Both the position numbers and the translations under genes were made by a program. A DNA stretch of 64,000 nt, taken from positions 30,725-94,724 of the forward strand of contig CACNWV010000003.1 of the NCBI GenBank assembly GCA_902624195.1. Reading direction: 5' to 3'. The notes under the pieces are model-generated. The model saw only the letters and a list, made by a program, of their open reading frames with translations, had not been told where the DNA came from and ran no database searches. Positions 1-64,000 of the stretch are shown here, one piece after another (positions within the stretch are counted from its first letter, which is position 1; the number at the start of each line of letters is the position of its first letter). This DNA comes from an uncultured Pelagibacteraceae bacterium (GTDB taxonomy: Bacteria; Pseudomonadota; Alphaproteobacteria; Pelagibacterales; Pelagibacteraceae).

Positions 1-537
1 TTGAATACCCAAAAACCTCTAGTTTTATGGTTTACAGGAATTTCTGCTTCAGGAAAGTCTACAATAGCTAATTTAGTTAATGAAAAATTAAAAAAATTAA
101 ATAAAAAATCATATCTGTTAGATGGAGATAATTTACGTCATGGACTTTGTAAAGATTTAGGTTTTTCTGAGTTAGAAAGAAAAGAAAACGTAAGAAGAGC
201 AGCTGAACTATCTAAAATTATTTGCAATATGGGTTATGTTGTTCTTGCTTGTTTTATTTCTCCATTTAAAAAAGAAAGACATATGGCAAAAGAAATTATA
301 GATGAAAATAATTTTATTGAGATTTATTGTAAAGCTTCGATTAAAGTTTGTGAAAAAAGAGACCAAAAAGGGCTTTATAAAAAAGCGAGAAAGGGGGAAA
401 TAAAAAATTTTACCGGGATCAGCTCACCTTATGAGGCACCTACTAACCCAGACTTAATTTTAAATAGTAATAAAAATAAACCTAATGCATTATCTAATAA
501 TATTATAAATTATCTTAAAAAGAATAACTTGATATAA
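1..537 (+). CDS. cysC: Adenylylsulfate (APS) kinase, possibly 5'-truncated by the window edge
   Basis: This protein phosphorylates adenosine 5'-phosphosulfate to PAPS. A Walker A motif (GISASGKST) lies at about residues 13-21 and the DGDN motif follows near residue 41. The 178 aa length is close to a stand-alone CysC of about 180-200 aa. The first codon is TTG at base 1, so the true start may lie upstream, and a fusion to an upstream CysN-like domain cannot be excluded. A glycosyltransferase starts 18 bp downstream. That neighbourhood suggests PAPS supply for sulfating a surface glycan rather than assimilatory sulfate reduction; this role is inferred. Confidence 0.85.
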   Translation: MNTQKPLVLWFTGISASGKSTIANLVNEKLKKLNKKSYLLDGDNLRHGLCKDLGFSELERKENVRRAAELSKIICNMGYVVLACFISPFKKERHMAKEIIDENNFIEIYCKASIKVCEKRDQKGLYKKARKGEIKNFTGISSPYEAPTNPDLILNSNKNKPNALSNNIINYLKKNNLI

Positions 538-555
538 TATTAATTTAAAAATTTA

Positions 556-1338
556 ATGAAAAAAAAAAATAAACCGTTAGTTAGTATAATTATGAATTGC
601 TACAATGGTGAAAGATTTCTTTCAAAAAGTATTAAAAGTATAATCTTACAATCATACAAAAATTGGGAACTGATTTTTTTTGATAATTTATCGACAGATA
701 AAAGCAAAGATATAGTTAAAAGTTTTAAAGATAAAAGAATTAAATACTTCTATAGTAAAAAGTTTTTAAAATTATATTTTGCTAGAAATCTAGCCATAAA
801 TAAAGCTCGTGGAAAATATATTTCATTTTGTGATACTGACGATTGGTGGAAAAGAAATAAACTTAAAAAACAGGTAAGTTTAATGGAGAGAAAGAATTAT
901 AATTTAACATTTTCCAACATTTTTATGTATAATAATAAAACTAAAACAAGTAAATTATTTTTTCATTCTAAAATACCTAATGGAAAAATGACTCAATTCT
1001 TATTAGATGATTATAAATTGGGAATTTTAACAGTCATGCTTAAGAGAAAAATTTTCAAAAAAAGAAAATTTAACAAAAAGTACGATATTATTGGCGATTT
1101 TGATTTTTTTTTGAAACTCAGTTTAAAAGAAAATTTTTTTTGTGATCCGACTCCGCTTGCTTATCATAGGAAACATGAAAAAAACTTTTCAAAAAAAATT
1201 GATTTATATTTAAACGAACTAGAGGATTGGAGTAAAAAAAACTTATCTAAACTGTCAAATTTAGGTTATTCCCTTTTTAGATTTAGGTTTTTTATGTATA
1301 AGATTAAGCTTAAACAATTAATTGGCTGGGGCGTGTAG
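556..1338 (+). CDS. Family 2 glycosyltransferase
   Basis: The N-terminus has the GT-A fold signature of family 2 (VSIIMNCYNGE at about residues 9-19, FDNLSTDKS near 41-49). An FCDTDDWW segment near residues 91-98 supplies the DXD-type nucleotide-sugar and metal site. It probably adds a sugar to a surface polysaccharide or lipid-linked glycan at the inner face of the membrane; donor and acceptor are unknown. It follows cysC closely. Its last codons (GGC GTG TAG) lie inside the 5' end of tRNA-Val, so the C-terminus is formed by tRNA sequence. This suggests that island DNA was joined directly to the tRNA. Confidence 0.85.
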   Translation: MKKKNKPLVSIIMNCYNGERFLSKSIKSIILQSYKNWELIFFDNLSTDKSKDIVKSFKDKRIKYFYSKKFLKLYFARNLAINKARGKYISFCDTDDWWKRNKLKKQVSLMERKNYNLTFSNIFMYNNKTKTSKLFFHSKIPNGKMTQFLLDDYKLGILTVMLKRKIFKKRKFNKKYDIIGDFDFFLKLSLKENFFCDPTPLAYHRKHEKNFSKKIDLYLNELEDWSKKNLSKLSNLGYSLFRFRFFMYKIKLKQLIGWGV

Positions 1339-1403
1339 TTCAGTGGTAGAACGCTACGTTGACATCGTAGAGGTCATAAGTTCAATTCTTATCACGCCCA
1401 CCA
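1329..1403 (+). tRNA. tRNA-Val (GAC)
   Basis: A full cloverleaf can be drawn: acceptor GGGCGTG pairs with CACGCCC, the anticodon stem CTACG/CGTAG encloses loop TTGACAT (anticodon GAC), and the T-arm is ATAAG/CTTAT. CCA is encoded at the 3' end. The first 10 bases overlap the end of the upstream glycosyltransferase gene, and the gene sits between an accessory island and the 5S rRNA. Confidence 0.95.
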
Positions 1404-1466
1404 TAATCCCCTAAAATATACATAATTCTCCTATTTACATACTTATTTAAAGATAATATAAACTGT

Positions 1467-1586
1467 CCGCCTGGTAATTATTGCGTAAGGGTCACACCCG
1501 ATCCCATTCCGAACTCGGAAGTTAAGCCTTACTGCGCCGATGGTACTTTGTCTTAAGACATGGAAGAGTAGGACGTTGCCAGGCTA
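1467..1586 (+). rRNA. rrf: 5S ribosomal RNA, not adjacent to 16S/23S
   Basis: The terminal helix GCCTGG (1469-1474) pairs with CCAGGC (1579-1584). The interior holds the conserved bacterial 5S segment around ACCCGATCCCATTCCGAACTC and the GGAAGTTAAGCC region. The length of about 118 nt fits. No 23S or 16S sequence precedes it; the upstream neighbours are tRNA-Val and sugar-modification genes. In Pelagibacter ubique a large hypervariable region is known to lie between 23S and 5S, and this matches the distal end of such a region. End positions are accurate to a few bases. Confidence 0.93.
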
Positions 1587-1593
1587 AAAAATT

Positions 1594-1719
1594 ATGAAAG
1601 TTGCAAGCTCACTAAAATCGTTAAAAAAAAGAGATTTAAACTCTAAGTTAGTAAAACGAAGAGGAAAACTTTACATAATTAATAAAAAAAATCCAAAATT
1701 TAAAGCTCGCCAAGGTTAA
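1594..1719 (+). CDS. rpmJ: 50S ribosomal protein L36
   Basis: A 41-residue ORF, too short for the ORF track, begins [14 protein letters not shown] and ends NPKFKARQG, which is the typical L36 layout. The four zinc-binding residues of the classical form are missing, so this is the zinc-independent type common in Alphaproteobacteria. L36 is a small basic protein of the large subunit. It starts 8 bp after the 5S gene, so it could be cotranscribed with 5S. Confidence 0.93.
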
Positions 1720-1724
1720 AAAAA

Positions 1725-1835
1725 ATGAGCGAAAATGACTATAAAAAAACTTATAATGGTTTTACAAAATTTGTACTTTGGGGAACAATTGCAGTAATTG
1801 CCCTTTTAGTTATATTGGCGATTACTTTGCTGTAA
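1725..1835 (+). CDS. Small membrane protein, aa3-type cytochrome c oxidase subunit IV-like
   Basis: This 36-aa ORF (MSENDYKKTYNGFTKF then WGTIAVIALLVILAITLL) has a polar N-terminus followed by one transmembrane helix. The length, the YxxF-rich head and the position directly upstream of pntA fit the alphaproteobacterial aa3-oxidase subunit IV family, which commonly lies beside the transhydrogenase genes. It would sit in the inner membrane. The assignment rests on size, topology and context, because so short a protein has few diagnostic residues. Confidence 0.6.
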   Translation: MSENDYKKTYNGFTKFVLWGTIAVIALLVILAITLL

Positions 1836-1852
1836 AATCTAAAAATTAATAA

Positions 1853-2947
1853 ATGATGATTGGCTCAATTAAAGAGGATTTAACGTTAGAAAAAAGAATT
1901 TCTATAACACCCGAGTCAGCAAAAAATATTATTGGTCTTGGTTTAAAAGTATGTGTAGAAAAAGATTATGCTGTCCATCTTGGAATTCATGATGATGAAT
2001 ACAAAAAAATTGGAGTTGAAATCAAGAACTCATCATCAGATGTATTTAATTCTAGTAGATTGATTACAAAAGTTAATTGTCCTTCAGAAGAAGAAACTAG
2101 CATCTTAAAAGAAGGTACAATTTTAGTTGGTATGCTTAATCCCTCGAAAAATAAAGATCGAATAAGTGCAATTATAAAAAAAAAAATTAAGCCTTTTTCA
2201 TTAGAACTATTACCTAGGATTACTAGAGCACAATCAATGGATGTTTTATCTTCACAGTCAAACTTAGCTGGATATAGAGCTGTAGTAGATTGTGTTGCTC
2301 AATTTGAAAAAGCTGTGCCGATGATGATGACAGCTGCTGGTACAGTGCCTGCTGCTAAAGTTTTAGTTATTGGAGCAGGTGTAGCAGGTTTACAAGCTAT
2401 AGCAACTGCTAAAAGGTTAGGTGCAATTGTTTCTGCAACAGATGTAAGAGCTGCATCAAAAGAGCAAGTAGAAAGCTTAGGTGGAAAATTTTTAACAGTT
2501 GAACAAAATGAAGATATGGAAACTGCTGGTGGTTACGCGAAAGAAGCATCAGATGAATATAAAAAAAAACAAGCAGAAATGATGAAAGAGGCACTTAAAA
2601 AAAATGATATAGTGATATGCACCGCATTAATTCCCGGAAAACCCGCACCAAGAATTCTAACAGAGGATTTAGTAAAACTCTTGAAACCTGGTTCTATTGT
2701 TTATGATTTAGCAGCGGAACAAGGGGGAAACTCCGCATTTTCAGAAGCAGGCAAGATTAATTCAATTGATGGTATAAAGATAATAGGTGTAAAAAGTTTG
2801 ATGAATAGTTTACCGCTTACTGCTTCAAGCTTATATGCTAAAAACTTATTTAGTTTCATACGCAACTTGTATAGTAGAGAGAAGAAAGATTTTAATATTA
2901 ATTTAGAAGACGAAATAATAGATAAATCATTAATTAAAAAAGTTTAA
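1853..2947 (+). CDS. pntAA: NAD(P) transhydrogenase subunit alpha part 1
   Basis: This is the NAD(H)-binding domain I of the proton-translocating transhydrogenase, which uses the proton gradient to reduce NADP+ with NADH. The N-terminal AlaDH/PNT fold begins IGSIKEDLTLEKRISITPESA. A Rossmann motif, VIGAGVAGLQAIATAKRLGA, lies around residues 172-191. The 364 aa length matches split alpha-1 subunits, which lack the membrane helices of the fused E. coli PntA. Two in-frame ATGs (1853, 1856) are possible starts. It is followed after 2 bp by pntAB and then pntB. Confidence 0.94.
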   Translation: MMIGSIKEDLTLEKRISITPESAKNIIGLGLKVCVEKDYAVHLGIHDDEYKKIGVEIKNSSSDVFNSSRLITKVNCPSEEETSILKEGTILVGMLNPSKNKDRISAIIKKKIKPFSLELLPRITRAQSMDVLSSQSNLAGYRAVVDCVAQFEKAVPMMMTAAGTVPAAKVLVIGAGVAGLQAIATAKRLGAIVSATDVRAASKEQVESLGGKFLTVEQNEDMETAGGYAKEASDEYKKKQAEMMKEALKKNDIVICTALIPGKPAPRILTEDLVKLLKPGSIVYDLAAEQGGNSAFSEAGKINSIDGIKIIGVKSLMNSLPLTASSLYAKNLFSFIRNLYSREKKDFNINLEDEIIDKSLIKKV

Positions 2948-2949
2948 TT

Positions 2950-3261
2950 ATGGAAATAGACCCTTTTATATTTAGATTAAGTATTTTTATTTTATCAATT
3001 TTTATCGGTTACTATGTTGTATGGAGTGTCACTCCATCACTTCATACTCCGTTAATGTCAGTTACTAATGCAATCTCATCAGTTATTATTGTAGGTGCCA
3101 TTATCGCAGCTTTAGCAGGAGCCTCCGAGAGTATTTTTAATACGTCGAGTATCTTTGGATTTATAGCTATCATTTTAGCAGCAATAAATATTTTTGGTGG
3201 TTTCTTGGTGACACAAAGAATGCTTCAAATGTACAAAAAAAAGAAAGATAAAAAGAAATGA
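2950..3261 (+). CDS. pntAB: NAD(P) transhydrogenase subunit alpha part 2
   Basis: This 103-residue membrane protein has about three or four hydrophobic helices and a lysine-rich tail (YKKKKDKKK). It corresponds to the membrane part of the alpha subunit when pntA is split, as is usual in Alphaproteobacteria. The segment SVTPSLHTPLMSVTNAISS is characteristic. With PntB it forms the proton channel (domain II). Its last four bases overlap the pntB start, consistent with translational coupling. Confidence 0.94.
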   Translation: MEIDPFIFRLSIFILSIFIGYYVVWSVTPSLHTPLMSVTNAISSVIIVGAIIAALAGASESIFNTSSIFGFIAIILAAINIFGGFLVTQRMLQMYKKKKDKKK

Positions 3262-4661
3262 TCTCAGCAAATCTAGCGGCAATTTTTTATTTAGTATCTG
3301 GAATATTATTTATTCTTGCGCTTAGAGGATTATCATCACCAGATACTTCTAGACAAGGAAACTACTTTGGAATTGCTGGAATGATAATTGCTATCGTAGT
3401 GACATTCCTATCAATTGGAAATTTTTCAACATCCCTAGTTTATGTAATAATATTTTTAGTTATCGGTGGAGCAATCGGTGCTTTTATAGCTTTTAAGATT
3501 CCAATGACCGCAATGCCAGAATTAGTGGCTGGTTTTCACAGTTTAGTAGGTTTAGCAGCAGTTTTTGTCGCGATTGCGGCTTTTCTAAATCCTGCAGCTT
3601 TTAATCTAGGAAATGTCGGTGATATAAAATTAGCGAGCCTAATTGAAATGTCTATTGGAGCAGCAGTAGGGGCAATAACTTTTTCAGGTTCTATAATAGC
3701 TTTTTTAAAGTTAAGAGGAATAATGTCTGGCGCTCCTATTGTATTTAGTGGTCAGCATATTTTAAATTTAGTACTTGGAATAAGTATTTTTGTTTTAATT
3801 TTTTATTTATGTAAAACTCAGTCTACAAATATTTTTTGGACTGTAATTATAATTTCATTTCTTGTCGGAGTTTTATTAATTATTCCTATCGGAGGCGCAG
3901 ATATGCCTGTGGTAATTTCAATGCTAAATTCCTATTCTGGGTGGGCTGCAGCTGGAATAGGTTTTACACTAGAAAATACTGCTTTGATTATAACAGGTGC
4001 GCTTGTCGGATCCTCAGGAGCAATACTTTCATATATAATGTGTAAAGCTATGAACAGATCTTTTGTAAGTGTAATTCTAGGTGGTTTTGGAGCAGACAAT
4101 TCTACTGATGATAAAAAAGAAAAGAAAGATCAAAAGCCAGTTAAAAGTGGTAACGCTGAGGATGCAGCGTTTTTAATGAAAAATGCCTCATCTGTAATTA
4201 TAGTTCCAGGGTACGGTATGGCCGTAGCCCAAGCTCAACACGCTCTGCGAGAGATGGTAGATAAATTAAAAAAAAATGATATTAAAGTTACTTATGCTAT
4301 ACATCCTGTAGCTGGAAGAATGCCTGGCCATATGAATGTTTTATTAGCTGAAGCAAATGTTCCTTATGATGAAGTTTTTGAATTGGAGGATATAAATAAT
4401 GATTTTGCTAATTCTGATGTTGCATTTGTAATTGGAGCAAATGACGTAACAAATCCAGTAGCTAAAACAGATCCAAAAAGCCCAATATTTGGAATGCCTG
4501 TGCTTGATGTTGAAAAATGTAAATCTGTCTTATTTGTTAAAAGAAGCTTATCACCAGGGTATGCCGGTATAGATAATGAACTCTTTTATAAAGATAATAC
4601 TTTAATGTTGTTTGCAGATGCAAAAAAGATGACAGAAGATATAGTTAAAAATTTAGACTAA
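3258..4661 (+). CDS. pntB: NAD(P) transhydrogenase subunit beta
   Basis: The 467-aa protein has an N-terminal membrane domain of about eight or nine helices (to about residue 275) and a C-terminal NADP(H)-binding domain III. The latter carries VPGYGMAVAQAQHALREM and IHPVAGRMPGHMNVLLAEA, both typical of PntB. It completes the transhydrogenase and gives the cell an NADPH source driven by proton motive force. That could couple usefully to the proteorhodopsin encoded elsewhere in this window, but no direct link is seen in the sequence. The stop overlaps the transaldolase start (TAATG). Confidence 0.95.
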   Translation: MISANLAAIFYLVSGILFILALRGLSSPDTSRQGNYFGIAGMIIAIVVTFLSIGNFSTSLVYVIIFLVIGGAIGAFIAFKIPMTAMPELVAGFHSLVGLAAVFVAIAAFLNPAAFNLGNVGDIKLASLIEMSIGAAVGAITFSGSIIAFLKLRGIMSGAPIVFSGQHILNLVLGISIFVLIFYLCKTQSTNIFWTVIIISFLVGVLLIIPIGGADMPVVISMLNSYSGWAAAGIGFTLENTALIITGALVGSSGAILSYIMCKAMNRSFVSVILGGFGADNSTDDKKEKKDQKPVKSGNAEDAAFLMKNASSVIIVPGYGMAVAQAQHALREMVDKLKKNDIKVTYAIHPVAGRMPGHMNVLLAEANVPYDEVFELEDINNDFANSDVAFVIGANDVTNPVAKTDPKSPIFGMPVLDVEKCKSVLFVKRSLSPGYAGIDNELFYKDNTLMLFADAKKMTEDIVKNLD

Positions 4662-5359
4662 TGAAAACAAAAATCTTTTGTGACATTGCTGACTATAAGA
4701 CGATTAAATTTTTTAATAATAAATCTTTAGTTGATGGCTTTACAACTAATCCAAGTTTAATGCGATTAGCTGGAGCCAAAAATTATAAACAATATTCTCT
4801 TAAAATTTTGAAGATTTGTAAAAAAAAACCTATTTCTTTTGAGGTATTTGCAGATAACTTTAAAGACATGCTCAAACAAGCGTACGAAATTAATTCTTGG
4901 GGTAAAAACGTTTATGTAAAAATTCCAGTTGTAAATTCTAAAGGAGTATTCACAGGACCAGTAATCAAGGAATTAAGTGATAAAGGAATAAAACTCAATA
5001 TTACTGCAGTTTACACATTCGAACAAACTGAAAAGATTTTTAAAAAATTAAATAAAAAAACAAAATCAATAATTTCAATATTTGCCGGTAGAATGGCTGA
5101 TAAAGGTAAGGACCCTCTTCCAATATTTAAAAGAAGCATCTCTTTGACTAAGAAAAATAAAAATATTGAAATTCTTTGGGCTAGTACGAGAGAAGCTTAC
5201 AACTTTATTCAAGCAAAACAACTAAATTGTAATATAATCACAATGCCACCAAAAGTAATAAATCAAATTACTGGATTTGGTAAAAGTTTCAAATCTATGA
5301 CACTAGATACTGTTAAAGGTTTTCTTACTGATAGTAAAAAATCAAGATTCAGTCTTTAA
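4661..5359 (+). CDS. Transaldolase (short TalC/fructose-6-phosphate aldolase-like subfamily)
   Basis: At 232 aa this is the short transaldolase form. DGFTTNPSLM near residues 24-33 is the substrate-binding motif. The Schiff-base lysine is expected in VYVKIPV (about residues 84-90), and ITAVYTFEQ and the FAGRMADKGKDP segment follow. It moves a dihydroxyacetone unit in the non-oxidative pentose phosphate pathway, complementing the transketolase in this window. Transaldolase and F6P-aldolase activity cannot be separated from sequence alone. It is translationally coupled to pntB and shares its stop bases (TTAA) with convergent typA. Confidence 0.85.
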   Translation: MKTKIFCDIADYKTIKFFNNKSLVDGFTTNPSLMRLAGAKNYKQYSLKILKICKKKPISFEVFADNFKDMLKQAYEINSWGKNVYVKIPVVNSKGVFTGPVIKELSDKGIKLNITAVYTFEQTEKIFKKLNKKTKSIISIFAGRMADKGKDPLPIFKRSISLTKKNKNIEILWASTREAYNFIQAKQLNCNIITMPPKVINQITGFGKSFKSMTLDTVKGFLTDSKKSRFSL

Positions 5360-7179
5360 GAAGCCTTAGCCCTTGATTGCCTTTTTCTTTCATGAGGATC
5401 TAATATTAACTTTCTTAATCTACAAGATTTTGGTGTTATTTCTAAAGCTTCATCTGTATTAAGCATACTTAGCTGTTCGGCTATAGCCATCTTTCTTACT
5501 GGTGTTAAAACTACATTTTCATCAGTTCCTTGAGTCCTCATATTTGTTAGTTTTTTCCCTTTTAAAACATTAATTTCCAAATCACCACTTTTTGAAGAAA
5601 GGCCTACTATCATTCCTTCGTAGACTGGATCATTATGTGTCACAAACATTTCACCTCGAGCTTGTAAATTGAAAATAGCAAACGCAACTGCTTTACCATT
5701 TTCCATGGAAATTAAAGCACCGTTTCTTCTTCCCTCCATATCTCCTGAATATTCTCCATAAGAGTGAAAAATTCTATTTATTACACCAGTACCTTTTGTT
5801 AATGTTAAAAATCTACTTGTGTAACCCATTAATCCCCTAGTTGGTGCATGAAAAATTAATCTTTTTTTATTTTTTCCAGTATCCTTAAGATCAATTAATT
5901 TACCTTTTCTTCTATTCATAGAGTCTATAATTCTTGATGAAAACTCTTCATCTAAATCCATTGTTATTTCTTCAATTGGCTCCATTTTATTACCTTGATC
6001 ATCTTGTTTAATTAAAACTTTTGGCGGGCTAACAGTCATTTCAAAACCCTCTCTTCGCATCTGTGTTAAAAGAATCTCTAACATTAATTCACCTCTACCA
6101 CTTATAACGAAAGCATCTTTATTTTCATTTTCTTCAAAGTTGATCCCAACATTGTTTTCAGCCTCCAAAATTAATCTATCCCTTATTTGAGTACTTGTTA
6201 ATTTTTTTCCTTCCGTCCCTGCTAAAGGAGAACTATTTACGGTAATTGTTATTGACATGGTAGGAGGGTCTATTGGGGTTGCATTAATTGGATCGTTTAT
6301 TTCTAAATCACAAATTGTATCAGCAACGTTAGCTTTTTCTAATCCAGCAATAATTACTATATCTCCAGCCTCACCTTGTTCGATAGGAACTTTTTTTGTT
6401 CCTTCATATCTAAAAATCTTTGTTAGTCTCCCTTCATCAACCTTTTTTCCACTTAGATCTATTGCTTTAATTTGCTGATTTGCTTTTGCAGTTCCTTGGG
6501 CGATTCTTCCTACTAAGCTTCTTCCTAAAAAACTGTCGGCATAAAGGAGTGTAGAAAGCATAGCGAATGGTTTTGTTTTATCAAAAGTTGATGGTTTGAC
6601 ATGTTCAATTATTAAATTTAATAAGGGTTGCAAATTTTCTCTCGGACCATCTATGTCTTTAGAGGCCCAGCCAGATCTTCCGCTTGCGTATAATACTGGA
6701 AAGTCTAGTTGCTCTTCATTTGCATCAAGACTTACAAATAAGTCAAAAGTTTCATCTAATACTTCATTTGCTCTCTGATCCTGTTTATCAAGCTTATTAA
6801 TTACTACAATTGGCTTTAAACCTTGTTTCAAAGCTTTAGATAATACAAATTTCGTTTGTGGCATTACCCCTTCGGCTGAATCAATTAGTAATAATGCTCC
6901 ATCAGCCATATGTAATACTCTTTCAACTTCTGCTGCGAAATCTCTGTGACCAGGAGTATCAATTATATTAATTCTCGAATCTTTCCAATTTATAGATGTA
7001 GGTTTAGCAAGAATTGTTATTCCTCTCTCTTTTTCTAATTCTCCAGAGTCCATTACTCTTTCTTCAACATTTTCATTTTCCCTAAAAGTTCCACTTTGTT
7101 TCATAAGATTATCAATCAAAGTAGTTTTTCCATGATCAACGTGAGCAATAATGGTAATGTTTCTGATTGTGTCTGTCAT
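5356..7179 (-). CDS. typA: Ribosome-binding translational GTPase TypA/BipA
   Basis: The 607-aa protein carries GTPase motifs AHVDHGKTT (G1), RGIT (G2), DTPGH (G3) and NKLD (G4), followed by EF-G-like domains and a basic C-terminus, the expected size for TypA. The family binds 70S ribosomes and helps large-subunit assembly and growth in cold or stress. The ATG lies only 2 nt after the encoded CCA end of initiator tRNA-Met on the same strand, leaving no room for a normal leader or Shine-Dalgarno site. If transcribed together, tRNA 3' processing would leave a nearly leaderless message. The 3' end shares TTAA with the convergent transaldolase gene. Confidence 0.96.
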   Translation of the reverse strand: MTDTIRNITIIAHVDHGKTTLIDNLMKQSGTFRENENVEERVMDSGELEKERGITILAKPTSINWKDSRINIIDTPGHRDFAAEVERVLHMADGALLLIDSAEGVMPQTKFVLSKALKQGLKPIVVINKLDKQDQRANEVLDETFDLFVSLDANEEQLDFPVLYASGRSGWASKDIDGPRENLQPLLNLIIEHVKPSTFDKTKPFAMLSTLLYADSFLGRSLVGRIAQGTAKANQQIKAIDLSGKKVDEGRLTKIFRYEGTKKVPIEQGEAGDIVIIAGLEKANVADTICDLEINDPINATPIDPPTMSITITVNSSPLAGTEGKKLTSTQIRDRLILEAENNVGINFEENENKDAFVISGRGELMLEILLTQMRREGFEMTVSPPKVLIKQDDQGNKMEPIEEITMDLDEEFSSRIIDSMNRRKGKLIDLKDTGKNKKRLIFHAPTRGLMGYTSRFLTLTKGTGVINRIFHSYGEYSGDMEGRRNGALISMENGKAVAFAIFNLQARGEMFVTHNDPVYEGMIVGLSSKSGDLEINVLKGKKLTNMRTQGTDENVVLTPVRKMAIAEQLSMLNTDEALEITPKSCRLRKLILDPHERKRQSRAKAS

Positions 7180-7181
7180 TT

Positions 7182-7258
<77 letters not shown>

Positions 7259-7263
7259 TTAAA

Positions 7264-7467
7264 TTACTTCTTTTTTATATTTATAGCTTGTAATTTGTCT
7301 TTTTCTTCTTTTATATCGTAAAATATTTTTTGTTCTTCCTTTAAAACTCTTAGCTTTGAGCTTTCTAGTGAAGAAACATGAAGAAAAATATCTTTCTTTG
7401 TTTTGTCGTCTTTAATAAAACCGTAGCCTTTTTTGGCGTTAAACCATTTTACTTTACCAGATGGCAT
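7264..7467 (-). CDS. Cold shock domain protein (CspA family)
   Basis: The chosen start gives MPSGKVKWFNAKKGYGFI, the classic cold-shock N-terminus with RNP1 (KGYGFI); RNP2 is DIFLHVS. The track ORF begins five codons earlier, but those codons (AGAGGATTA) contain a GAGG ribosome-binding site properly spaced for this ATG. At 67 aa it is the usual single-domain length. The family binds single-stranded RNA and melts secondary structure. It lies between rpsU and initiator tRNA on the same strand. Confidence 0.92.
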   Translation of the reverse strand: MPSGKVKWFNAKKGYGFIKDDKTKKDIFLHVSSLESSKLRVLKEEQKIFYDIKEEKDKLQAINIKKK

Positions 7468-7492
7468 TGTTAATCCTCTCATTTAAATAATT

Positions 7493-7687
7493 TTAGTATC
7501 TATTTTTAAGTTTTTGGAGTTTTTTTATTCTTTTAAGATTTTCAGTTTGAACTCTTTTTTTTCTTTCAGATGGTTTCTCGTAAGTACTTTTCATTTTCAT
7601 AACCTTGAAAAAGCCCTCTTTTTGCAACTTTCTTTTCAGAACCCTTATTGCTTGTTCTACATTGTTATCTTTAACTTCTATTTTAAT
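7493..7687 (-). CDS. rpsU: 30S ribosomal protein S21, with an apparent AUU start codon
   Basis: On the minus strand a 64-codon frame encodes KIEVKDNNVEQAIRVLKRKL followed by a segment containing YEKPSER, clearly S21. The frame has no ATG, GTG or TTG near the N-terminus. A strong GGAGG (7693-7697) lies 5 nt before ATT at 7685-7687, which would give the expected (M)KIEV start. An in-frame TAA lies four codons upstream of that ATT. S21 sits at the platform of the 30S subunit and takes part in initiation. The gene is missing from the ORF track because of its start; the plus-strand ORF 7514-7726 is its shadow. cspA begins 25 bp downstream. Confidence 0.9.
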   Translation of the reverse strand: MKIEVKDNNVEQAIRVLKRKLQKEGFFKVMKMKSTYEKPSERKKRVQTENLKRIKKLQKLKNRY

Positions 7688-7738
7688 AAAAACCTCCAGT
7701 TAATTTTCAAGCTAGGTATCATTTGAATGATTGTTTGT

Positions 7739-8323
7739 CTATAGAGAAGCTGCTTGAGCCTTTTTTTCCTCTCTAATTTTAGCTTTTCTCTCTCTTTCTA
7801 TTCTCCTTTTTGCCTTTTCTAAACTTTTTTGAAAAGCTTCTTGCGTACATAAGGCTAAAATAACAGGATCCCGAGGTTTTAAATTTGAAAAATTCCAATA
7901 ACTTCTTTTTCTAATTAAAGAAACCGTACCTTTTGTACTTCCAACTAGTTTTGAAATTTGCCCGTCAGTTAATTCTGAAGCGTTCTTGCATAACCATAAA
8001 ATCGCATCAGGTCTATCTTGTCTTTTGGACAAAGGTGTATATTTTGGTTTTTTTCTCTCCTTTATTTCAACTTCTTCTAACTTTTTTAATAAACTTAATT
8101 TTCTAAGAGGATCCTTAGAACATTTTTCAATTTCCTCTCTAGAAAGTTGACCAGCTAATATTGGATTGTAAGCTTTAATACCTTTTGCAACGTCACCATC
8201 AGCTATTCCTTTAATTTCCAATTCATGTAAATCACAAAATTCGGCAATCTGTTTAAAGGTTAACGTGGTATTTTCAACAAGCCAAACAGCTGTAGCTTTT
8301 GGCATAAAAGGTGTCTCTGACAT
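7739..8323 (-). CDS. trcR: TrcR-type cell-cycle transcriptional regulator (DUF1013 family)
   Basis: The 194-aa protein matches the alphaproteobacterial DUF1013/TrcR family. An N-terminal helical segment carries ATAVWLVENTTLTFKQIAEF; a second helix-turn-helix-like repeat carries DAILWLCKNASELTDGQISK and LVGSTKGTVSLIRKRSYWN. The C-terminus is very basic (ERERKAKIREEKK). Homologues in Caulobacter-type bacteria are linked to cell-cycle transcription; that role is carried over from the family. It is preceded by rpmE (5 bp) and followed by rpsU (51 bp). Confidence 0.8.
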   Translation of the reverse strand: MSETPFMPKATAVWLVENTTLTFKQIAEFCDLHELEIKGIADGDVAKGIKAYNPILAGQLSREEIEKCSKDPLRKLSLLKKLEEVEIKERKKPKYTPLSKRQDRPDAILWLCKNASELTDGQISKLVGSTKGTVSLIRKRSYWNFSNLKPRDPVILALCTQEAFQKSLEKAKRRIERERKAKIREEKKAQAASL

Positions 8324-8328
8324 AATTC

Positions 8329-8553
8329 TTATTTTTTTGATCTTAAGTTACTAAATTTTTTGTTATATTTACTTACTCTACCTTTATCTAAAATCTTTTG
8401 TGCCCCTCCTGTCCAAGCATAATGAGATTTTGGATCAATATCTAATTTTAAAACATCATTTTCTTTACCCCATGTGGATCTTGTCTCGAATTCTGATCCA
8501 TCAGTCATAACAACTTTAATTTTATGGTAATTAGGGTGTATGTTTTTTTTCAT
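8329..8553 (-). CDS. rpmE: 50S ribosomal protein L31
   Basis: Starting at the internal ATG gives [19 protein letters not shown], the standard L31 N-terminus, and a 74-aa protein. The track ORF begins 12 codons earlier at TTG, which would add a non-conserved stretch overlapping suhB. The zinc cysteines of the E. coli form are absent (C-minus type). The family motif [18 protein letters not shown] is clear. No good ribosome-binding site lies at ideal distance from the chosen ATG, so translation may be coupled to suhB; an AAGGA sits about 20 nt upstream. Confidence 0.92.
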
Positions 8554-8581
8554 GTGCGGAGTTTTATATGAATAATCCTTT

Positions 8582-9382
8582 TTACTCAATATCTTTTTTG
8601 TTTAATAAACCTCTTAATTCATCATGAATATTTGCATTTGTAGCCAAAATATTCTTTACTAAAGGTAAATTTTTATCTTCATCAAAAAATTCAACAAACC
8701 CGCCAGCTTCTTTTAAAATAATTATTCCTGCGGCTATATCCCAATAATTTAGTTCTCTTTGCCAATATCCATCAAATCTACCACAGGCCACATAAGCTAC
8801 ATCTAAAGCAGCGCTACCTAATTTTCTAATGTTAGAGACACTTTTAGAAACATTTATATATTCAGAAAAAATTTTGTCTTTAATTTTACTGGATCCGTTT
8901 GGACCCCCAGTCACAATAAGACTATCCTTAATATTTTTTTTATTTGAAACTCTTATCCTTGAATTATTGAGGTAAGATCCATTACCTTTTTCAGCACAAA
9001 ACATTTCGTTCATAATAGGATTAAATATAACACCACATTTAACTTCATCATTTTCCTCATAAGCAATTGATATTGCAAATTGAGGTATGCCATTTAAAAA
9101 GTTCATTGTTCCATCTATTGGATCAATTATCCATCTATTATCCAAATTAGATTTATTTATTATCCCCGTTTCTTCAGTTACTATCCCGTAATCAGGGTGA
9201 GCTTTTTGTAATTCGTCTATTATAATTTTTTCAGTTCTTTTATCTGCTGATGTTACAAAATCTCCAGGACCTTTAGTTGAAACTTGTAAATTTTCTATTT
9301 CTCCAAAATCCCTTATAAGCGATCTTGAAGCTTTCATACATGCTCTTGTTATCAAATTAATTTGAGGAGAATTTAATCTCAT
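8582..9382 (-). CDS. suhB: Inositol monophosphatase family protein
   Basis: The 266-aa protein carries the lithium-sensitive phosphatase motifs: EETG near residues 70-73, [15 protein letters not shown] at about 84-98 (metal site) and [17 protein letters not shown] near the C-terminus. Family members hydrolyse inositol-1-phosphate or related sugar phosphates; E. coli SuhB also acts in rRNA transcription antitermination, which cannot be judged here. Its start codon touches the end of efp and its end overlaps the region before rpmE, so it belongs to a tight translation-rich operon. Confidence 0.9.
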
Positions 9383-9945
9383 TAATTTACTCTTTTTACA
9401 TATTCAAGTGTTCGAGTATCAATAATTATTTTTTCTCCACTTTCTATAAATGGCGGGACATTAATTTTAATACCACAGTCAAGAAGAGCAGGTTTATAAG
9501 ATGATGAAGCTGTTTGGTTTTTAATAGCAGCATCCGTAGTTTCTATTGTACATTCAATATTGTTAGGTAACGCAATTGATATCGGCTTATCTTCCATAAA
9601 AGAAATTCTAACTTCTAAATTTTCTTTTAATAATTTATACTGTTCTCCAGCAATAGATTTTGATATTTCTACTTGCTCATAAGTATTGTTATCCATAAAA
9701 TGGCAACTATCCCCATCTAAGTACAAAAAATTAAATTTTTTTTCATCAACTTCCGCTTTTTCTACTGTTTCGCTTGATCTAAATCTTTCATTCAGTTTTG
9801 TACCTTTGATAACACTTTTTAATTCCACCTGATTAAAAGCTCCACCTTTTCCAGGCTTAACATGTTGAGTTTTAAGAACATTCCAATAATCATTTTTATG
9901 TTCAATTATCATTCCAGGTTTTATTTCAATAGCAGTTATTTTCAT
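9382..9945 (-). CDS. efp: Translation elongation factor P
   Basis: A 187-aa EF-P with KOW-like N-terminal, central OB and C-terminal OB domains. The loop PGKGGAFNQVELK places the modifiable lysine at residue 33. The C-terminal GIKINVPPFIESGEKI matches the family. EF-P relieves ribosome stalling at polyproline. No lysylation enzymes (EpmA/EpmB) are seen in this window. The 3' end abuts suhB and the 5' end overlaps the thiE-like gene by 4 bp, so the three are probably cotranscribed. Confidence 0.95.
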   Translation of the reverse strand: MKITAIEIKPGMIIEHKNDYWNVLKTQHVKPGKGGAFNQVELKSVIKGTKLNERFRSSETVEKAEVDEKKFNFLYLDGDSCHFMDNNTYEQVEISKSIAGEQYKLLKENLEVRISFMEDKPISIALPNNIECTIETTDAAIKNQTASSSYKPALLDCGIKINVPPFIESGEKIIIDTRTLEYVKRVN

Positions 9946-10544
9946 TTAAATTTTCTAATCGCAAGTTCTGGTTTTAATTTGGGGTTATCCCAAATAAAAC
10001 TCGATATTGCAATATATTTTGCTCCTGCTCTTATTAATTTTTTGTAATTTTTATTATTTATTCCACCTATTGCCACAATAGGTTTTTTTACGTTCTTTTT
10101 TGCCCATCTCAAAATATTAAGATTGGCTTTTATTGCATTTTGCTTAAGTTTGGATTTAAAAAAAGATCCAAAAGCAATATAACTTGCATTATTTTTTATT
10201 GCATTACTTGCAAGTTCTTTTGAATTATGACACGTGATACCAAATATTTTGTTTTTGAGTTTTTTTCTTGCTTTTGAAAACGACCCATCGTGTTGACCCA
10301 TATGACACCCATCAGCTTTTATTTTCGATGCTAAAATAAAATTATCATTAATGATAAACTTAACTTTATGCTTAGTGGTGATTTTTATAATTCTTTTAGA
10401 TAAATTAAGAAGTTTTTTTTGACTTAAATTTTTTAATCTTAGTTGAAAATACTTCACATTCTTAAAAGACAATACTTTATCTAAACTAGCGAAGAAATTC
10501 TGATCAATTTTATTAGGTGAAATTAAGTATACTAATTTCTTCAA
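9942..10544 (-). CDS. thiE: Thiamine phosphate synthase-like protein
   Basis: The 200-aa TIM-barrel protein resembles ThiE: FQLRLKNLS near residues 34-42, FIINDN, GCHMGQHDG (family HLGQxD-like), YIAFGSFF and VAIGGINN. ThiE couples HMP-PP with thiazole phosphate. The conserved core is present but divergent, so it could also be a TenI-type member. ThiD (HMP-P kinase) is encoded at 28442. No thiC is seen here; SAR11 are known to need external HMP, which fits a salvage pathway. Confidence 0.75.
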   Translation of the reverse strand: MKKLVYLISPNKIDQNFFASLDKVLSFKNVKYFQLRLKNLSQKKLLNLSKRIIKITTKHKVKFIINDNFILASKIKADGCHMGQHDGSFSKARKKLKNKIFGITCHNSKELASNAIKNNASYIAFGSFFKSKLKQNAIKANLNILRWAKKNVKKPIVAIGGINNKNYKKLIRAGAKYIAISSFIWDNPKLKPELAIRKFK

Positions 10545-10549
10545 ATGTT

Positions 10550-11566
10550 TTAGGCCGCAAATTCTTTCTCTAATTCTTCAGACCACTCCCCTTTAGATGA
10601 CAGACCATTCATTTTTGCTCTATGGTTAAAGGCTTTTTGAATATTTTCTGTATTTTCTTGATTTTTTCCAAATTCCTTTAATGCACTTGCTTGCAACCCT
10701 CTTCCATAAGAGAAAGTAATTAAAAAATTACTATCATTTATTTTGTTTATCTCATTAAGATTTTTACTAGACTCGATTTCAGACTGACCACCCGATAAAA
10801 AAGCAATTCCAGGAACATTCCCAGGAACATTTTTCTTTAAGCAGTCTAAAGTTTTTTTTGCAATTTCTTCTGCATTAGATTTGTCTTTGCAATCCGAGCC
10901 AGGTATAACCATATTAGGCTTAAGAACAGTTCCACTCAAATCAACTTTATGTATTTCTAGTTCGTTATAACACTCATTAAGTACATTTGTTGTAACTTGA
11001 TAGCATTTGTCGATGTTATGTGAACCATCCATCAAAACTTCTGGTTCGACTATCGGTACCATTTTAGCTTCTTGAACTAAAGCAGCGTATCTTGCTAATG
11101 CGTGGGCATTAGACTTAATAGATTGGGCAGATGGAAATTTATCTGAAATTTTATAGACAGCTCTCCATTTAGTAAATTTCGCACCTAAATTATAATACTC
11201 TTTTAATCTTTCTCGTAAACCATCTAAACCCTCTGTTATAGTTTCATCAATAGATCCAGCAAGTGGTTTAGCACCTTTATCAACTTTTATTCCAGGTACA
11301 GCTCCATGTTTAGATATTAATTCTGGAATTGATGGACCCAAGGTAGTTTTTTGTCTTATTGTTTCATCAAATAAAATTACTCCCCCAATAAAATCTTTCA
11401 TAGCACTTGAATTAAAAAGAGTTTGTCTAAAATTTAGTCTATTTTTTTCAATATTTTCAACATTTATACTTTTAAATCTTTTAGCTATTGTTCCAGTGCT
11501 TTCATCTGCAGCAAGGATACCTTTTCCTTTAGCGCACATTTTTTTAGCTATTTCATTTAATGTCAT
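10550..11566 (-). CDS. Fructose-bisphosphate aldolase, class I
   Basis: The 338-aa protein has class I (Schiff-base) aldolase motifs: GKGILAADESTGTI, TKWRAVYKIS with an active-site lysine, VEPEVLMDG, and VLKPNMVIPGSD holding the Schiff-base lysine. It cleaves or forms fructose-1,6-bisphosphate in glycolysis or gluconeogenesis. It follows pgk by 9 bp and tkt lies beyond, forming a central-carbon operon. Confidence 0.95.
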   Translation of the reverse strand: MTLNEIAKKMCAKGKGILAADESTGTIAKRFKSINVENIEKNRLNFRQTLFNSSAMKDFIGGVILFDETIRQKTTLGPSIPELISKHGAVPGIKVDKGAKPLAGSIDETITEGLDGLRERLKEYYNLGAKFTKWRAVYKISDKFPSAQSIKSNAHALARYAALVQEAKMVPIVEPEVLMDGSHNIDKCYQVTTNVLNECYNELEIHKVDLSGTVLKPNMVIPGSDCKDKSNAEEIAKKTLDCLKKNVPGNVPGIAFLSGGQSEIESSKNLNEINKINDSNFLITFSYGRGLQASALKEFGKNQENTENIQKAFNHRAKMNGLSSKGEWSEELEKEFAA

Positions 11567-11575
11567 AGCAATTAT

Positions 11576-12766
11576 TTATTTTAAAACACTTATACCAGGC
11601 AAGTCTTTTCCTTCTAAGTACTCTAAAAATGCTCCTCCTGCTGTTGATAAGTGAGAGAAAGTAAGTTTGTCATTACTTTTATTTATTGCTGCGAGAGTGT
11701 CTCCACCTCCAAGAACAGATATTAAAGATTTTTCAATAGTATTTTTAGAGATATTTTCTGCAATTGATAATGTGCCTTTTAAGAAGTTCTTATTTTCAAA
11801 ATACCCGGCTGGTCCATTCCACAGAACAGTATTTGACTCGTTAATCTTTTTTTGAATTTTTTTGATTGTATTGAAGCCGATATCTAAAATTATTTCATTT
11901 TCTTGAATCTTATCAAGATTTTTATTTTTACCAGTTCCTTCAAAGTCAGTTCCTACCATGCAATCTTCAGGTATTAATATTTTACAATTATATTCCTCTG
12001 CCTTTTTATAAATATTTGCTATTGTCTCTTTTGTATTTTTTTCAATTAAAGATTTACCAACTTTTAAATTCTTATGAACAAAAAAATTATTAGCCATTGC
12101 CCCGACAATCACTATATTATTTACTTTTTTTATAAGATTAGTAATAACATTAATCTTTGTAGAAATTTTTGCTCCTCCGATAATGCAAGTGACTGGTTCT
12201 TTTTTATTTTTTATAATTAGATTTATTGCCGTTATTTCTTTTTTTAATAATGGACCAGCATAACTTTTTTTTACAAATTTTGTTATACTATGCACAGATG
12301 CTTGTTTCCTATGGGAGCATGAAAATGCATCATTAATATAAATGTCCCCAAGTTCACCTAACTTTTTTGAAAAATCTTGGCCATCTTCAGTTTCTTCTTT
12401 AAAAAATCTTATATTCTCAATTAATATTACCTCACCCCCTTTTAGGTGAGAAAATTTTTCTTTAGTTTCACCATCAAAAGTTCCTCTAAAAAAATATACA
12501 TTAGTTTTAAGCGCATCTCTGAGAAATTTGTAGACAGGTATTAAAGACAGGTCAGGTACATTATTTCCTTTAGGTCGACCTAAATGACTAATAATTATAA
12601 TTTTTGCTTTTTTTTCAATTAGCCTATTTATAAAAGGTAAACATAAGGTTATTCTTGTATCATCTTTTATAACTTTGTCTTTAATTGGAACATTTAAGTC
12701 TAATCTAAGAATTATCTTTTGATCTTTGATTTCTAAATCATCAGGAAAGAAATTTATTTCATCCAT
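11576..12766 (-). CDS. pgk: Phosphoglycerate kinase
   Basis: A 396-aa PGK of normal size. The N-terminal domain has LRLDLNVPIKD and ISHLGRPKG; the nucleotide-binding C-terminal domain has GGAKISTKI, NGPAGYFE and SVLGGGDTLAAI. It transfers phosphate between 1,3-bisphosphoglycerate and ADP. It is sandwiched between tkt (9 bp away) and the class I aldolase. The glyceraldehyde-3-phosphate dehydrogenase gene that often sits between tkt and pgk is not there. Confidence 0.96.
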   Translation of the reverse strand: MDEINFFPDDLEIKDQKIILRLDLNVPIKDKVIKDDTRITLCLPFINRLIEKKAKIIIISHLGRPKGNNVPDLSLIPVYKFLRDALKTNVYFFRGTFDGETKEKFSHLKGGEVILIENIRFFKEETEDGQDFSKKLGELGDIYINDAFSCSHRKQASVHSITKFVKKSYAGPLLKKEITAINLIIKNKKEPVTCIIGGAKISTKINVITNLIKKVNNIVIVGAMANNFFVHKNLKVGKSLIEKNTKETIANIYKKAEEYNCKILIPEDCMVGTDFEGTGKNKNLDKIQENEIILDIGFNTIKKIQKKINESNTVLWNGPAGYFENKNFLKGTLSIAENISKNTIEKSLISVLGGGDTLAAINKSNDKLTFSHLSTAGGAFLEYLEGKDLPGISVLK

Positions 12767-12775
12767 CGACTTCTA

Positions 12776-14758
12776 TTACTCTCTCAATTTTTTTTGAATA
12801 AAATTAGTTATATCTTCTTCTGATAATTTAAAATGTTTGTAAACTTCTTTATAAGGGGCACTTTCACCAAATTTATCTATACCTAAATTGCTACCTTTAT
12901 TTTTAATATATTTTTGCCAAGACATCACATTTCCAGCTTCTAATGTGATGATCAATGAGTTTTCCTCTAAAATATCTTTCCGGTAATCTTCAGGTTGTTT
13001 ATCAAAAAGTTCCATACATGGCATTGAAACTACTTTTGAGTGGATATTGTTTTCTTTAAGTTTATTTTGAACTTTCAAGGCAAGTTCCACCTCAGTACCT
13101 GAGGCAATTAATGTTACATTGCTCTCATGCGAGGTTAAATTAATGACATAGGCTCCTTTTTCACATTTATTCTCTTTAGAATTGCTTGGATTGATGTAAG
13201 GAACTTTTTGTCTCGATAAAGCAATTGCACTTGGGTTATTTTCACTTTTTAAAGCTATTTCCCAACATTCAAATGTTTCATTAATATCTGCTGGCCTGAA
13301 GACATTTAAATTTGGAATTGCTCGCAAACCAGTAAGTTGTTCTATAGGTTGATGAGTAGGACCATCTTCACCAAGACCAATCGAGTCGTGTGAAAAAACA
13401 TAAATTACCTTAAGACCCATTAAAGCGGAGAGTCTTATAGAGGGTTTACAATAATCTGAGAATATTAAAAATGTTCCACCGTAAGGAATTAAACCTCCAT
13501 AAAGCGCTAAACCATTCATAACTGCTGCCATACCATGCTCTCTAACTCCATAATGAATATAATTTCCATTAAAATCTTTGGAGTTTATAATTTTAGAATT
13601 ATTTGTTTTTGTATTATTAGAACCACTTAAATCTGCAGAACCGCCTATTAATTTAGGAAGAAAAGCAGAAATTTTTTCTATAGCAGCCATTGAGCATTGT
13701 CGTGTAGCTAAACTTGGCTTAGATTCAAAATATTTATCTTTTTCTTTACGAATTAAATTTTCTAGACCGTTCAGATCCAATTTCTCATTAGCGCCGTTAA
13801 GTTCACTTTTAATTTTAGGATTTTTTTTATTTACCGTTTCAAGCCATTTATTTTCTAGTTGCTCACCCTTGTTACCTATATTTCTCCATTCATCTAGTAT
13901 TTCTTGAGGTATTTCAAATGGCTGGTTGTTCCATTTTAGTTTTTTTCTCACTAAAGCTATTTCTTCATCTCCTAAAGGAGAGCCGTGAGAGGAAGCTTTA
14001 CCAGATTTATTAGGTGATCCAAATCCTATTATAGTTTTACAAGATATTATTGTAGGTTTATTTGACTTTGATGCCTTTGTGATCGCTTTTGAAATTTGTT
14101 TTTCATTGTGACCGTTTACCTCTAAGAAGCTCCAACCGTAAGACTCAAATCTTTTCTTGTAATTATCTGAAACACTAAGCGATGTTGCACCGTCGATTGA
14201 AATTTTATTATTGTCAAAAAAAACTATTAAATTCTTTAATTTAAGATGGCCAGCCAGACTCATTGCTTCATGACTAATTCCCTCCATTAAGTCCCCGTCA
14301 CTCGCAATTACGTAAGTTTTATTATTAATAATATTTGAACCAAATTTTTTTCTATAAATCTCTTCAGCTATTGCCATTCCAACTGCATTACCTAAGCCCT
14401 GACCTAAAGGCCCAGTTGTTGTCTCAATACCTGTTCCTTTTTGATATTCAGGGTGTCCTGCGCATATAGAATTAAGTTGTCTGAAATTTTTAATATCTTC
14501 AATTGATACACTTTCATATCCAGTTAAATGGAGCAAAGAATAAAGTAACATTGACCCATGCCCTGCAGATAAAATAAATCTATCTCTATTAATCCAACCA
14601 GGATTTTTTGGATTAAACCTCAGGTGGTATTTAAAAAGGACTGTAGCAACATCAGCCATACCCATTGGCATGCCTGGGTGGCCAGAATTAGCCTTTTGCA
14701 CAGCATCGATAGATAAAAATCTTACTGCATTAGATAATTGATTTAAATTTATGCTCAC
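12776..14758 (-). CDS. tkt: Transketolase
   Basis: The 660-aa thiamine-diphosphate enzyme has the N-terminal SGHPGMPMG motif, the ThDP/Mg site [14 protein letters not shown], the pyrimidine-domain [18 protein letters not shown] and a C-terminal transketolase domain. It interconverts pentose and hexose phosphates and works with the short transaldolase at 4661. It is divergent from the coiled-coil/zapA genes, with a 57-bp intergenic space that must hold both promoters. Confidence 0.96.
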
Positions 14759-14815
14759 TTTTAATAACCTATATAGACTTAAACTAAGTATATCAATAAT
14801 ATGATATAAGATTTT

Positions 14816-15139
14816 ATGAGCATAATTGAAAAGAAAGAAAAAAATCTAAATCAGTTAATAACTAAATTAAATTCTTTGACGCTGACTTATTCACAACCAA
14901 ATTACCAAGTAGAAAAAATAAAGACAGAAAAAAATGAGATATTAAGACAAAAAATCGAAATTGAAAAAAAAAATCAAGAATTGTTGAGAGAGCACAGATA
15001 TTTAAAAGAAAAAATTAATAATTTACAATTAGAGGTAAAGAAAAAATTAGAACTTGAAGATAATTTTAATCAAGAAATAGAGGAACTGAGCAAAGAAACC
15101 GAAAATTTAGTTTCTGAAATAGAAAAATGGCAAATGTAA
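14816..15139 (+). CDS. Coiled-coil protein upstream of zapA (DUF4164-like)
   Basis: The 107-aa product is almost entirely heptad-rich, charged coiled coil (for example [20 protein letters not shown]) with no enzyme motif or membrane segment. In Alphaproteobacteria a short coiled-coil DUF4164 protein commonly lies between tkt and zapA, and this gene holds that position. The final codons overlap zapA by 13 bp. A role with ZapA at the divisome is inferred from context only. Confidence 0.65.
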
Positions 15140-15573
15140 ATATTAAGTTTAACAACAAAGACTATTTATTGTCTTGTGATGATGGGCAAGAAGAGTCATT
15201 AAAGAAATTAACAAAATTTTTAGATAAAAAATATAGTGAATTAAAAGATAAGCTGGGTAATATTGGTGAAAATAAGCTTCTTTTAATTACAACAATACAG
15301 TTAATTGATGAATATTTCGATTTAAAAGAAAAAGTTAATAAACAAAAAATTAAATTAGATGAGATTTCCAATAAATTTAAAGAAATCAAGACATTAGCTA
15401 TTGAATATAAAAAGGGCAAAGATAAAGAGATAGATAAACTAAACAACGAATTAGAAAAATTTAAAAAGACAATTGAAGATAACAATACTTTATACGAGTC
15501 GTTATTAGATAAAACAACTCAATCACTAGAGAAAATCATCTCAAATACTGAGTCTCTTTCAAAGATACAGTAG
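15127..15573 (+). CDS. zapA: Cell division protein ZapA
   Basis: The N-terminal about 90 residues ([20 protein letters not shown], then LLLITTIQLIDEYFDLKEK) match the ZapA globular head and first helix. The rest is a long coiled coil, making this 148-aa form longer than E. coli ZapA. ZapA bundles FtsZ filaments. It is followed immediately by 5-formyl-THF cycloligase, the usual zapA neighbour. There is no space here for the 6S RNA that separates the two in E. coli. Confidence 0.85.
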   Translation: MANVNIKFNNKDYLLSCDDGQEESLKKLTKFLDKKYSELKDKLGNIGENKLLLITTIQLIDEYFDLKEKVNKQKIKLDEISNKFKEIKTLAIEYKKGKDKEIDKLNNELEKFKKTIEDNNTLYESLLDKTTQSLEKIISNTESLSKIQ

Positions 15574-16128
15574 ATGGATAAAAAAAAAATTATTAGAAAA
15601 AATTACTTTATTAAAAGAAAAAAAAACTATTTTACACTAAGTTTTAAATTTTTTTCTCCGCTTATTAACCTAATAAAGTCTAAAAAATTCAAAAAAAAAA
15701 TATCAATTTCACTTTACTTTCCAACATCTTATGAGGCAGATGTGCTCAGAATTATGGACATTGAATACTTTAAAAAATTTAAGTTTCTATTACCAATTAT
15801 TGAGGAGGGAAATTCTATGAATTTTTATCAATGGGAGAAGAGTGATATTTTGACTGTAAATAAATATGGAGTTCCTGAACCAATTAAAACAAAAAAAATT
15901 ATACCAGATATTATTTTAGTACCTTTGCTAGCTTTCGATAAAAACAAAAATAGATTGGGATATGGAAAGGGTTTTTATGATAAATTTTTTAATAGATATG
16001 TAAAAACTTGTGAAAAGATCTTGTCTATAGGTATTGCATTTTCATTTCAAGAGTATCAAAAACTACCGAAATATAAAAATGATTTTGAATTAGATTACAT
16101 CATTACAGAAAAAGGTATAGTTTCATGA
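15574..16128 (+). CDS. 5-formyltetrahydrofolate cyclo-ligase
   Basis: The 184-aa protein ends with the family hallmark RLGYGKGFYDKFF near residues 128-140, and ILVPLLAFDKNKNRLG precedes it. It converts 5-formyl-THF to 5,10-methenyl-THF. The N-terminus is shortened and unusually basic (MDKKKIIRKNYFIKRKK). The usual early arginine- and lysine-containing motif is hard to place. It starts right at the zapA stop, and its last bases overlap ymdB. Confidence 0.85.
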   Translation: MDKKKIIRKNYFIKRKKNYFTLSFKFFSPLINLIKSKKFKKKISISLYFPTSYEADVLRIMDIEYFKKFKFLLPIIEEGNSMNFYQWEKSDILTVNKYGVPEPIKTKKIIPDIILVPLLAFDKNKNRLGYGKGFYDKFFNRYVKTCEKILSIGIAFSFQEYQKLPKYKNDFELDYIITEKGIVS

Positions 16129-16931
16129 ATATTCTAATTTTAGGTGATCTTGTAGGATTATCTGGAAGAACTGCGCTGAAAAAAAATCTTTCTAAAATCA
16201 TAAAAAAACATCAAATAGATTTTACAGTAATTAACGGAGAAAACTCTGCAGAGGACGGGCACGGGATAACAGAGGAAATAGCTAGTGAATTTTTTTCATT
16301 AGGTATTGACGTTATAACCTCCGGAAATCACATTTGGGATAAAGAACAAACAACAAAATATATTGAGAGAGAAAAGAGACTTCTTAGACCTGCAAATTTG
16401 ATACAAGGCTCACCGGGTAAAGGATATGGAATTTTTTTTTCTAAAGATAAAAAATTCAAAATAGGTGTTATTAATTTGATGGGAAATGTTTTCATGAAAA
16501 AAACTGAAGATGTTTTTAAAACTGCAGGTGAAATTAGTAAAAAAATTATATTAAAAAAAAATGTAGATTTTTCAATCATCGATTTTCATGGAGAAACTGC
16601 TAGCGAGAAAATGGCTATCGGTCATTTTTTTGATGGAAAATCTACTTGTGTGATAGGAACCCACACACACGTTCCAACCTCAGATACAAGAATTTTAGAT
16701 AAAGGGACAGCCTATCAAACTGATATTGGTATGTGCGGAGATTATAATTCTGTTATCGGGTTCAATAAAGAAAATTCACTAAAAAGATTTTTCAAAGAAA
16801 AAAGTGCAACTAAACATTTCCCGGCAGAAGGAGAGGGGACTCTTTCAGGAGTAGTAATAAATGCGGATGAAGAAACAGGTTTAGCTAATAAAATTTCTAG
16901 ATTAATTGTGGGCGGTAGTTTAGTACAATAG
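16125..16931 (+). CDS. YmdB-type metallophosphoesterase (TIGR00282 family)
   Basis: The 268-aa protein has the metallophosphoesterase signature set: LILGDLVGLSGR, VINGENSAEDGHGIT, SGNHIWD and VIGTHTHVPTSD. The B. subtilis relative YmdB is a cyclic-nucleotide phosphodiesterase affecting RNA turnover and biofilm; which substrate applies here is unknown. It overlaps the cycloligase gene by 4 bp and precedes yebC by 2 bp. Confidence 0.88.
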   Translation: MNILILGDLVGLSGRTALKKNLSKIIKKHQIDFTVINGENSAEDGHGITEEIASEFFSLGIDVITSGNHIWDKEQTTKYIEREKRLLRPANLIQGSPGKGYGIFFSKDKKFKIGVINLMGNVFMKKTEDVFKTAGEISKKIILKKNVDFSIIDFHGETASEKMAIGHFFDGKSTCVIGTHTHVPTSDTRILDKGTAYQTDIGMCGDYNSVIGFNKENSLKRFFKEKSATKHFPAEGEGTLSGVVINADEETGLANKISRLIVGGSLVQ

Positions 16932-16933
16932 GC

Positions 16934-17656
16934 ATGGCAGGACACTCACATTGGGCAGGAATTAAACATAAAAAAGGTAGGGCTGATAAAGAGAGATCAA
17001 AAATATTTTCTAAATTATCAAGAGAAATAACAGTGGCAGCAAAGTTAGGTGATAAAAATCCAGATATGAACCCGAGGTTAAGATCAGCAATACAAGCTGC
17101 TAAACAAGCAAATATGCCTAAGGATAATATTTCTCGAGCTATTAACAAATCTGATGTTTCTGGTGACAAAAATTATGAAAACTTAAGATACGAGGGTTTT
17201 GGTCCTTTTAATACAGCTTTAATAATCGAAACATTAACAGATAATAAAAATAGGGCAGCATCAAGTATAAGAACCATATTACAAAAAAATGGTGGTAGAT
17301 TGGGTGAGTCTGGATCAACCTCCCATTTGTTTAATATTTGTGGAGTAATTCACATTGAAAAAAATAAGATTAAATACGATGATGTATTTGAAATTGCAAT
17401 AAACGCTGGGGCTAAAGATTGTTCCGAAACGAATGAAATTTATGAAATAATAACGAAAAAAGAAGACTTTTATAAAATAAAGAAACTTTTAGAGGAAAAA
17501 ATAGACAGAATCGTTTATTCAGCTATAGAATGGAAAGCGATGAACTACTTAGATTTCGATGAAGAACAAAGTAAAAAATTAATCCTAGTTTTACAAAGCT
17601 TAGAAGAACTTGATGACGTTCAAAATATTTTTATTAATGCTAATTTAAAAAGTTGA
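16934..17656 (+). CDS. yebC: YebC/PmpR-family protein
   Basis: The 240-aa protein starts MAGHSHWAGIKHKKGRADKE, the unmistakable YebC N-terminus, and continues with YEGFGPFNTALIIETLTDN. The family was long annotated as transcriptional regulators; recent work ties it to translation of difficult proline-containing motifs. It sits directly before ruvC, as in most bacteria. Confidence 0.95.
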   Translation: MAGHSHWAGIKHKKGRADKERSKIFSKLSREITVAAKLGDKNPDMNPRLRSAIQAAKQANMPKDNISRAINKSDVSGDKNYENLRYEGFGPFNTALIIETLTDNKNRAASSIRTILQKNGGRLGESGSTSHLFNICGVIHIEKNKIKYDDVFEIAINAGAKDCSETNEIYEIITKKEDFYKIKKLLEEKIDRIVYSAIEWKAMNYLDFDEEQSKKLILVLQSLEELDDVQNIFINANLKS

Positions 17657-17662
17657 TATTTT

Positions 17663-18154
17663 ATGAGAATAATTGGAATTGACCCTGGTTTAAGTGGAGC
17701 GATTGCTATTTTAGAAGAAAAAAAGGTCTTAGATATTTTTGATATGCCAGTTATGTCAGAGGGAAAAAAAAATAAAAGGCAGCTTAACAGCGCACAATTA
17801 GTCAATATAATCAATCAATACAACAATTCTGAAGAAGAATTAGCTGTTGTGGTAGAACAAGTAAACGCCATGCCAGGCCAAGGAGTAACTAGTATGTTTA
17901 ACTTTGGTCAAACTTTTGGCGCAATAAAAGGAGTCTGCGCGGCTCTAAGTTTACCAATTTTTTTTGTTAGGCCATCTAAATGGAAAAAACATTTTGAACT
18001 TATAAATTCCTCAAAAGACTCAAGCAGAACTAAGGTAATAGAGATGTATCCATCACTATCTAACCAATTAACAAAAAAAAAAGATGTAAATAAAACAGAT
18101 GCAATTTTAATAGCTAGATTCTTTATAGAAACAAGATTAAGAGATAAAAATTAG
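17663..18154 (+). CDS. ruvC: RuvC-like Holliday junction nuclease, resembling the phage-type branch
   Basis: The 163-aa protein keeps the RNase H-fold acidic residues: D7 in GIDPGLSG, E65 in VVVEQV, and D141/D146 in KKDVNKTDAILIA. The segment NAMPGQGVTSMFNFGQTFG and the following WKK and KDSSR motifs look like RuvC-like nucleases of phages rather than chromosomal RuvC. Position after yebC is canonical for ruvC, but ruvA and ruvB do not follow; tolQ comes next. It should cut four-way junctions. Whether it works with RuvAB or alone cannot be told from this window. Confidence 0.8.
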   Translation: MRIIGIDPGLSGAIAILEEKKVLDIFDMPVMSEGKKNKRQLNSAQLVNIINQYNNSEEELAVVVEQVNAMPGQGVTSMFNFGQTFGAIKGVCAALSLPIFFVRPSKWKKHFELINSSKDSSRTKVIEMYPSLSNQLTKKKDVNKTDAILIARFFIETRLRDKN

Positions 18155-18211
18155 CTTTTATTTTAACAATTACGCCAAATTCATGACACATTCTAAAAGT
18201 AATCAACCTTA

Positions 18212-18892
18212 ATGGAACAGGATATAGCAGCCCAAGTAGTCGGATTAGGCGGAGCGTCAGACTTTTCTTTATGGAGTCTATTTTTAAGAGCTGACTTCGT
18301 TGTAAAATTTGTCATTATTTTATTAATTGCAAGCTCAATATTTTCATGGGCATTGATTTTTGATAAAATTAAACTTTTTAAGACTATTAATAAGTCCACG
18401 GAAGAATTCGAAAAAAAATTTTGGAAAGCAAAATCAGCTGAAAGTTTTAGCAATAACCTCCCAGCCAATTCTAATGATCCTGCCACTTTAGTCTTCAAAG
18501 CAGCAATGACGGAGCTTATTAAAACTAAAAGACAATCATCTGCTGTTCAAAGTGCAAGAGTTGAGAGAATTTTAGAAATTGCAACTGATAATGAAATTAA
18601 AAAAGTAGAAAAAAATTTCACTTCTTTAGCAACGATAGGGTCTACTGCTCCTTTTATTGGATTATTTGGAACGGTTTGGGGTATCATGAACTCATTCCAA
18701 TCGATTGCAATTTCAAGAAACACTAGTTTAGCTATAGTCGCTCCAGGAATAGCGGAGGCATTATTTGCAACAGCTTTAGGATTATTAGCTGCTATACCTG
18801 CGGTAGTTGCTTATAATAAGTTTACCAGCGACTCTAGGAGATATTTTTCAAAAATAGAAAATTTCTCAAAAAGATTCTTATCAATAATTTAG
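18212..18892 (+). CDS. tolQ: Tol-Pal system protein TolQ
   Basis: A 226-aa MotA/TolQ/ExbB proton-channel protein with about three transmembrane helices. The pore motif STAPFIGLFGTVWGIMNSF lies at about residues 148-166 and a second long helix (FATALGLLAAIPAVVAYN) follows. With TolR it converts proton flow into force on TolA to pull the outer membrane inward at division. It heads tolQ-tolR-tolA-tolB-pal-cpoB. The 57 bp before it hold no ORF. Confidence 0.95.
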   Translation: MEQDIAAQVVGLGGASDFSLWSLFLRADFVVKFVIILLIASSIFSWALIFDKIKLFKTINKSTEEFEKKFWKAKSAESFSNNLPANSNDPATLVFKAAMTELIKTKRQSSAVQSARVERILEIATDNEIKKVEKNFTSLATIGSTAPFIGLFGTVWGIMNSFQSIAISRNTSLAIVAPGIAEALFATALGLLAAIPAVVAYNKFTSDSRRYFSKIENFSKRFLSII

Positions 18893-18894
18893 CA

Positions 18895-19308
18895 ATGTCC
18901 TTTAAATTCAACCACTCTAAAAATGAACCAATGAGTGAAATAAATGTAACTCCTTTTGTAGATGTTATGCTAGTGCTTTTAATTATTTTTATGGTAACAG
19001 CCCCACTACTTACAGTTGGTGTACAAGTAGACTTACCAGAATCCGCAGCAGACTCACTTCCAGACGATCAGGAACCGCTAACTATAAGTATAAATTCCAG
19101 AGGAGAGATTTATATTCAAGAGCATCAAGTAACTTATCAAAAAATGGTACCAAAATTATTGGCTATTGCAAAAAATAGGACTGACACAAGGATATATGTT
19201 AGAGGTGACAAAAATATTAATTATGGAAGAGTTTTAGAAGTTATGGGAACTTTGTCTGGTGCTGGTTTTTCTAAAGTCGCTCTTATTTCAGAGCCGTATA
19301 AAAATTAG
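18895..19308 (+). CDS. tolR: Tol-Pal system protein TolR
   Basis: The 137-aa ExbD/TolR protein has one N-terminal transmembrane helix. VTPFVDVMLVLLIIFMVTAP carries the essential proton-conducting aspartate (D23), and a periplasmic domain follows. It starts 2 bp after tolQ and precedes tolA by 8 bp. Confidence 0.95.
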   Translation: MSFKFNHSKNEPMSEINVTPFVDVMLVLLIIFMVTAPLLTVGVQVDLPESAADSLPDDQEPLTISINSRGEIYIQEHQVTYQKMVPKLLAIAKNRTDTRIYVRGDKNINYGRVLEVMGTLSGAGFSKVALISEPYKN

Positions 19309-19316
19309 GATGACTT

Positions 19317-20123
19317 ATGGTAAAAAGTTTATTTTATTCTATTACATTTCATTCAATAATGATAATTCTAACAGTTTTAAGTCTTCCATTTATGCTTAGA
19401 GAACCAATAGAGCTTCCCCCAATCGTGTCTGTAGAACTTATACAAATTTCAGATAAAACTAATATTCCCTACGCACCAAAAGTAAGAAAAATAATTGAAG
19501 AAACAAAAAAAAAAGAGGAAAGAATAGTTTCAGAACAAGCTCCACCAGCTGCTAAAGCAAAAGAAAAGCCAGATAGAATTCCACTCCCTAAAGATTCAAA
19601 TGAGGAAAAAAAAATAGTAAAAAAAAAACAAAATCCCGAAGAAGTTAAGCCGCAAATAAGACAGTCTTCTGAATTCGAAAAAAAGGAAATTATAGATACT
19701 AACCAAATTGCAGCTTTAATTGATAAGGCCAAGGAAACAGAGGCTATTAAACAAAAAGAAAGCAACAAAATTACTCAAAGTAGTAAAAAAAATTCTTTTG
19801 CTACTGGATTGACTCTTTCTCAAGAAGACGCCCTTAGAGCACAAATATTTGGTTGTTGGAGTGTTCCTTTAGGATTACCATATGATCAAAATCTCTTAGT
19901 TAGAATAAAATTACAATTAAAAAAAGATGGAACAATAATCAGATCTGAAATACTCGATCATGAAAGGATGAATAGACCAGGACAGAAATTTTATAAGGTA
20001 TTAGCAGAAAGTGCTTTAAGAGCTGTAAGACTATGTCAACCTTTAAAAGTTCCTCCAACGGGTTATGACAAATGGAAAGATCTTCAACTCAACTTTAACC
20101 CAACCGAAATGTTAAAAGGATAA
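19317..20123 (+). CDS. tolA: Tol-Pal system protein TolA
   Basis: The 268-aa protein shows TolA layout: one N-terminal membrane helix (residues about 1-25), a Lys/Glu/Pro-rich spacer (about 55-160) and a C-terminal TonB-like domain containing [16 protein letters not shown]. TolA bridges the inner membrane to Pal and TolB. Primary sequence of the spacer is poorly conserved, so the call leans on architecture and gene order, which are clear. Confidence 0.9.
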
Positions 20124-20124
20124 A

Positions 20125-21462
20125 ATGAGAATATTAACTTTTATTTTTATTATCAATTTGTTTGTTATTAACAAATCTCACTCGTTAATAGAAATCGATA
20201 TAACCCGAGGTAATTTAGATCCTTTACCAATAGCTGTATCTCCTCTTCATGTAGATATTAAATCTGAACAATATAAAGATTTAAAAACTAAAGATTTGGG
20301 AAATAAAATTTCGGAAATAATTGAGGTCAACTTTAAAAATACTGGTTTATTTAACCCTTTAAAAAAAGATGCTTTTGTTCAGAAACCGGATATAGCTCAC
20401 TTAAAACCAAGATTTGAAGACTGGAGATTAATTAAAGCTCAGGCATTAGTAACTGGAAAATTAATAATAAAAGACGAAAAATTAAAAGTTGAGTTTAGGC
20501 TTTGGGATTTGACTGCGGCCAAAGAAATGACTGCCTTAGCATTTACTACTACACCATCCAATTGGAGAAGAGTTGCCCATATAATATCCGATAAAATTTA
20601 TGAAAGACTTACCGGGGAAGAAGGTTACTTTGATACAAGAATTATATATGTAGCAGAAAGTGGACCAAAAAATCAAAGAGTTAAAAAATTGGCAATTATG
20701 GATCAAGATGGATTTAATACAAAATATCTAACTTTAGGAAATGAATTAGTTTTAACACCGAGGTTTAATCCAACAAACCAAATGGTAACCTATATGTCAT
20801 ATTTCAGAAATATGCCTCGAGTTTATTTATTAGATATAGAGACAGGAACCCAGGACATTGTAGGAAACTTTCCTGGCATGACTTTTGCACCAAGATTTTC
20901 GCCAGATGGAAAAAAAATAATTATGAGTTTTGCAAAAGATGGAAATTCTGATATTTACACAATGAACTTGGAATCCAGATTGGTTGAGAGAATAACAGAT
21001 CATTCATCTATCGACACTTCTCCATCTTTTTCACCTGATGGAAAGTTTATAGCATTCAACTCTGACAGAAGCGGTTTACAACAAATTTACGTAATGAGAA
21101 GTGACGGGAGCAATGTAAAGAGAATTACATTCGGAAAAGGTATTTATGGCACCCCGGTTTGGTCTCCAAGAGGAGACCTAATAGCATTCACCAAAATGCA
21201 TAAGGGTAGATTTTATATTGGAGTGATGAGAACTGATGGAAAAGGTGAAAGATTACTTACGGAAAATTATTACCAAGAAGCTCCATCGTGGTCACCAAAC
21301 GGAAGAGTTTTAGTCTTTTATAGAGAGACAAAAGCTGGTGAAAAAGGAGAGGGATTTTCAGCTAAATTATGGTCAATAGATATTACAGGCTATAACGAAC
21401 GAAAACTTTCCACTAAAACTGATGCTTCAGACCCATCTTGGTCCTCATTATTATCAAAGTGA
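20125..21462 (+). CDS. tolB: Tol-Pal system beta-propeller protein TolB
   Basis: The 445-aa periplasmic protein has a signal peptide ending near NKSHS, an N-terminal TolB domain (about 25-165) and a C-terminal six-bladed propeller. The blades repeat motifs such as [34 protein letters not shown] and [14 protein letters not shown]. TolB binds Pal and is displaced by TolA. It begins 1 bp after tolA. Confidence 0.96.
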
Positions 21463-21537
21463 GGTTGAATTTTATGAAAAATATACTTGAATAACTTTAA
21501 ATAATTTGATTTAACCAAATTGAACCTAGGGGAAAAA

Positions 21538-22014
21538 ATGACAATAAAGACGAATTTAAAAAATATATTACTAGTAATTTTTGCAACTTTAATATTAAGC
21601 GCATGTTCAACTGCTAAGAAATCCGCAGATATAGAAGGTGACGTTTATACTGGAAAAGAAACAGTTGAGTATTTAGCTGCTGGAGTTCCGGATAGAGTGT
21701 TTTTTGCTACAAATAAATCCTCTCTTACTTCCGCTTCAAGAGCCACTTTAAGAAAGCAAGCAAATTTTTTAAGAAAAAATAAAAGTTTGAATGTGACTAT
21801 AGAAGGACATGCTGACGAAAGAGGTACAAGAGAATATAACTTGGCATTAGGTGAAAGACGAGCTAATGCTGCAAGAGATTATTTAATGACTTACGGCATA
21901 TCAGGTAAAAGAATTTCCGTAATAAGCTATGGAAAAGAAAAACCTGTAAATCCAAAATCATCACCAGTCGCTTGGTCTCAAAATAGAAGATCAGTTACAG
22001 TTAAAGTTAACTAA
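21538..22014 (+). CDS. pal: Peptidoglycan-associated lipoprotein Pal
   Basis: A lipoprotein signal peptide ends in the lipobox LSAC near residue 22. The C-terminal OmpA-like domain contains IEGHADERGTREYNLALGER, which binds diaminopimelate of peptidoglycan. The track ORF starts at a TTG 18 bp upstream, but ATG 21538 has an AGGGG ribosome-binding site at good distance, giving 158 aa. A strong intrinsic terminator follows. Confidence 0.95.
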   Translation: MTIKTNLKNILLVIFATLILSACSTAKKSADIEGDVYTGKETVEYLAAGVPDRVFFATNKSSLTSASRATLRKQANFLRKNKSLNVTIEGHADERGTREYNLALGERRANAARDYLMTYGISGKRISVISYGKEKPVNPKSSPVAWSQNRRSVTVKVN

Positions 22015-22031
22015 CTTTAATAAATAGTTTT

Positions 22032-22071
22032 AAAGACCCTTTAATAATAGATATTAAAGGGTCTTTTTTTT
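22032..22071 (+). terminator. Rho-independent terminator after pal
   Basis: AAAGACCCTTTAATA pairs with a downstream TATTAAAGGGTCTTT copy across a short loop, followed directly by a T run. The stem is about 14 bp. It is one of only two clear intrinsic terminators seen in the window and separates tolQRAB-pal from cpoB. Confidence 0.93.
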
Positions 22072-22098
22072 GCCATCTTATCTCAATAAAAAAGAATC

Positions 22099-23061
22099 AT
22101 GTTTGATGTTAAAAGATTATATTCTCTATATATAATAATTTTTTCTATTTGTATTTTAACTACCTTGAAAGCAGAAGAAGAAGAAATCTACTTAAAGGCA
22201 ATTACTGACCAAATTCAAGTCATAACAAAAGATCTTAAGACACTAGAAAAAGCAGTATATCAAAAATCAAATCTAAATAGTATTACTAGTTCATCATCTG
22301 TCAACTCTGATGGTTTGAATGAAGATATTTTAACTAAGCATCTTTTAAAGTTGAATGAAATAGAGGATCAATTTAGGGAACTAACTAATAAATTTGAGGA
22401 GGTGAACTTTAAATTAGATAAGCTATCAACAAGAGTTACTAAAATTCAATCAGATACACAATTAAGACTCACGGATATTGAAAGTAGCAACGAGTTAGTT
22501 TCTAAAGACGCTAAAGCACAACTACCCGGGACAAGTAAGCCACAAGACTTCGGAGCTAACCCAGGATATCAGACAAAAAATTTGCCATCACAACAAACAA
22601 TTAATTCAGTTGAAAGTGCACAGACAGTGATAACGGAAAGTCCAGAAAAAAAAGAGTCGCTCTTACCTGATAAGCCACCAGTTGATCAATATGAGTTTGC
22701 AGTTAGTTTTATGAAAATTGGTGATTATGAAACAGCAGAATTTGCTCTAAAAGAATTTATAGAAAAAAATAAAGATCATGACCTAGCCGGAAGTGCCCAA
22801 TATTGGTATGGAGAAACATTTAGAATTAGACAACTATATTCAGATGCAGCTTCAGCATATCTAGATGGTTATCAAAATTACCCTAAAAGTAAAAAAGCTC
22901 CAGATAATCTTTTGAAGCTAGGTATAACAATGGTTCAACTTGGAGAAAAAGATCAAGGTTGCAAAATGATTGCTGGGCTAAAAAAAGAATACCCAAAAGC
23001 AAGCAAGTCTGTGTTACAAAAAGCTCAGTATGAGCAAAAAAAATTCAAATGTAATTCTTAA
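22099..23061 (+). CDS. cpoB: Cell division coordinator CpoB (YbgF)
   Basis: The 320-aa secreted protein has a signal peptide (to about residue 25, ending LKAEE), a coiled-coil N-terminal part (about 30-130) and C-terminal TPR-like repeats with YEFAVSFMKIGDYETAEFAL and YQNYPKSKKAPDNLLKLG. CpoB links Tol-Pal with peptidoglycan synthesis at division. Order after pal is conserved. The 3' end overlaps tilS by 32 bp. Confidence 0.9.
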   Translation: MFDVKRLYSLYIIIFSICILTTLKAEEEEIYLKAITDQIQVITKDLKTLEKAVYQKSNLNSITSSSSVNSDGLNEDILTKHLLKLNEIEDQFRELTNKFEEVNFKLDKLSTRVTKIQSDTQLRLTDIESSNELVSKDAKAQLPGTSKPQDFGANPGYQTKNLPSQQTINSVESAQTVITESPEKKESLLPDKPPVDQYEFAVSFMKIGDYETAEFALKEFIEKNKDHDLAGSAQYWYGETFRIRQLYSDAASAYLDGYQNYPKSKKAPDNLLKLGITMVQLGEKDQGCKMIAGLKKEYPKASKSVLQKAQYEQKKFKCNS

Positions 23062-24049
23062 AGATAACTTCAAAAATTCAGAAGAATTTTCTAAAGTTTA
23101 TCTAAATTTTAAACAAAAATTTAAAAGAATAAAGAGTCAGCCAATTGTAATTGCAATTTCAGGAGGGCCAGACAGTTTAGCTTTAGCAGCGTTATCTAAG
23201 GCGTACAGTCACGAAAAAAAAATTAAATTTTACTATGTTTTAGTAGATCATCGAATAAGAAAACATTCATCTATAGAGGCCAATAAAGTTAAAAAATTGT
23301 TAAAAAAAAATCAAATTTCTTTGATCATTATTACAAATTACTCTAAAATTAAAAAAAATGTTCAAAGCGTAGCAAGAAATATTAGATATAAGTTACTTCT
23401 CGACTTCTGTGATAAAAAAAAAGCAAAAATTATTGTAACAGCACACAATCTCGAGGATCAAGTAGAGACTTTTTTTATAAGATTAGCAAGGGGAAGCGGA
23501 CTTACAGGGCTATCAGCAATGAAACTGATGAGTAAACTTAATAAAAGTGTCAAATTATTCAGACCATTGTTAGACATAAAAAAAGATAATTTAATTCAGA
23601 TTTCAAAAAAAGTATTCGGAAAATTTTTTCAAGATCCTTCAAATAGAGACAAAAAATATCTGAGAACGAAAATTAGATCTTTAAAAAAACCGTTGATTAA
23701 AAGTGGAATTAATTATGATCAAATTATTAAATCAATAAATAATTTAGCGTCAAGTAAGGCTACCTTAGACGAATATTATCAAAAATCTTATAAAGATATT
23801 GTAAAAAAATCAAAAAATGAGATTAATATAAATTTAAAAAAGTTTAATGTATTGAATAGAGAGATTAAAATGAGAGTTATTAACGATTCTATTAGATTAT
23901 TAAAAAAAAACTACTATAACCCTCGATCAAAAAAAGTTATCAACTTGATAACAAGTTTAAAAACAAGCCAGTTTCAAAAACGTACGCTTGCTGGATGTAT
24001 TTTTTATACAAAAAAAGATAATTTATGCTTAAAAATTGAAAAAAGTTAA
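23030..24049 (+). CDS. tilS: tRNA(Ile)-lysidine synthase
   Basis: The 339-aa protein has the PP-loop ATPase motif IAISGGPDSLAL (residues 41-52) and the TilS markers VDHRIR and TAHNLEDQVETFFIRLARGSG. It converts the wobble C of tRNA-Ile(CAU) to lysidine so AUA is read as Ile, which matters here because AUA is frequent. The start overlaps the end of cpoB by 32 bp in another frame. Confidence 0.93.
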   Translation: MSKKNSNVILKDNFKNSEEFSKVYLNFKQKFKRIKSQPIVIAISGGPDSLALAALSKAYSHEKKIKFYYVLVDHRIRKHSSIEANKVKKLLKKNQISLIIITNYSKIKKNVQSVARNIRYKLLLDFCDKKKAKIIVTAHNLEDQVETFFIRLARGSGLTGLSAMKLMSKLNKSVKLFRPLLDIKKDNLIQISKKVFGKFFQDPSNRDKKYLRTKIRSLKKPLIKSGINYDQIIKSINNLASSKATLDEYYQKSYKDIVKKSKNEININLKKFNVLNREIKMRVINDSIRLLKKNYYNPRSKKVINLITSLKTSQFQKRTLAGCIFYTKKDNLCLKIEKS

Positions 24050-24082
24050 TAATCGACCAAAAATTGGAATATTTTGTCTTAT

Positions 24083-24111
24083 TTACAACGTAATAAGTGT
24101 TAAATTATACT
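24083..24111 (+). promoter_or_regulatory. Predicted sigma-70 promoter for ftsH
   Basis: TTACAA at 24083-24088 and TATACT at 24106-24111 are separated by exactly 17 nt in the tilS-ftsH gap. This is a good match to the housekeeping consensus, with initiation expected near 24118. No experimental evidence; AT-rich DNA gives chance matches. Confidence 0.5.
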
Positions 24112-24144
24112 TGTTAATATAAATTTAATGATTATTTAAATATT

Positions 24145-26040
24145 ATGAATTTAAAAAATTTAATAATGTGGGTCATAATAGTCTTGCTATCAGTAGGACT
24201 TTTCAACATGTTTCAAGACCCAAATAAAATTAATTCAAAAAATGACAACCTGGCGTTTTCAAATTTTCTTAATGAAGTTGAAGCTGGTAGGGTCGTTGAG
24301 GTTCGAATTCAAGGAAATAATATTTCAGGTGTATTAGCTGACGGAAAAAATTTTAGTACTTATTCTCCAAACTATCCTGAGTTAGTAGAAAAATTATCTT
24401 CTAAAGGTGTTAGTATCATAGCCTCTCCACTTGAAGATAAAATGCCCTCTCTATTAGGAATTTTGTTATCTTGGTTTCCGATGCTTTTACTTATTGGTGT
24501 ATGGATATTTTTTATGCGTCAAATGCAAGGAGGAAAAGGTGGAGCAATGGGATTTGGAAGGTCTAAAGCTAAACTTCTTAACGAGTCCCAAGGTAAAGTA
24601 ACATTTAATGACGTAGCTGGTGTGGAAGAGGCAAAAGAAGAGGTAGAGGAGATAGTAGAATTTTTAAAAGATCCAAAAAAATTTAGTCGATTAGGTGGAA
24701 AGATTCCTAAAGGGGCTTTATTAATAGGTCCGCCTGGAACTGGTAAAACTTTACTAGCTAAGGCTATAGCAGGTGAAGCTAATGTTCCATTTTTTTCAAT
24801 ATCTGGATCTGATTTCGTAGAAATGTTTGTTGGCGTTGGAGCGTCAAGAGTTAGAGATATGTTTGAGCAAGGGAAAAAACATTCCCCGTGTATAATTTTT
24901 ATTGATGAAATTGATGCAGTTGGTAGAAGTAGAGGAGCTGGCTTAGGCGGAGGTAACGATGAAAGAGAGCAAACTCTAAATCAGTTGCTTGTTGAAATGG
25001 ATGGGTTTGATACCAATGAAGGTATAATTTTAATTGCAGCAACAAATAGACCCGATGTTTTAGATCCTGCTTTGCTTAGACCAGGAAGATTTGATAGACA
25101 AGTTGTTGTAGGAAATCCTGATATTATTGGAAGAGAAGCTATACTTAAAGTTCATGTAAAAAAAGTCAATACTGGGCCAGACGTAAAATTGAGGACAATT
25201 GCGAGAGGAACACCAGGTTTTTCAGGTGCAGATTTAGCTAACTTAATTAATGAGTCAGCTCTTCTTGCTGCAAGAAAAAATAAAAGAGTAGTTACAATGT
25301 CTGATATTGAAGAAGCTAAAGACAAAGTAATGATGGGCGCAGAGAGAAGATCTATGGTTATGTCAGAAGACGAAAAAAAACTTACTGCATATCATGAAGG
25401 TGGTCATGCTATAGTAGCTCTAAACGAACAAGCATCTGATCCAATCCATAAAGCCACAATAATTCCTAGAGGTAGAGCTCTTGGTATGGTTATGAGATTG
25501 CCTGAAAGAGATCAATTATCTGTTTCAAGAGAAAAAATGCATGCAGATATAGCGGTTGCTATGGGAGGAAGAATAGCAGAGGAAATAATTTTTGGACATG
25601 ACAAGGTAACATCTGGTGCCTCGTCAGACATTGATATGGTAACAAAGATGGCAAAAAATATGGTTACTAAGTATGGTATGAGTACAGAATTAGGCACTAT
25701 AGCTTATGGAGAAAACGAGGAAGAAGTCTTCCTTGGTAGATCAGTGACAAAACAACAAAATATGTCTGAGGAAACAGCTAAAAAAATAGATCTAGAAGTA
25801 AAAAAAATTGTTGATAAAGGATATGAAAGAGCAAGAAAAATTCTTACTGAAAAAATTGAAGATCTTCATAAAATAGCAAAAGCTTTACTAATTTACGAAA
25901 CCTTATCGGGTGATGAAATTAGAGATTTAATCCTAAAAAATATAAAACCAACTAGGTCTTTCAAAGAAGAAGATAGCGATGATGGTAAAACGTCGTCAGC
26001 CCTAGGATCGCTAGGACTTAAACCAAAACCTGCAATCTAG
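24145..26040 (+). CDS. ftsH: ATP-dependent zinc metalloprotease FtsH
   Basis: The 631-aa membrane protease has two N-terminal transmembrane helices (about 5-21 and 103-124). The AAA domain has Walker A GPPGTGKT at 195-202, Walker [10 protein letters not shown] and the second region of homology. The metalloprotease motif HEGGH is at 417-421. It degrades misfolded membrane proteins and, in relatives, sigma-32 and LpxC. A promoter-like sequence lies just upstream. folP follows after 7 bp, then glmM, the common alphaproteobacterial order. Confidence 0.97.
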
Positions 26041-26047
26041 CTAAAAG

Positions 26048-27109
26048 ATGATCAAATATTACACTAGAGCGTGTAATTTTATCTATGGCAGTCGAGCGAA
26101 GTTATTGATCAAAAGCGGAAAGGCATTACCTCTTTGTGGATTAAAAAATACCGCTTTTGATAAAGTTGAAATTATTTTACGGAAAAATAAAAAAATTATT
26201 AGTAAAATTATACATATTAATCAAATTAAAAGTTTAAAGAAAAAAGAGAAAAATAAAATCAAAAAAGATATTAAAAAAATAATTTCAAAAAGAAAAAACT
26301 TTTTACAAAAAGTAAATTTTTCTAAGCCTTCGATTATGGGTATTTTAAATCTTACTCCTGATAGCTTTTCTGATGGTGGAAAATATAATAAAAAAAATGA
26401 ATCATTTAAACATATTTCAAGAATGATCAAGTCTGGCGCTGAAATAATTGACATAGGAGGTGAGTCCACAAGACCTGGATCAAAAACTATACCATCAGAA
26501 GTCGAATGGGATAGAATAAAATTTGTTATAAAGAACTTTAAAAGAAAATTTAAAAATATTTGCTTATCAGTAGATACTAGAAAATCAGACATTATGACTA
26601 AGAGTGTAAAAAATGGAGCAAATTTAATCAATGATGTCTCGGGATTTGAATATGATAATCAATCGATGATAAAAATAAGTAGATACAAGGTGTCAAAAGT
26701 ACTTCATCATATGCAAGGCACACCAAATACAATGCAGAAAAATCCAAAATATAAAAATGTACTATTAGATATTTATGATTTTTTTGAAGATAGCATCAAA
26801 AAAAAATTCACAGATAAGAGAATTATAATAGATCCAGGTATTGGTTTCGGTAAATCTTTGCAACATAATTTGACTTTAATTTCTAATATTTCTTTGTTTC
26901 ACTCACTAGGTTTTCCAATTATGATAGGAACATCTAGAAAAAAATTTATTAGTCAAATTTCTGGTAAACATGATAGTATTGACAGAACAGGTGGTACATT
27001 AGCGTCTGTTCTTTTTTTGTTGTCTCAAGGAGTTCAGATCTTTAGAGTTCATAATGTAAATGAGATCAAACAAGGAATTTTGGTATTTAACAAGATACTT
27101 TTAAATTAA
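26048..27109 (+). CDS. folP: Dihydropteroate synthase with N-terminal extension
   Basis: The DHPS core begins near residue 95 with MGILNLTPDSFSDGG, then DIGGESTRPGS, LSVDTRKSD and NDVSG, and ends with IFRVHNV. It joins p-aminobenzoate to hydroxymethyl-dihydropterin diphosphate. At 353 aa it is about 70-90 residues longer than E. coli FolP. The extra N-terminus (YYTRACNFIYGSRAKLLI and a Lys-rich stretch) resembles an extension found in some Alphaproteobacteria. It overlaps glmM by one base. Confidence 0.93.
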   Translation: MIKYYTRACNFIYGSRAKLLIKSGKALPLCGLKNTAFDKVEIILRKNKKIISKIIHINQIKSLKKKEKNKIKKDIKKIISKRKNFLQKVNFSKPSIMGILNLTPDSFSDGGKYNKKNESFKHISRMIKSGAEIIDIGGESTRPGSKTIPSEVEWDRIKFVIKNFKRKFKNICLSVDTRKSDIMTKSVKNGANLINDVSGFEYDNQSMIKISRYKVSKVLHHMQGTPNTMQKNPKYKNVLLDIYDFFEDSIKKKFTDKRIIIDPGIGFGKSLQHNLTLISNISLFHSLGFPIMIGTSRKKFISQISGKHDSIDRTGGTLASVLFLLSQGVQIFRVHNVNEIKQGILVFNKILLN

Positions 27110-28440
27110 TGAGTAATAAATATTTTGGAACTGATGGTATTAGAGGAACTGTTAATAAAGGTAATATTACTGGTGAAAAATTTTTTAAATTTGGCTTAGC
27201 TTCAGGAACATATTTCAAAAATCAAAAAAAAAGTAAACAAATTGCAATAATTGCTAAAGACACTAGACTATCGGGATACACATTAGAACCTGCCTTAGTG
27301 TCTGGTTTAGTTTCAGGAGGCATGAATGTCTTTACTCTCGGACCATTACCAACAAACGGATTAGCGATGTTAACAAAGTCGATGAAAGCAAATATGGGAA
27401 TAATGATTACAGCTTCACATAATCCTTTTTACGATAATGGTTTAAAACTATTTGGACCAGATGGAATGAAATTATCAGATAAAATAGAAAAAAAGATCGA
27501 AAAATTAATAGATGCGAAAATCACAAATCAACTTACTGATCCAAAATTATTGGGTAGAGTAAAAAGATTAGAGAATGGAAACGAAAAATATATAAAAATT
27601 TTAAAAAATAATTTTCCAAAAAATTTTAACTTAAAAGGTATGAAAATCGTTCTAGATTGTGCCAATGGAGCATGTTACAAGGCTGCGCCTAAACTTTTGA
27701 GGAGTCTTGGCGCTAAAGTGATTACAATAGGTGTAAAACCTAATGGCTTAAATATTAATGATAAATGTGGCTCTACTTATCCATCTAAAATAAAGTCTAA
27801 AGTCAAAAAGTTTAAGGCAAATGTTGGTATATCTTTTGATGGTGACGCAGATAGAATTATCATGTGTGACGAAAAAGGTAAAATCATTGACGGAGATCAA
27901 ATAATTGCAATGCTAGCAAAAAGATGGAAATTTAAAAAAATATTAAAAGGTGGCGTCGTAGGCACTCTAATGTCAAACTATGGTTTAGAAAAATTCTTAA
28001 ACAATCAAAATATTAAATTTCAAAGGTCAAAGGTTGGTGACCGGTACGTGAAAGAAATGATGAAAAATTTAAATTATAATTTAGGCGGTGAACAATCAGG
28101 ACATATTATTCTTGGTAAATTTGCAACTACAGGCGACGGTTTATTAGTAGCTTTGGAAGTGCTATTTTCTTTAAGGAAAGGAAAAAAGGCAAGTGATATG
28201 TTAAATGTTTTTAGACCTTTGCCCCAAATTTTAGAGAATGTAACAGTTAAAGATAAAGAAATCATTAACACTAAAAAATGTAAATATGCTATTAGGTCAG
28301 CTATAAAATTTATGGGCAAAGATGGTCGATTACTCGTGAGAAAATCTGGAACAGAACCAAAAATTAGAATTATGGCAGAATCGCATAATAAGAGATTGAT
28401 TACAAAATGTATTAACCTTATTAAAAGATCAATTAGATAA
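27109..28440 (+). CDS. glmM: Phosphoglucosamine mutase
   Basis: The 443-aa mutase starts YFGTDGIRGTVN. The phosphoserine loop ITASHNPFYDNG has S103, the metal loop is SFDGDADRI, and the C-terminal phosphate-binding RKSGTEPKIR is present. It converts glucosamine-6-P to glucosamine-1-P for UDP-GlcNAc, peptidoglycan and LPS. Confidence 0.97.
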   Translation: MSNKYFGTDGIRGTVNKGNITGEKFFKFGLASGTYFKNQKKSKQIAIIAKDTRLSGYTLEPALVSGLVSGGMNVFTLGPLPTNGLAMLTKSMKANMGIMITASHNPFYDNGLKLFGPDGMKLSDKIEKKIEKLIDAKITNQLTDPKLLGRVKRLENGNEKYIKILKNNFPKNFNLKGMKIVLDCANGACYKAAPKLLRSLGAKVITIGVKPNGLNINDKCGSTYPSKIKSKVKKFKANVGISFDGDADRIIMCDEKGKIIDGDQIIAMLAKRWKFKKILKGGVVGTLMSNYGLEKFLNNQNIKFQRSKVGDRYVKEMMKNLNYNLGGEQSGHIILGKFATTGDGLLVALEVLFSLRKGKKASDMLNVFRPLPQILENVTVKDKEIINTKKCKYAIRSAIKFMGKDGRLLVRKSGTEPKIRIMAESHNKRLITKCINLIKRSIR

Positions 28441-28441
28441 T

Positions 28442-29254
28442 TTGAAACCAAGATCTAAAATATTAATCATAGCTGGATCAGATTCTTCTGGTGGAGCCGG
28501 TATACAAGCAGATATAAAAACTGTTACTGCATTAGGAAGTTATGCAATGACAGCAATTACAGCGATTACGGCTCAAAATACTAAAGGAGTTTACTCTGTA
28601 ATACCCATCAAACCGGATGAAATTAAAAAACAAATTACAGTTACTTGTAATGACATCAGACCAGACGCTGTAAAAATCGGTATGCTTCATTCTTCAAAAG
28701 TAATACTTTCTGTGATCAAATCATTAAAAAAAATTGGTACCAAAAAAATTATTTTAGACCCTGTAATGGTTGCAAAAGGAGGTACAAAGTTAATAAATGA
28801 TGAAGCTATAAAAATTTTAAAAAATAATCTAATAAATAAAACTTATTTAATTACTCCAAACATTCCTGAAGCTGAAGTTTTAAGTAAAACTAATATCAAA
28901 GATATAGATGATATGAAAATTGCAGCCAAAAGATTAATTACACTTGGTGCAAAAAATGTTTTGATTAAAGGAGGACATATCGACTCAAAATACGTAAAAG
29001 ATTTATTCCTTAATAAGGATGAGATGATTATTTTTAAAAATTTAAAAATAAAAACAAGAAATACTCACGGTACGGGATGCACTTTATCAAGTGCAATAGC
29101 CACCTTTTTATCATGTGGAAAACCTCTAAAGTTATCTTGTGAGTTGGGAATTAAATATGTTAACCAATCTATAAAAATTAATCTTAATTATGGAAAAGGA
29201 CATGGACCAATAAATCATTTAAATTCTGTAAAAGTTGATAAAAAATTTGAATAA
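28442..29254 (+). CDS. thiD: Hydroxymethylpyrimidine/phosphomethylpyrimidine kinase
   Basis: The 270-aa ribokinase-fold protein has [18 protein letters not shown] at the N-terminus, DPVMVAKGG in the middle and the anion-hole motif [16 protein letters not shown] near the end. It phosphorylates HMP to HMP-PP for thiamine. The start is TTG one base after the glmM stop; no nearby ATG fits. Together with the thiE-like gene it supports HMP salvage. Confidence 0.93.
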
Positions 29255-30546
29255 TGAGAAATGTTGTAGTTGTAGGCTCACAGTGGGGAGACGAAGGTAA
29301 AGGAAAAATAGTCGATTGGCTTTCTAGTGAAGCTGATGTTGTAGTTCGTTTTCAGGGAGGCCATAATGCAGGCCATACATTAGTTATAGATCAAAAAGTT
29401 TTTAAATTAAGATTACTTCCATCAGGAATAGTGAGAGAGGGAAAGATCTCTATTTTAGGTAATGGTGTTGTAATTGATCCTTGGGCTTTACTAAGTGAAA
29501 TAGCGGAAATTAAGAAAAAGGGTATTAATGTGACACCTAAAAATTTTATGATTTCGGAGTCAGCCTCGCTTATCTTGCCATTTCACCAAGAGATGGATGA
29601 AATTAGAGAAGATACTGCAGGTAAAGGAAAAATTGGGACTACTAGAAGGGGTATAGGCCCATGCTACGAAGATAAAGTAGGAAGAAGATCTATTAGAGTT
29701 ATGGATTTGAGATCTGAAAGTAATCTTGATGTTAGGTTAGAAAATGTTTTATTACATCACAACGCTATAAGAAAAGGTTTGAAAAAAAAAATCTATAAAA
29801 AAGATGAACTTAAAAAAAAATTACTAAAAATTGCTCCGGAAATTTTAAAGTTTGCTAAACCTGTTTGGTTAAGATTAGATAATTTTAAAAAAGAGAGAAA
29901 AAAAATATTATTTGAAGGTGCTCAGGGAATTCTCTTAGATGTTGATCATGGCACTTATCCTTACGTTACATCATCAAATACTGTCCCTGCATCAGCAGCT
30001 ACTGGATCCGGATCAGGCCCTGACAAAATTGGTTATATTTTGGGTATTACAAAAGCATACACAACTAGAGTTGGTAGCGGTCCATTCCCAACTGAATTAA
30101 AGAATAAAATAGGTGAAAGTTTGGGAAAAAGGGGTAAAGAGTTTGGAACAGTAACTTCAAGAAAAAGAAGGTGTGGTTGGTTTGATGGTGTTTTAGTAAG
30201 GCAAACAATTAAAATTTCAGGAATTAATGGAATAGCTCTAACTAAATTAGATGTTTTAGATGAGTTAGACGAAATTAAAATGTGCGTTGAGTACGAACTC
30301 AATGGAAAAAAAATAGATTATTTACCCGCTGCATCTGAGGATCAATTTAATTTAAAGCCAATTTATCAAACATTTCCAGGATGGAAGACCAAAACTCAAG
30401 GCATAAGAAATATGAAAGATTTACCTGAAAACGCTAAAAAATATATTTATGCATTAGAGGACTTTATTGGTGCTAAAGTTTCGAGTATTTCAACTAGTCC
30501 CGAAAGAGAAGACACAATTTTAATCGAAGATCCGTTTAAAGCTTAA
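29254..30546 (+). CDS. purA: Adenylosuccinate synthetase
   Basis: The 430-aa enzyme starts [19 protein letters not shown] (GTP P-loop), followed by [23 protein letters not shown] and a C-terminal [11 protein letters not shown]. It makes adenylosuccinate from IMP and aspartate. It overlaps thiD by one base, and its stop interlocks with that of convergent rpoH in TTAA. Confidence 0.97.
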
Positions 30547-31440
30547 TTTTTAGGCAATAAGTTTTTTGATTGACTCGCATTTATCATTGACTTCTGTAGC
30601 TTTTCAAATGCTTTGGTCTCGATTTGCCTTATTCGTTCTCTACTAATTTTATATTTCTTGCTTAATTCCTCGAGCGTTGAGGGATTTTCGTTTAATCTTC
30701 TTGCAACAATTATTGCTTTCTCTCTATCATTTAAAATATTCATGGCGTTTTTAAGCAATTCTTTTTTATCATTGTACTCTTGTTGTTGCGATACTAATAA
30801 TTCCTGATCTAAACTATCATCGACTAACCAATCTTGCCATTCTTCTGTTTCACCCTTTTTAATAGGGTCATTAAGTGACTTTTCTTGACCCATCAGTCTT
30901 CTATTCATATTGACCACTTCATCAGTGTCCACATCTAATCTTTTTGAGATTTCGTCTACATGTTCTTTTTTTAAATCACCTTCTTGACCAGGTGCAATTT
31001 GGTTTTTAAGTTTTTTTAAATTAAAGAAAAGTTTTTTTTTGAGCGGTTGTTGTACCCATTTTTACTAAACTCCAAGATCTTAAAACATATTCTTGTATGG
31101 CTGCTTTAATCCACCACATTGCGTAAGTTGCTAAACGAAAACCTTTATCAGGATCATATTTTTTTACTGCTTGCATTAATCCTAAATTTCCCTCTGAGAT
31201 CAATTCATTTACTGGTAATCCGTATCCTCTATACCCCATTGCAATTTTGGCAACTAATCTTAAGTGACTTGTCACTAACTTATGGGCTGACTGCAAGTTC
31301 CCGTTCTCTTTCCAATTTTTGGCTAGCATGTACTCTTCCTCAGCATCTAACATAGGAAACTTCTTAATTTGAGCAAGATAGATAGATAGTCCACCAACTG
31401 ATGGAATAGGAAGATTGCTTATGTTTTTATTATCAGTCAT
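30543..31440 (-). CDS. rpoH: RNA polymerase sigma-32 factor RpoH, interrupted by a +1 frameshift in an A9 run
   Basis: Two minus-strand ORFs together form one sigma-32. The first (31021-31440, 139 aa) carries region 2, including [19 protein letters not shown] and [19 protein letters not shown]. The second frame resumes as [11 protein letters not shown] and continues through region 4 ([20 protein letters not shown]) to 30543. The break is at nine A residues (31032-31040 on the plus strand as T9). With eight A the frame reads [13 protein letters not shown], the conserved RpoH box; with nine it ends at KTFL-stop. This may be a homopolymer error, a real mutation, or rescue by slippage. Sigma-32 directs heat-shock transcription. 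Confidence 0.85.
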
Positions 31441-31470
31441 GATTAAGACTTATATATAAAATAATTATTT

Positions 31471-32451
31471 TCAACTACTCAAATTATTGAGTAAATCCAG
31501 CATTTTTTTGAAGTCTTCAGGCAAATTTGAGTCAAAACTTACCAATTTTTTTTTAGTCGGATGTATAAAACCTAGAGATTTAGCATGCAAAGCTTGTCCT
31601 TTAATTCTATTCAATATTTTTAGAAAATCTTTATTAACTTTTTTAAATTTTGTATTTTTTTTTCCATATTGGTTATCACCTATGAGAGATGCTCCTTTAT
31701 ATTTAAAATGTACTCTTATTTGATGTGTTCTACCAGTTTCTAGCTCACATTCTATTAAACTAATTTTTGGAATATCTTTTATGTTAAAAACCTTAATCGT
31801 TTTATAATTAGTAACAGCTCTTTTTCCTTTAATTTCACTCACCATCATTAACTGTCTATTTTTTTTGTTTCTTGTAATTAAAGTTTCTATTCTTCCGTTA
31901 AGCGGTCTAATAGTTCCCCATATTAAACATTCATACTTTCTTTTTACAGAGTGGTTATTAAATTGAATACTAAGTTTTGAATGAGCAATATTATTTTTAG
32001 CAATAACTAACAATCCGCTTGTTTCCTTATCTAATCTGTGGACTATTCCTGGTCTTAAATTTCCATTAATATTTGATAGGTTATTTTTAAATTTAAATGC
32101 CAAACCATTAGCTAAAGTATTCTCATAATTTCCAGCACCTGGATGTACCACTAATCCTTTAGGTTTATTTATTATCAATAAATCATCATCCTCATACATT
32201 ATGTTCAAAACAATGTTTTTAGGAATTAACTTAATTTCATTCTTTTTGGATTTATTAAGTTCAATTACGTCATTTGATTTTACTTTAAAGGCTGGTGAGT
32301 CAATTATATTTCCGTTTACTTTAACTTGTTTTTCTTTGATTATTTTTTTAATGAAAGATCTTGTATAATCCTTCATTTTTCTTGAAAGACTTAAGTCCAA
32401 TCTTTCGGCTATATTACCTTCAGCAATAAAAAATTTTATTGTGTTATTCAT
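31471..32451 (-). CDS. rluD: 23S rRNA pseudouridine synthase, RluD family
   Basis: The 326-aa protein has an N-terminal S4 RNA-binding domain (about 14-75) and a pseudouridine synthase domain. The catalytic motif is VHRLDKETSGLLVIAKN, and LETGRTHQIRVHFKY lies near the C-terminus. RluD modifies helix 69 of 23S rRNA. RluC and related enzymes share this layout, so the exact target is inferred. It lies directly upstream of rpoH on the same strand. Confidence 0.9.
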   Translation of the reverse strand: MNNTIKFFIAEGNIAERLDLSLSRKMKDYTRSFIKKIIKEKQVKVNGNIIDSPAFKVKSNDVIELNKSKKNEIKLIPKNIVLNIMYEDDDLLIINKPKGLVVHPGAGNYENTLANGLAFKFKNNLSNINGNLRPGIVHRLDKETSGLLVIAKNNIAHSKLSIQFNNHSVKRKYECLIWGTIRPLNGRIETLITRNKKNRQLMMVSEIKGKRAVTNYKTIKVFNIKDIPKISLIECELETGRTHQIRVHFKYKGASLIGDNQYGKKNTKFKKVNKDFLKILNRIKGQALHAKSLGFIHPTKKKLVSFDSNLPEDFKKMLDLLNNLSS

Positions 32452-32475
32452 GAATTAATTTAAAGTAGACTCTAT

Positions 32476-32553
32476 GCGCCGGTAGCTTCAACTGGATAGA
32501 GCGCCGGATTTCGGCTCCGGAGGTTATGGGTTCGACTCCTATCCGGCGCACCA
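32476..32553 (+). tRNA. tRNA-Arg (TCG)
   Basis: Acceptor GCGCCGG pairs with CCGGCGC, the anticodon stem CCGGA/TCCGG encloses TTTCGGC (anticodon TCG), and the T-arm is ATGGG/CCTAT with TTCGACT. CCA is encoded at 32551-32553. It lies between rluD and an accessory gene cassette; the stop of the convergent family 17 glycosyltransferase gene is 3 bp away. Confidence 0.95.
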
Positions 32554-32556
32554 CAA

Positions 32557-33357
32557 TTAAATAATCCATTCGAAAAATTTATCTTTATTATTCGTAATAT
32601 AATCTGGAAATTTTTGATCTAAATCAATTTTTTTTAATTTAATCCCCCTATTAAAGATATCTTCGTTACGCAGTATTTTTTCATCTATATTACTCTCATT
32701 TAAACTTCCATCATTAAATTCTCCATGAGAAAATGACTTAATTTTTTCTAAGATTTGATTTGAGGTCTGTAAGTATGAAAAATGCCATCCACCATTTATT
32801 ATTTGTAGGTTTTTTTTGTCTATACGCCAAAACGGATAATCTTTAAATTTTAAATTTCTTAAAAATTGCATAGATACAATATCTTTTTTTTTTGCAATTC
32901 TAGATCCAATCCAACCACTTTCGTTAATATTTTGTAAGTTAAGTTTGTACATGAACATTTTTTGAGAAAAAGCAATAAATTTTTTATTTTTTTTTATTTG
33001 ATTTATTTTTGAAAGATCTGGTATTTCATCTGAATCTGATAAAATTATTAAATCTTCTGAGGAGGCATCTTTAATGCCATTAATTAAATTATTTCTTTGA
33101 TGCTGTTCGATTATAGATTCCCCACCTGTATGATTTTTAAAATCAATTTTGTTAGTATAATCCGCAATAACAAATTTTATTTTTTTTTTAAATTTTGGAA
33201 AATTTTTTATATCAAAATTTATTTTTTTATTATGACCTTGATGAGTTTTTGTTGATTCAGAAATGACAAAATAATCTACATATTTATCTAGGATATTCAT
33301 CCTTAAATCCACCATGTGATCTTCATTAAAATATTGAAAACAGTCAAAAATAGCCAT
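32557..33357 (-). CDS. Family 17 glycosyltransferase (N-acetylglucosaminyltransferase-like)
   Basis: The 266-aa protein begins IFDCFQYFNEDHMVDLRMN, contains YFVISESTKTHQGHNKK and has LIILSDSDEIPDL near residues 103-115. These are hallmarks of the GT17 family, whose eukaryotic members add bisecting GlcNAc. Bacterial members are mostly found in surface-glycan loci. Donor and acceptor are unknown. It overlaps the FkbM methyltransferase gene by one base. Confidence 0.82.
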   Translation of the reverse strand: MAIFDCFQYFNEDHMVDLRMNILDKYVDYFVISESTKTHQGHNKKINFDIKNFPKFKKKIKFVIADYTNKIDFKNHTGGESIIEQHQRNNLINGIKDASSEDLIILSDSDEIPDLSKINQIKKNKKFIAFSQKMFMYKLNLQNINESGWIGSRIAKKKDIVSMQFLRNLKFKDYPFWRIDKKNLQIINGGWHFSYLQTSNQILEKIKSFSHGEFNDGSLNESNIDEKILRNEDIFNRGIKLKKIDLDQKFPDYITNNKDKFFEWII

Positions 33358-34283
33358 TAATTAAAATACAGATCCTCAAATTTGTTTAGTTCTTCTAAAT
33401 TTAAATTTATTCTTTTTAGCATCAATTTTAAAAAATTTATTTGGCCAAATATTAATAATAAGCTTACAAATTTTTCTTTGGATTTTATTATTAAATTTTT
33501 ACCTTTTTCATTGTTAAAATTTGGGACAAATATCATATCAGCCTCTGCTGGCAATCTTGTATTATGACTTCCTATTCCTTTGAGATCTATAGCCACATAA
33601 TTAAGTTGATACAGATAATCTAAAAGTTCGTGCCAACTTGGAGCATTTTTATACATAGAAAAAATATGAGCTTCTAGTTTGATGAGAAGTGGCTGGAAAT
33701 TACCAATACCTTTTAAAATTTCAAGTTCTGCTCCTTGAGTATCTATTTTAAGGTAATCAAGGCTTTGAATATTATATTTTGGAAGTAAATTGCTAATAGT
33801 ATCACATTCAATTTCCAATATATTTGTTACTTTATAATTTTCATAATCTCTTTCTTTAATATTATGAATATCAAAATTTTCCTCATTCGGTTCGTACATG
33901 GAAGAACTGCCAAGCCGTTTGTCTAATATGAATAATTTTTTATTTGTTTTTTCACTCCATAGACCTTTATTTATTACATGTTTTTTCTTTATTTTTTCTA
34001 CTTCAGAATTTATTGGTTCAATTAAAATATCCTCAAAAAATGACTCATACCTTTTAGGAAAAAAATTATCTGAGTTAAATCCTCCTTGAGCACCAACATC
34101 CAGTGCTATAATTTTATTATCTTTCATCAATTCATTAATAATTTTTGTGAAATCATGTGCGTGATTACTGAAATAGCTTCTTTCACTTAAAAAATTTATA
34201 GTTCTCCTATTTTTCTTTAACTTTAAAAGAAGCCAATAAAATAAAGGTAAAAAAAGTTTTAATATACTATTGGATAATTTCAC
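33357..34283 (-). CDS. FkbM-family methyltransferase
   Basis: The 308-aa protein has a hydrophobic N-terminal segment (ILKLFLPLFYWLLLKL), then SAM-binding motif I ALDVGAQGGF near residues 60-69, IEPINSE, and the FkbM signature LDYLKIDTQGAELEILKGI. Family members often O-methylate sugars. It sits between the GT17 gene and a Fe/2OG oxygenase-like gene, suggesting that the three act on one surface glycan (inference). Confidence 0.85.
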   Translation of the reverse strand: MKLSNSILKLFLPLFYWLLLKLKKNRRTINFLSERSYFSNHAHDFTKIINELMKDNKIIALDVGAQGGFNSDNFFPKRYESFFEDILIEPINSEVEKIKKKHVINKGLWSEKTNKKLFILDKRLGSSSMYEPNEENFDIHNIKERDYENYKVTNILEIECDTISNLLPKYNIQSLDYLKIDTQGAELEILKGIGNFQPLLIKLEAHIFSMYKNAPSWHELLDYLYQLNYVAIDLKGIGSHNTRLPAEADMIFVPNFNNEKGKNLIIKSKEKFVSLLLIFGQINFLKLMLKRINLNLEELNKFEDLYFN

Positions 34284-34311
34284 ACATTTCCTTTAACCAT
34301 TTACTGCTATA

Positions 34312-35019
34312 CTACTTCTTTGTAAAAGTAGTAAGACCTATTTTTTTACCCTCTATAACAGAGGATGAACAGTGTAGATTAGTCCTATCAAAAATTAACA
34401 TGGACCCAACCTCCCATTCGTAAATGAGCTCCACTTCAAGTCCAACTAAATTTTCTATCTTTTCATGATTAACATATTTTTCGTGCATTTTTTTATCAAA
34501 GGGCTTGTTTCCGTACATACCCAGATGCTCTGCGGATCTTTTATTTTGACCATATTTCAAGTCTTTTTTTTCAAGTTCTTCTTTATTAGTTGTAAAGTTT
34601 GTTGATTGGCCATAAAACCTATTTTTAAATATGACCGTGCTTCCTACAGGCGTTAATGGGATTAACGTTTGTTTATATATTAAATCATCTAAGTTGAACC
34701 CCCCATCAATATGTAATCCTATAGGATTATAACTCTCTTGAAATAGACCCAAGATATCTTCACCGTCTTCTGTTTTTAAGTTATCGTATTTAAAATCCCC
34801 GATTTCATTTTTGAGTTTATCATAGAATATTCTTTCCAATTCTTTACCATAGTTTGAGAGCCATCTTTTTTTTATAACATTCTGACTTTTATTATGTACG
34901 GTAATTGGAAGCTCATTATATAAGTTTGTAAATTTATCGATTAAGTCTTTTCCAAAAATATTCTTAAGTACTTTTGGTTTACCTTCATTGTTTTTGATTT
35001 TTTCAATTTGTTTATGCAT
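34312..35019 (-). CDS. Putative Fe(II)/2-oxoglutarate-dependent oxygenase
   Basis: The 235-aa protein shows an HxD motif in PIGLHIDGGFNL (H103, D105) and a distal histidine in FDRTNLHCSSS (H216). A basic residue about ten positions later (K225/K226) could bind 2-oxoglutarate. This is the facial-triad layout of prolyl 4-hydroxylase-type oxygenases. No close family is recognised, so the substrate is unknown; the neighbours point to a glycan or lipid-linked compound. The gene starts right at the ABC permease end. Confidence 0.6.
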   Translation of the reverse strand: MHKQIEKIKNNEGKPKVLKNIFGKDLIDKFTNLYNELPITVHNKSQNVIKKRWLSNYGKELERIFYDKLKNEIGDFKYDNLKTEDGEDILGLFQESYNPIGLHIDGGFNLDDLIYKQTLIPLTPVGSTVIFKNRFYGQSTNFTTNKEELEKKDLKYGQNKRSAEHLGMYGNKPFDKKMHEKYVNHEKIENLVGLEVELIYEWEVGSMLIFDRTNLHCSSSVIEGKKIGLTTFTKK

Positions 35020-35811
35020 TTATTCACCCATGTTCATCAAGGTTCCTCTTTTTTTAGCACCAAAATAAGAAATATAAAAAATTATAACACCAAATACAAA
35101 ATATGCTACTGATATAGAAATAGATTTAAATATGTTTAAGTAATTTACAGTGTTATTCATTAAAATGTTTCGCATTTCCTCAAAAATATGGACTAAGGGT
35201 AGACCCTTGGCTATTATTTGAAGAGAAAGTGGCAATATTTCTATAGGATAATAAATACATCCTAGCGGAGCCAGAAAAAATAAACTAGCCCAAGCAATAT
35301 TTTCAAATGAAGGTCCATACCTTAGTAGTCCAGATGTTACTAGTAGCCCTAAAGTTATTCCAAATAGATATAGTCCTAATAATAAAAAGATGAGAGGAAC
35401 CCCAAGATTGAGAACAGACACCCCAAATAATGGAATAGCTATAAGTGCGGCTGGCACCAAACCAATTAAAGTACGTAAAATCGCAGTTAAAGTTAAAGCT
35501 GTTATAATTTCCCTTATTCTTATTGGAGCGATAAATAAATTAGTAAAATTTCTACTCCATATTTCTTCAAGAAACATCATATTAAAACTAATACTAGCTC
35601 GAAACAAAAAATCATATAAAATAGCTGCTGTTAATATCACTCCAACGGTATTGCTGTAATATTCAGAATTAAGAGTAAAAAATTTAGATATAAATCCCCA
35701 TAAAAAAATTTGTACAGACGGCCAATAAATTAAATCGAGGACTCTGGGAAAAGAGTTCATGATTAAATAAAGGTGTCTTAAACCAAGTGCATATATCTTA
35801 TTAAAGTTCAT
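35020..35811 (-). CDS. ABC-2 type transporter permease
   Basis: The 263-aa integral membrane protein has about six helices, with the ABC-2 patterns FLEEIWSRNFTNLFIAPIR and PLSLQIIAKGLPLVHIFEEMR. Such permeases, with an ATPase, export lipids, polysaccharides or drugs. It overlaps the ATPase gene by 11 bp. The substrate is unknown; linkage to glycan-modifying genes makes a glycan or glycolipid plausible. Confidence 0.85.
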   Translation of the reverse strand: MNFNKIYALGLRHLYLIMNSFPRVLDLIYWPSVQIFLWGFISKFFTLNSEYYSNTVGVILTAAILYDFLFRASISFNMMFLEEIWSRNFTNLFIAPIRIREIITALTLTAILRTLIGLVPAALIAIPLFGVSVLNLGVPLIFLLLGLYLFGITLGLLVTSGLLRYGPSFENIAWASLFFLAPLGCIYYPIEILPLSLQIIAKGLPLVHIFEEMRNILMNNTVNYLNIFKSISISVAYFVFGVIIFYISYFGAKKRGTLMNMGE

Positions 35812-36532
35812 CTTTACCCCTAGCCAATTTTAAAAATGTTTCTTCTAAATTATTTCTTCCATGTTTTTTGATTAATTCACTACAGGTGCCTTTGTCTATT
35901 ACTTTACCTTTTCGCATCATGATAATACTGTCACATAACCTTTCAACTTCACTCATATTATGAGAAGCTAATAGAATTGTGACCTCGTTCTTTGATTTAT
36001 ATTCTTGGATATAACTCCTTATAAAATCACCAATATCTGGATCTAAACTTGCAGTCGGCTCATCTAGTAATAGTATCTCCGGTTTATTAATTAAAGATTT
36101 AGCTAGGGAAACCCTATTCTTTTGACCGGATGAGAGTTCTCCAGTTTTTCTTTGAAAAAAATTTTTGATATCTAAATCATTTGAAATTTCATTAATTCTA
36201 TCATTCAAATTCTCTACTCCATAAAGCCTTCCATAAATTTCAAGATTTTGTTTAACAGTCAATTTTTTGGGTAGCTCAACATATGGTGATGCAAAATTAA
36301 ATCTTCTTAAAATTTCATCCCGTTTGAATGAAATAATATTTTTGTTTTCAATTAAGATTTGTCCTTCGGTAGGGGAAACCAAACCTAATATCATGCCAAT
36401 TGTAGTAGTTTTTCCGCAACCATTTGGACCAAGAAGCCCTAAAGTTTTATTTTTTTCAATTTGAAAATTAATTTGATTTACCGCAAGATATTGGTGGTAA
36501 ATTTTGGATAATTTCTTAATTTCAATAAACAT
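35801..36532 (-). CDS. ABC transporter ATP-binding protein
   Basis: The 243-aa ATPase has Walker A GPNGCGKT (35-42), signature GELSSGQKNRVSLAKSL, Walker B ILLLDEPTASLD and the H-loop LLASHNMSE. The CcmA/YadG-like layout matches ABC-2 exporters. It pairs with the overlapping permease; its start abuts the tsaC stop. Confidence 0.92.
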   Translation of the reverse strand: MFIEIKKLSKIYHQYLAVNQINFQIEKNKTLGLLGPNGCGKTTTIGMILGLVSPTEGQILIENKNIISFKRDEILRRFNFASPYVELPKKLTVKQNLEIYGRLYGVENLNDRINEISNDLDIKNFFQRKTGELSSGQKNRVSLAKSLINKPEILLLDEPTASLDPDIGDFIRSYIQEYKSKNEVTILLASHNMSEVERLCDSIIMMRKGKVIDKGTCSELIKKHGRNNLEETFLKLARGKDEL

Positions 36533-37479
36533 TAATTTGCTGCCTTAAGTAAACGGTCGTTAATTGCTAAACCTACTCCCTTATTTGGAAGTTTAGATAC
36601 AAAAATTTTTTTAAATCCTTTTTTTTTAATTATTCTCATAATTTTGTATAAATTAGTTGCAGCTTCTTTCAAGTCAGCTTTTTTACTTAAATTGAAATAA
36701 TTGTCATGTTTTTCATATTTTTTTCCAAAAACTATATAAGCATGGGAAGAATTTTTTGGTTTTTTTCCAAAAATGACAGGTATTCCTGGATAATAATGTT
36801 TTTTTAACATCCCAGGCGATCTTAATTGAGATTTTTTTTTAGAAAATTTACATTTTAAACATTTCTTAATCTCACTACTACTAATTACGCCTGGTCTTAA
36901 TATTTTGGGGCTTTCAGTTAAATCAATAACCGTAGATTCAATTCCAATTCTTGAATTTCCACCATTTATAATGATTTTTAATTTTTTCTTGAAATCATCA
37001 AAAACATCAAAAGCATTTATTGGGCTGATTTTAGAAGAAAGATTTGCGCTTGGCATTGCAAGAGGAAAATCAATTTGTTTTAATATATTCCTAATTATTT
37101 TATGTCTTGGAAATCTAATGGCTACAGTGCGTAAATTCGCAGTAGCTAGCGTGGTAATTTTTGATCTCTTAGTTTTCTTCAAAACAAATGTTAAAGGACC
37201 TGGGCAAAATTTTTTGTAAAGTTTAATAAAATTATCATTAAGTACAACATCATGATTTATATCTTTTATACTGTGATAATGAATTATGAGGGGATTTTTT
37301 TTCGGTCTTTTTTTTATTTTAAAGATTTTTAATACAGCTTTTCTTAAGTATGCGTTTCCAGCCAGTCCATAAACTGTCTCTGTAGGCAATCCAGCTATTT
37401 TACCCTTTTTTAAAGAAATAACTGTTTTTTTTAGTATCTTTCTGTTGAAAGAATAAATATTTGAATAGAAGTTTTTCAT
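36532..37479 (-). CDS. Threonylcarbamoyl-AMP synthase (Sua5/YrdC/YwlC)
   Basis: The 315-aa protein begins its core with KKGKIAGLPTETVYGLAGNA, followed by KRPKKNPLIIHYH, FCPGPLTFVLKK and AMPSANLSSKISP. A C-terminal Sua5 domain (about 215-315) makes it the long form. It forms threonylcarbamoyl-AMP for t6A37 on ANN-decoding tRNAs. It is divergent from xseB with about 20 bp between. Confidence 0.93.
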   Translation of the reverse strand: MKNFYSNIYSFNRKILKKTVISLKKGKIAGLPTETVYGLAGNAYLRKAVLKIFKIKKRPKKNPLIIHYHSIKDINHDVVLNDNFIKLYKKFCPGPLTFVLKKTKRSKITTLATANLRTVAIRFPRHKIIRNILKQIDFPLAMPSANLSSKISPINAFDVFDDFKKKLKIIINGGNSRIGIESTVIDLTESPKILRPGVISSSEIKKCLKCKFSKKKSQLRSPGMLKKHYYPGIPVIFGKKPKNSSHAYIVFGKKYEKHDNYFNLSKKADLKEAATNLYKIMRIIKKKGFKKIFVSKLPNKGVGLAINDRLLKAAN

Positions 37480-37500
37480 AATGTAATTATTATTTAATTA

Positions 37501-37707
37501 ATGAAGATTGAAAATATTCCAGCTGATATCAAAAGTAAATCATTAAAAGAGGCTAGAGATGAAATTAATAAAATACTTATTAAACTTGAAAGTCAAGATT
37601 TAGACCTTATTAATACCGAAACTACCTATAAACGATTAATAAATTTAAATAAACACGTTGAAAATCTTTTTAAAATTAGATCCAAAGAAATTTCAGGTAA
37701 TAATTAG
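37501..37707 (+). CDS. xseB: Exodeoxyribonuclease VII small subunit
   Basis: The 68-aa helical protein contains LKEARDEINKILIKLESQDLDL, which matches the XseB pattern, and precedes ispA and dxs, a conserved xseB-ispA-dxs order. It partners with XseA (not in this window) to degrade single-stranded DNA. Confidence 0.85.
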   Translation: MKIENIPADIKSKSLKEARDEINKILIKLESQDLDLINTETTYKRLINLNKHVENLFKIRSKEISGNN

Positions 37708-37715
37708 ATAATAAA

Positions 37716-38591
37716 ATGATTAATAAAAAACTAATTAAAAATGCAAAAAAAATAGATTTTTTTTTGCTTAGTTATTTAAAAAAACAAAGTAAATCACTTT
37801 TAGTAGCACCAATGAAATATGGTGTAATCTCTGGAGGAAAAAAAATAAGATCATCAATAATTTTTGATACTGGTAAATTGTTAAAAGTTAATGAGAATAA
37901 ACTTCTTTCAATCTGTGCTGCAGTAGAGTGTATTCATTCTTATTCTTTAATACATGATGATCTTCCCTGCATGGATAATGATTCCATTAGAAGAGGAAAA
38001 CCCTCAACGCACAAGAAATATGGTGAGGCTACTGCTGTATTAGCTGGCAACTCATTACTTACTCTAGCTTTTGAAATAATTGTAGATAAAAGAAATTCAC
38101 TAACTTCCAATCAAAAAAACGAAATTGTAAGTCTATTATCAAATTTTGCGGGACATACCGGGATAGCTGGCGGGCAGGAGTTAGATTTAAAATTTGAAAA
38201 TAAAAAGAAATCATTAAGACAAATAATAGATATGCAAAGTAAAAAAACAGGAAAACTTTTTAACTTTTGTCTTCAGTCTGTTGCTATAATTGCAAATTGC
38301 AACAAAAGAGAAAAATTTTTTTTTGGTAAACTGGGCGAAGAAATAGGTCTACTATTTCAATTGGCTGATGATTTTTTGGATATAAAAGGCTCTAAAAAGT
38401 TGGTTGGCAAACCAATTAAAAAAGACAAAAAAAAGGGAAAATCAACCTTAATAAAACTAATGGGTTATAACAATTCACTAAGGTATGCAGAAAAATTGAA
38501 GAAAAAAATATTGCTAAAATTAAAAAAACATGGAAAAAATGCAACTGAATTAATTGAAACAATTGAATTTATAAAAGGAAGAAATTTTTAA
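37716..38591 (+). CDS. ispA: Geranyl/farnesyl diphosphate synthase
   Basis: The 291-aa trans-prenyltransferase has the first Asp-rich motif [12 protein letters not shown] and the second [10 protein letters not shown], with GGKKIRS at the N-terminus. It builds C10-C15 prenyl diphosphates from IPP and DMAPP for quinones, undecaprenyl-P and probably retinal precursors. It overlaps dxs by one base. Confidence 0.93.
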
Positions 38592-40504
38592 TGACGAGGC
38601 TTATCAAACAAATTAACTTTCCTTCTGATTTAAGGAAATTTAAAAAAGAAAATTTAAAACAAATATCTGAAGAACTAAGGGATGAACTAATAGACGTAGT
38701 CTCTGAAACCGGAGGGCACCTGGGAGCTGGATTAGGAGTTGTGGAGTTGACTGTTGCTTTGCATTATGTATTTGATACACCAAAAGATAAATTAGTTTGG
38801 GACGTTAGCCATCAATGTTACCCTCATAAAATTATTACTGGTAGAAGAGATAGAATTAAAACTCTCAGAAAAGGTGGAGGTCTGTCAGGCTTTACAAAAA
38901 GGACTGAGAGTGAATACGATCCATTTGGTGCAGCTCATAGCTCTACATCAATTTCCTCAACTTTGGGAATGGCAGTAGCTAAAAAATTATCTAATAATAA
39001 AAACAATGTAATAGCTGTAATCGGTGATGGCGCAATGAGTGCAGGGATGGCTTATGAAGCTATGAATAATGCTGGAGCGCTTAAATCAAATTTAATTGTT
39101 GTGCTTAATGATAATGACATGTCAATAGCAAGGCCCGTTGGCGCAATGAGTAAATATTTAGCAAATCTTTTATCAGGTAAATTGTATTTTAGTTTTAGGG
39201 AAACAATAAAAATGATTATTTCATCTTTTTCAAAAAGGTTTTCGCAAAAAGCAGGAAAAGCTGAGGATTTGTTAAGAAATATAGTTACTGGAGGAACCTT
39301 ATTTAGTGAATTAGGCTTTTATTATGTAGGTCCTATTGATGGACATGATGTAGAAAATTTAGTTCAAATTCTAGAGAATGTTAAAAATTCTAATCATCAA
39401 GGCCCGGTCCTTATTCATGTGAGAACACAAAAAGGAAAAGGTTATAAACCAGCTGAAGAATCGGGAGATAAATACCATGGTGTTTCAAAATTTAATATAT
39501 CTACTGGCGAACAATCTAAGTCAAAATCCAATACACCGTCATACACGAAAGTATTTGCTGAAACTTTAATTAAACACGCAGAACAAGATACAAAAATAAT
39601 TGGTATTACTGGTGCAATGCCATCCGGAACTGGACTAAATCTATTTGAGAAAAGATTTCCTGATAGAACATTTGATGTCGGAATAGCTGAACAACATGCA
39701 GTAACATTTGCAGCTGGTTTAGCCACCGAAGGTTATAAACCGTATGCAGCTATTTACTCGACCTTTTTACAAAGGGCCTACGATCAGGTAGTACACGATG
39801 TTGCTTTACAATCTCTTCCTGTGCGTTTTGCAATTGATAGGGCTGGTTTGGTAGGTGCAGACGGTCCTACACACGCAGGTTCATTCGATATTACATATTT
39901 ATCTACTCTACCTAATTTTGTTGTTATGGCCGCAAGTGATGAGTCAGAACTTGTAAGAATGATTAATACTTCTGTTGAAATAAATGACAGACCTTCAGCA
40001 TTTAGATATCCTAGAGGAAACGGTATAGGAGTTGAATTACCATCTATAAAAGAAGTTTTAAAAATTGGAAAAGCAAGGATCATTAGAGAAGGGAAAAAAA
40101 TAGCTTTATTAAATTTTGGTACTAGACTAAAGGAATGTAAGAAAGCAGCGGAAAAACTTTTGACAAAAGGTATTGATTGCACAATAGTTGATGCAAGATT
40201 TTCTAAACCATTAGATGAAAAATTAATAATGGAATTAGCAACAAATCACGAAGTTCTTATAACAATTGAGGAAGGTTCAATAGGAGGTTTCGGATCTCAT
40301 GTTATGCAATTACTATCTGAAAGAGGAGTTTTCGACACTGGTTTAAAATTTAGATCTATGATCTTGCCAGATATATTTATTGATCAAGACACACCTGAAA
40401 AGATGTACGAAATAGCAGGCTTGGACTCTTTGTCAATTATTAATAAAGTTGAGGAAACTTTAAACTCAAATATTATTTTAGCTAAAAATAAGAAATCTAA
40501 TTAA
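38591..40504 (+). CDS. dxs: 1-deoxy-D-xylulose-5-phosphate synthase
   Basis: The 637-aa ThDP enzyme has [21 protein letters not shown], the ThDP site [20 protein letters not shown], and [15 protein letters not shown] in the pyrimidine domain. It makes DXP from pyruvate and glyceraldehyde-3-P, the first step of the MEP isoprenoid pathway. The stop interlocks in TTAA with convergent aroC. Confidence 0.97.
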
Positions 40505-41583
40505 CCACACTGAGCTCTATGCATTAAATAATGGTCTAACAGCACGCAATTAATCATTGCTTCTCCTATTGGAACAGCTCTAATACCCACACAAGGATCA
40601 TGCCTCCCTTTAACAGAAATTTTTGTATTCTTACCTTTTTTATCTATAGTATTACGACTTGTTAGGATTGATGATGTTGGTTTAACTGCAAAAGAAGCAA
40701 TAATATTTTGACCAGAAGAAATTCCTCCTAAAATTCCACCTGCCTGATTGGATTTAAATTTAACACTACCAGAACTTTTACTCATTTCATCAGAATTTTC
40801 CTCTCCACTTAAAAAGGCTGCGTTCATACCTGCTCCAATATTAACTCCCTTCACAGCATTTATACTCATTAAAGCCGCAGCTATGTCAGTATCTAATTTG
40901 GAATAAATAGGTGCTCCTAAACCAACGGGGACACCAGTTGCTCTTAATTCTATTATTGCGCCGCAGGATGAACCTGCTTTTCTTACGGCTATAAGATATT
41001 TTTCCCATAGTTTTACAGATTTTTTGTCAGGACAAAAAAATGGATTTTTTCTAATCTCGCTATCATTCCAATTAGACTTGTCACAAGACATTAATCCTAA
41101 TTGGGTAACTGCCCCAATGACATTAAATTTTGAGCCAATTATTTTTTTTAGCACGATTTTAGCAACCGCTCCGGCTGCTACTCTACATGCTGTTTCCCTA
41201 GCTGACTGTCTTCCACCTCCTCTAAAATCTCTGATGCCGTATTTTTTAAAATATGTATAATCTGCATGACCAGGTCTAAATTTTTCTTTAATTGTTTCAT
41301 AGTCCCTGGATCTTTTGTCCTCATTATGTATAATAATCGATATTGGGGTACCAGTTGTTTTACCCTCAAATACACCTGATAAAATTATGGCATTATCAGA
41401 CTCTTTCCTTTGAGTGGTAAACTTTGACTGACCTGGCTTTCTTCTATCCATATCTTTTTGGATATCTTTCTCAGATAACGGAATATTAGGTGGACAACCA
41501 TCAATTACGCACCCAATAGCTGGACCATGGGACTCCCCCCATGTAGTGAACCTAAAAAATTTTCCAAAAGTATTAAAAGACAT
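40501..41583 (-). CDS. aroC: Chorismate synthase
   Basis: The 360-aa protein has [39 protein letters not shown] and [15 protein letters not shown], all diagnostic for chorismate synthase, which uses reduced FMN to convert EPSP to chorismate. It is transcribed toward dxs, sharing TTAA as both stop codons, and is divergent from pdxH with 34 bp between. Confidence 0.97.
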
Positions 41584-41617
41584 AGATAATTAATGTATAA
41601 ATTATTTTAAAGAAATT

Positions 41618-42250
41618 ATGAATCAAAAAAATGGCAAAAATTCACTAGGTATCGATATTTGCTTCGAAGATCTGGACAATCCTATAGAATTGTTCAAAAA
41701 ATGGTTTTCCAAAGCTGAAGAAAGCGAAATTAATGATCCAAACGCTGTAGCAGTTGCAACGTCAAATAAAAACAACCAGCCTAGTGTAAGGATGGTTTTA
41801 CTTAAAGGTTTGAGCGATAAAGGATTTGTTTTTTATACAAACCTCAATAGCAAAAAGAGCGGTGAACTAAAAGAAAATAAAAAAGCCTCTATGTGTTTTC
41901 ATTGGAAAAGTTTAAGAAGACAAGTAAGAGCTCTAGGAAAGGTCGAGGAGGTTTCAGCAAAAGAAGCGGATAATTATTTTAATTCCCGCCCATATAAAAA
42001 TAAGATAGGTGCTTGGGCATCATCTCAATCAGAGGTGTTAGATGAAAGAGAAACATTTTTAAAAAAAATTAAAGAATTTGAAGAAAAATTTCCTGATCAA
42101 AAAAAAGTTCCTAGGCCATCACATTGGTCTGGTTGGAGATTATTACCAGATGAGATAGAATTTTGGTTAGACGGCGATGGTAGAATTCATGAAAGATTAA
42201 TTTATAAAAAAAAAAATGATAAATGGGATAAAGAACTCTTATATCCTTAA
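41618..42250 (+). CDS. pdxH: Pyridoxamine 5'-phosphate oxidase
   Basis: The 210-aa FMN protein has RMVLLKGLSDKGFVFYTN, RQVRALGKVEEVSAKEAD and the C-terminal WRLLPDEIEFWLDG plus RIHERLIYK. It makes pyridoxal phosphate. Its stop interlocks with that of the convergent polyprenyl synthase (TTAA). Confidence 0.95.
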   Translation: MNQKNGKNSLGIDICFEDLDNPIELFKKWFSKAEESEINDPNAVAVATSNKNNQPSVRMVLLKGLSDKGFVFYTNLNSKKSGELKENKKASMCFHWKSLRRQVRALGKVEEVSAKEADNYFNSRPYKNKIGAWASSQSEVLDERETFLKKIKEFEEKFPDQKKVPRPSHWSGWRLLPDEIEFWLDGDGRIHERLIYKKKNDKWDKELLYP

Positions 42251-43260
42251 TAAGATCTGTTAAGACTAAAACTAGTTAAATTTTGTAAAATTTTTTTATC
42301 TCCAGTGTCAGGAAAAATTGCTAAAGCATCAAAAGAAACATTTACAAAATATTCTGCCTTTTTAAAAGTTGCCTCAACTGCTTTATATTTATGAATTAAA
42401 GCTAGAGTCTCGCTGAAATCTTCTTTGGTTCTTTTTTCTTTTTTCATAATTTCGGTTAAAAAAGACTTTTCTTCCTTATTACCTTTTTGAAAAATTGTAA
42501 TAAGGGGAAGTGTTACTTTTCCTTCAAAAAAATCTTTACCAATCTCTTTACCAAATAATTTTTCTTTTGCATAATAATCGAGAGCATCATCAGCTATTTG
42601 AAAAGCCAAACCTAAATATCGTCCATAAGACTCGAGTGCTTTTTTTTCTTTTTCCCTACTTCCAGATAAACAAGCTCCAGTTTTTGTTGCAGCAGCAAAA
42701 AGCGAGGCTGTTTTTAAATTTATAATTTCAATATAAGTCTCCTCAAGAAGGTCGGCCTCACCCTTATGTTGAAGCTGCAATACTTCACCTTGAGCAATTT
42801 TCGCAGAAGTGGATGATAAAAGTTTTAAAATTTCTAAGTCACCATCTTCAACCATCATTTCAAAGCATCTACTTAAAAGATAATCACCAACTAAAATTGA
42901 AGACTGATTCCCCCAAATTGAATTCGTAGTTTTTACACCTCTTCTTAGGTCGCTTTCATCAATGACATCATCATGTAACAACGTTGCTGAATGTATTAGT
43001 TCAACGCAAGCCGCTAAATTAATATCTCTAATATCTTCTTTGTAACCAGTTAATTTTGCTGATTCTAAAGTTAACAATGCTCTTAATCTTTTACCACCAG
43101 AACTCAGATGGTGGTTACTCATCTTCTCAATTAGATTTACATCGCTTTTCAGCTTATTTAGAATTAATTCCTCAACTTTACTTAGCTTACTGTTCAAAAG
43201 ATTTTTAAGTTCCAAGTAAGCGGAATTTGCTGATTTTTTTAAAGGTACAACTGATCCCAT
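42247..43260 (-). CDS. ispB: Long-chain polyprenyl diphosphate synthase
   Basis: The 337-aa protein has GGKRLRALLTLESAKL, LLHDDVIDESDLRRG and the second Asp motif FQIADDALDYYA. Size and motifs fit octa/decaprenyl diphosphate synthases that make the ubiquinone side chain; chain length cannot be read reliably from sequence. It is divergent from the S49 peptidase, with a 148-bp gap. Confidence 0.9.
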   Translation of the reverse strand: MGSVVPLKKSANSAYLELKNLLNSKLSKVEELILNKLKSDVNLIEKMSNHHLSSGGKRLRALLTLESAKLTGYKEDIRDINLAACVELIHSATLLHDDVIDESDLRRGVKTTNSIWGNQSSILVGDYLLSRCFEMMVEDGDLEILKLLSSTSAKIAQGEVLQLQHKGEADLLEETYIEIINLKTASLFAAATKTGACLSGSREKEKKALESYGRYLGLAFQIADDALDYYAKEKLFGKEIGKDFFEGKVTLPLITIFQKGNKEEKSFLTEIMKKEKRTKEDFSETLALIHKYKAVEATFKKAEYFVNVSFDALAIFPDTGDKKILQNLTSFSLNRSY

Positions 43261-43408
43261 AAGCGATCTTTATATTTGTTTTTAAGTAATAATAAAATTC
43301 TAAATGATCACCTGGTGACGCACCCACAATTCAACTATAAGTAGCGAAATTATTAATTAAAATTTAAATTTTTACTGTTATAAGAATAAAAGTAATCATC
43401 GTAAAAAT

Positions 43409-44221
43409 ATGTTTTCAATATTTAGAAAAAAAAAGGTAGTACCACATGTTAGGCTTACCGGCATAATAGGTTCGGCTGGTAAATTTAAACAAGGCATGGA
43501 GTTAGCCAACCAAAGAGATATTTTAAAGAAAGCTTTTTCAGTAAAAAAAATCACCCATGTTGCTATTTCAATTAATTCACCTGGCGGATCACCTGTTCAG
43601 TCGCACTTGATATATAGTTACATCAGGCAGCTAGCTGAAAAAAATAAAGTAAAGGTTATTGTCTTTGCTGAAGATGTTGCAGCTTCGGGAGGATATTTTA
43701 TTGCATGTGCAGGAGATGAGATATATGCTAACTCAAGTTCTATAATAGGCTCAATAGGAGTTATTTCAGCATCCTTTGGTTTTAAAGACTTAATCCAAAA
43801 AATTGGCGTTGAAAGAAGAGTCTACACAGCTGGAAAGAATAAAAGCACTTTAGATCCATTTAAGGAGGAGAACGAAGAAGATATAAAAAGATTAAAAACT
43901 ATTCAATTGGAACTTCATGCAGATTTTATTAAAATTGTTGAAAATAGCAGGGGATCAAAACTTAAGGATCCAGAAAAAAATAATATTTTTACTGGAGAAT
44001 TTTGGACTGGAAAAACTTCACTTAAACTTGGTTTAGTTGACGGCCTAGGTAACGCTGATCAAGTTTTAAAAGAGAAATTTGGTGACAAATTGATTATAAA
44101 AACTTTTGAAAAACCCAAAGGATTTATTGCCAGAAAACTTTCTTCATCTGTTCAAGATCCTGTTGAAAAAATTTTAAATATAATTGAAGAAAAATCAATT
44201 TGGCAAAAATTTGGTTTGTAA
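43409..44221 (+). CDS. S49 family serine peptidase (SohB/SppA-like)
   Basis: The 270-aa protein has NSPGGSPVQSH near 57-65 and the nucleophile serine in DVAASGGYFIACAGDEIYA (S93). The dyad lysine is expected in AGKNKSTLDPF. It has no clear N-terminal membrane segment, in contrast to SppA, and is shorter. Family members degrade cleaved signal peptides or membrane-associated fragments. glyQ starts directly after its stop. Confidence 0.88.
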   Translation: MFSIFRKKKVVPHVRLTGIIGSAGKFKQGMELANQRDILKKAFSVKKITHVAISINSPGGSPVQSHLIYSYIRQLAEKNKVKVIVFAEDVAASGGYFIACAGDEIYANSSSIIGSIGVISASFGFKDLIQKIGVERRVYTAGKNKSTLDPFKEENEEDIKRLKTIQLELHADFIKIVENSRGSKLKDPEKNNIFTGEFWTGKTSLKLGLVDGLGNADQVLKEKFGDKLIIKTFEKPKGFIARKLSSSVQDPVEKILNIIEEKSIWQKFGL

Positions 44222-45118
44222 ATGCCGATCAAAAAAAAAGCTAAAAAAAAAACTTCAGAAAGATTAAATTTTTTGTCTTTCCAAGATATAATTATGAATT
44301 TACAAAAATTTTGGGGCAAAAATGGATGCGTAATTTTACAACCTTACGATATGGAAGTAGGAGCAGGAACTTTTCATCCAGCTACTACTTTAAGGTCACT
44401 AGGACCTAAACCCTGGAGGGCAGCATATGTTCAGCCATCAAGAAGACCAACCGACGGAAGATATGGTGAAAATCCAAATCGATTACAGTATTATTATCAA
44501 TATCAAGTTATAATAAAACCCTCACCTAAAAATATAAAAAAACTTTATTTAAAAAGTTTAGCTACGATAGGTATTGACGTAAAAAATCATGACATTCGAT
44601 TTGTGGAGGATGATTGGGAAAGTCCGACTTTAGGAGCAGCAGGTTTAGGATGGGAAGTCTGGTGTGATGGAATGGAAATAACTCAATTTACTTATTTTCA
44701 ACAAATGACAGGAATTGAATGTAAATCTGTTCCTGTAGAAATTACATATGGTCTCGAAAGGTTATGCATGTTTGTTCAAGGAAAAAGTAATGTTTTCGAT
44801 CTTGATTGGAACAACGACGGAGTAAAATATAAAGAAGTTTTCTTTCAAGCGGAAAAAGAGTTTTCTGCTTATAATTTTGAATTTGCAAATACAGATATTT
44901 TACTAAAAAATTTTGAATCTACTGAAAATGAATGTAAATCTCTACTCGAAAAGAAACTCTCTTTACCAGCTTACGATCAATGTTTAAAAGCAAGTCATAT
45001 ATTCAATTTATTAGATGCTCGTGGTGTCATTGGTGTTGCAGAAAGAACTGGTTATATAACTAGAATTAGGGAGCTTGCAAAAGGTTGTGGCGCCTTATGG
45101 TTAAGTTCACAAAGTTAA
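44222..45118 (+). CDS. glyQ: Glycine-tRNA ligase alpha subunit
   Basis: The 298-aa protein has [23 protein letters not shown]-like [18 protein letters not shown] and [16 protein letters not shown], all highly conserved in GlyQ. The alpha subunit holds the aminoacylation site of the heterotetrameric GlyRS. It is followed after 3 bp by glyS. Confidence 0.97.
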
Positions 45119-45121
45119 ATT

Positions 45122-47176
45122 ATGGCAGAACTATTATTGGAATTATATAGTGAGGAAATCCCGCCACAATTACAAATATCAGCAAGGTCGCAATTAAAAG
45201 AATTTATTGAAAACTCTTTCAAAGAGGACAATATAAAGTATAAAGAACTGTCAGTTTACTCTTCACCAACTAGACTTACTCTGTTCATTAAAAATCTTGC
45301 AGACAAAATTAAAACAGAATCTAAAGAAATCAAAGGACCTAAAGTAGGATCTCCTGATCAAGTAGTACAAGGTTTTATAAAGTCCAAAAAAATTAATGAA
45401 CAAGACTTATTTGAAAAAGATACTGATAAAGGAAAGTTTTATTTTATCAAAACACAATCTCAATCAATCTCAATTGAATTTTTATTAACCAAAATTATTC
45501 CAAGTGTAATAGGAAAAATTAATTGGAAAAAATCAATGAAATGGTCAGACCATAATTTGATGTGGGGTAGGCCGCTTAGGTCAATTTTTGCAAAATTTAA
45601 CAATAAAAAATTAACATTTAAATTTGAACATCTTGATACCACCGATGAAGTGATTATTGAACAAGATTTAATTACAAAAACTAAAAAAATAAAAGATTTC
45701 AAAGATTATCTAGGTTTTTTGAAAATCAACAAAATATTAGTTGATCACAAGGAAAGGGAAGAGATTATTCTTAAAAAGATCAGCTCATTTTGCGAGTCTA
45801 AGCAATACAAAGATAAACTTAATCCAAAACTTTTAGAGGAGGTTGTTAACATTGTAGAGGATCCAAATTTACTTCATGTTAGTTTCAGTAAAGATTATCT
45901 AGAAATCCCCAAAGAAATTATAATCTCTACTTTAGAGAAACACCAAAGATACTTTCCAATTTTTGATAGTAGAGATCGATTAACTAATTATTTTTTTGTT
46001 GTAGCAAACAAAAAAGATGAAAAAAAATTAATCACACAAGGAAACAGAAGAGTTGTAGAAGCTAGACTAGCAGATGCCAAATTTTTCTGGGATAAAGATA
46101 GATCTAAAAATCTAATCAAACAAATAGCCAATCTTAAATCAGTGATTTTCTATGAAAAATTAGGAACTATTTATGACAAAACACAGAGGTTAAGGCAATT
46201 GGCCGGTCTGTTGTCAGATGACTTAAATATTAATAAAGAAAAAGTTCAAGTTGCAGCTTCAATTTCTAAATCTGATTTATGTTCAGACCTAGTTCGAGAA
46301 TATCCAGAGCTTCAGGGCGTTATGGGAAAATATTTTGCGTTAGTACAAGGTTTTGAGGAGGATGTAGCAAATTCAGTAAGTGATCATTATTTACCAATAG
46401 GTCTAACATCAGCACTACCTAAGAAACCTTTTAGCTATTCCATTTCAATTGTAGATAAGATAGATACCTTAGTTGGTTTTTTCTTTATTGATGAAAAACC
46501 TACGAGCTCAAAAGATCCTTTTGCTTTAAGACGAGCTGCAATTGGACTACTAAGAATAATAATTGAAAATAAATTATCGTTTAAACTTAGAGATTTAATA
46601 AGCTACGCTATAAGACTTTATCAAGAACAAGGTGTTGAAATTAAAAATGAAAAAACTGAACAACAAGTTCTAGAATTTATAAAGGAAAGAATGCGAAACG
46701 TATTAAAATTAAAAAATATTAAACCTGATGTTATTGAAGCATCAATCAGTTCTCATGCTGGAGATAATTTCTTAGCTCTTTATGCAAAAACACTTTTAAT
46801 GAATAAATACAAAAATAAAGGCATAGGACTAAATGCAATCAGCTCATATAAAAGAGCTTCAAATATTTTAGATAAAGCTGGAAAAAGAATCACCGGTAGA
46901 CCCGATGCTGTATTATTTAGAAAAGATGAGGAAAAAATACTTCATGAAAAAATAAATGAGATTCGGAAAGCTTTTACAGTTAAAGATGACAATAAGGACT
47001 ATGAAAGCTTGTTGATAAAGCTTTCTGATACGAAAGAATCTACCGATAATTTTTTTGACAATGTCGTAGTAAATGATGAAAATCAGGATATTAAAAATAA
47101 TCGATTAGAGTTGTTAAAAATGTTTTGTAATACTTTTGATAACTTCATTGATTTTTCAAAATTAGAAGGTCTGTAA
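45122..47176 (+). CDS. glyS: Glycine-tRNA ligase beta subunit
   Basis: The 684-aa protein begins ELLLELYSEEIPPQ and contains WKKSMKWSDHNLMWGRPLR, LEKHQRYFPIFD and KSDLCSDLVREYPELQGVMG, the standard GlyS motifs. It supplies tRNA binding. Its stop overlaps the ppdK start by one base, so glyQ-glyS-ppdK is likely one transcript. Confidence 0.96.
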   Translation: MAELLLELYSEEIPPQLQISARSQLKEFIENSFKEDNIKYKELSVYSSPTRLTLFIKNLADKIKTESKEIKGPKVGSPDQVVQGFIKSKKINEQDLFEKDTDKGKFYFIKTQSQSISIEFLLTKIIPSVIGKINWKKSMKWSDHNLMWGRPLRSIFAKFNNKKLTFKFEHLDTTDEVIIEQDLITKTKKIKDFKDYLGFLKINKILVDHKEREEIILKKISSFCESKQYKDKLNPKLLEEVVNIVEDPNLLHVSFSKDYLEIPKEIIISTLEKHQRYFPIFDSRDRLTNYFFVVANKKDEKKLITQGNRRVVEARLADAKFFWDKDRSKNLIKQIANLKSVIFYEKLGTIYDKTQRLRQLAGLLSDDLNINKEKVQVAASISKSDLCSDLVREYPELQGVMGKYFALVQGFEEDVANSVSDHYLPIGLTSALPKKPFSYSISIVDKIDTLVGFFFIDEKPTSSKDPFALRRAAIGLLRIIIENKLSFKLRDLISYAIRLYQEQGVEIKNEKTEQQVLEFIKERMRNVLKLKNIKPDVIEASISSHAGDNFLALYAKTLLMNKYKNKGIGLNAISSYKRASNILDKAGKRITGRPDAVLFRKDEEKILHEKINEIRKAFTVKDDNKDYESLLIKLSDTKESTDNFFDNVVVNDENQDIKNNRLELLKMFCNTFDNFIDFSKLEGL

Positions 47177-49836
47177 TGGCAAAAATAGTATTTAGCTTCG
47201 ATGATAAATCTGCCAAAAAGTTAAAGAATAAAAAAAATATTTTAGGCGGAAAAGGAGCAAACCTTGGTGAAATGGGTAGATTAGGCTTACCCGTTCCTCC
47301 TGGATTTACTATTACGACAGATGTTTGTGATCTATTTTACAAAAATAAAAAAAAATTACCAAAAAAAGTAATACAAAATATTGAGTCAGAGCTGAAAAAT
47401 ATAGAAAAGAAAACTAAAAAGAAATTCGGTGATCTTAAAAATCCATTACTGGTATCAGTTAGATCAGGAGCTAGAATTTCAATGCCTGGTATGATGGACA
47501 CAATTTTAAATCTTGGTCTTAATGATAAAACAGTTGAGTCATTAAAAAAGAAAACATCTAATGGAAGATTTGCAAAAGATAGCTATAGAAGATTTATACA
47601 AATGTATAGCAATGTAGTTTTGGGCGTAGAGGGACATTTGTTTGAGGAGTTAATTGATAATTATAAGTTAACTAAAGGAGTTTTGCTAGACACAGACCTA
47701 GATGAGAGCGATTGGGATGGTTTAATTATTAATTTTAAAGAGTTAGTAAAAAAAGAAAAAAAAATTAATTTTCCTCAAGATATAAAAGAACAATTATTAG
47801 GAGCTATCAATGCTGTATTTTTATCTTGGAATAGTCAAAGAGCTAAGACTTATAGAAAATTAAATCAAATTCCAGATCATTGGGGAACAGCTGTTAATGT
47901 TCAAGCTATGGTATTTGGAAACATGGGTGATGATTGTTCAACAGGTGTTGCTTTTACAAGGAATCCCTCAACCGGAGAAAATTCTTTTTTCGGTGAGTTT
48001 TTAATTAATGCTCAAGGTGAAGATGTTGTAGCTGGTACAAGAACTCCTCAATACATCACCAAAAAAGCAAAACAAGACTCAGGTTCAAAAGATCTTTCAA
48101 TGGAAGAAGCTATGCCTAAAGTTTATAAAGAACTTGCGAAAGTATTTCTTAAGTTAGAAAAGCATTATAAAGACATGCAAGACATTGAGTTTACGGTAGA
48201 GAACAATAAACTTTGGATGCTACAAACAAGATCTGGAAAAAGAACAGCCAAAGCTGCCATTAAAATTGCAGTAGATATGGTTAAAGAAAAATTAATTTCA
48301 AAAAAAGAAGCAATCAAAAGAATTGATCCAAATTCATTAGATACTTTACTACATCCCACTTTAGATGAAAAAGTTGAGAAAGAGGTAATTGCTTCAGGTT
48401 TACCTGCATCACCAGGGGCTGCAAGTGGTAAAGTTGTTTTTACTGCTGACGAGGCGGAAAAATTAAACGGGATGATGCAAGATACAATATTAGTAAGGCT
48501 AGAAACATCACCAGAGGATATACACGGAATGCATGCAGCTAAAGGTATTCTTACCGCTAGGGGAGGAATGACAAGCCATGCCGCAGTAGTAGCGAGAGGA
48601 ATGGGGAGACCGTGTGTTTCAGGCTCAAGTGAAATAACAATAGACTATGAATTAAAACAATTCAAAGCCGGCGATACGATTGTTAAAGAAGGAGATATTA
48701 TTACTATAGACGGTGGAAGTGGAAAAGTAATGAAAGGGTTAGTACCTACTGTTCAACCAGAAATTTCTGGATACTTCTCTACAATTATGAAGTGGGCTGA
48801 TGAGTTCAGAAAATTAAAAGTAAGGACTAACGCTGAAACGGAGGTAGATAGCAAAACTGCTAGAGAATTTGGCGCTGAAGGCATCGGTTTATGTAGAACT
48901 GAGCACATGTTTTTCGACGAGGAGAGAATTCTATCTGTTAGACAAATGATTTTGTCTAAATCAAAAGAGGATAGAAATAGCGCTTTAGATAAACTTCTAC
49001 CTCATCAGAAAGAAGACTTTAAAAAAATATTTAAGATTATGTCAGGCTTACCTGTTACAGTAAGATTATTAGATCCACCACTTCACGAGTTTTTACCAAA
49101 AGCTGACAAAGATATTGAAGAAGTAGCAAGATCTTTAAATTTATCAGCGAAAGAGGTTAAAGATAGAATAGCAGAGCTTCATGAGGAAAACCCCATGCTA
49201 GGGCATAGAGGATGTAGGCTTGGTATTTCTTTTCCAGAAATTTATGAAATGCAATGTAGAGCAATCTTTGAAGCAATAGTTGAGTTAAAAAAGCAAAAAG
49301 TAAAAGCAGCTTTTGTAGAAATAATGATACCATTGGTTTCAACTGAGTCTGAATTAAAAATTTTAAGAACTTTAGTTGATAAAATAGCTAAAGAAATAGA
49401 AAAAGAAAATAAATTAAAACTTGAATATATGGTAGGCACTATGATTGAATTACCAAGAGCTGCTTTACAAGCTAAGTCCATTTCAAAACATGCTGATTTT
49501 TTTAGCTTTGGAACTAACGATTTAACTCAAACGACTTTTGGAATAAGCCGGGATGACTCAGGAAAATTTCTAAACGATTACATTGATAATAAAATATTCG
49601 ATGTAGATCCATTTGTAAGCATCGACCAAAATGGAGTAGGAGAACTAGTAGAAATAGCTTCTTACAGAGGTAGAAAAACAAATAAAAATATTAAGTTAGG
49701 GATATGTGGTGAGCATGGCGGTGACCCAAAGAGTATTGAATTTTGCTCTAGAACAGGTCTTAACTATGTTTCTTGCTCTCCATTCAGAGTCCCAGTAGCA
49801 AGGTTAGCTGCTGCTCAAGCAGAATTATCTAAATAA
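47176..49836 (+). CDS. ppdK: Pyruvate phosphate dikinase
   Basis: The 886-aa three-domain enzyme has an N-terminal ATP-grasp part (LGGKGANLGEMGRLGLPVPPG), the swivelling phosphohistidine domain (TARGGMTSHAAVVARGMGRP) and a C-terminal PEP/pyruvate barrel (LGHRGCRLGISFPEIYEMQ). It reversibly makes PEP from pyruvate, ATP and phosphate, and can stand in for pyruvate kinase or PEP synthase. It converges with nadC, overlapping it by 12 bp. Confidence 0.97.
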   Translation: MAKIVFSFDDKSAKKLKNKKNILGGKGANLGEMGRLGLPVPPGFTITTDVCDLFYKNKKKLPKKVIQNIESELKNIEKKTKKKFGDLKNPLLVSVRSGARISMPGMMDTILNLGLNDKTVESLKKKTSNGRFAKDSYRRFIQMYSNVVLGVEGHLFEELIDNYKLTKGVLLDTDLDESDWDGLIINFKELVKKEKKINFPQDIKEQLLGAINAVFLSWNSQRAKTYRKLNQIPDHWGTAVNVQAMVFGNMGDDCSTGVAFTRNPSTGENSFFGEFLINAQGEDVVAGTRTPQYITKKAKQDSGSKDLSMEEAMPKVYKELAKVFLKLEKHYKDMQDIEFTVENNKLWMLQTRSGKRTAKAAIKIAVDMVKEKLISKKEAIKRIDPNSLDTLLHPTLDEKVEKEVIASGLPASPGAASGKVVFTADEAEKLNGMMQDTILVRLETSPEDIHGMHAAKGILTARGGMTSHAAVVARGMGRPCVSGSSEITIDYELKQFKAGDTIVKEGDIITIDGGSGKVMKGLVPTVQPEISGYFSTIMKWADEFRKLKVRTNAETEVDSKTAREFGAEGIGLCRTEHMFFDEERILSVRQMILSKSKEDRNSALDKLLPHQKEDFKKIFKIMSGLPVTVRLLDPPLHEFLPKADKDIEEVARSLNLSAKEVKDRIAELHEENPMLGHRGCRLGISFPEIYEMQCRAIFEAIVELKKQKVKAAFVEIMIPLVSTESELKILRTLVDKIAKEIEKENKLKLEYMVGTMIELPRAALQAKSISKHADFFSFGTNDLTQTTFGISRDDSGKFLNDYIDNKIFDVDPFVSIDQNGVGELVEIASYRGRKTNKNIKLGICGEHGGDPKSIEFCSRTGLNYVSCSPFRVPVARLAAAQAELSK

Positions 49837-50670
49837 GAGAGTTGTATCAAACGATTTCGCACTGTGCGTGATAGCTCCAACAGAAATTCTATTAACACCT
49901 GTTTTAGATATTTGTTTGATATTTTTTAAGGTAGCATTACCTGAATACTCGGTTTGATATTTATTTTTACAAAGTTTTAAACATCTCTTTAATTGAGAAG
50001 AGTTCATATTATCAAAAAGTATTCTTTTAAATTTTAAACCCATAACCTGCTTTAATTGATTGATGTTTTCTATTTCGACAGTAACAATTTTTTTTGTTTT
50101 TATCGCTTTTTTAATCAAGTCTCTTAGATTATTTGACGTTCTAATATGATTATCCTTAATAAGAATTTCATCACTTAAATTGTATCTATGATTATGCCCG
50201 CCACCTTTTTTAACACCATATTTTTCAAGTGTTCTCAAATTAGGTGTAGTTTTTCTTGTGCAACAGATCTTAGTTCTTTTATCAACTTTTTTTACGAATT
50301 GATTAGTAATTGTTGCGATACCTGAGGCATGATTTAAAAAATTTAAAGCAGTTCTTTCAGCTGTTAAGATTGTTTTTATCTTAGCTTTTATTTCAGCAAT
50401 TACCTTATTTTTTTTAATTTTTTTTCCATCAGAGGCTTTTTTGATAAAGACTGTTTCTCTTCCAATTAACTTAAATGCTGCTTTGCAGAAATCTAATCCA
50501 GCAATTACTCCATCTTGTCTAGCTAAAATCTTAGCTTTAATTATTTTATCTTTCGATATTATAAGTTTAGTAGTTACGTCACCTCGAGGTCTCAAGTCCT
50601 CCTCTAGAGCTTTTTTAACTACAGATTTAATATAAGATTGATTTAATTTTTGCACCGATCTAACGACCAA
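49825..50670 (-). CDS. nadC: Nicotinate-nucleotide pyrophosphorylase (carboxylating)
   Basis: The 281-aa QPRTase has EDLRPRGDVTTKLI, TALNFLNHASGIAT, CTRKTTPNLRTLEKYGVKKG and ILIKDNHI. It converts quinolinate and PRPP to nicotinate mononucleotide. It overlaps nadA by 11 bp. nadB is not present beside these genes. Confidence 0.95.
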   Translation of the reverse strand: MVVRSVQKLNQSYIKSVVKKALEEDLRPRGDVTTKLIISKDKIIKAKILARQDGVIAGLDFCKAAFKLIGRETVFIKKASDGKKIKKNKVIAEIKAKIKTILTAERTALNFLNHASGIATITNQFVKKVDKRTKICCTRKTTPNLRTLEKYGVKKGGGHNHRYNLSDEILIKDNHIRTSNNLRDLIKKAIKTKKIVTVEIENINQLKQVMGLKFKRILFDNMNSSQLKRCLKLCKNKYQTEYSGNATLKNIKQISKTGVNRISVGAITHSAKSFDTTLLFR

Positions 50671-51649
50671 TTTCGGTCATTCTTTGTACAGATTGTCTAG
50701 CTGCTTTAGCCATTTTATCTTCAATGAAAATTTCATTTTTTTCATTTTCTAAGCAATCAAGAATTTTATGTAGTGTAATTTTTTTCATATAAGGACAAAG
50801 ATTGCAGGGCTTAATAAATTCAACATTAGGGTTATCTGCTTGTACATTGTCGCTCATTGAACACTCTGTAACTAACATTACTTTTTTTGGTTGGTTTTTT
50901 TTTACGTAATTAATCATACCACCAGTTGATCCAGCAAAATCACATTCATCTAAAACATCACTAGGGCATTCGGGGTGACCTATAATTTTTATTCCAGGAT
51001 TTGCATCTCTGATATCTTTAATTTCTTTTGGTGAAAACTGTTCGTGCACAATACAAGAGCCTTTCCAAGAAATTATTTTTACCTTAGTTTGCTTGGCTAC
51101 ATAATTTGCTAAATGTTGATCTGGCAAGAATATTATTTTATCAGTATTTAAAGATTCTACTACTTTAACTGCATTAGCAGAGGTACAACATACATCGGTT
51201 TCTGCTTTAACGTCTGCAGAAGTGTTAACATACGAAACAACAGGAACACCTGGATATTGTTTTTTTAATAATCTTACATCTTCTCCAGTTAATGAGGCAG
51301 CGAGCGAGCATCCTGCATTCATATCAGGAATTAAAACTTTTTTTTCTGGACTCATTAATTTTGCCGTCTCAGCCATAAAGTGAACTCCACAAAGAACGAT
51401 TATATCCGCAGATGTTTTAGCAGCTTCAACTGCAAGAGCTAATGAGTCAGCTGCAATATCCGAAACTCCATGATATATTTCAGGTGTTTGATAATTATGT
51501 GCAAGAATTACAGCATTCTTCTCTTTTTTTAATTTATTTATTTTTTCTATCAAAGGAGCGTGTATTTTCCACTCTATTTCAGGAACGTGTTTAGAGATCT
51601 TTTTATAAATCTCAGAAGAGCTTTTATTAAACTGTTCTTGTGCAGACAT
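50660..51649 (-). CDS. nadA: Quinolinate synthase
   Basis: The 329-aa NadA has VILAHNYQTPEIYHGVSDIA, VLCGVHFMAETAKLM, VSYVNTSADVKAETDVCCTS and MLVTECSMSDNV plus KPCNLCPYMKKITLHKI. It has the three conserved Fe-S cysteine regions. It condenses iminoaspartate with DHAP to quinolinate. The iminoaspartate source (NadB or an aspartate dehydrogenase) must be elsewhere. Confidence 0.96.
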   Translation of the reverse strand: MSAQEQFNKSSSEIYKKISKHVPEIEWKIHAPLIEKINKLKKEKNAVILAHNYQTPEIYHGVSDIAADSLALAVEAAKTSADIIVLCGVHFMAETAKLMSPEKKVLIPDMNAGCSLAASLTGEDVRLLKKQYPGVPVVSYVNTSADVKAETDVCCTSANAVKVVESLNTDKIIFLPDQHLANYVAKQTKVKIISWKGSCIVHEQFSPKEIKDIRDANPGIKIIGHPECPSDVLDECDFAGSTGGMINYVKKNQPKKVMLVTECSMSDNVQADNPNVEFIKPCNLCPYMKKITLHKILDCLENEKNEIFIEDKMAKAARQSVQRMTEIGR

Positions 51650-51710
51650 ACTTATTCTAATCTATCAACTTGAACTAATATTGTCATTCATTTATTGTCG
51701 CATTATTAAA

Positions 51711-51794
51711 GCGGTCGTGCTGAAATTGGTAGACAGGCACGCTTGAGGGGCGTGTGGGCTTCCCGTGAGAGTTCGAGTCTCTCCGACCGCACCA
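51711..51794 (+). tRNA. tRNA-Leu (GAG)
   Basis: Acceptor GCGGTCG pairs with CGACCGC, the anticodon stem CACGC/GCGTG encloses TTGAGGG (anticodon GAG), and the long variable arm of class II tRNAs and TTCGAGT T-loop are present. CCA is encoded at 51792-51794. Confidence 0.95.
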
Positions 51795-51807
51795 AAAAAA
51801 GGGATTT

Positions 51808-51927
51808 ATGATAGATTATTTTAGAAAGCACAAAAGAATTATATTCATAATTTTAGTCATAGCTTTTATTGAATTAAGCGGATATGGGATTTTAGCTTCG
51901 TTATCTAGATTACTTAACGTACTCTAA
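51808..51927 (+). CDS. Hypothetical 39-aa single-pass membrane protein
   Basis: This ATG ORF just after tRNA-Leu encodes a basic head (MIDYFRKHKRI) followed by one hydrophobic helix (IIFIILVIAFIELSGYGILA) and a short tail. A GGGA lies 4 nt before the ATG. The last 18 bp overlap the end of convergent ygfZ. It is not recognised as any family. The positively charged N-terminus before a helix would place the N-terminus in the cytoplasm. It may be a real small protein or chance in AT-rich DNA. Confidence 0.45.
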   Translation: MIDYFRKHKRIIFIILVIAFIELSGYGILASLSRLLNVL

Positions 51928-52794
51928 AATTTTACACTCTTTATTATTTGCTAATAATTTTTTACCTTTAAAATCTTCAAGTTCAGGCTCGATAACTTTA
52001 ATTAATCCGAAGGGGTAAGGCTGATCAATAAGTATTTTTCCTATTTTGATATTGTTAAAAATAATTTCATCACCAATATTTAATTTTTCAGATGATGATA
52101 TGGGTAACAATCTTCTTCTAAGTTTATTTTTTAATTTCATCCTTGCAGTATTTTCTTGCCCTACAAAACATCCTTTTTTAAAATCTATGGCTTGAAGCGT
52201 CTCAAAATTTGCTTCTAAACCAAACAATTTATCTTTTAAATTTGTTAATCCTTTTTCAGGCACTCCTAATTTATGAGCAAGAGAATAATATTCCTTATTA
52301 TCGATAATATCTAGACTTAGTTTTTTAATTGTTAAGTAAAGTTTCTCAAGATTTGAAATAATTCTCGCTCCTAACTTTTTATTTCTTGGATCTAGAAAAA
52401 TAGGAGTATCTCTGTAAGTAATAGTATTTTCATTTAATTTTAATTCTTCTTGTAATTCTTTGAATTTTGAATCATTTATTACTCCAACAACGAATTCAGA
52501 AGAAAAGTCCTCAATTTCTACTTTTGATCTTAATTTGTATTTTGATAAATCTTTTATTAACTCTCTAGCAGAGTTCTCGCTACAGTCTAATAGGTATCCT
52601 TTATTACTCTGAATTATAAAAAATTCATTCAAATATTTACCTTGAGGAGTCAACAAGGCTGCGAAAACAGAGTTTTTATTAGAAACTTTATTTATGTTAT
52701 TTGTAATTATATTTTGCAGAAAGTCTTTAGCATCTTGTCCACTTACTAAGATTACACCTCTTTTTTCTAAAATTACAACTTGATCTTTTTTCAT
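51910..52794 (-). CDS. ygfZ: Folate-binding protein YgfZ (tRNA-modifying / Fe-S cluster repair)
   Basis: The 294-aa GcvT-like protein has the YgfZ signature FKKGCFVGQENTARMKLKNK near residues 202-221, with N-terminal ILVSGQDAKDFLQNIIT. YgfZ/IBA57 proteins help maturation or repair of some Fe-S enzymes using folate. It is divergent from the dihydroorotase gene, with 37 bp between. Confidence 0.9.
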   Translation of the reverse strand: MKKDQVVILEKRGVILVSGQDAKDFLQNIITNNINKVSNKNSVFAALLTPQGKYLNEFFIIQSNKGYLLDCSENSARELIKDLSKYKLRSKVEIEDFSSEFVVGVINDSKFKELQEELKLNENTITYRDTPIFLDPRNKKLGARIISNLEKLYLTIKKLSLDIIDNKEYYSLAHKLGVPEKGLTNLKDKLFGLEANFETLQAIDFKKGCFVGQENTARMKLKNKLRRRLLPISSSEKLNIGDEIIFNNIKIGKILIDQPYPFGLIKVIEPELEDFKGKKLLANNKECKILEYVK

Positions 52795-52831
52795 AATTGT
52801 TACTTATACAATATATTATATATTAAAAAAT

Positions 52832-54145
52832 ATGTCTGATAACTATAGTCTCATAATTAAAAACGGATCTTGCTATATTAATGGAAAACTGACAAAAACG
52901 GATATTGGTTTATCAGGAAATAGAATAAAAAAAATAGGCAATATAGAATTAAATAGTTCTAAAGTTTACGATGCTACAGACAAAGTAGTTTTACCAGGAA
53001 TAATTGATACACAAGTACATTTTAGAGAGCCAGGATCTACTGATGCAGAGGACTTAGAAAGCGGTAGTAGAGCGGCAGTGTTAGGTGGAGTAACTTCTTT
53101 ATTTGAAATGCCTAACACAAATCCACCAACTGCAAATTTAATTGAATTTGAAAAAAAGTTACAAGCAGCTAAAAATAGGATGCATAGCAATTATGCATTT
53201 TATTTTGGAGCCACCCCTAATAATACTGATCAATTAGCTAAACTAAAAAATGTTGAGGGATGTTGTGGAGTAAAACTTTTTGCAGGTTCTTCCACTGGAA
53301 ATTTATTAGTAGATAAAGAATCTGATATTGAGAAAGTAATTTCCAGCAGCGATAGAATTGTTTCAATTCATTCTGAAGACGAAGACATAATTAGATTAAG
53401 GAAAAAATTTATTAAAAAAGGAGATGTTCACTCACATCCGGAATGGAGGAATGTTGAATGTGCCATGTCTTCAACACGAAGAGTAGTAAAAATTGCGGAG
53501 AGATATAATAAGAAAATTCATGTATTACATGTTACCACGAAAGAGGAGGTAGATTTTTTGGCAATGCATAAAAAAAATGTAACTTTTGAGACTACTCCTC
53601 AACATTTAACTTTGTACGCACCTGATTGTTACGATAAATTGGGAACATATGCTCAAATGAATCCACCGTTAAGATCAAAAGAGCATTATGATCGTTTGTG
53701 GGCAGCAATAAAAAATAATATTGTTGATGTTCTAGGATCAGATCATGCCCCACATTTAAAGGCAAATAAGAATAAAGTGTACCCAGAAACTCCATCTGGT
53801 ATGCCTGGAGTGCAAACAATATTTCCAGTTATGATTGATCATGTAAACAATGGAAAACTTACTCTGAACCAATTAATTAATTTAATGTGTGAAAATCCTT
53901 GCAGAATTTTTGGTATCAAAAATAAAGGCTTCATAAAAGAGGGTTTTGATGCAGATCTAACAATCGTTGATATGAATAAAGAGGTTGTTATTAAAAACGA
54001 GATAATTGCTAGTAAATGTGGCTGGACACCTTTTCATAATTATAAAGTAAAGGGGTTTCCAGTGGGAACAATTGTCAATGGAGCTCTAGTAATGTCTGAA
54101 GGGAAAATTCTTATTGAGTCTAAAGGAAAAGCTTTAAAGTTTTAA
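52832..54145 (+). CDS. pyrC: Dihydroorotase
   Basis: The 437-aa amidohydrolase (class I dihydroorotase type) has GIIDTQVHFREPGSTDAEDL with the metal-binding HxR pair, FEMPNTNPPTA, HVLHVTTKEEV, and LGSDHAPHLKANK. It closes carbamoyl-aspartate to dihydroorotate in pyrimidine synthesis. Related hydantoinases share the fold, so the substrate is assigned by motif. The end overlaps convergent prpE by 12 bp. Confidence 0.87.
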   Translation: MSDNYSLIIKNGSCYINGKLTKTDIGLSGNRIKKIGNIELNSSKVYDATDKVVLPGIIDTQVHFREPGSTDAEDLESGSRAAVLGGVTSLFEMPNTNPPTANLIEFEKKLQAAKNRMHSNYAFYFGATPNNTDQLAKLKNVEGCCGVKLFAGSSTGNLLVDKESDIEKVISSSDRIVSIHSEDEDIIRLRKKFIKKGDVHSHPEWRNVECAMSSTRRVVKIAERYNKKIHVLHVTTKEEVDFLAMHKKNVTFETTPQHLTLYAPDCYDKLGTYAQMNPPLRSKEHYDRLWAAIKNNIVDVLGSDHAPHLKANKNKVYPETPSGMPGVQTIFPVMIDHVNNGKLTLNQLINLMCENPCRIFGIKNKGFIKEGFDADLTIVDMNKEVVIKNEIIASKCGWTPFHNYKVKGFPVGTIVNGALVMSEGKILIESKGKALKF

Positions 54146-56074
54146 TATTTTATTTTCAATCAGATCTTCTTTAATTTCATCTAAAATAGCCGGATCATCT
54201 ATCGTTGCAGGCATCTTGTAAGGTTCGTTATCAGCGATTTTTCTTACGGTTCCTCTTAATACTTTACCAGACCGAGTTTTTGGTAATCTTTTAACAATAA
54301 TAGATATTTTGAAAGCTGCAACTGGACCAACTTTTTCTCTAACCATTTTTATACATTCATCAATTATTTCTTTTTTGTCTTTTGTTACACCTGCTTTAAG
54401 AGCGAGTAATCCAATTGGTATTTGACCTTTTAGCTTATCTGCAATTCCGATAACCGCACATTCAGCAACATTAGGGTGTTCCGCTAAAACTTCTTCAATT
54501 GCACCAGTGGACAGTCTATGTCCAGCAACATTAATGATGTCATCAGTCCTAGACATAATCCAAACATATCCATCTTCATCAATATGGCCTGCATCATAGG
54601 TTTGATAATATCCAGGATAAGTAGACATATAATTTTCCTTGTATCTTTTATCAGCTCCCCATAAAGTTGGAAAAGTTCCTGGAGGTAAAGGAAGTTTAAC
54701 AACTATATCTCCCATCTTTCCTGCACCAACTTCTTTGCCCTCTGAATTTAAAACTTTTAAATCATATCCTGGTACAGGTTTAAATGCAGATCCGTATTTT
54801 ACAGGGAAAGACTCAATTCCAGTACAGTCTGAGGTAATTGCCCAACTTGTCTCTGTTTGCCACCAATGATCAATTACTGGAGAATTCGATAATTTTTCAA
54901 ACCACTTAATTGTATCTGGGTCTGCTCTTTCACCAGCTAGAAAAAGTTTATCAAAATTGCTTAAATCATATTTTTTAAAAAACTCTCCATTAGGGTCTTC
55001 TTTTTTTATGGCTCTTATTGCTGTGGGCGCAGTAAAAAGAGATTTTACTTTATATTCTGAAATTATTCTCCAAAAAACACCAGCGTCAGGAGTTCCTACT
55101 GGTTTACCCTCAAATAAAACTGTTGTGCATCCATAAAACAATGGAGCATAAACTATGTAAGAATGACCAACGATCCACCCAATATCACTTGCAGACCACC
55201 AAACGTCATCTGGTTCAATGTTATAAATATTTTTCATTGTCCATTTTAATGCAACTATGTGACCTCCTATATCTCTAACAATACCTTTAGGAAGACCAGT
55301 TGTACCCGAGGTATAAAGTATGTAAGCATAGTCATTAGCATTCATTTTTTCACAATCAGTTGGGTTTGCTTCTTTGAGTGCTTCTTCCCAAGTAATATCT
55401 TTTAAAGGATTTAATTCTGCCTTATCTTTCTCTCTTTGAAAAATTATACATTTTTTAGGTTTATGTTTTGCGAGATCTAATGCTTTATTAACTAAAGGTT
55501 TATAATGAACTGTTCTTCCTGGTTCGTAACCACATGATGCTGTAACTATTAATTTTGCTTTAGAGTCATCAATCCTACTTGCTAATTCATTAGCAGCAAA
55601 ACCTCCAAATACAACAGAATGTACTGCACCTATTCTCCCACAAGCTAACATCGCTACAACCGCCTCAGGAATCATTGGCATATAAATTATTACTCTATCT
55701 CCTTTATTTACACCTTGATTTTTTAGTGCTCCTGCAAATAGAGAAACTTTCTCTCTTAATTCTCTATAAGAAATATTTTTTTTTACACCTGTAATAGGAC
55801 TATCGTAGATAATCGCAATTTTTTCACCTTTACCATTATCAATATGAAGATCTAAGGCATTATAACAAGTATTTGTAACTCCGTCTTCATACCATTTATA
55901 AAAAGGCGGGTTGCTTGAATTAAGAATCTTGCTAGGTTTTTTGTACCAAAAAATGTTTTCAGAAACTTCTTTCCAAAAACTCTCTCTATTTTTAATAGAT
56001 TTGTCGTAAATTTCTTTATATTTTCGACTCAACGGATCCCCCTTAAAATTCCCTAATTTTAGAGAGTATTTCAT
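54134..56074 (-). CDS. prpE: Propionyl-CoA synthetase (acyl-CoA synthetase family)
   Basis: The protein has the AMP-binding signature ILYTSGTTGLPKG, VVFGGFAANELASRI, and the PrpE-favouring TASCGYEPGRTVHYKPLV. The C-terminal PKTRSGKVLRGT carries the catalytic, acetylatable lysine. It activates propionate (or acetate) to the CoA thioester. The track ORF begins four codons earlier at 56086; the ATG at 56074 (MKYSLKLGNFKG) is preferred but not certain. It is divergent from proteorhodopsin. Confidence 0.88.
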   Translation of the reverse strand: MKYSLKLGNFKGDPLSRKYKEIYDKSIKNRESFWKEVSENIFWYKKPSKILNSSNPPFYKWYEDGVTNTCYNALDLHIDNGKGEKIAIIYDSPITGVKKNISYRELREKVSLFAGALKNQGVNKGDRVIIYMPMIPEAVVAMLACGRIGAVHSVVFGGFAANELASRIDDSKAKLIVTASCGYEPGRTVHYKPLVNKALDLAKHKPKKCIIFQREKDKAELNPLKDITWEEALKEANPTDCEKMNANDYAYILYTSGTTGLPKGIVRDIGGHIVALKWTMKNIYNIEPDDVWWSASDIGWIVGHSYIVYAPLFYGCTTVLFEGKPVGTPDAGVFWRIISEYKVKSLFTAPTAIRAIKKEDPNGEFFKKYDLSNFDKLFLAGERADPDTIKWFEKLSNSPVIDHWWQTETSWAITSDCTGIESFPVKYGSAFKPVPGYDLKVLNSEGKEVGAGKMGDIVVKLPLPPGTFPTLWGADKRYKENYMSTYPGYYQTYDAGHIDEDGYVWIMSRTDDIINVAGHRLSTGAIEEVLAEHPNVAECAVIGIADKLKGQIPIGLLALKAGVTKDKKEIIDECIKMVREKVGPVAAFKISIIVKRLPKTRSGKVLRGTVRKIADNEPYKMPATIDDPAILDEIKEDLIENKILKL

Positions 56075-56156
56075 AAATATCCCCAAAAAAAAATAAAAAA
56101 ACCAATAAAATTGGCCTTTTTTGATGAAAAAAACACTTCACTGTAACTTTTTTTTT

Positions 56157-56229
56157 TACTATGGTTCCCGACAAGTTACTCGGTAGTGAGTAAGATTATC
56201 ACTTGTCCGGGTAGTTTATATATAAACTA
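56157..56229 (+). promoter_or_regulatory. Structured leader/control region of proteorhodopsin
   Basis: A -10-like TACTAT (56157-56162) precedes a nested hairpin. Outer stem CCCGACAAGT (56167-56176) pairs with ACTTGTCCGGG (56201-56211), ten pairs with one bulged C. Inside it TACTC/GAGTA (56177-56181/56188-56192) closes a GGTAGT loop, with an unpaired AGATTATC on the 3' side. Immediately after comes a perfect 18-bp palindrome, TAGTTTATATATAAACTA (56212-56229). No T run follows, so it is not a simple terminator. The function is inferred: a structured 5' UTR or a binding site for a dimeric regulator. Confidence 0.55.
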
Positions 56230-56243
56230 AACGAAAACTAAAC
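56224..56243 (+). repeat. Short tandem AAACTAAAC repeat before the proteorhodopsin start
   Basis: AAACTAAAC occurs twice (56224-56232 and 56235-56243) with an 11-bp period, in a G-poor, A-rich stretch ahead of the GGGAGG ribosome-binding site (56250-56255). It probably keeps the ribosome landing site unstructured; it could also be a regulator site. Confidence 0.4.
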
Positions 56244-56260
56244 AAACGAGGGAGGTTTTC

Positions 56261-57031
56261 ATGAGAAAATTAGGTCTTTTTGCATTAGCAGCTGTTGCCT
56301 TTTTAGGTATTACTAGCTCAGCTAACGCAGCGACTGCATTGTTACAAACGAATGACTTCGTAGGAATTTCATTCTGGCTTGTATCAATGGGAATGATAGC
56401 TACAACTGTATTTTTCTTTTTAGAAAGAGGAACTGTTGCTGCATCATGGAGAACATCTTTAACAGTAGCTGGACTTGTAACTGGTGTTGCATTTGTTCAC
56501 TACATGTATATGAGAGAAGTTTGGGTGTCTACAGGTGACTCACCAACGGTATATAGATATATCGATTGGTTAATTACTGTGCCACTTCAAATGATCGAAT
56601 TCTATCTAATTTTGGCAGCTGTTAGAAAGGTGCCAACTTCTATATTCTGGAAGCTATTAATTGGTTCATTAGTAATGTTAATCGGTGGATACTTAGGTGA
56701 AGCTGGTTATATTCAACCTTTTGTAGGTTTCGTAATTGGAATGGCTGGATGGATTTACATCTTGTTTGAAATATTCTCTGGTGAAGCTGGAACGATGGCA
56801 GCCAAAGCTGGTAACAAAGCTATGGCGACTGCTTTTAGCGCTATGAGAATAATCGTAACAATCGGTTGGGCGATTTATCCTTTAGGATATATTTTCGGAT
56901 ACCTAACTGGTGGTGTTGACGCAAATGCTTTAAACGTTATTTATAACTTAGCTGACTTTATTAACAAGATCGCTTTTGGTCTAGTTATCTGGGCAGCAGC
57001 AATGCAAAACACAAGATTATCATCTAGATAA
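56261..57031 (+). CDS. Proteorhodopsin, blue-tuned light-driven proton pump
   Basis: The 256-aa seven-helix protein has a signal peptide (MRKLGLFALA to SANA). YRYIDWLITVPLQMIEF carries the proton acceptor D102 (D97 in the reference green proteorhodopsin), the spectral residue Q110 (position 105) and the proton donor E113 (E108). ADFINKIAFG carries the retinal lysine K236 (K231). H80 corresponds to the H75 partner of the acceptor. Glutamine at the tuning site means blue absorption. A strong GGGAGG site 5 nt before ATG suggests high translation. A terminator follows, then ferredoxin and reductase genes. Confidence 0.97.
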   Translation: MRKLGLFALAAVAFLGITSSANAATALLQTNDFVGISFWLVSMGMIATTVFFFLERGTVAASWRTSLTVAGLVTGVAFVHYMYMREVWVSTGDSPTVYRYIDWLITVPLQMIEFYLILAAVRKVPTSIFWKLLIGSLVMLIGGYLGEAGYIQPFVGFVIGMAGWIYILFEIFSGEAGTMAAKAGNKAMATAFSAMRIIVTIGWAIYPLGYIFGYLTGGVDANALNVIYNLADFINKIAFGLVIWAAAMQNTRLSSR

Positions 57032-57046
57032 TAGATAACTAAATTT

Positions 57047-57086
57047 AAAAGGGCGAGTATGTCTCACATACTTGCCCTTTTTTTTT
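57047..57086 (+). terminator. Rho-independent terminator after proteorhodopsin
   Basis: AAAGGGCGAGTATGT pairs with ACATACTTGCCCTTT across a CTC loop (one G-T pair), followed by a T run. This is a strong hairpin that would end most proteorhodopsin transcripts before the small membrane-protein gene and ferredoxin. Confidence 0.93.
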
Positions 57087-57100
57087 GATATTGTAATAAA

Positions 57101-57235
57101 ATGGAAATTTCAAAACCTTATAAAGGAAAAGGAAAGAGAAAAATTAAAAAAATGCCTTTTACTGTCAAAGGCTACATACTTTACTATGCTTTTTTTTGGG
57201 TAGTTATTATTTCGATTTATTTTGCTTATTATTAA
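57101..57235 (+). CDS. Hypothetical 44-aa membrane protein between proteorhodopsin and ferredoxin
   Basis: The ORF encodes a strongly basic head (PYKGKGKRKIKKMPFTVKG) and one aromatic-rich helix (YILYYAFFWVVIISIYFAYY). It begins right after the proteorhodopsin terminator and ends 3 bp before the ferredoxin start, so the spacing is that of a genuine operon gene. No family is recognised. It may be a membrane anchor or small partner of the downstream redox proteins; that is conjecture. Confidence 0.55.
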   Translation: MEISKPYKGKGKRKIKKMPFTVKGYILYYAFFWVVIISIYFAYY

Positions 57236-57238
57236 CCA

Positions 57239-57559
57239 ATGCCTAAAATTATTTATAGAGATCATTTCGGTGAATCCAAAACTATTAATGTTGATAATGG
57301 TTTATCGGTAATGGAAGGCGCTATTCAAAACGATATACCAGGTATAGATGCTGATTGTGGTGGGTCAATGGCTTGCGCAACGTGTCACGTTTACGTAGAT
57401 GAGAAATGGTTTGATAAAATTCCAAAGGCAGAGGACGCAGAAGTTGATATGATTGATATGGCATTTGAACCAAAAAAGAATAGTAGACTAAGCTGCCAAA
57501 TAATTGTTAGTGATGAATTAGAGGGTTTAGAAGTTATAACACCAGAGAAACAGACTTGA
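57239..57559 (+). CDS. [2Fe-2S] ferredoxin, adrenodoxin type
   Basis: The 106-aa protein has cluster ligands C40, C46 and C49 in DADCGGSMACATCHVYV and C86 in SRLSCQIIV, the C-x5-C-x2-C...C pattern of adrenodoxin/putidaredoxin-type ferredoxins. It carries single electrons. Its stop overlaps the start of the reductase gene, so the two are probably partners. Confidence 0.93.
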   Translation: MPKIIYRDHFGESKTINVDNGLSVMEGAIQNDIPGIDADCGGSMACATCHVYVDEKWFDKIPKAEDAEVDMIDMAFEPKKNSRLSCQIIVSDELEGLEVITPEKQT

Positions 57560-58572
57560 TGCAAAAAACTGATGTAATAATTATTGGAGCTGGTCCCGTG
57601 GGCCTTTTCGCAGTTCATCAGTTAGGTATTAAAGGTCTTCAAGCTGTGGTGATTGATAATCTTGATAAAATTGGTGGGCAGTGTATTGAACTTTATCCAG
57701 ATAAACCTATTTATGACATCCCTGCAGTTCCAGAATGCACTGGCGAACAATTAACTACGAGATTATTAGAGCAAATAAAACCATTTAAAACTAAAATATT
57801 TTTAAATGAAAGAGTCGATGAGGTTCGTCAAGAAAAAGAAAATTGGGTTGTAAAAACAAATAATAAAAAAGAATTTAGTGCACCGAGCATCATTATTGCC
57901 GGAGGGGTAGGCTCTTTTGAACCAAGAAAAATTTCTTTGAAAGAAGCAGAAAAATTAGAAGGAAAATCCGTTTTTTATGCCGTAAGAAATAAAGATCAAT
58001 TCAAAAATAAAAGAATATCAATTTTTGGGGGAGGAGACTCAGCGTTAGATTGGGCTTTAGAGCTTTCTAAATTTTCAAAAATAACGCTTATACATAGAAG
58101 AAATGAGTTCAGGGGAGCACATCATACTCTTTCAGAAATCAGAAAATTAGAAAAAGATGGAAAACTGTCAATTAAAACTCCGTGCCAAATTGAATCCTTA
58201 GACAATGAAAATCAATTAAAATCTATTACTATTAAGTATGACGATGGAAAAACAGAAACAATTCTAACTGACGTAATTTTAGGATTTTTCGGCTTGATCA
58301 TGAAGCTAGGCCCAATAGCTGAATGGGGGTTAAATATGAGTAAAAAAACAATTGAGGTAAACTCGAATAATTTTGAAACAAACAAAAAAGGTATATTCGC
58401 AGCAGGTGATATTTGCTCTTACCCTGGCAAATTGAAATTAATTCTCTCAGGATTTCATGAGGTTGCACTTGCCTCTGTTGAATGCTTTAAAAGGGCCAGA
58501 CCAAATGAGAAGTACAGGTTCGAATTTACTACCTCTTCTAAAACAATCCACAATCGACTTGGAAAAAAATGA
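57559..58572 (+). CDS. Ferredoxin-NADP reductase (thioredoxin-reductase-like type)
   Basis: The 337-aa flavoprotein starts DVIIIGAGPVGLFAVHQLG (FAD), then KIGGQCIELYPDKPIYDIPA, the NADP-binding SIFGGGDSALDWALELS and a C-terminal FAAGDICSYPGKLKLI. It has no CxxC redox pair at the thioredoxin-reductase position, which identifies the TrxR-like ferredoxin/flavodoxin-NADP reductase class. ATG 57559 follows an in-frame TTG at 57556. It lies directly after ferredoxin and overlaps the GST gene by 4 bp. Confidence 0.9.
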   Translation: MQKTDVIIIGAGPVGLFAVHQLGIKGLQAVVIDNLDKIGGQCIELYPDKPIYDIPAVPECTGEQLTTRLLEQIKPFKTKIFLNERVDEVRQEKENWVVKTNNKKEFSAPSIIIAGGVGSFEPRKISLKEAEKLEGKSVFYAVRNKDQFKNKRISIFGGGDSALDWALELSKFSKITLIHRRNEFRGAHHTLSEIRKLEKDGKLSIKTPCQIESLDNENQLKSITIKYDDGKTETILTDVILGFFGLIMKLGPIAEWGLNMSKKTIEVNSNNFETNKKGIFAAGDICSYPGKLKLILSGFHEVALASVECFKRARPNEKYRFEFTTSSKTIHNRLGKK

Positions 58573-59195
58573 TTGAATTACTTACCGCTAATACACCGAA
58601 CGGTAAGAAAATTTCTATAATGCTGGAGGAGATAAAATTTAAATATAAGGTAACTAAAATTAATATTAATAAAGATGAACAGTTCAAACAAGAATTTAAA
58701 AAATTAAGTCCTTTTAATAAGATCCCTGTGATAATTGATCACGAAGCTAATCAATCACTTTTTGAATCTGGTGCAATTTTAATTTATTTAGGTGAAAAAA
58801 GTGAAAAATTTTATGAAAAAGGAAATAGGATAATAATAAACCAGTGGCTAATGGGACAAATGGCATATGTTGGGCCAATGTTAGGTCAACATCATCAATT
58901 TCATCATTATAATCCTGGAAAAAGTGAATTTGGTGAAAAAAGATATTTTAAGATTTCAGAGAAAATTTATAAAGATTTAGACGAAAGATTATCGGAAGTT
59001 AAATTTCTTGCAGGAGATGATTATACAATTGCTGATATTGCTACCTTCCCATGGATAGCAAGACATGGATGGCACGATATAGGTCTGAAAAATTTTAAAA
59101 ATTTGACCAGATGGTACGTGGAAATTTCACAAAGGGAAGCGGTTAAAAAAGGTTATGACTTGTTAAATATTGGAGAGGAAATCCCTAAAGTTTAG
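58569..59195 (+). CDS. Glutathione S-transferase family protein
   Basis: The 208-aa protein has a thioredoxin-like N-domain (IELLTANTPNGKKISIMLEE; NKIPVIIDHEA; LFESGAILIYLGEK) and an all-helical C-domain (YTIADIATFPWIARH). The TPNGKK region suggests a Ure2p/YfcG-like GST, possibly a disulfide-bond reductase. The end interlocks with convergent dksA (TTAG). Confidence 0.9.
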   Translation: MIELLTANTPNGKKISIMLEEIKFKYKVTKININKDEQFKQEFKKLSPFNKIPVIIDHEANQSLFESGAILIYLGEKSEKFYEKGNRIIINQWLMGQMAYVGPMLGQHHQFHHYNPGKSEFGEKRYFKISEKIYKDLDERLSEVKFLAGDDYTIADIATFPWIARHGWHDIGLKNFKNLTRWYVEISQREAVKKGYDLLNIGEEIPKV

Positions 59196-59617
59196 TCATC
59201 AATAAAAATTTTCTCGTCTCTTTCGTGTCTTTCTTGAGCCTCTATTGAAAGTGTGGCTACGGGCCTTGCCATTAATCTTTTTAAGCCAATAGGCTCACCA
59301 GTTTCTTCACAATAACCATAAGTGCCGTCTTTTATTCTTTGCAACGCAGAATTTATTTTTGATATTAATTTTCTGCTTCTATTTAAAGCCTTCATTTCAA
59401 CTGATTTATCAGTGTAGGATGAGGCTTGATCAACGATGTCAGCCGAAGATACATTATCATCAGAAGAATTAAGTAAGTTACCCAAATTATTTGCATTAAT
59501 AATCTCTCTTTTCCAATTTAACAATTCATCCGTAAAATACTTTTTGTGCTTTACGCACATATATTTTTCTTTTGAGTTAGGAATATATTTCTTTTTAATA
59601 CTAGTTTTTTTTGCCAT
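59192..59617 (-). CDS. dksA: DksA/TraR-family RNA polymerase-binding factor
   Basis: The 141-aa protein has a coiled-coil tip region (SSADIVDQASSYTDKS with acidic residues) and the zinc-finger-like domain YGYCEETGEPIGLKRLMARP. Only the first of the four classical zinc cysteines is kept (C, T, S, A), as in the single-cysteine DksA type of many Alphaproteobacteria. With ppGpp such proteins adjust rRNA and amino acid promoters. It is divergent from a GT39 gene. Confidence 0.9.
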   Translation of the reverse strand: MAKKTSIKKKYIPNSKEKYMCVKHKKYFTDELLNWKREIINANNLGNLLNSSDDNVSSADIVDQASSYTDKSVEMKALNRSRKLISKINSALQRIKDGTYGYCEETGEPIGLKRLMARPVATLSIEAQERHERDEKIFIDD

Positions 59618-59689
59618 TTTTAGAATTGTGGCAGTATATGTTTGATTTTAGTCGTGTCAATAGCTTATAAATTGTAATAATTTCTTCAA

Positions 59690-61063
59690 ATGATAGATAA
59701 AAAAAACAATCAAAAAATATATTATTTATTTCTTTTTTCGCACTTAATCTTGTGGACTTTAATTCCAACCTTCTCAAACATAAATCTTCCATTAGATACT
59801 ATTGAGGCTTTGGCCTGGGGAAGTAATTTAGAATGGGGCTACTACAAACATCCACCATTCAGTGCATTTTCAGTTGAAATATTTTATAGTTTATTTGGCA
59901 ATCAAGATTGGTCTTATTACTTATTAAGCCAGTTGTTTGTTATTGTAGCCTTTATTTCAATTTTTAAATTATCAGATGAATTACTTAATAATAAAGTATT
60001 ATCACTAATATCTATTTTATTATTAGAAGGTATCTATTTTTATAATTTCACTACTCCAGAATTTAATGTAAATGTTAGTCAACTTCCTTTTTGGGGGTTG
60101 AGTTTATACTTTGCATGGAAATGTATTAAATTTAATAACACATTTGATTATATTTATTTAGGCATATTTTTAGGACTTGGAGTTTTATCAAAATATTTGT
60201 TTTTTTATCTTATTTTAGGAATTAATTTTTTATTTTTTTATTTTTGTTTTAAGGAGAGAAAAATTAGCTTTAAAAACATATTAATTTGTGGACTAATATC
60301 ATTCATAATTTTGATACCACATATAGTCTGGCTGACGGAAAATAACTACTCTACTATTTTTTATGGTCTAAAACGAACTGGTGGAGTTGGAACTTTATCT
60401 GATCATATTATATTTCCAGTCACATTTATTTTAAAACAATCGATCATTCTAATACCATTTTTTGTTATGAGTTTATTTCTTATAAAAAAATTTAGATTTC
60501 AATCAAATTTTAAAAATCAAAAAATAATTTTTTTAATCTTTACAGTCATATTGCCTATATGTTTTGTAGTTTTGACCTCAATAATAATGGGAGTTAAAAT
60601 AAGAACAATGTGGATGACCCCTTTTTATTTAGCTCTAGGTACATTAATTTTACTAATATTTAGAAAAAACATAAATATAAAAAAAATTAAAAAATTTTAC
60701 ATCACATTTTTATTTTTATTTATTTTATCTCCTTTAACATATTTAACAATTTCACTAAAAGATGAATCAAAACGAACAGACTATCCAGGTAAAGAAATTT
60801 CAAGACTAGTTCAAAACAAATGGGATGAAAATTTTATCAATGAAATTAAAATTGTAATTGGTGATGAGTGGTCAGCAGGAAACTTATCTTATCATTTAAA
60901 ATCTAGACCAATATGGGTAAATGATTTAAACAATATAAAACTTGATTTAAAAGATACTCAAGGTGTAATTTATACCGGCAACCCAAAAATATTAAAAAAG
61001 GTCTGTCCAGGTGTTTATGGAACAATCAAACCTATTGGATACTGCATGATAGGAAAAAGATGA
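59690..61063 (+). CDS. Family 39-type membrane glycosyltransferase
   Basis: The 457-aa protein has about nine or ten transmembrane helices and the first periplasmic loop NLPLDTIEALAWGSNLEWGY followed by KHPPFSA. That D-E acidic pair with the HPP motif is typical of dolichyl-phosphate-mannose-type (PMT_2, ArnT-like) enzymes. It would transfer a sugar from a polyprenyl phosphate on the periplasmic face to lipid or protein. The C-terminal soluble part (about 370-457) is unassigned. It overlaps the next glycosyltransferase by 4 bp. Confidence 0.8.
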   Translation: MIDKKNNQKIYYLFLFSHLILWTLIPTFSNINLPLDTIEALAWGSNLEWGYYKHPPFSAFSVEIFYSLFGNQDWSYYLLSQLFVIVAFISIFKLSDELLNNKVLSLISILLLEGIYFYNFTTPEFNVNVSQLPFWGLSLYFAWKCIKFNNTFDYIYLGIFLGLGVLSKYLFFYLILGINFLFFYFCFKERKISFKNILICGLISFIILIPHIVWLTENNYSTIFYGLKRTGGVGTLSDHIIFPVTFILKQSIILIPFFVMSLFLIKKFRFQSNFKNQKIIFLIFTVILPICFVVLTSIIMGVKIRTMWMTPFYLALGTLILLIFRKNINIKKIKKFYITFLFLFILSPLTYLTISLKDESKRTDYPGKEISRLVQNKWDENFINEIKIVIGDEWSAGNLSYHLKSRPIWVNDLNNIKLDLKDTQGVIYTGNPKILKKVCPGVYGTIKPIGYCMIGKR

Positions 61064-61932
61064 AAAAAATAATTATTTTAATTCCAGTATATAACGATTG
61101 GGACTCTCTTATTAAGTTACTTAATCAGATAAACGATAATATTAAAAATTTTGATCATTTTTATGTTGATTGTATTGTTGTTAATGATGCATCTACAATA
61201 AATGAACCCCATATAACTAAGCCAAGTAACATACAACTGCTAAAGATTATGAATATGAAAAAGAATAAAGGACATGCAAGATGTAATGCTTTCGGTATTA
61301 GATATATAATTTTAAAAGAAAAATTTGACTATCTTATTTTGATGGATGGAGATGGAGAGGATAGACCAGAAGAAATAAAAAGTTTTTTTGAACAACTAGG
61401 GCTGAAACCAGATAAGTCTATCGTAGCAAAAAGAGTAAAACGGTCTGAAGGATTTATTTTTCAATTATTATATCAATTACATAAGATTATTGCTTATATT
61501 TTTACCGGGGAAAAAATTAATTTTGGAAATTTTAGTTGTTTAACTAAAAGTGATGTACAAAAGATTTCTTCAAAACCAAGTTTATGGAGCTCTTATTCAG
61601 GTACAGTGAAAAAATATTTAAAACCTTTAAATGAAATTCAATCCACACGAGGCTTAAGATATTTCGGCCCCTCAAAAATGTCACTTTTCAAATTAATTTT
61701 ACACTCATTTTCGATAATTTCTGTATTTAAATATCGCGTTTTTTTTAGATCAATTATTATTTCTCTTTTTTTAAGTCTTTTTAAAATAAGTCTTGGTGTA
61801 AACCTATTTTTCCTTCAATTTTTACTGGTTTTATTTTGCTTAATGATATTTGTAGTTTCATTAAGAGAGAACGAGGAGGAATTATTAAATAGTCAACAAA
61901 ATTTAGAAAGTGTAAAAGATATAGCACACTAA
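61060..61932 (+). CDS. Family 2 glycosyltransferase (polyprenyl-phosphate sugar synthase-like)
   Basis: The 290-aa protein has a GT-A domain with IILIPVYNDWDSL, CIVVNDAST and YLILMDGDGEDRPEEI (DGDGED motif), then two C-terminal transmembrane helices (about 215-265). This DPM1/GtrB-like layout, next to a GT39 enzyme, suggests that it makes the polyprenyl-phosphate sugar the partner uses (inference from pairing). Confidence 0.82.
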   Translation: MKKIIILIPVYNDWDSLIKLLNQINDNIKNFDHFYVDCIVVNDASTINEPHITKPSNIQLLKIMNMKKNKGHARCNAFGIRYIILKEKFDYLILMDGDGEDRPEEIKSFFEQLGLKPDKSIVAKRVKRSEGFIFQLLYQLHKIIAYIFTGEKINFGNFSCLTKSDVQKISSKPSLWSSYSGTVKKYLKPLNEIQSTRGLRYFGPSKMSLFKLILHSFSIISVFKYRVFFRSIIISLFLSLFKISLGVNLFFLQFLLVLFCLMIFVVSLRENEEELLNSQQNLESVKDIAH

Positions 61933-62054
61933 AAAGTTGTATTTAGAGTCTTAAATAGAATCAAAAAGGAATCAAAACAAGAACATTTACTAAATATTTT
62001 GGAGTATTGTGGATATTGAAAAACCTAGATAGTCTCTAGTTGAAAAAAACTTTT

Positions 62055-62414
62055 ATGATGAATTTAAGTTGCCATTGTGGTCGAGTAAAAGCAGAAATTA
62101 AAATCAATAAAATAAATAAATTATTGAGGTGTAATTGCTCAATATGTAAAAGAAAAGGAGCTATAATGGCAATGGTAAAAAATGATGAATTTCATCTTTT
62201 AGAAGGAGAAGATAAATTGCAAATTTATCAATTTCACACAAATGTAGCCAAACATTTTTTTTGCTCAATCTGTGGAATTTACACACATCATAATCCAAGA
62301 TCTAATCCTAATATGACAGGATTTAATGTTGGTTGTGTCGATGAAATCGATACTTTCAATTTAGATGATATTCTAACAAATGATGGTTTAAATCACCCGC
62401 TAGATAAAAAATAA
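62055..62414 (+). CDS. GFA family protein (glutathione-dependent formaldehyde-activating enzyme-like)
   Basis: The protein has the zinc-binding cysteine pattern of the GFA/CENP-V fold: LSCHCGRVKAE, LRCNCSICKRKG and HFFCSICGIYTHHNPR. At about 120 aa it is the short form. Substrate is unknown; most GFA proteins are not proven formaldehyde enzymes. The track starts at TTG 62040; ATG 62055 or 62058 is more likely. Confidence 0.85.
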   Translation: MMNLSCHCGRVKAEIKINKINKLLRCNCSICKRKGAIMAMVKNDEFHLLEGEDKLQIYQFHTNVAKHFFCSICGIYTHHNPRSNPNMTGFNVGCVDEIDTFNLDDILTNDGLNHPLDKK

Positions 62415-62415
62415 A

Positions 62416-63333
62416 ATGAATTCACATCAATATAACTATCAAAAAGTAAAAGGTAGGTATCTAAATTTTTTGAAATCTCAAGAGATCTTATCTGAACCTT
62501 TTAGAGATAAAATGGGACAATTCGATAAATTTTTTCTTCCATTAAGTGAAAATATCTTTAAGTCATTTGCAAGAGACAATAAAACTAAGATTATTGGTCT
62601 TTCAGGAGGTCAGGGGTCTGGTAAATCTACTATTTCAAATATTCTTAAAATAATTTTAAAAGAAAATTTTAATTTAAGCACTGTAATTTTTTCAATTGAC
62701 GATTTTTATAAAACTCTTAAAGAGAGAAGAAATATGTCAAGAAAAATAAGCCCGCTATTTATTACTCGAGGAGTTCCAGGAACCCACGACACTGTATTAT
62801 TATTAAAAATCCTCAAAAAATTAAAGGAGCGAAATTTAAAAAAAATTTTGATCCCAAAATTTGATAAATCAATTGACGACAGATTACCTAAAAGTAAATG
62901 GCAAAAAGTTTTTAAGAAACCAGATATCGTTATTTTCGAGGGCTGGTGTGTAGGAGCAATTCCACAGAAAAAAAAGGATTTAATACTGCCAGTAAATGAT
63001 CTAGAAAGAGAAAAAGATTATAAAAGAATATGGAGAAATAGAGTAAATCAAGAACTAGAAAAAAAATATAGTAAAATATTTAAATTAATTGATAAAATTA
63101 TTTTTTTAAAAGTTCCAAGTTTTAAACATGTTTTCAAATGGAGACTACTACAAGAAAAAAAACTTAAAGTTACTTCAAAAGGGAAAAAAATAATGAATAA
63201 TAATCAAATCAAAGAATTTATTATGTTTTATGAGAGACTTACAAAACATATGTTGAAAACACTTGTAAAAAAAGCTCAATGTGTAATAAAAATAGACGAT
63301 AAACACAGACTAAAATCAATTAAATTTAAATAA
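62416..63333 (+). CDS. D-glycerate 3-kinase-like P-loop kinase
   Basis: The 305-aa protein has Walker A GLSGGQGSGKST (residues 61-72), SIDDFYKTLKERR and ITRGVPGTHDTVLL, then IVIFEGWCVGA. The RGVPGTHD and FEGWxxG motifs match plant- and yeast-type glycerate kinase (GLYK), which makes 3-phosphoglycerate from D-glycerate. It starts 1 bp after the GFA gene stop. Confidence 0.83.
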   Translation: MNSHQYNYQKVKGRYLNFLKSQEILSEPFRDKMGQFDKFFLPLSENIFKSFARDNKTKIIGLSGGQGSGKSTISNILKIILKENFNLSTVIFSIDDFYKTLKERRNMSRKISPLFITRGVPGTHDTVLLLKILKKLKERNLKKILIPKFDKSIDDRLPKSKWQKVFKKPDIVIFEGWCVGAIPQKKKDLILPVNDLEREKDYKRIWRNRVNQELEKKYSKIFKLIDKIIFLKVPSFKHVFKWRLLQEKKLKVTSKGKKIMNNNQIKEFIMFYERLTKHMLKTLVKKAQCVIKIDDKHRLKSIKFK

Positions 63334-64000
63334 ATGAAAAAGATAATTTTTTTCATAAATATTTTCTTGTTCTCTTTTGCAAGTGCTGAGGAAAATCTAA
63401 AATTTTATATTAATAAAGCAATTGAAAATAATTTACAACTAAATGCTGAGAGAAAAAATCTCGAGTCTGTAAAACAAAGCAAAAATATATCAAGAAGTGA
63501 ATTTTTGCCAAGTTTAACTCTATCTGCAGAACAATCTAGTGTAACTTCTTCTAATAGAACAGACCAAGATGGAGTAAGCTTGGCTGATACAAATTCTGAT
63601 AGTGAAAATAAAACAATTTCGATTGAGCAAAAAATCTTCACTGGTTTTAAAGGAGTCAATACTTTTAAAAAATCAGAATTAGAAACTCAGAAAGCAAAGT
63701 TGAAACTCAAACAAGTCGAACAACAAACAATTATAGACACCACATATGCTTATTTTGATTTGATATACAAAACAAAAAGTGAAAAATTTAATTTTTTAAA
63801 TGTTGACTTATTTGATAGACAGGTTGAATTTGACAACTCTCGTTCACAAAAAGGAGAAATAACCTTGACCGATCTAGCGCAGTCTGAGTCTTCTTTAGCA
63901 GGTGCCAATGCGAATTTAATTAAAGCTAAAACAGAACTATTATCATCGAAAACAAACTTTGAACGAGTGACTAGAGAAAAAGTTCCAAAATCTGAAAATT
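63334..64000 (+). CDS. tolC: TolC-family outer membrane efflux protein (3'-truncated by window end)
   Basis: An open frame runs from ATG 63334 past the window end (222 codons seen). It starts with a signal peptide (KKIIFFINIFLFSFASA), then LKFYINKAIENNLQLNAERK and SEFLPSLTLSAEQS, the N-terminal pattern of TolC-type proteins. It continues with TTYAYFDLIYKTKSEKFN and SQKGEITLTDLAQSESSLAGA. It forms an outer-membrane/periplasm channel for type I secretion or efflux; its inner-membrane partners are not in view. Confidence 0.88.
   Translation, partial: MKKIIFFINIFLFSFASAEENLKFYINKAIENNLQLNAERKNLESVKQSKNISRSEFLPSLTLSAEQSSVTSSNRTDQDGVSLADTNSDSENKTISIEQKIFTGFKGVNTFKKSELETQKAKLKLKQVEQQTIIDTTYAYFDLIYKTKSEKFNFLNVDLFDRQVEFDNSRSQKGEITLTDLAQSESSLAGANANLIKAKTELLSSKTNFERVTREKVPKSEN

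Follow-up and report, generated by a model that had tools for sequence, protein, structure and literature searches.

How the amount of proteorhodopsin (PR) is set in SAR11 bacteria is a question raised by the sequence directly upstream of the PR gene. Much of the PR in the ocean, where it is a major light-harvesting system, is carried by SAR11, which are among the most abundant bacteria there. Expression of the pump looks constitutive, and the genome has very few regulators; here a conserved leader that is specific to PR offers a definite point of control that can be tested, and it is also a structural marker for reading metatranscriptomes.

We analyzed a stretch of 64,000 nucleotides (the window) from an uncultured Pelagibacteraceae bacterium; all coordinates refer to the window and all features lie on its forward (+) strand. 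The PR gene (56261-57031) is an open reading frame of 256 amino acids and the sole gene with the leader in front. PR homologues are present in 127 of the 169 genomes of the window's genus (g1). The comparative set comprised 154 usable PR upstream leaders from three SAR11 genera, g1 and two further genera of the same family (g2 and g4), including 106 g1 leaders and 39 g4 leaders. Throughout this set the conserved leader RNA consists of three hairpins in series, hp1, hp2 and hp3.

Pairing in hp1 is retained while its sequence changes

Hairpin hp1 (56178-56212, ACTCGG-T-AGTGA / TCACT-TGT-CCGGGT) adjoins hp2. An anchored hairpin was found in 152 of the 154 leaders, with its 3' end at most 1 nt from hp2. 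The sequence of hp1 evolves fast and is wholly different among clades with pairing retained, as seen in the arms of L069 (ATCTAGTAATGA/TCGTTTACTAGAT), L168 (GGTCTAAAT/ATTTAGACC) and L182 (GACTTAAAC/GTTTAAGTC). To compare own and foreign arms, we used 27 representatives with less than 70% identity: hp1 reaches -9.67 kcal/mol with its own arms versus -2.35 kcal/mol with arms exchanged between species, a result obtained in 0 of 100,000 permutations and also valid inside g1 and inside g4. The native energy was reached by 48 of 2700 dinucleotide shuffles.

Two-sided changes were present in six of the eight hp1 pairs in 20 g4 sequences of equal length, and the covariation score of g4 hp1 was higher than in all 500 shuffles and was lost in all slid-partner controls. 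A phylogeny-aware G-test (R-scape-like), applied per pair with the structure given, yielded best E values of 0.002 in g4 and about 0.02 in g1; this per-pair support is modest and the power weak, because length changes in hp1 blur the sequence-based alignment. GNRA or UNCG loops close 15 of 30 distinct tetraloop hairpins in g4 versus 2.7% in the background, which points to hp1 acting as RNA rather than DNA, and hp1 would then be part of the transcript.

Two loop sequences recur. In the g2 leaders L152-L159 the apical loop of hp1 is kept as GGAGAUA, similar to a Shine-Dalgarno sequence, and the loop CCGCGA is common to five leaders with diverged stems (L097, L104, L105, L108 and L109).

A GC-rich hairpin followed by a U-rich stretch could also act as a conditional terminator, making the leader a transcription attenuator. 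By eye, the genera g7, g9 and g12 show a GC-rich hairpin leading into a T-run, immediately followed by the palindrome and Shine-Dalgarno sequence. However, only four of the eight nucleotides after hp1 are U in most g1 leaders, no terminator was called in the window leader and no conserved antiterminator partner was found, so that we regard attenuation as very unlikely.

The ribosome-binding site is held in a covarying hairpin

Hairpin hp3 (56233-56260) is formed by GAAAACT (56233-56239) and GGTTTTC (56254-56260). Its loop holds most of the Shine-Dalgarno sequence GGGAGG (56250-56255), of which GGGAG is invariant in an alignment of 23 sequences, and the AUG follows directly after the stem. The two arms change in a coordinated manner between three states: GAAAACU/GGUUUUC in g1 and g2, AAAAACU/AGUUUUU in g4 and L110, and GAAACU/GGUUUC in L108 and L109. 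Judged from these comparisons, pairing in both hp1 and hp3 is kept through compensatory changes, the hallmark of a cis-acting structured leader, and we class the PR leader, which at least three genera retain, as a structured mRNA leader that acts in cis.

Hairpin hp3 is predicted to gain stability on cooling, from -3.8 kcal/mol at 37 C to about -8 kcal/mol near 18 C and -10.8 kcal/mol at 5 C. In RNA thermometers such as fourU and ROSE the Shine-Dalgarno region is covered by a weak AU-rich hairpin that becomes less stable when warm. Hairpin hp3 resembles them in being weak and AU-rich and in its predicted loss of stability with rising temperature; unlike in thermometers, the U-tract pairs with an A-tract and not with the Shine-Dalgarno sequence, most of which lies in the loop.

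The outer stem and the two-state switch are local features

The initial annotation had described a ten-pair outer stem enclosing an inner hairpin, a palindrome, two repeats and a strong ribosome-binding site. All these elements are present: the outer arms at 56167-56176 and 56201-56211, the inner hairpin, the palindrome at 56212-56229, two AAACTAAAC repeats (56224-56245) and GGGAGG at 56250-56255. The minimum free energy fold of this strain (-25.8 kcal/mol, with 8 of 200 shuffles equally good) includes the outer stem (56167-56211), which competes with hp1 as a strain-level alternative fold. As a conserved fold it does not hold, since a stem of at least eight pairs is found in just 9 of 106 g1 leaders. 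The compensatory changes across SAR11 leaders on which the annotation had staked its reading do exist, in hp1 and hp3, and its broader view of an ordered, PR-specific leader of the control type is borne out by the conservation found here.

In the predicted ensemble of this strain, an RNA whose first nucleotide is 56170 or earlier favours the outer stem, and at 37 C starts at 56171-56173 favour the conserved hp1. The choice of fold shifts with the RNA start; therefore, the start site matters. The annotation had further suggested that TTCCC pairs with GGGAG as an anti-Shine-Dalgarno segment, giving a two-state RNA switch. Such pairing is possible only in an RNA that begins no later than about 56167, and 45 of 106 g1 leaders and 38 of 39 g4 leaders lack the TTCCC partner; the switch is not conserved, and together with the outer stem it would be local to a small clade at most.

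Ligand or light had been named as possible signals. The free variation of the hp1 loop among clades makes a ligand aptamer unlikely: a conserved unpaired aptamer core, as in a riboswitch, was not found, the loops being clade-specific. The alternative folds of this strain are close in energy, as a ligand riboswitch or the two-state switch would need, but the rarity of the alternative stem, the poor conservation of the anti-Shine-Dalgarno segment, the freely varying loop and the lack of an Rfam match make either of these extremely improbable. Control by light is unlikely because SAR11 PR has been reported as constitutive and light-independent (PMC3090418).

The palindrome hp2 has a symmetric centre

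Hairpin hp2 (56212-56229) is a perfect palindrome of 18 nt, TAGTTTATATATAAACTA, which as RNA forms a stem of 7 bp with a loop of 4 nt and is present at one site per genome, at PR. Its form is TAGTTTA-N4-TAAACTA in g1, 16 or 18 nt long in g4 and 20 nt in L086. Parsimony changes per column in g1 are mostly 0-1 from hp2 to the AUG versus roughly 10-25 in hp1. The four central bases were left unconstrained (NNNN) in the search pattern, yet they are AATT, TATA, ATAT or TTAA in 119 of the 119 matches listed, and palindromes of 16 nt have the centre TA. About 12 centre changes were inferred, each ending symmetric. The inner two bases are unable to pair within the hairpin; thus, a centre that is symmetric in every lineage is not required by an RNA hairpin alone. 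It is a real puzzle, which none of the explanations considered here appears to fit fully.

At the same place other SAR11 lineages have different perfect palindromes, TTTTTGTTTAAACAAAAA in g7, g9 and g12 and TAATTTTATAAAATTA or close relatives in the family f2, and the long palindrome is missing from a few divergent leaders (g13 and some of g5). Among 585 control upstream regions, 7 contained such a palindrome of at least 14 nt. In L186, L187 and L193 (g7 and g9) the hairpin and T-run before the palindrome resemble an intrinsic terminator inside the leader.

A centre that stays self-complementary through all these changes, and perfect palindromes at this position in most other SAR11 lineages, would suit a double-stranded DNA operator of a dimeric regulator, located in the interval between promoter and gene, with hp1 and hp3 as separate RNA features. 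We nevertheless consider an operator unlikely. There is exactly one site per genome and sites with two mismatches are no more frequent than for the reversed control, and therefore no regulon; several sites per genome and a fixed half-site spacing, which an operator with a regulon would show, are both absent, the distance from GTTTA to TAAAC being 2, 4 or 6 nt. Furthermore, the outer bases are unequally conserved, in contrast to a symmetric site (the left ones vary in 18 of 154 leaders, the right ones in only 2 of 154), hp1 adjoins hp2 exactly, and the palindrome sequence is wholly different among lineages.

The same region might instead be recognized as RNA. A specific protein (autoregulatory, of the cold-shock type or unknown) could bind hp2 and the repeated AAACUAA as a regulatory RNA element, for which we see a limited chance. 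That such an element would switch translation by growth state or energy supply is likewise a tentative proposal. The hp2 arms and the 3' flank are invariant where drift could preserve pairing, the AAACUA repeat allows the 5' arm of hp2 to pair with either copy, and CspE/CspL have been suggested to exert post-transcriptional control in this organism (PMC2864753). On the other hand, light leaves PR content and expression unchanged (PMC3090418), no regulated behaviour is known and no candidate protein emerged. A sequence-specific factor acting on hp2, favoured by the symmetry of the centre, would be the main rival to the explanation we prefer (see below). A CsrA site and RNA dimerisation were also considered and judged implausible.

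The leader is specific to PR and may be new as a SAR11 RNA

A covariance model of the leader, which carries the hp2 pairs only and whose matches rest mainly on sequence, matched the window at E=3e-15, so that the leader taken as a unit lies well outside what chance would give. In 12 PR-bearing genomes it found one locus per genome, at PR, with E=1e-11 or better, and nothing beyond PR above noise (next best E 0.025). Exact hp2 arms occur in 103 of 169 g1 genomes, once each and always at PR among the matches listed. The palindrome is absent, too, from g1 genomes that lack PR, such as G138 (98% complete), G074 and G079 (all three 92-98% complete). Searched against 85,462 species, a longer hp2 pattern gave at least 119 loci, which among the matches listed are all from Pelagibacteraceae/Pelagibacterales; PR follows within 30 nt at 117 of the 119 listed loci, and the other two loci end before the gene. 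No such palindrome longer than 12 nt was found upstream of the retinal-forming gene blh; the second rhodopsin paralogues of some SAR11 genomes (L198, L199 and L200, 45% identical) are without the leader, and it was not found in viral contigs. The data demonstrate a conserved RNA structure, specificity for PR and a single copy per genome. Since the leader is kept in at least three genera and found only at PR, its function is very probably to set the amount of the pump.

The leader had been suspected to be an undescribed element, and Rfam agrees with this: at the gathering cut-off Rfam 15 gives only 5S rRNA and tRNAs in the window and no family at the leader, and at a relaxed threshold only chance-level matches. 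The cis-regulatory RNAs of SAR11 described by Meyer (2009) are the rpsB, rpsL and ffh motifs and SAM-V (PMC2704228). Like these, the PR leader is a clade-restricted structured leader in a streamlined genome with few spacers; unlike them, it lies upstream of PR, where none was described, and the word rhodopsin is absent from that text (PMC2704228). The main text of the GC-IGR survey of SAR11 HIMB5 by Stav (2019) presents protein-binding candidates (PMC6429828), among them palindrome-containing leaders, some confined to SAR11, which resemble the PR leader. Rhodopsin is not mentioned in this main text, and Table S1 of the survey could still list the HIMB5 spacer (PMC6429828). Thus, with no Rfam match and no rhodopsin in the Meyer text or the Stav main text, the PR leader may be new as a SAR11 RNA, an earlier listing in Stav Table S1 being possible.

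Transcription may start just upstream of hp1

A conserved CTTCACTGTAAC block lies in the -35 region (56136-56147), with CTTCACTGT present in nearly all g1 leaders. The CTTCACTGT block sits at a near-constant distance from a -10-like element, TACTAT (56157-56162), which is kept across g1 as TACTAT, TATTAT or TATTAA. A simple consensus scan called no promoter at the leader. Standard spacing to the -10-like box would place the transcript start near 56168-56171. In a metatranscriptomic study, the rhodopsin start of strain HTCC7211 ranks 10th by mdRNA-Seq start-site reads (PMC5069720). The strong conservation of the CTTCACTGTAAC block is compatible with either a -35 element or an activator site.

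A structured 5' UTR for steady expression of the pump

The best explanation, to which we give slightly better than even confidence, is that the leader is a structured 5' UTR of the SAR11 PR mRNA serving high, steady expression. Transcription would start just 5' of hp1, which would fold first near the 5' end, with hp2 stacking directly upon it. Together, hp1 and hp2 may protect the message against 5'-end-dependent decay and keep the ribosome-binding site from being caught in misfolded leader RNA. Hairpin hp3, together with the A-rich linker, would present the strong Shine-Dalgarno sequence in an apical loop beside the AUG, where this weak AU-rich hairpin (about -4 kcal/mol at 37 C) could govern the ease of ribosome entry. 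The outcome would be an abundant membrane pump made at a high and steady level, possibly tuned by RNA chaperones (CspE/CspL) or RNases. Stabilisation, gating of translation and a role of chaperones are thus the functions that we infer for the leader.

The leader of E. coli ompA is a structured 5' UTR stabiliser, in which a hairpin at the 5' end prolongs the half-life of the mRNA. The PR leader would share with it a hairpin near the 5' end, a single-stranded A/U-rich region with the Shine-Dalgarno sequence and an abundant membrane-protein mRNA. In contrast to ompA, the sequence is unrelated, hp2 is a sequence-conserved perfect palindrome adjoining hp1, and hp3 encloses the Shine-Dalgarno sequence. 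High, steady expression fits with the 10th rank of the HTCC7211 rhodopsin start by start-site reads (PMC5069720) and with SAR11 PR having been called constitutive and light-independent, light changing neither PR content nor expression (PMC3090418), and the post-transcriptional control by CspE/CspL proposed for the same organism (PMC2864753) makes a chaperone-tuned leader plausible.

A more far-reaching and speculative reading, with a rather low probability, is an order-wide PR control element consisting of hairpin, symmetric palindrome and gated ribosome site. A dimeric factor dedicated to this element would recognize it as DNA, as RNA or as both, and would couple pump synthesis to the energy state. 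The element might be older than SAR11, because the PR genes of other alphaproteobacteria, L385 and L382, are preceded by a hairpin and a palindrome. Upstream of PR in L385, which belongs to another alphaproteobacterial family, a TTTGAGC-TCTT-GCTCAAA hairpin is followed by the palindrome TTTAATATTAAA and AAAGGA, the same layout outside SAR11 as in the SAR11 leader. In L382 and L381 a hairpin with a shorter palindrome lies before PR.
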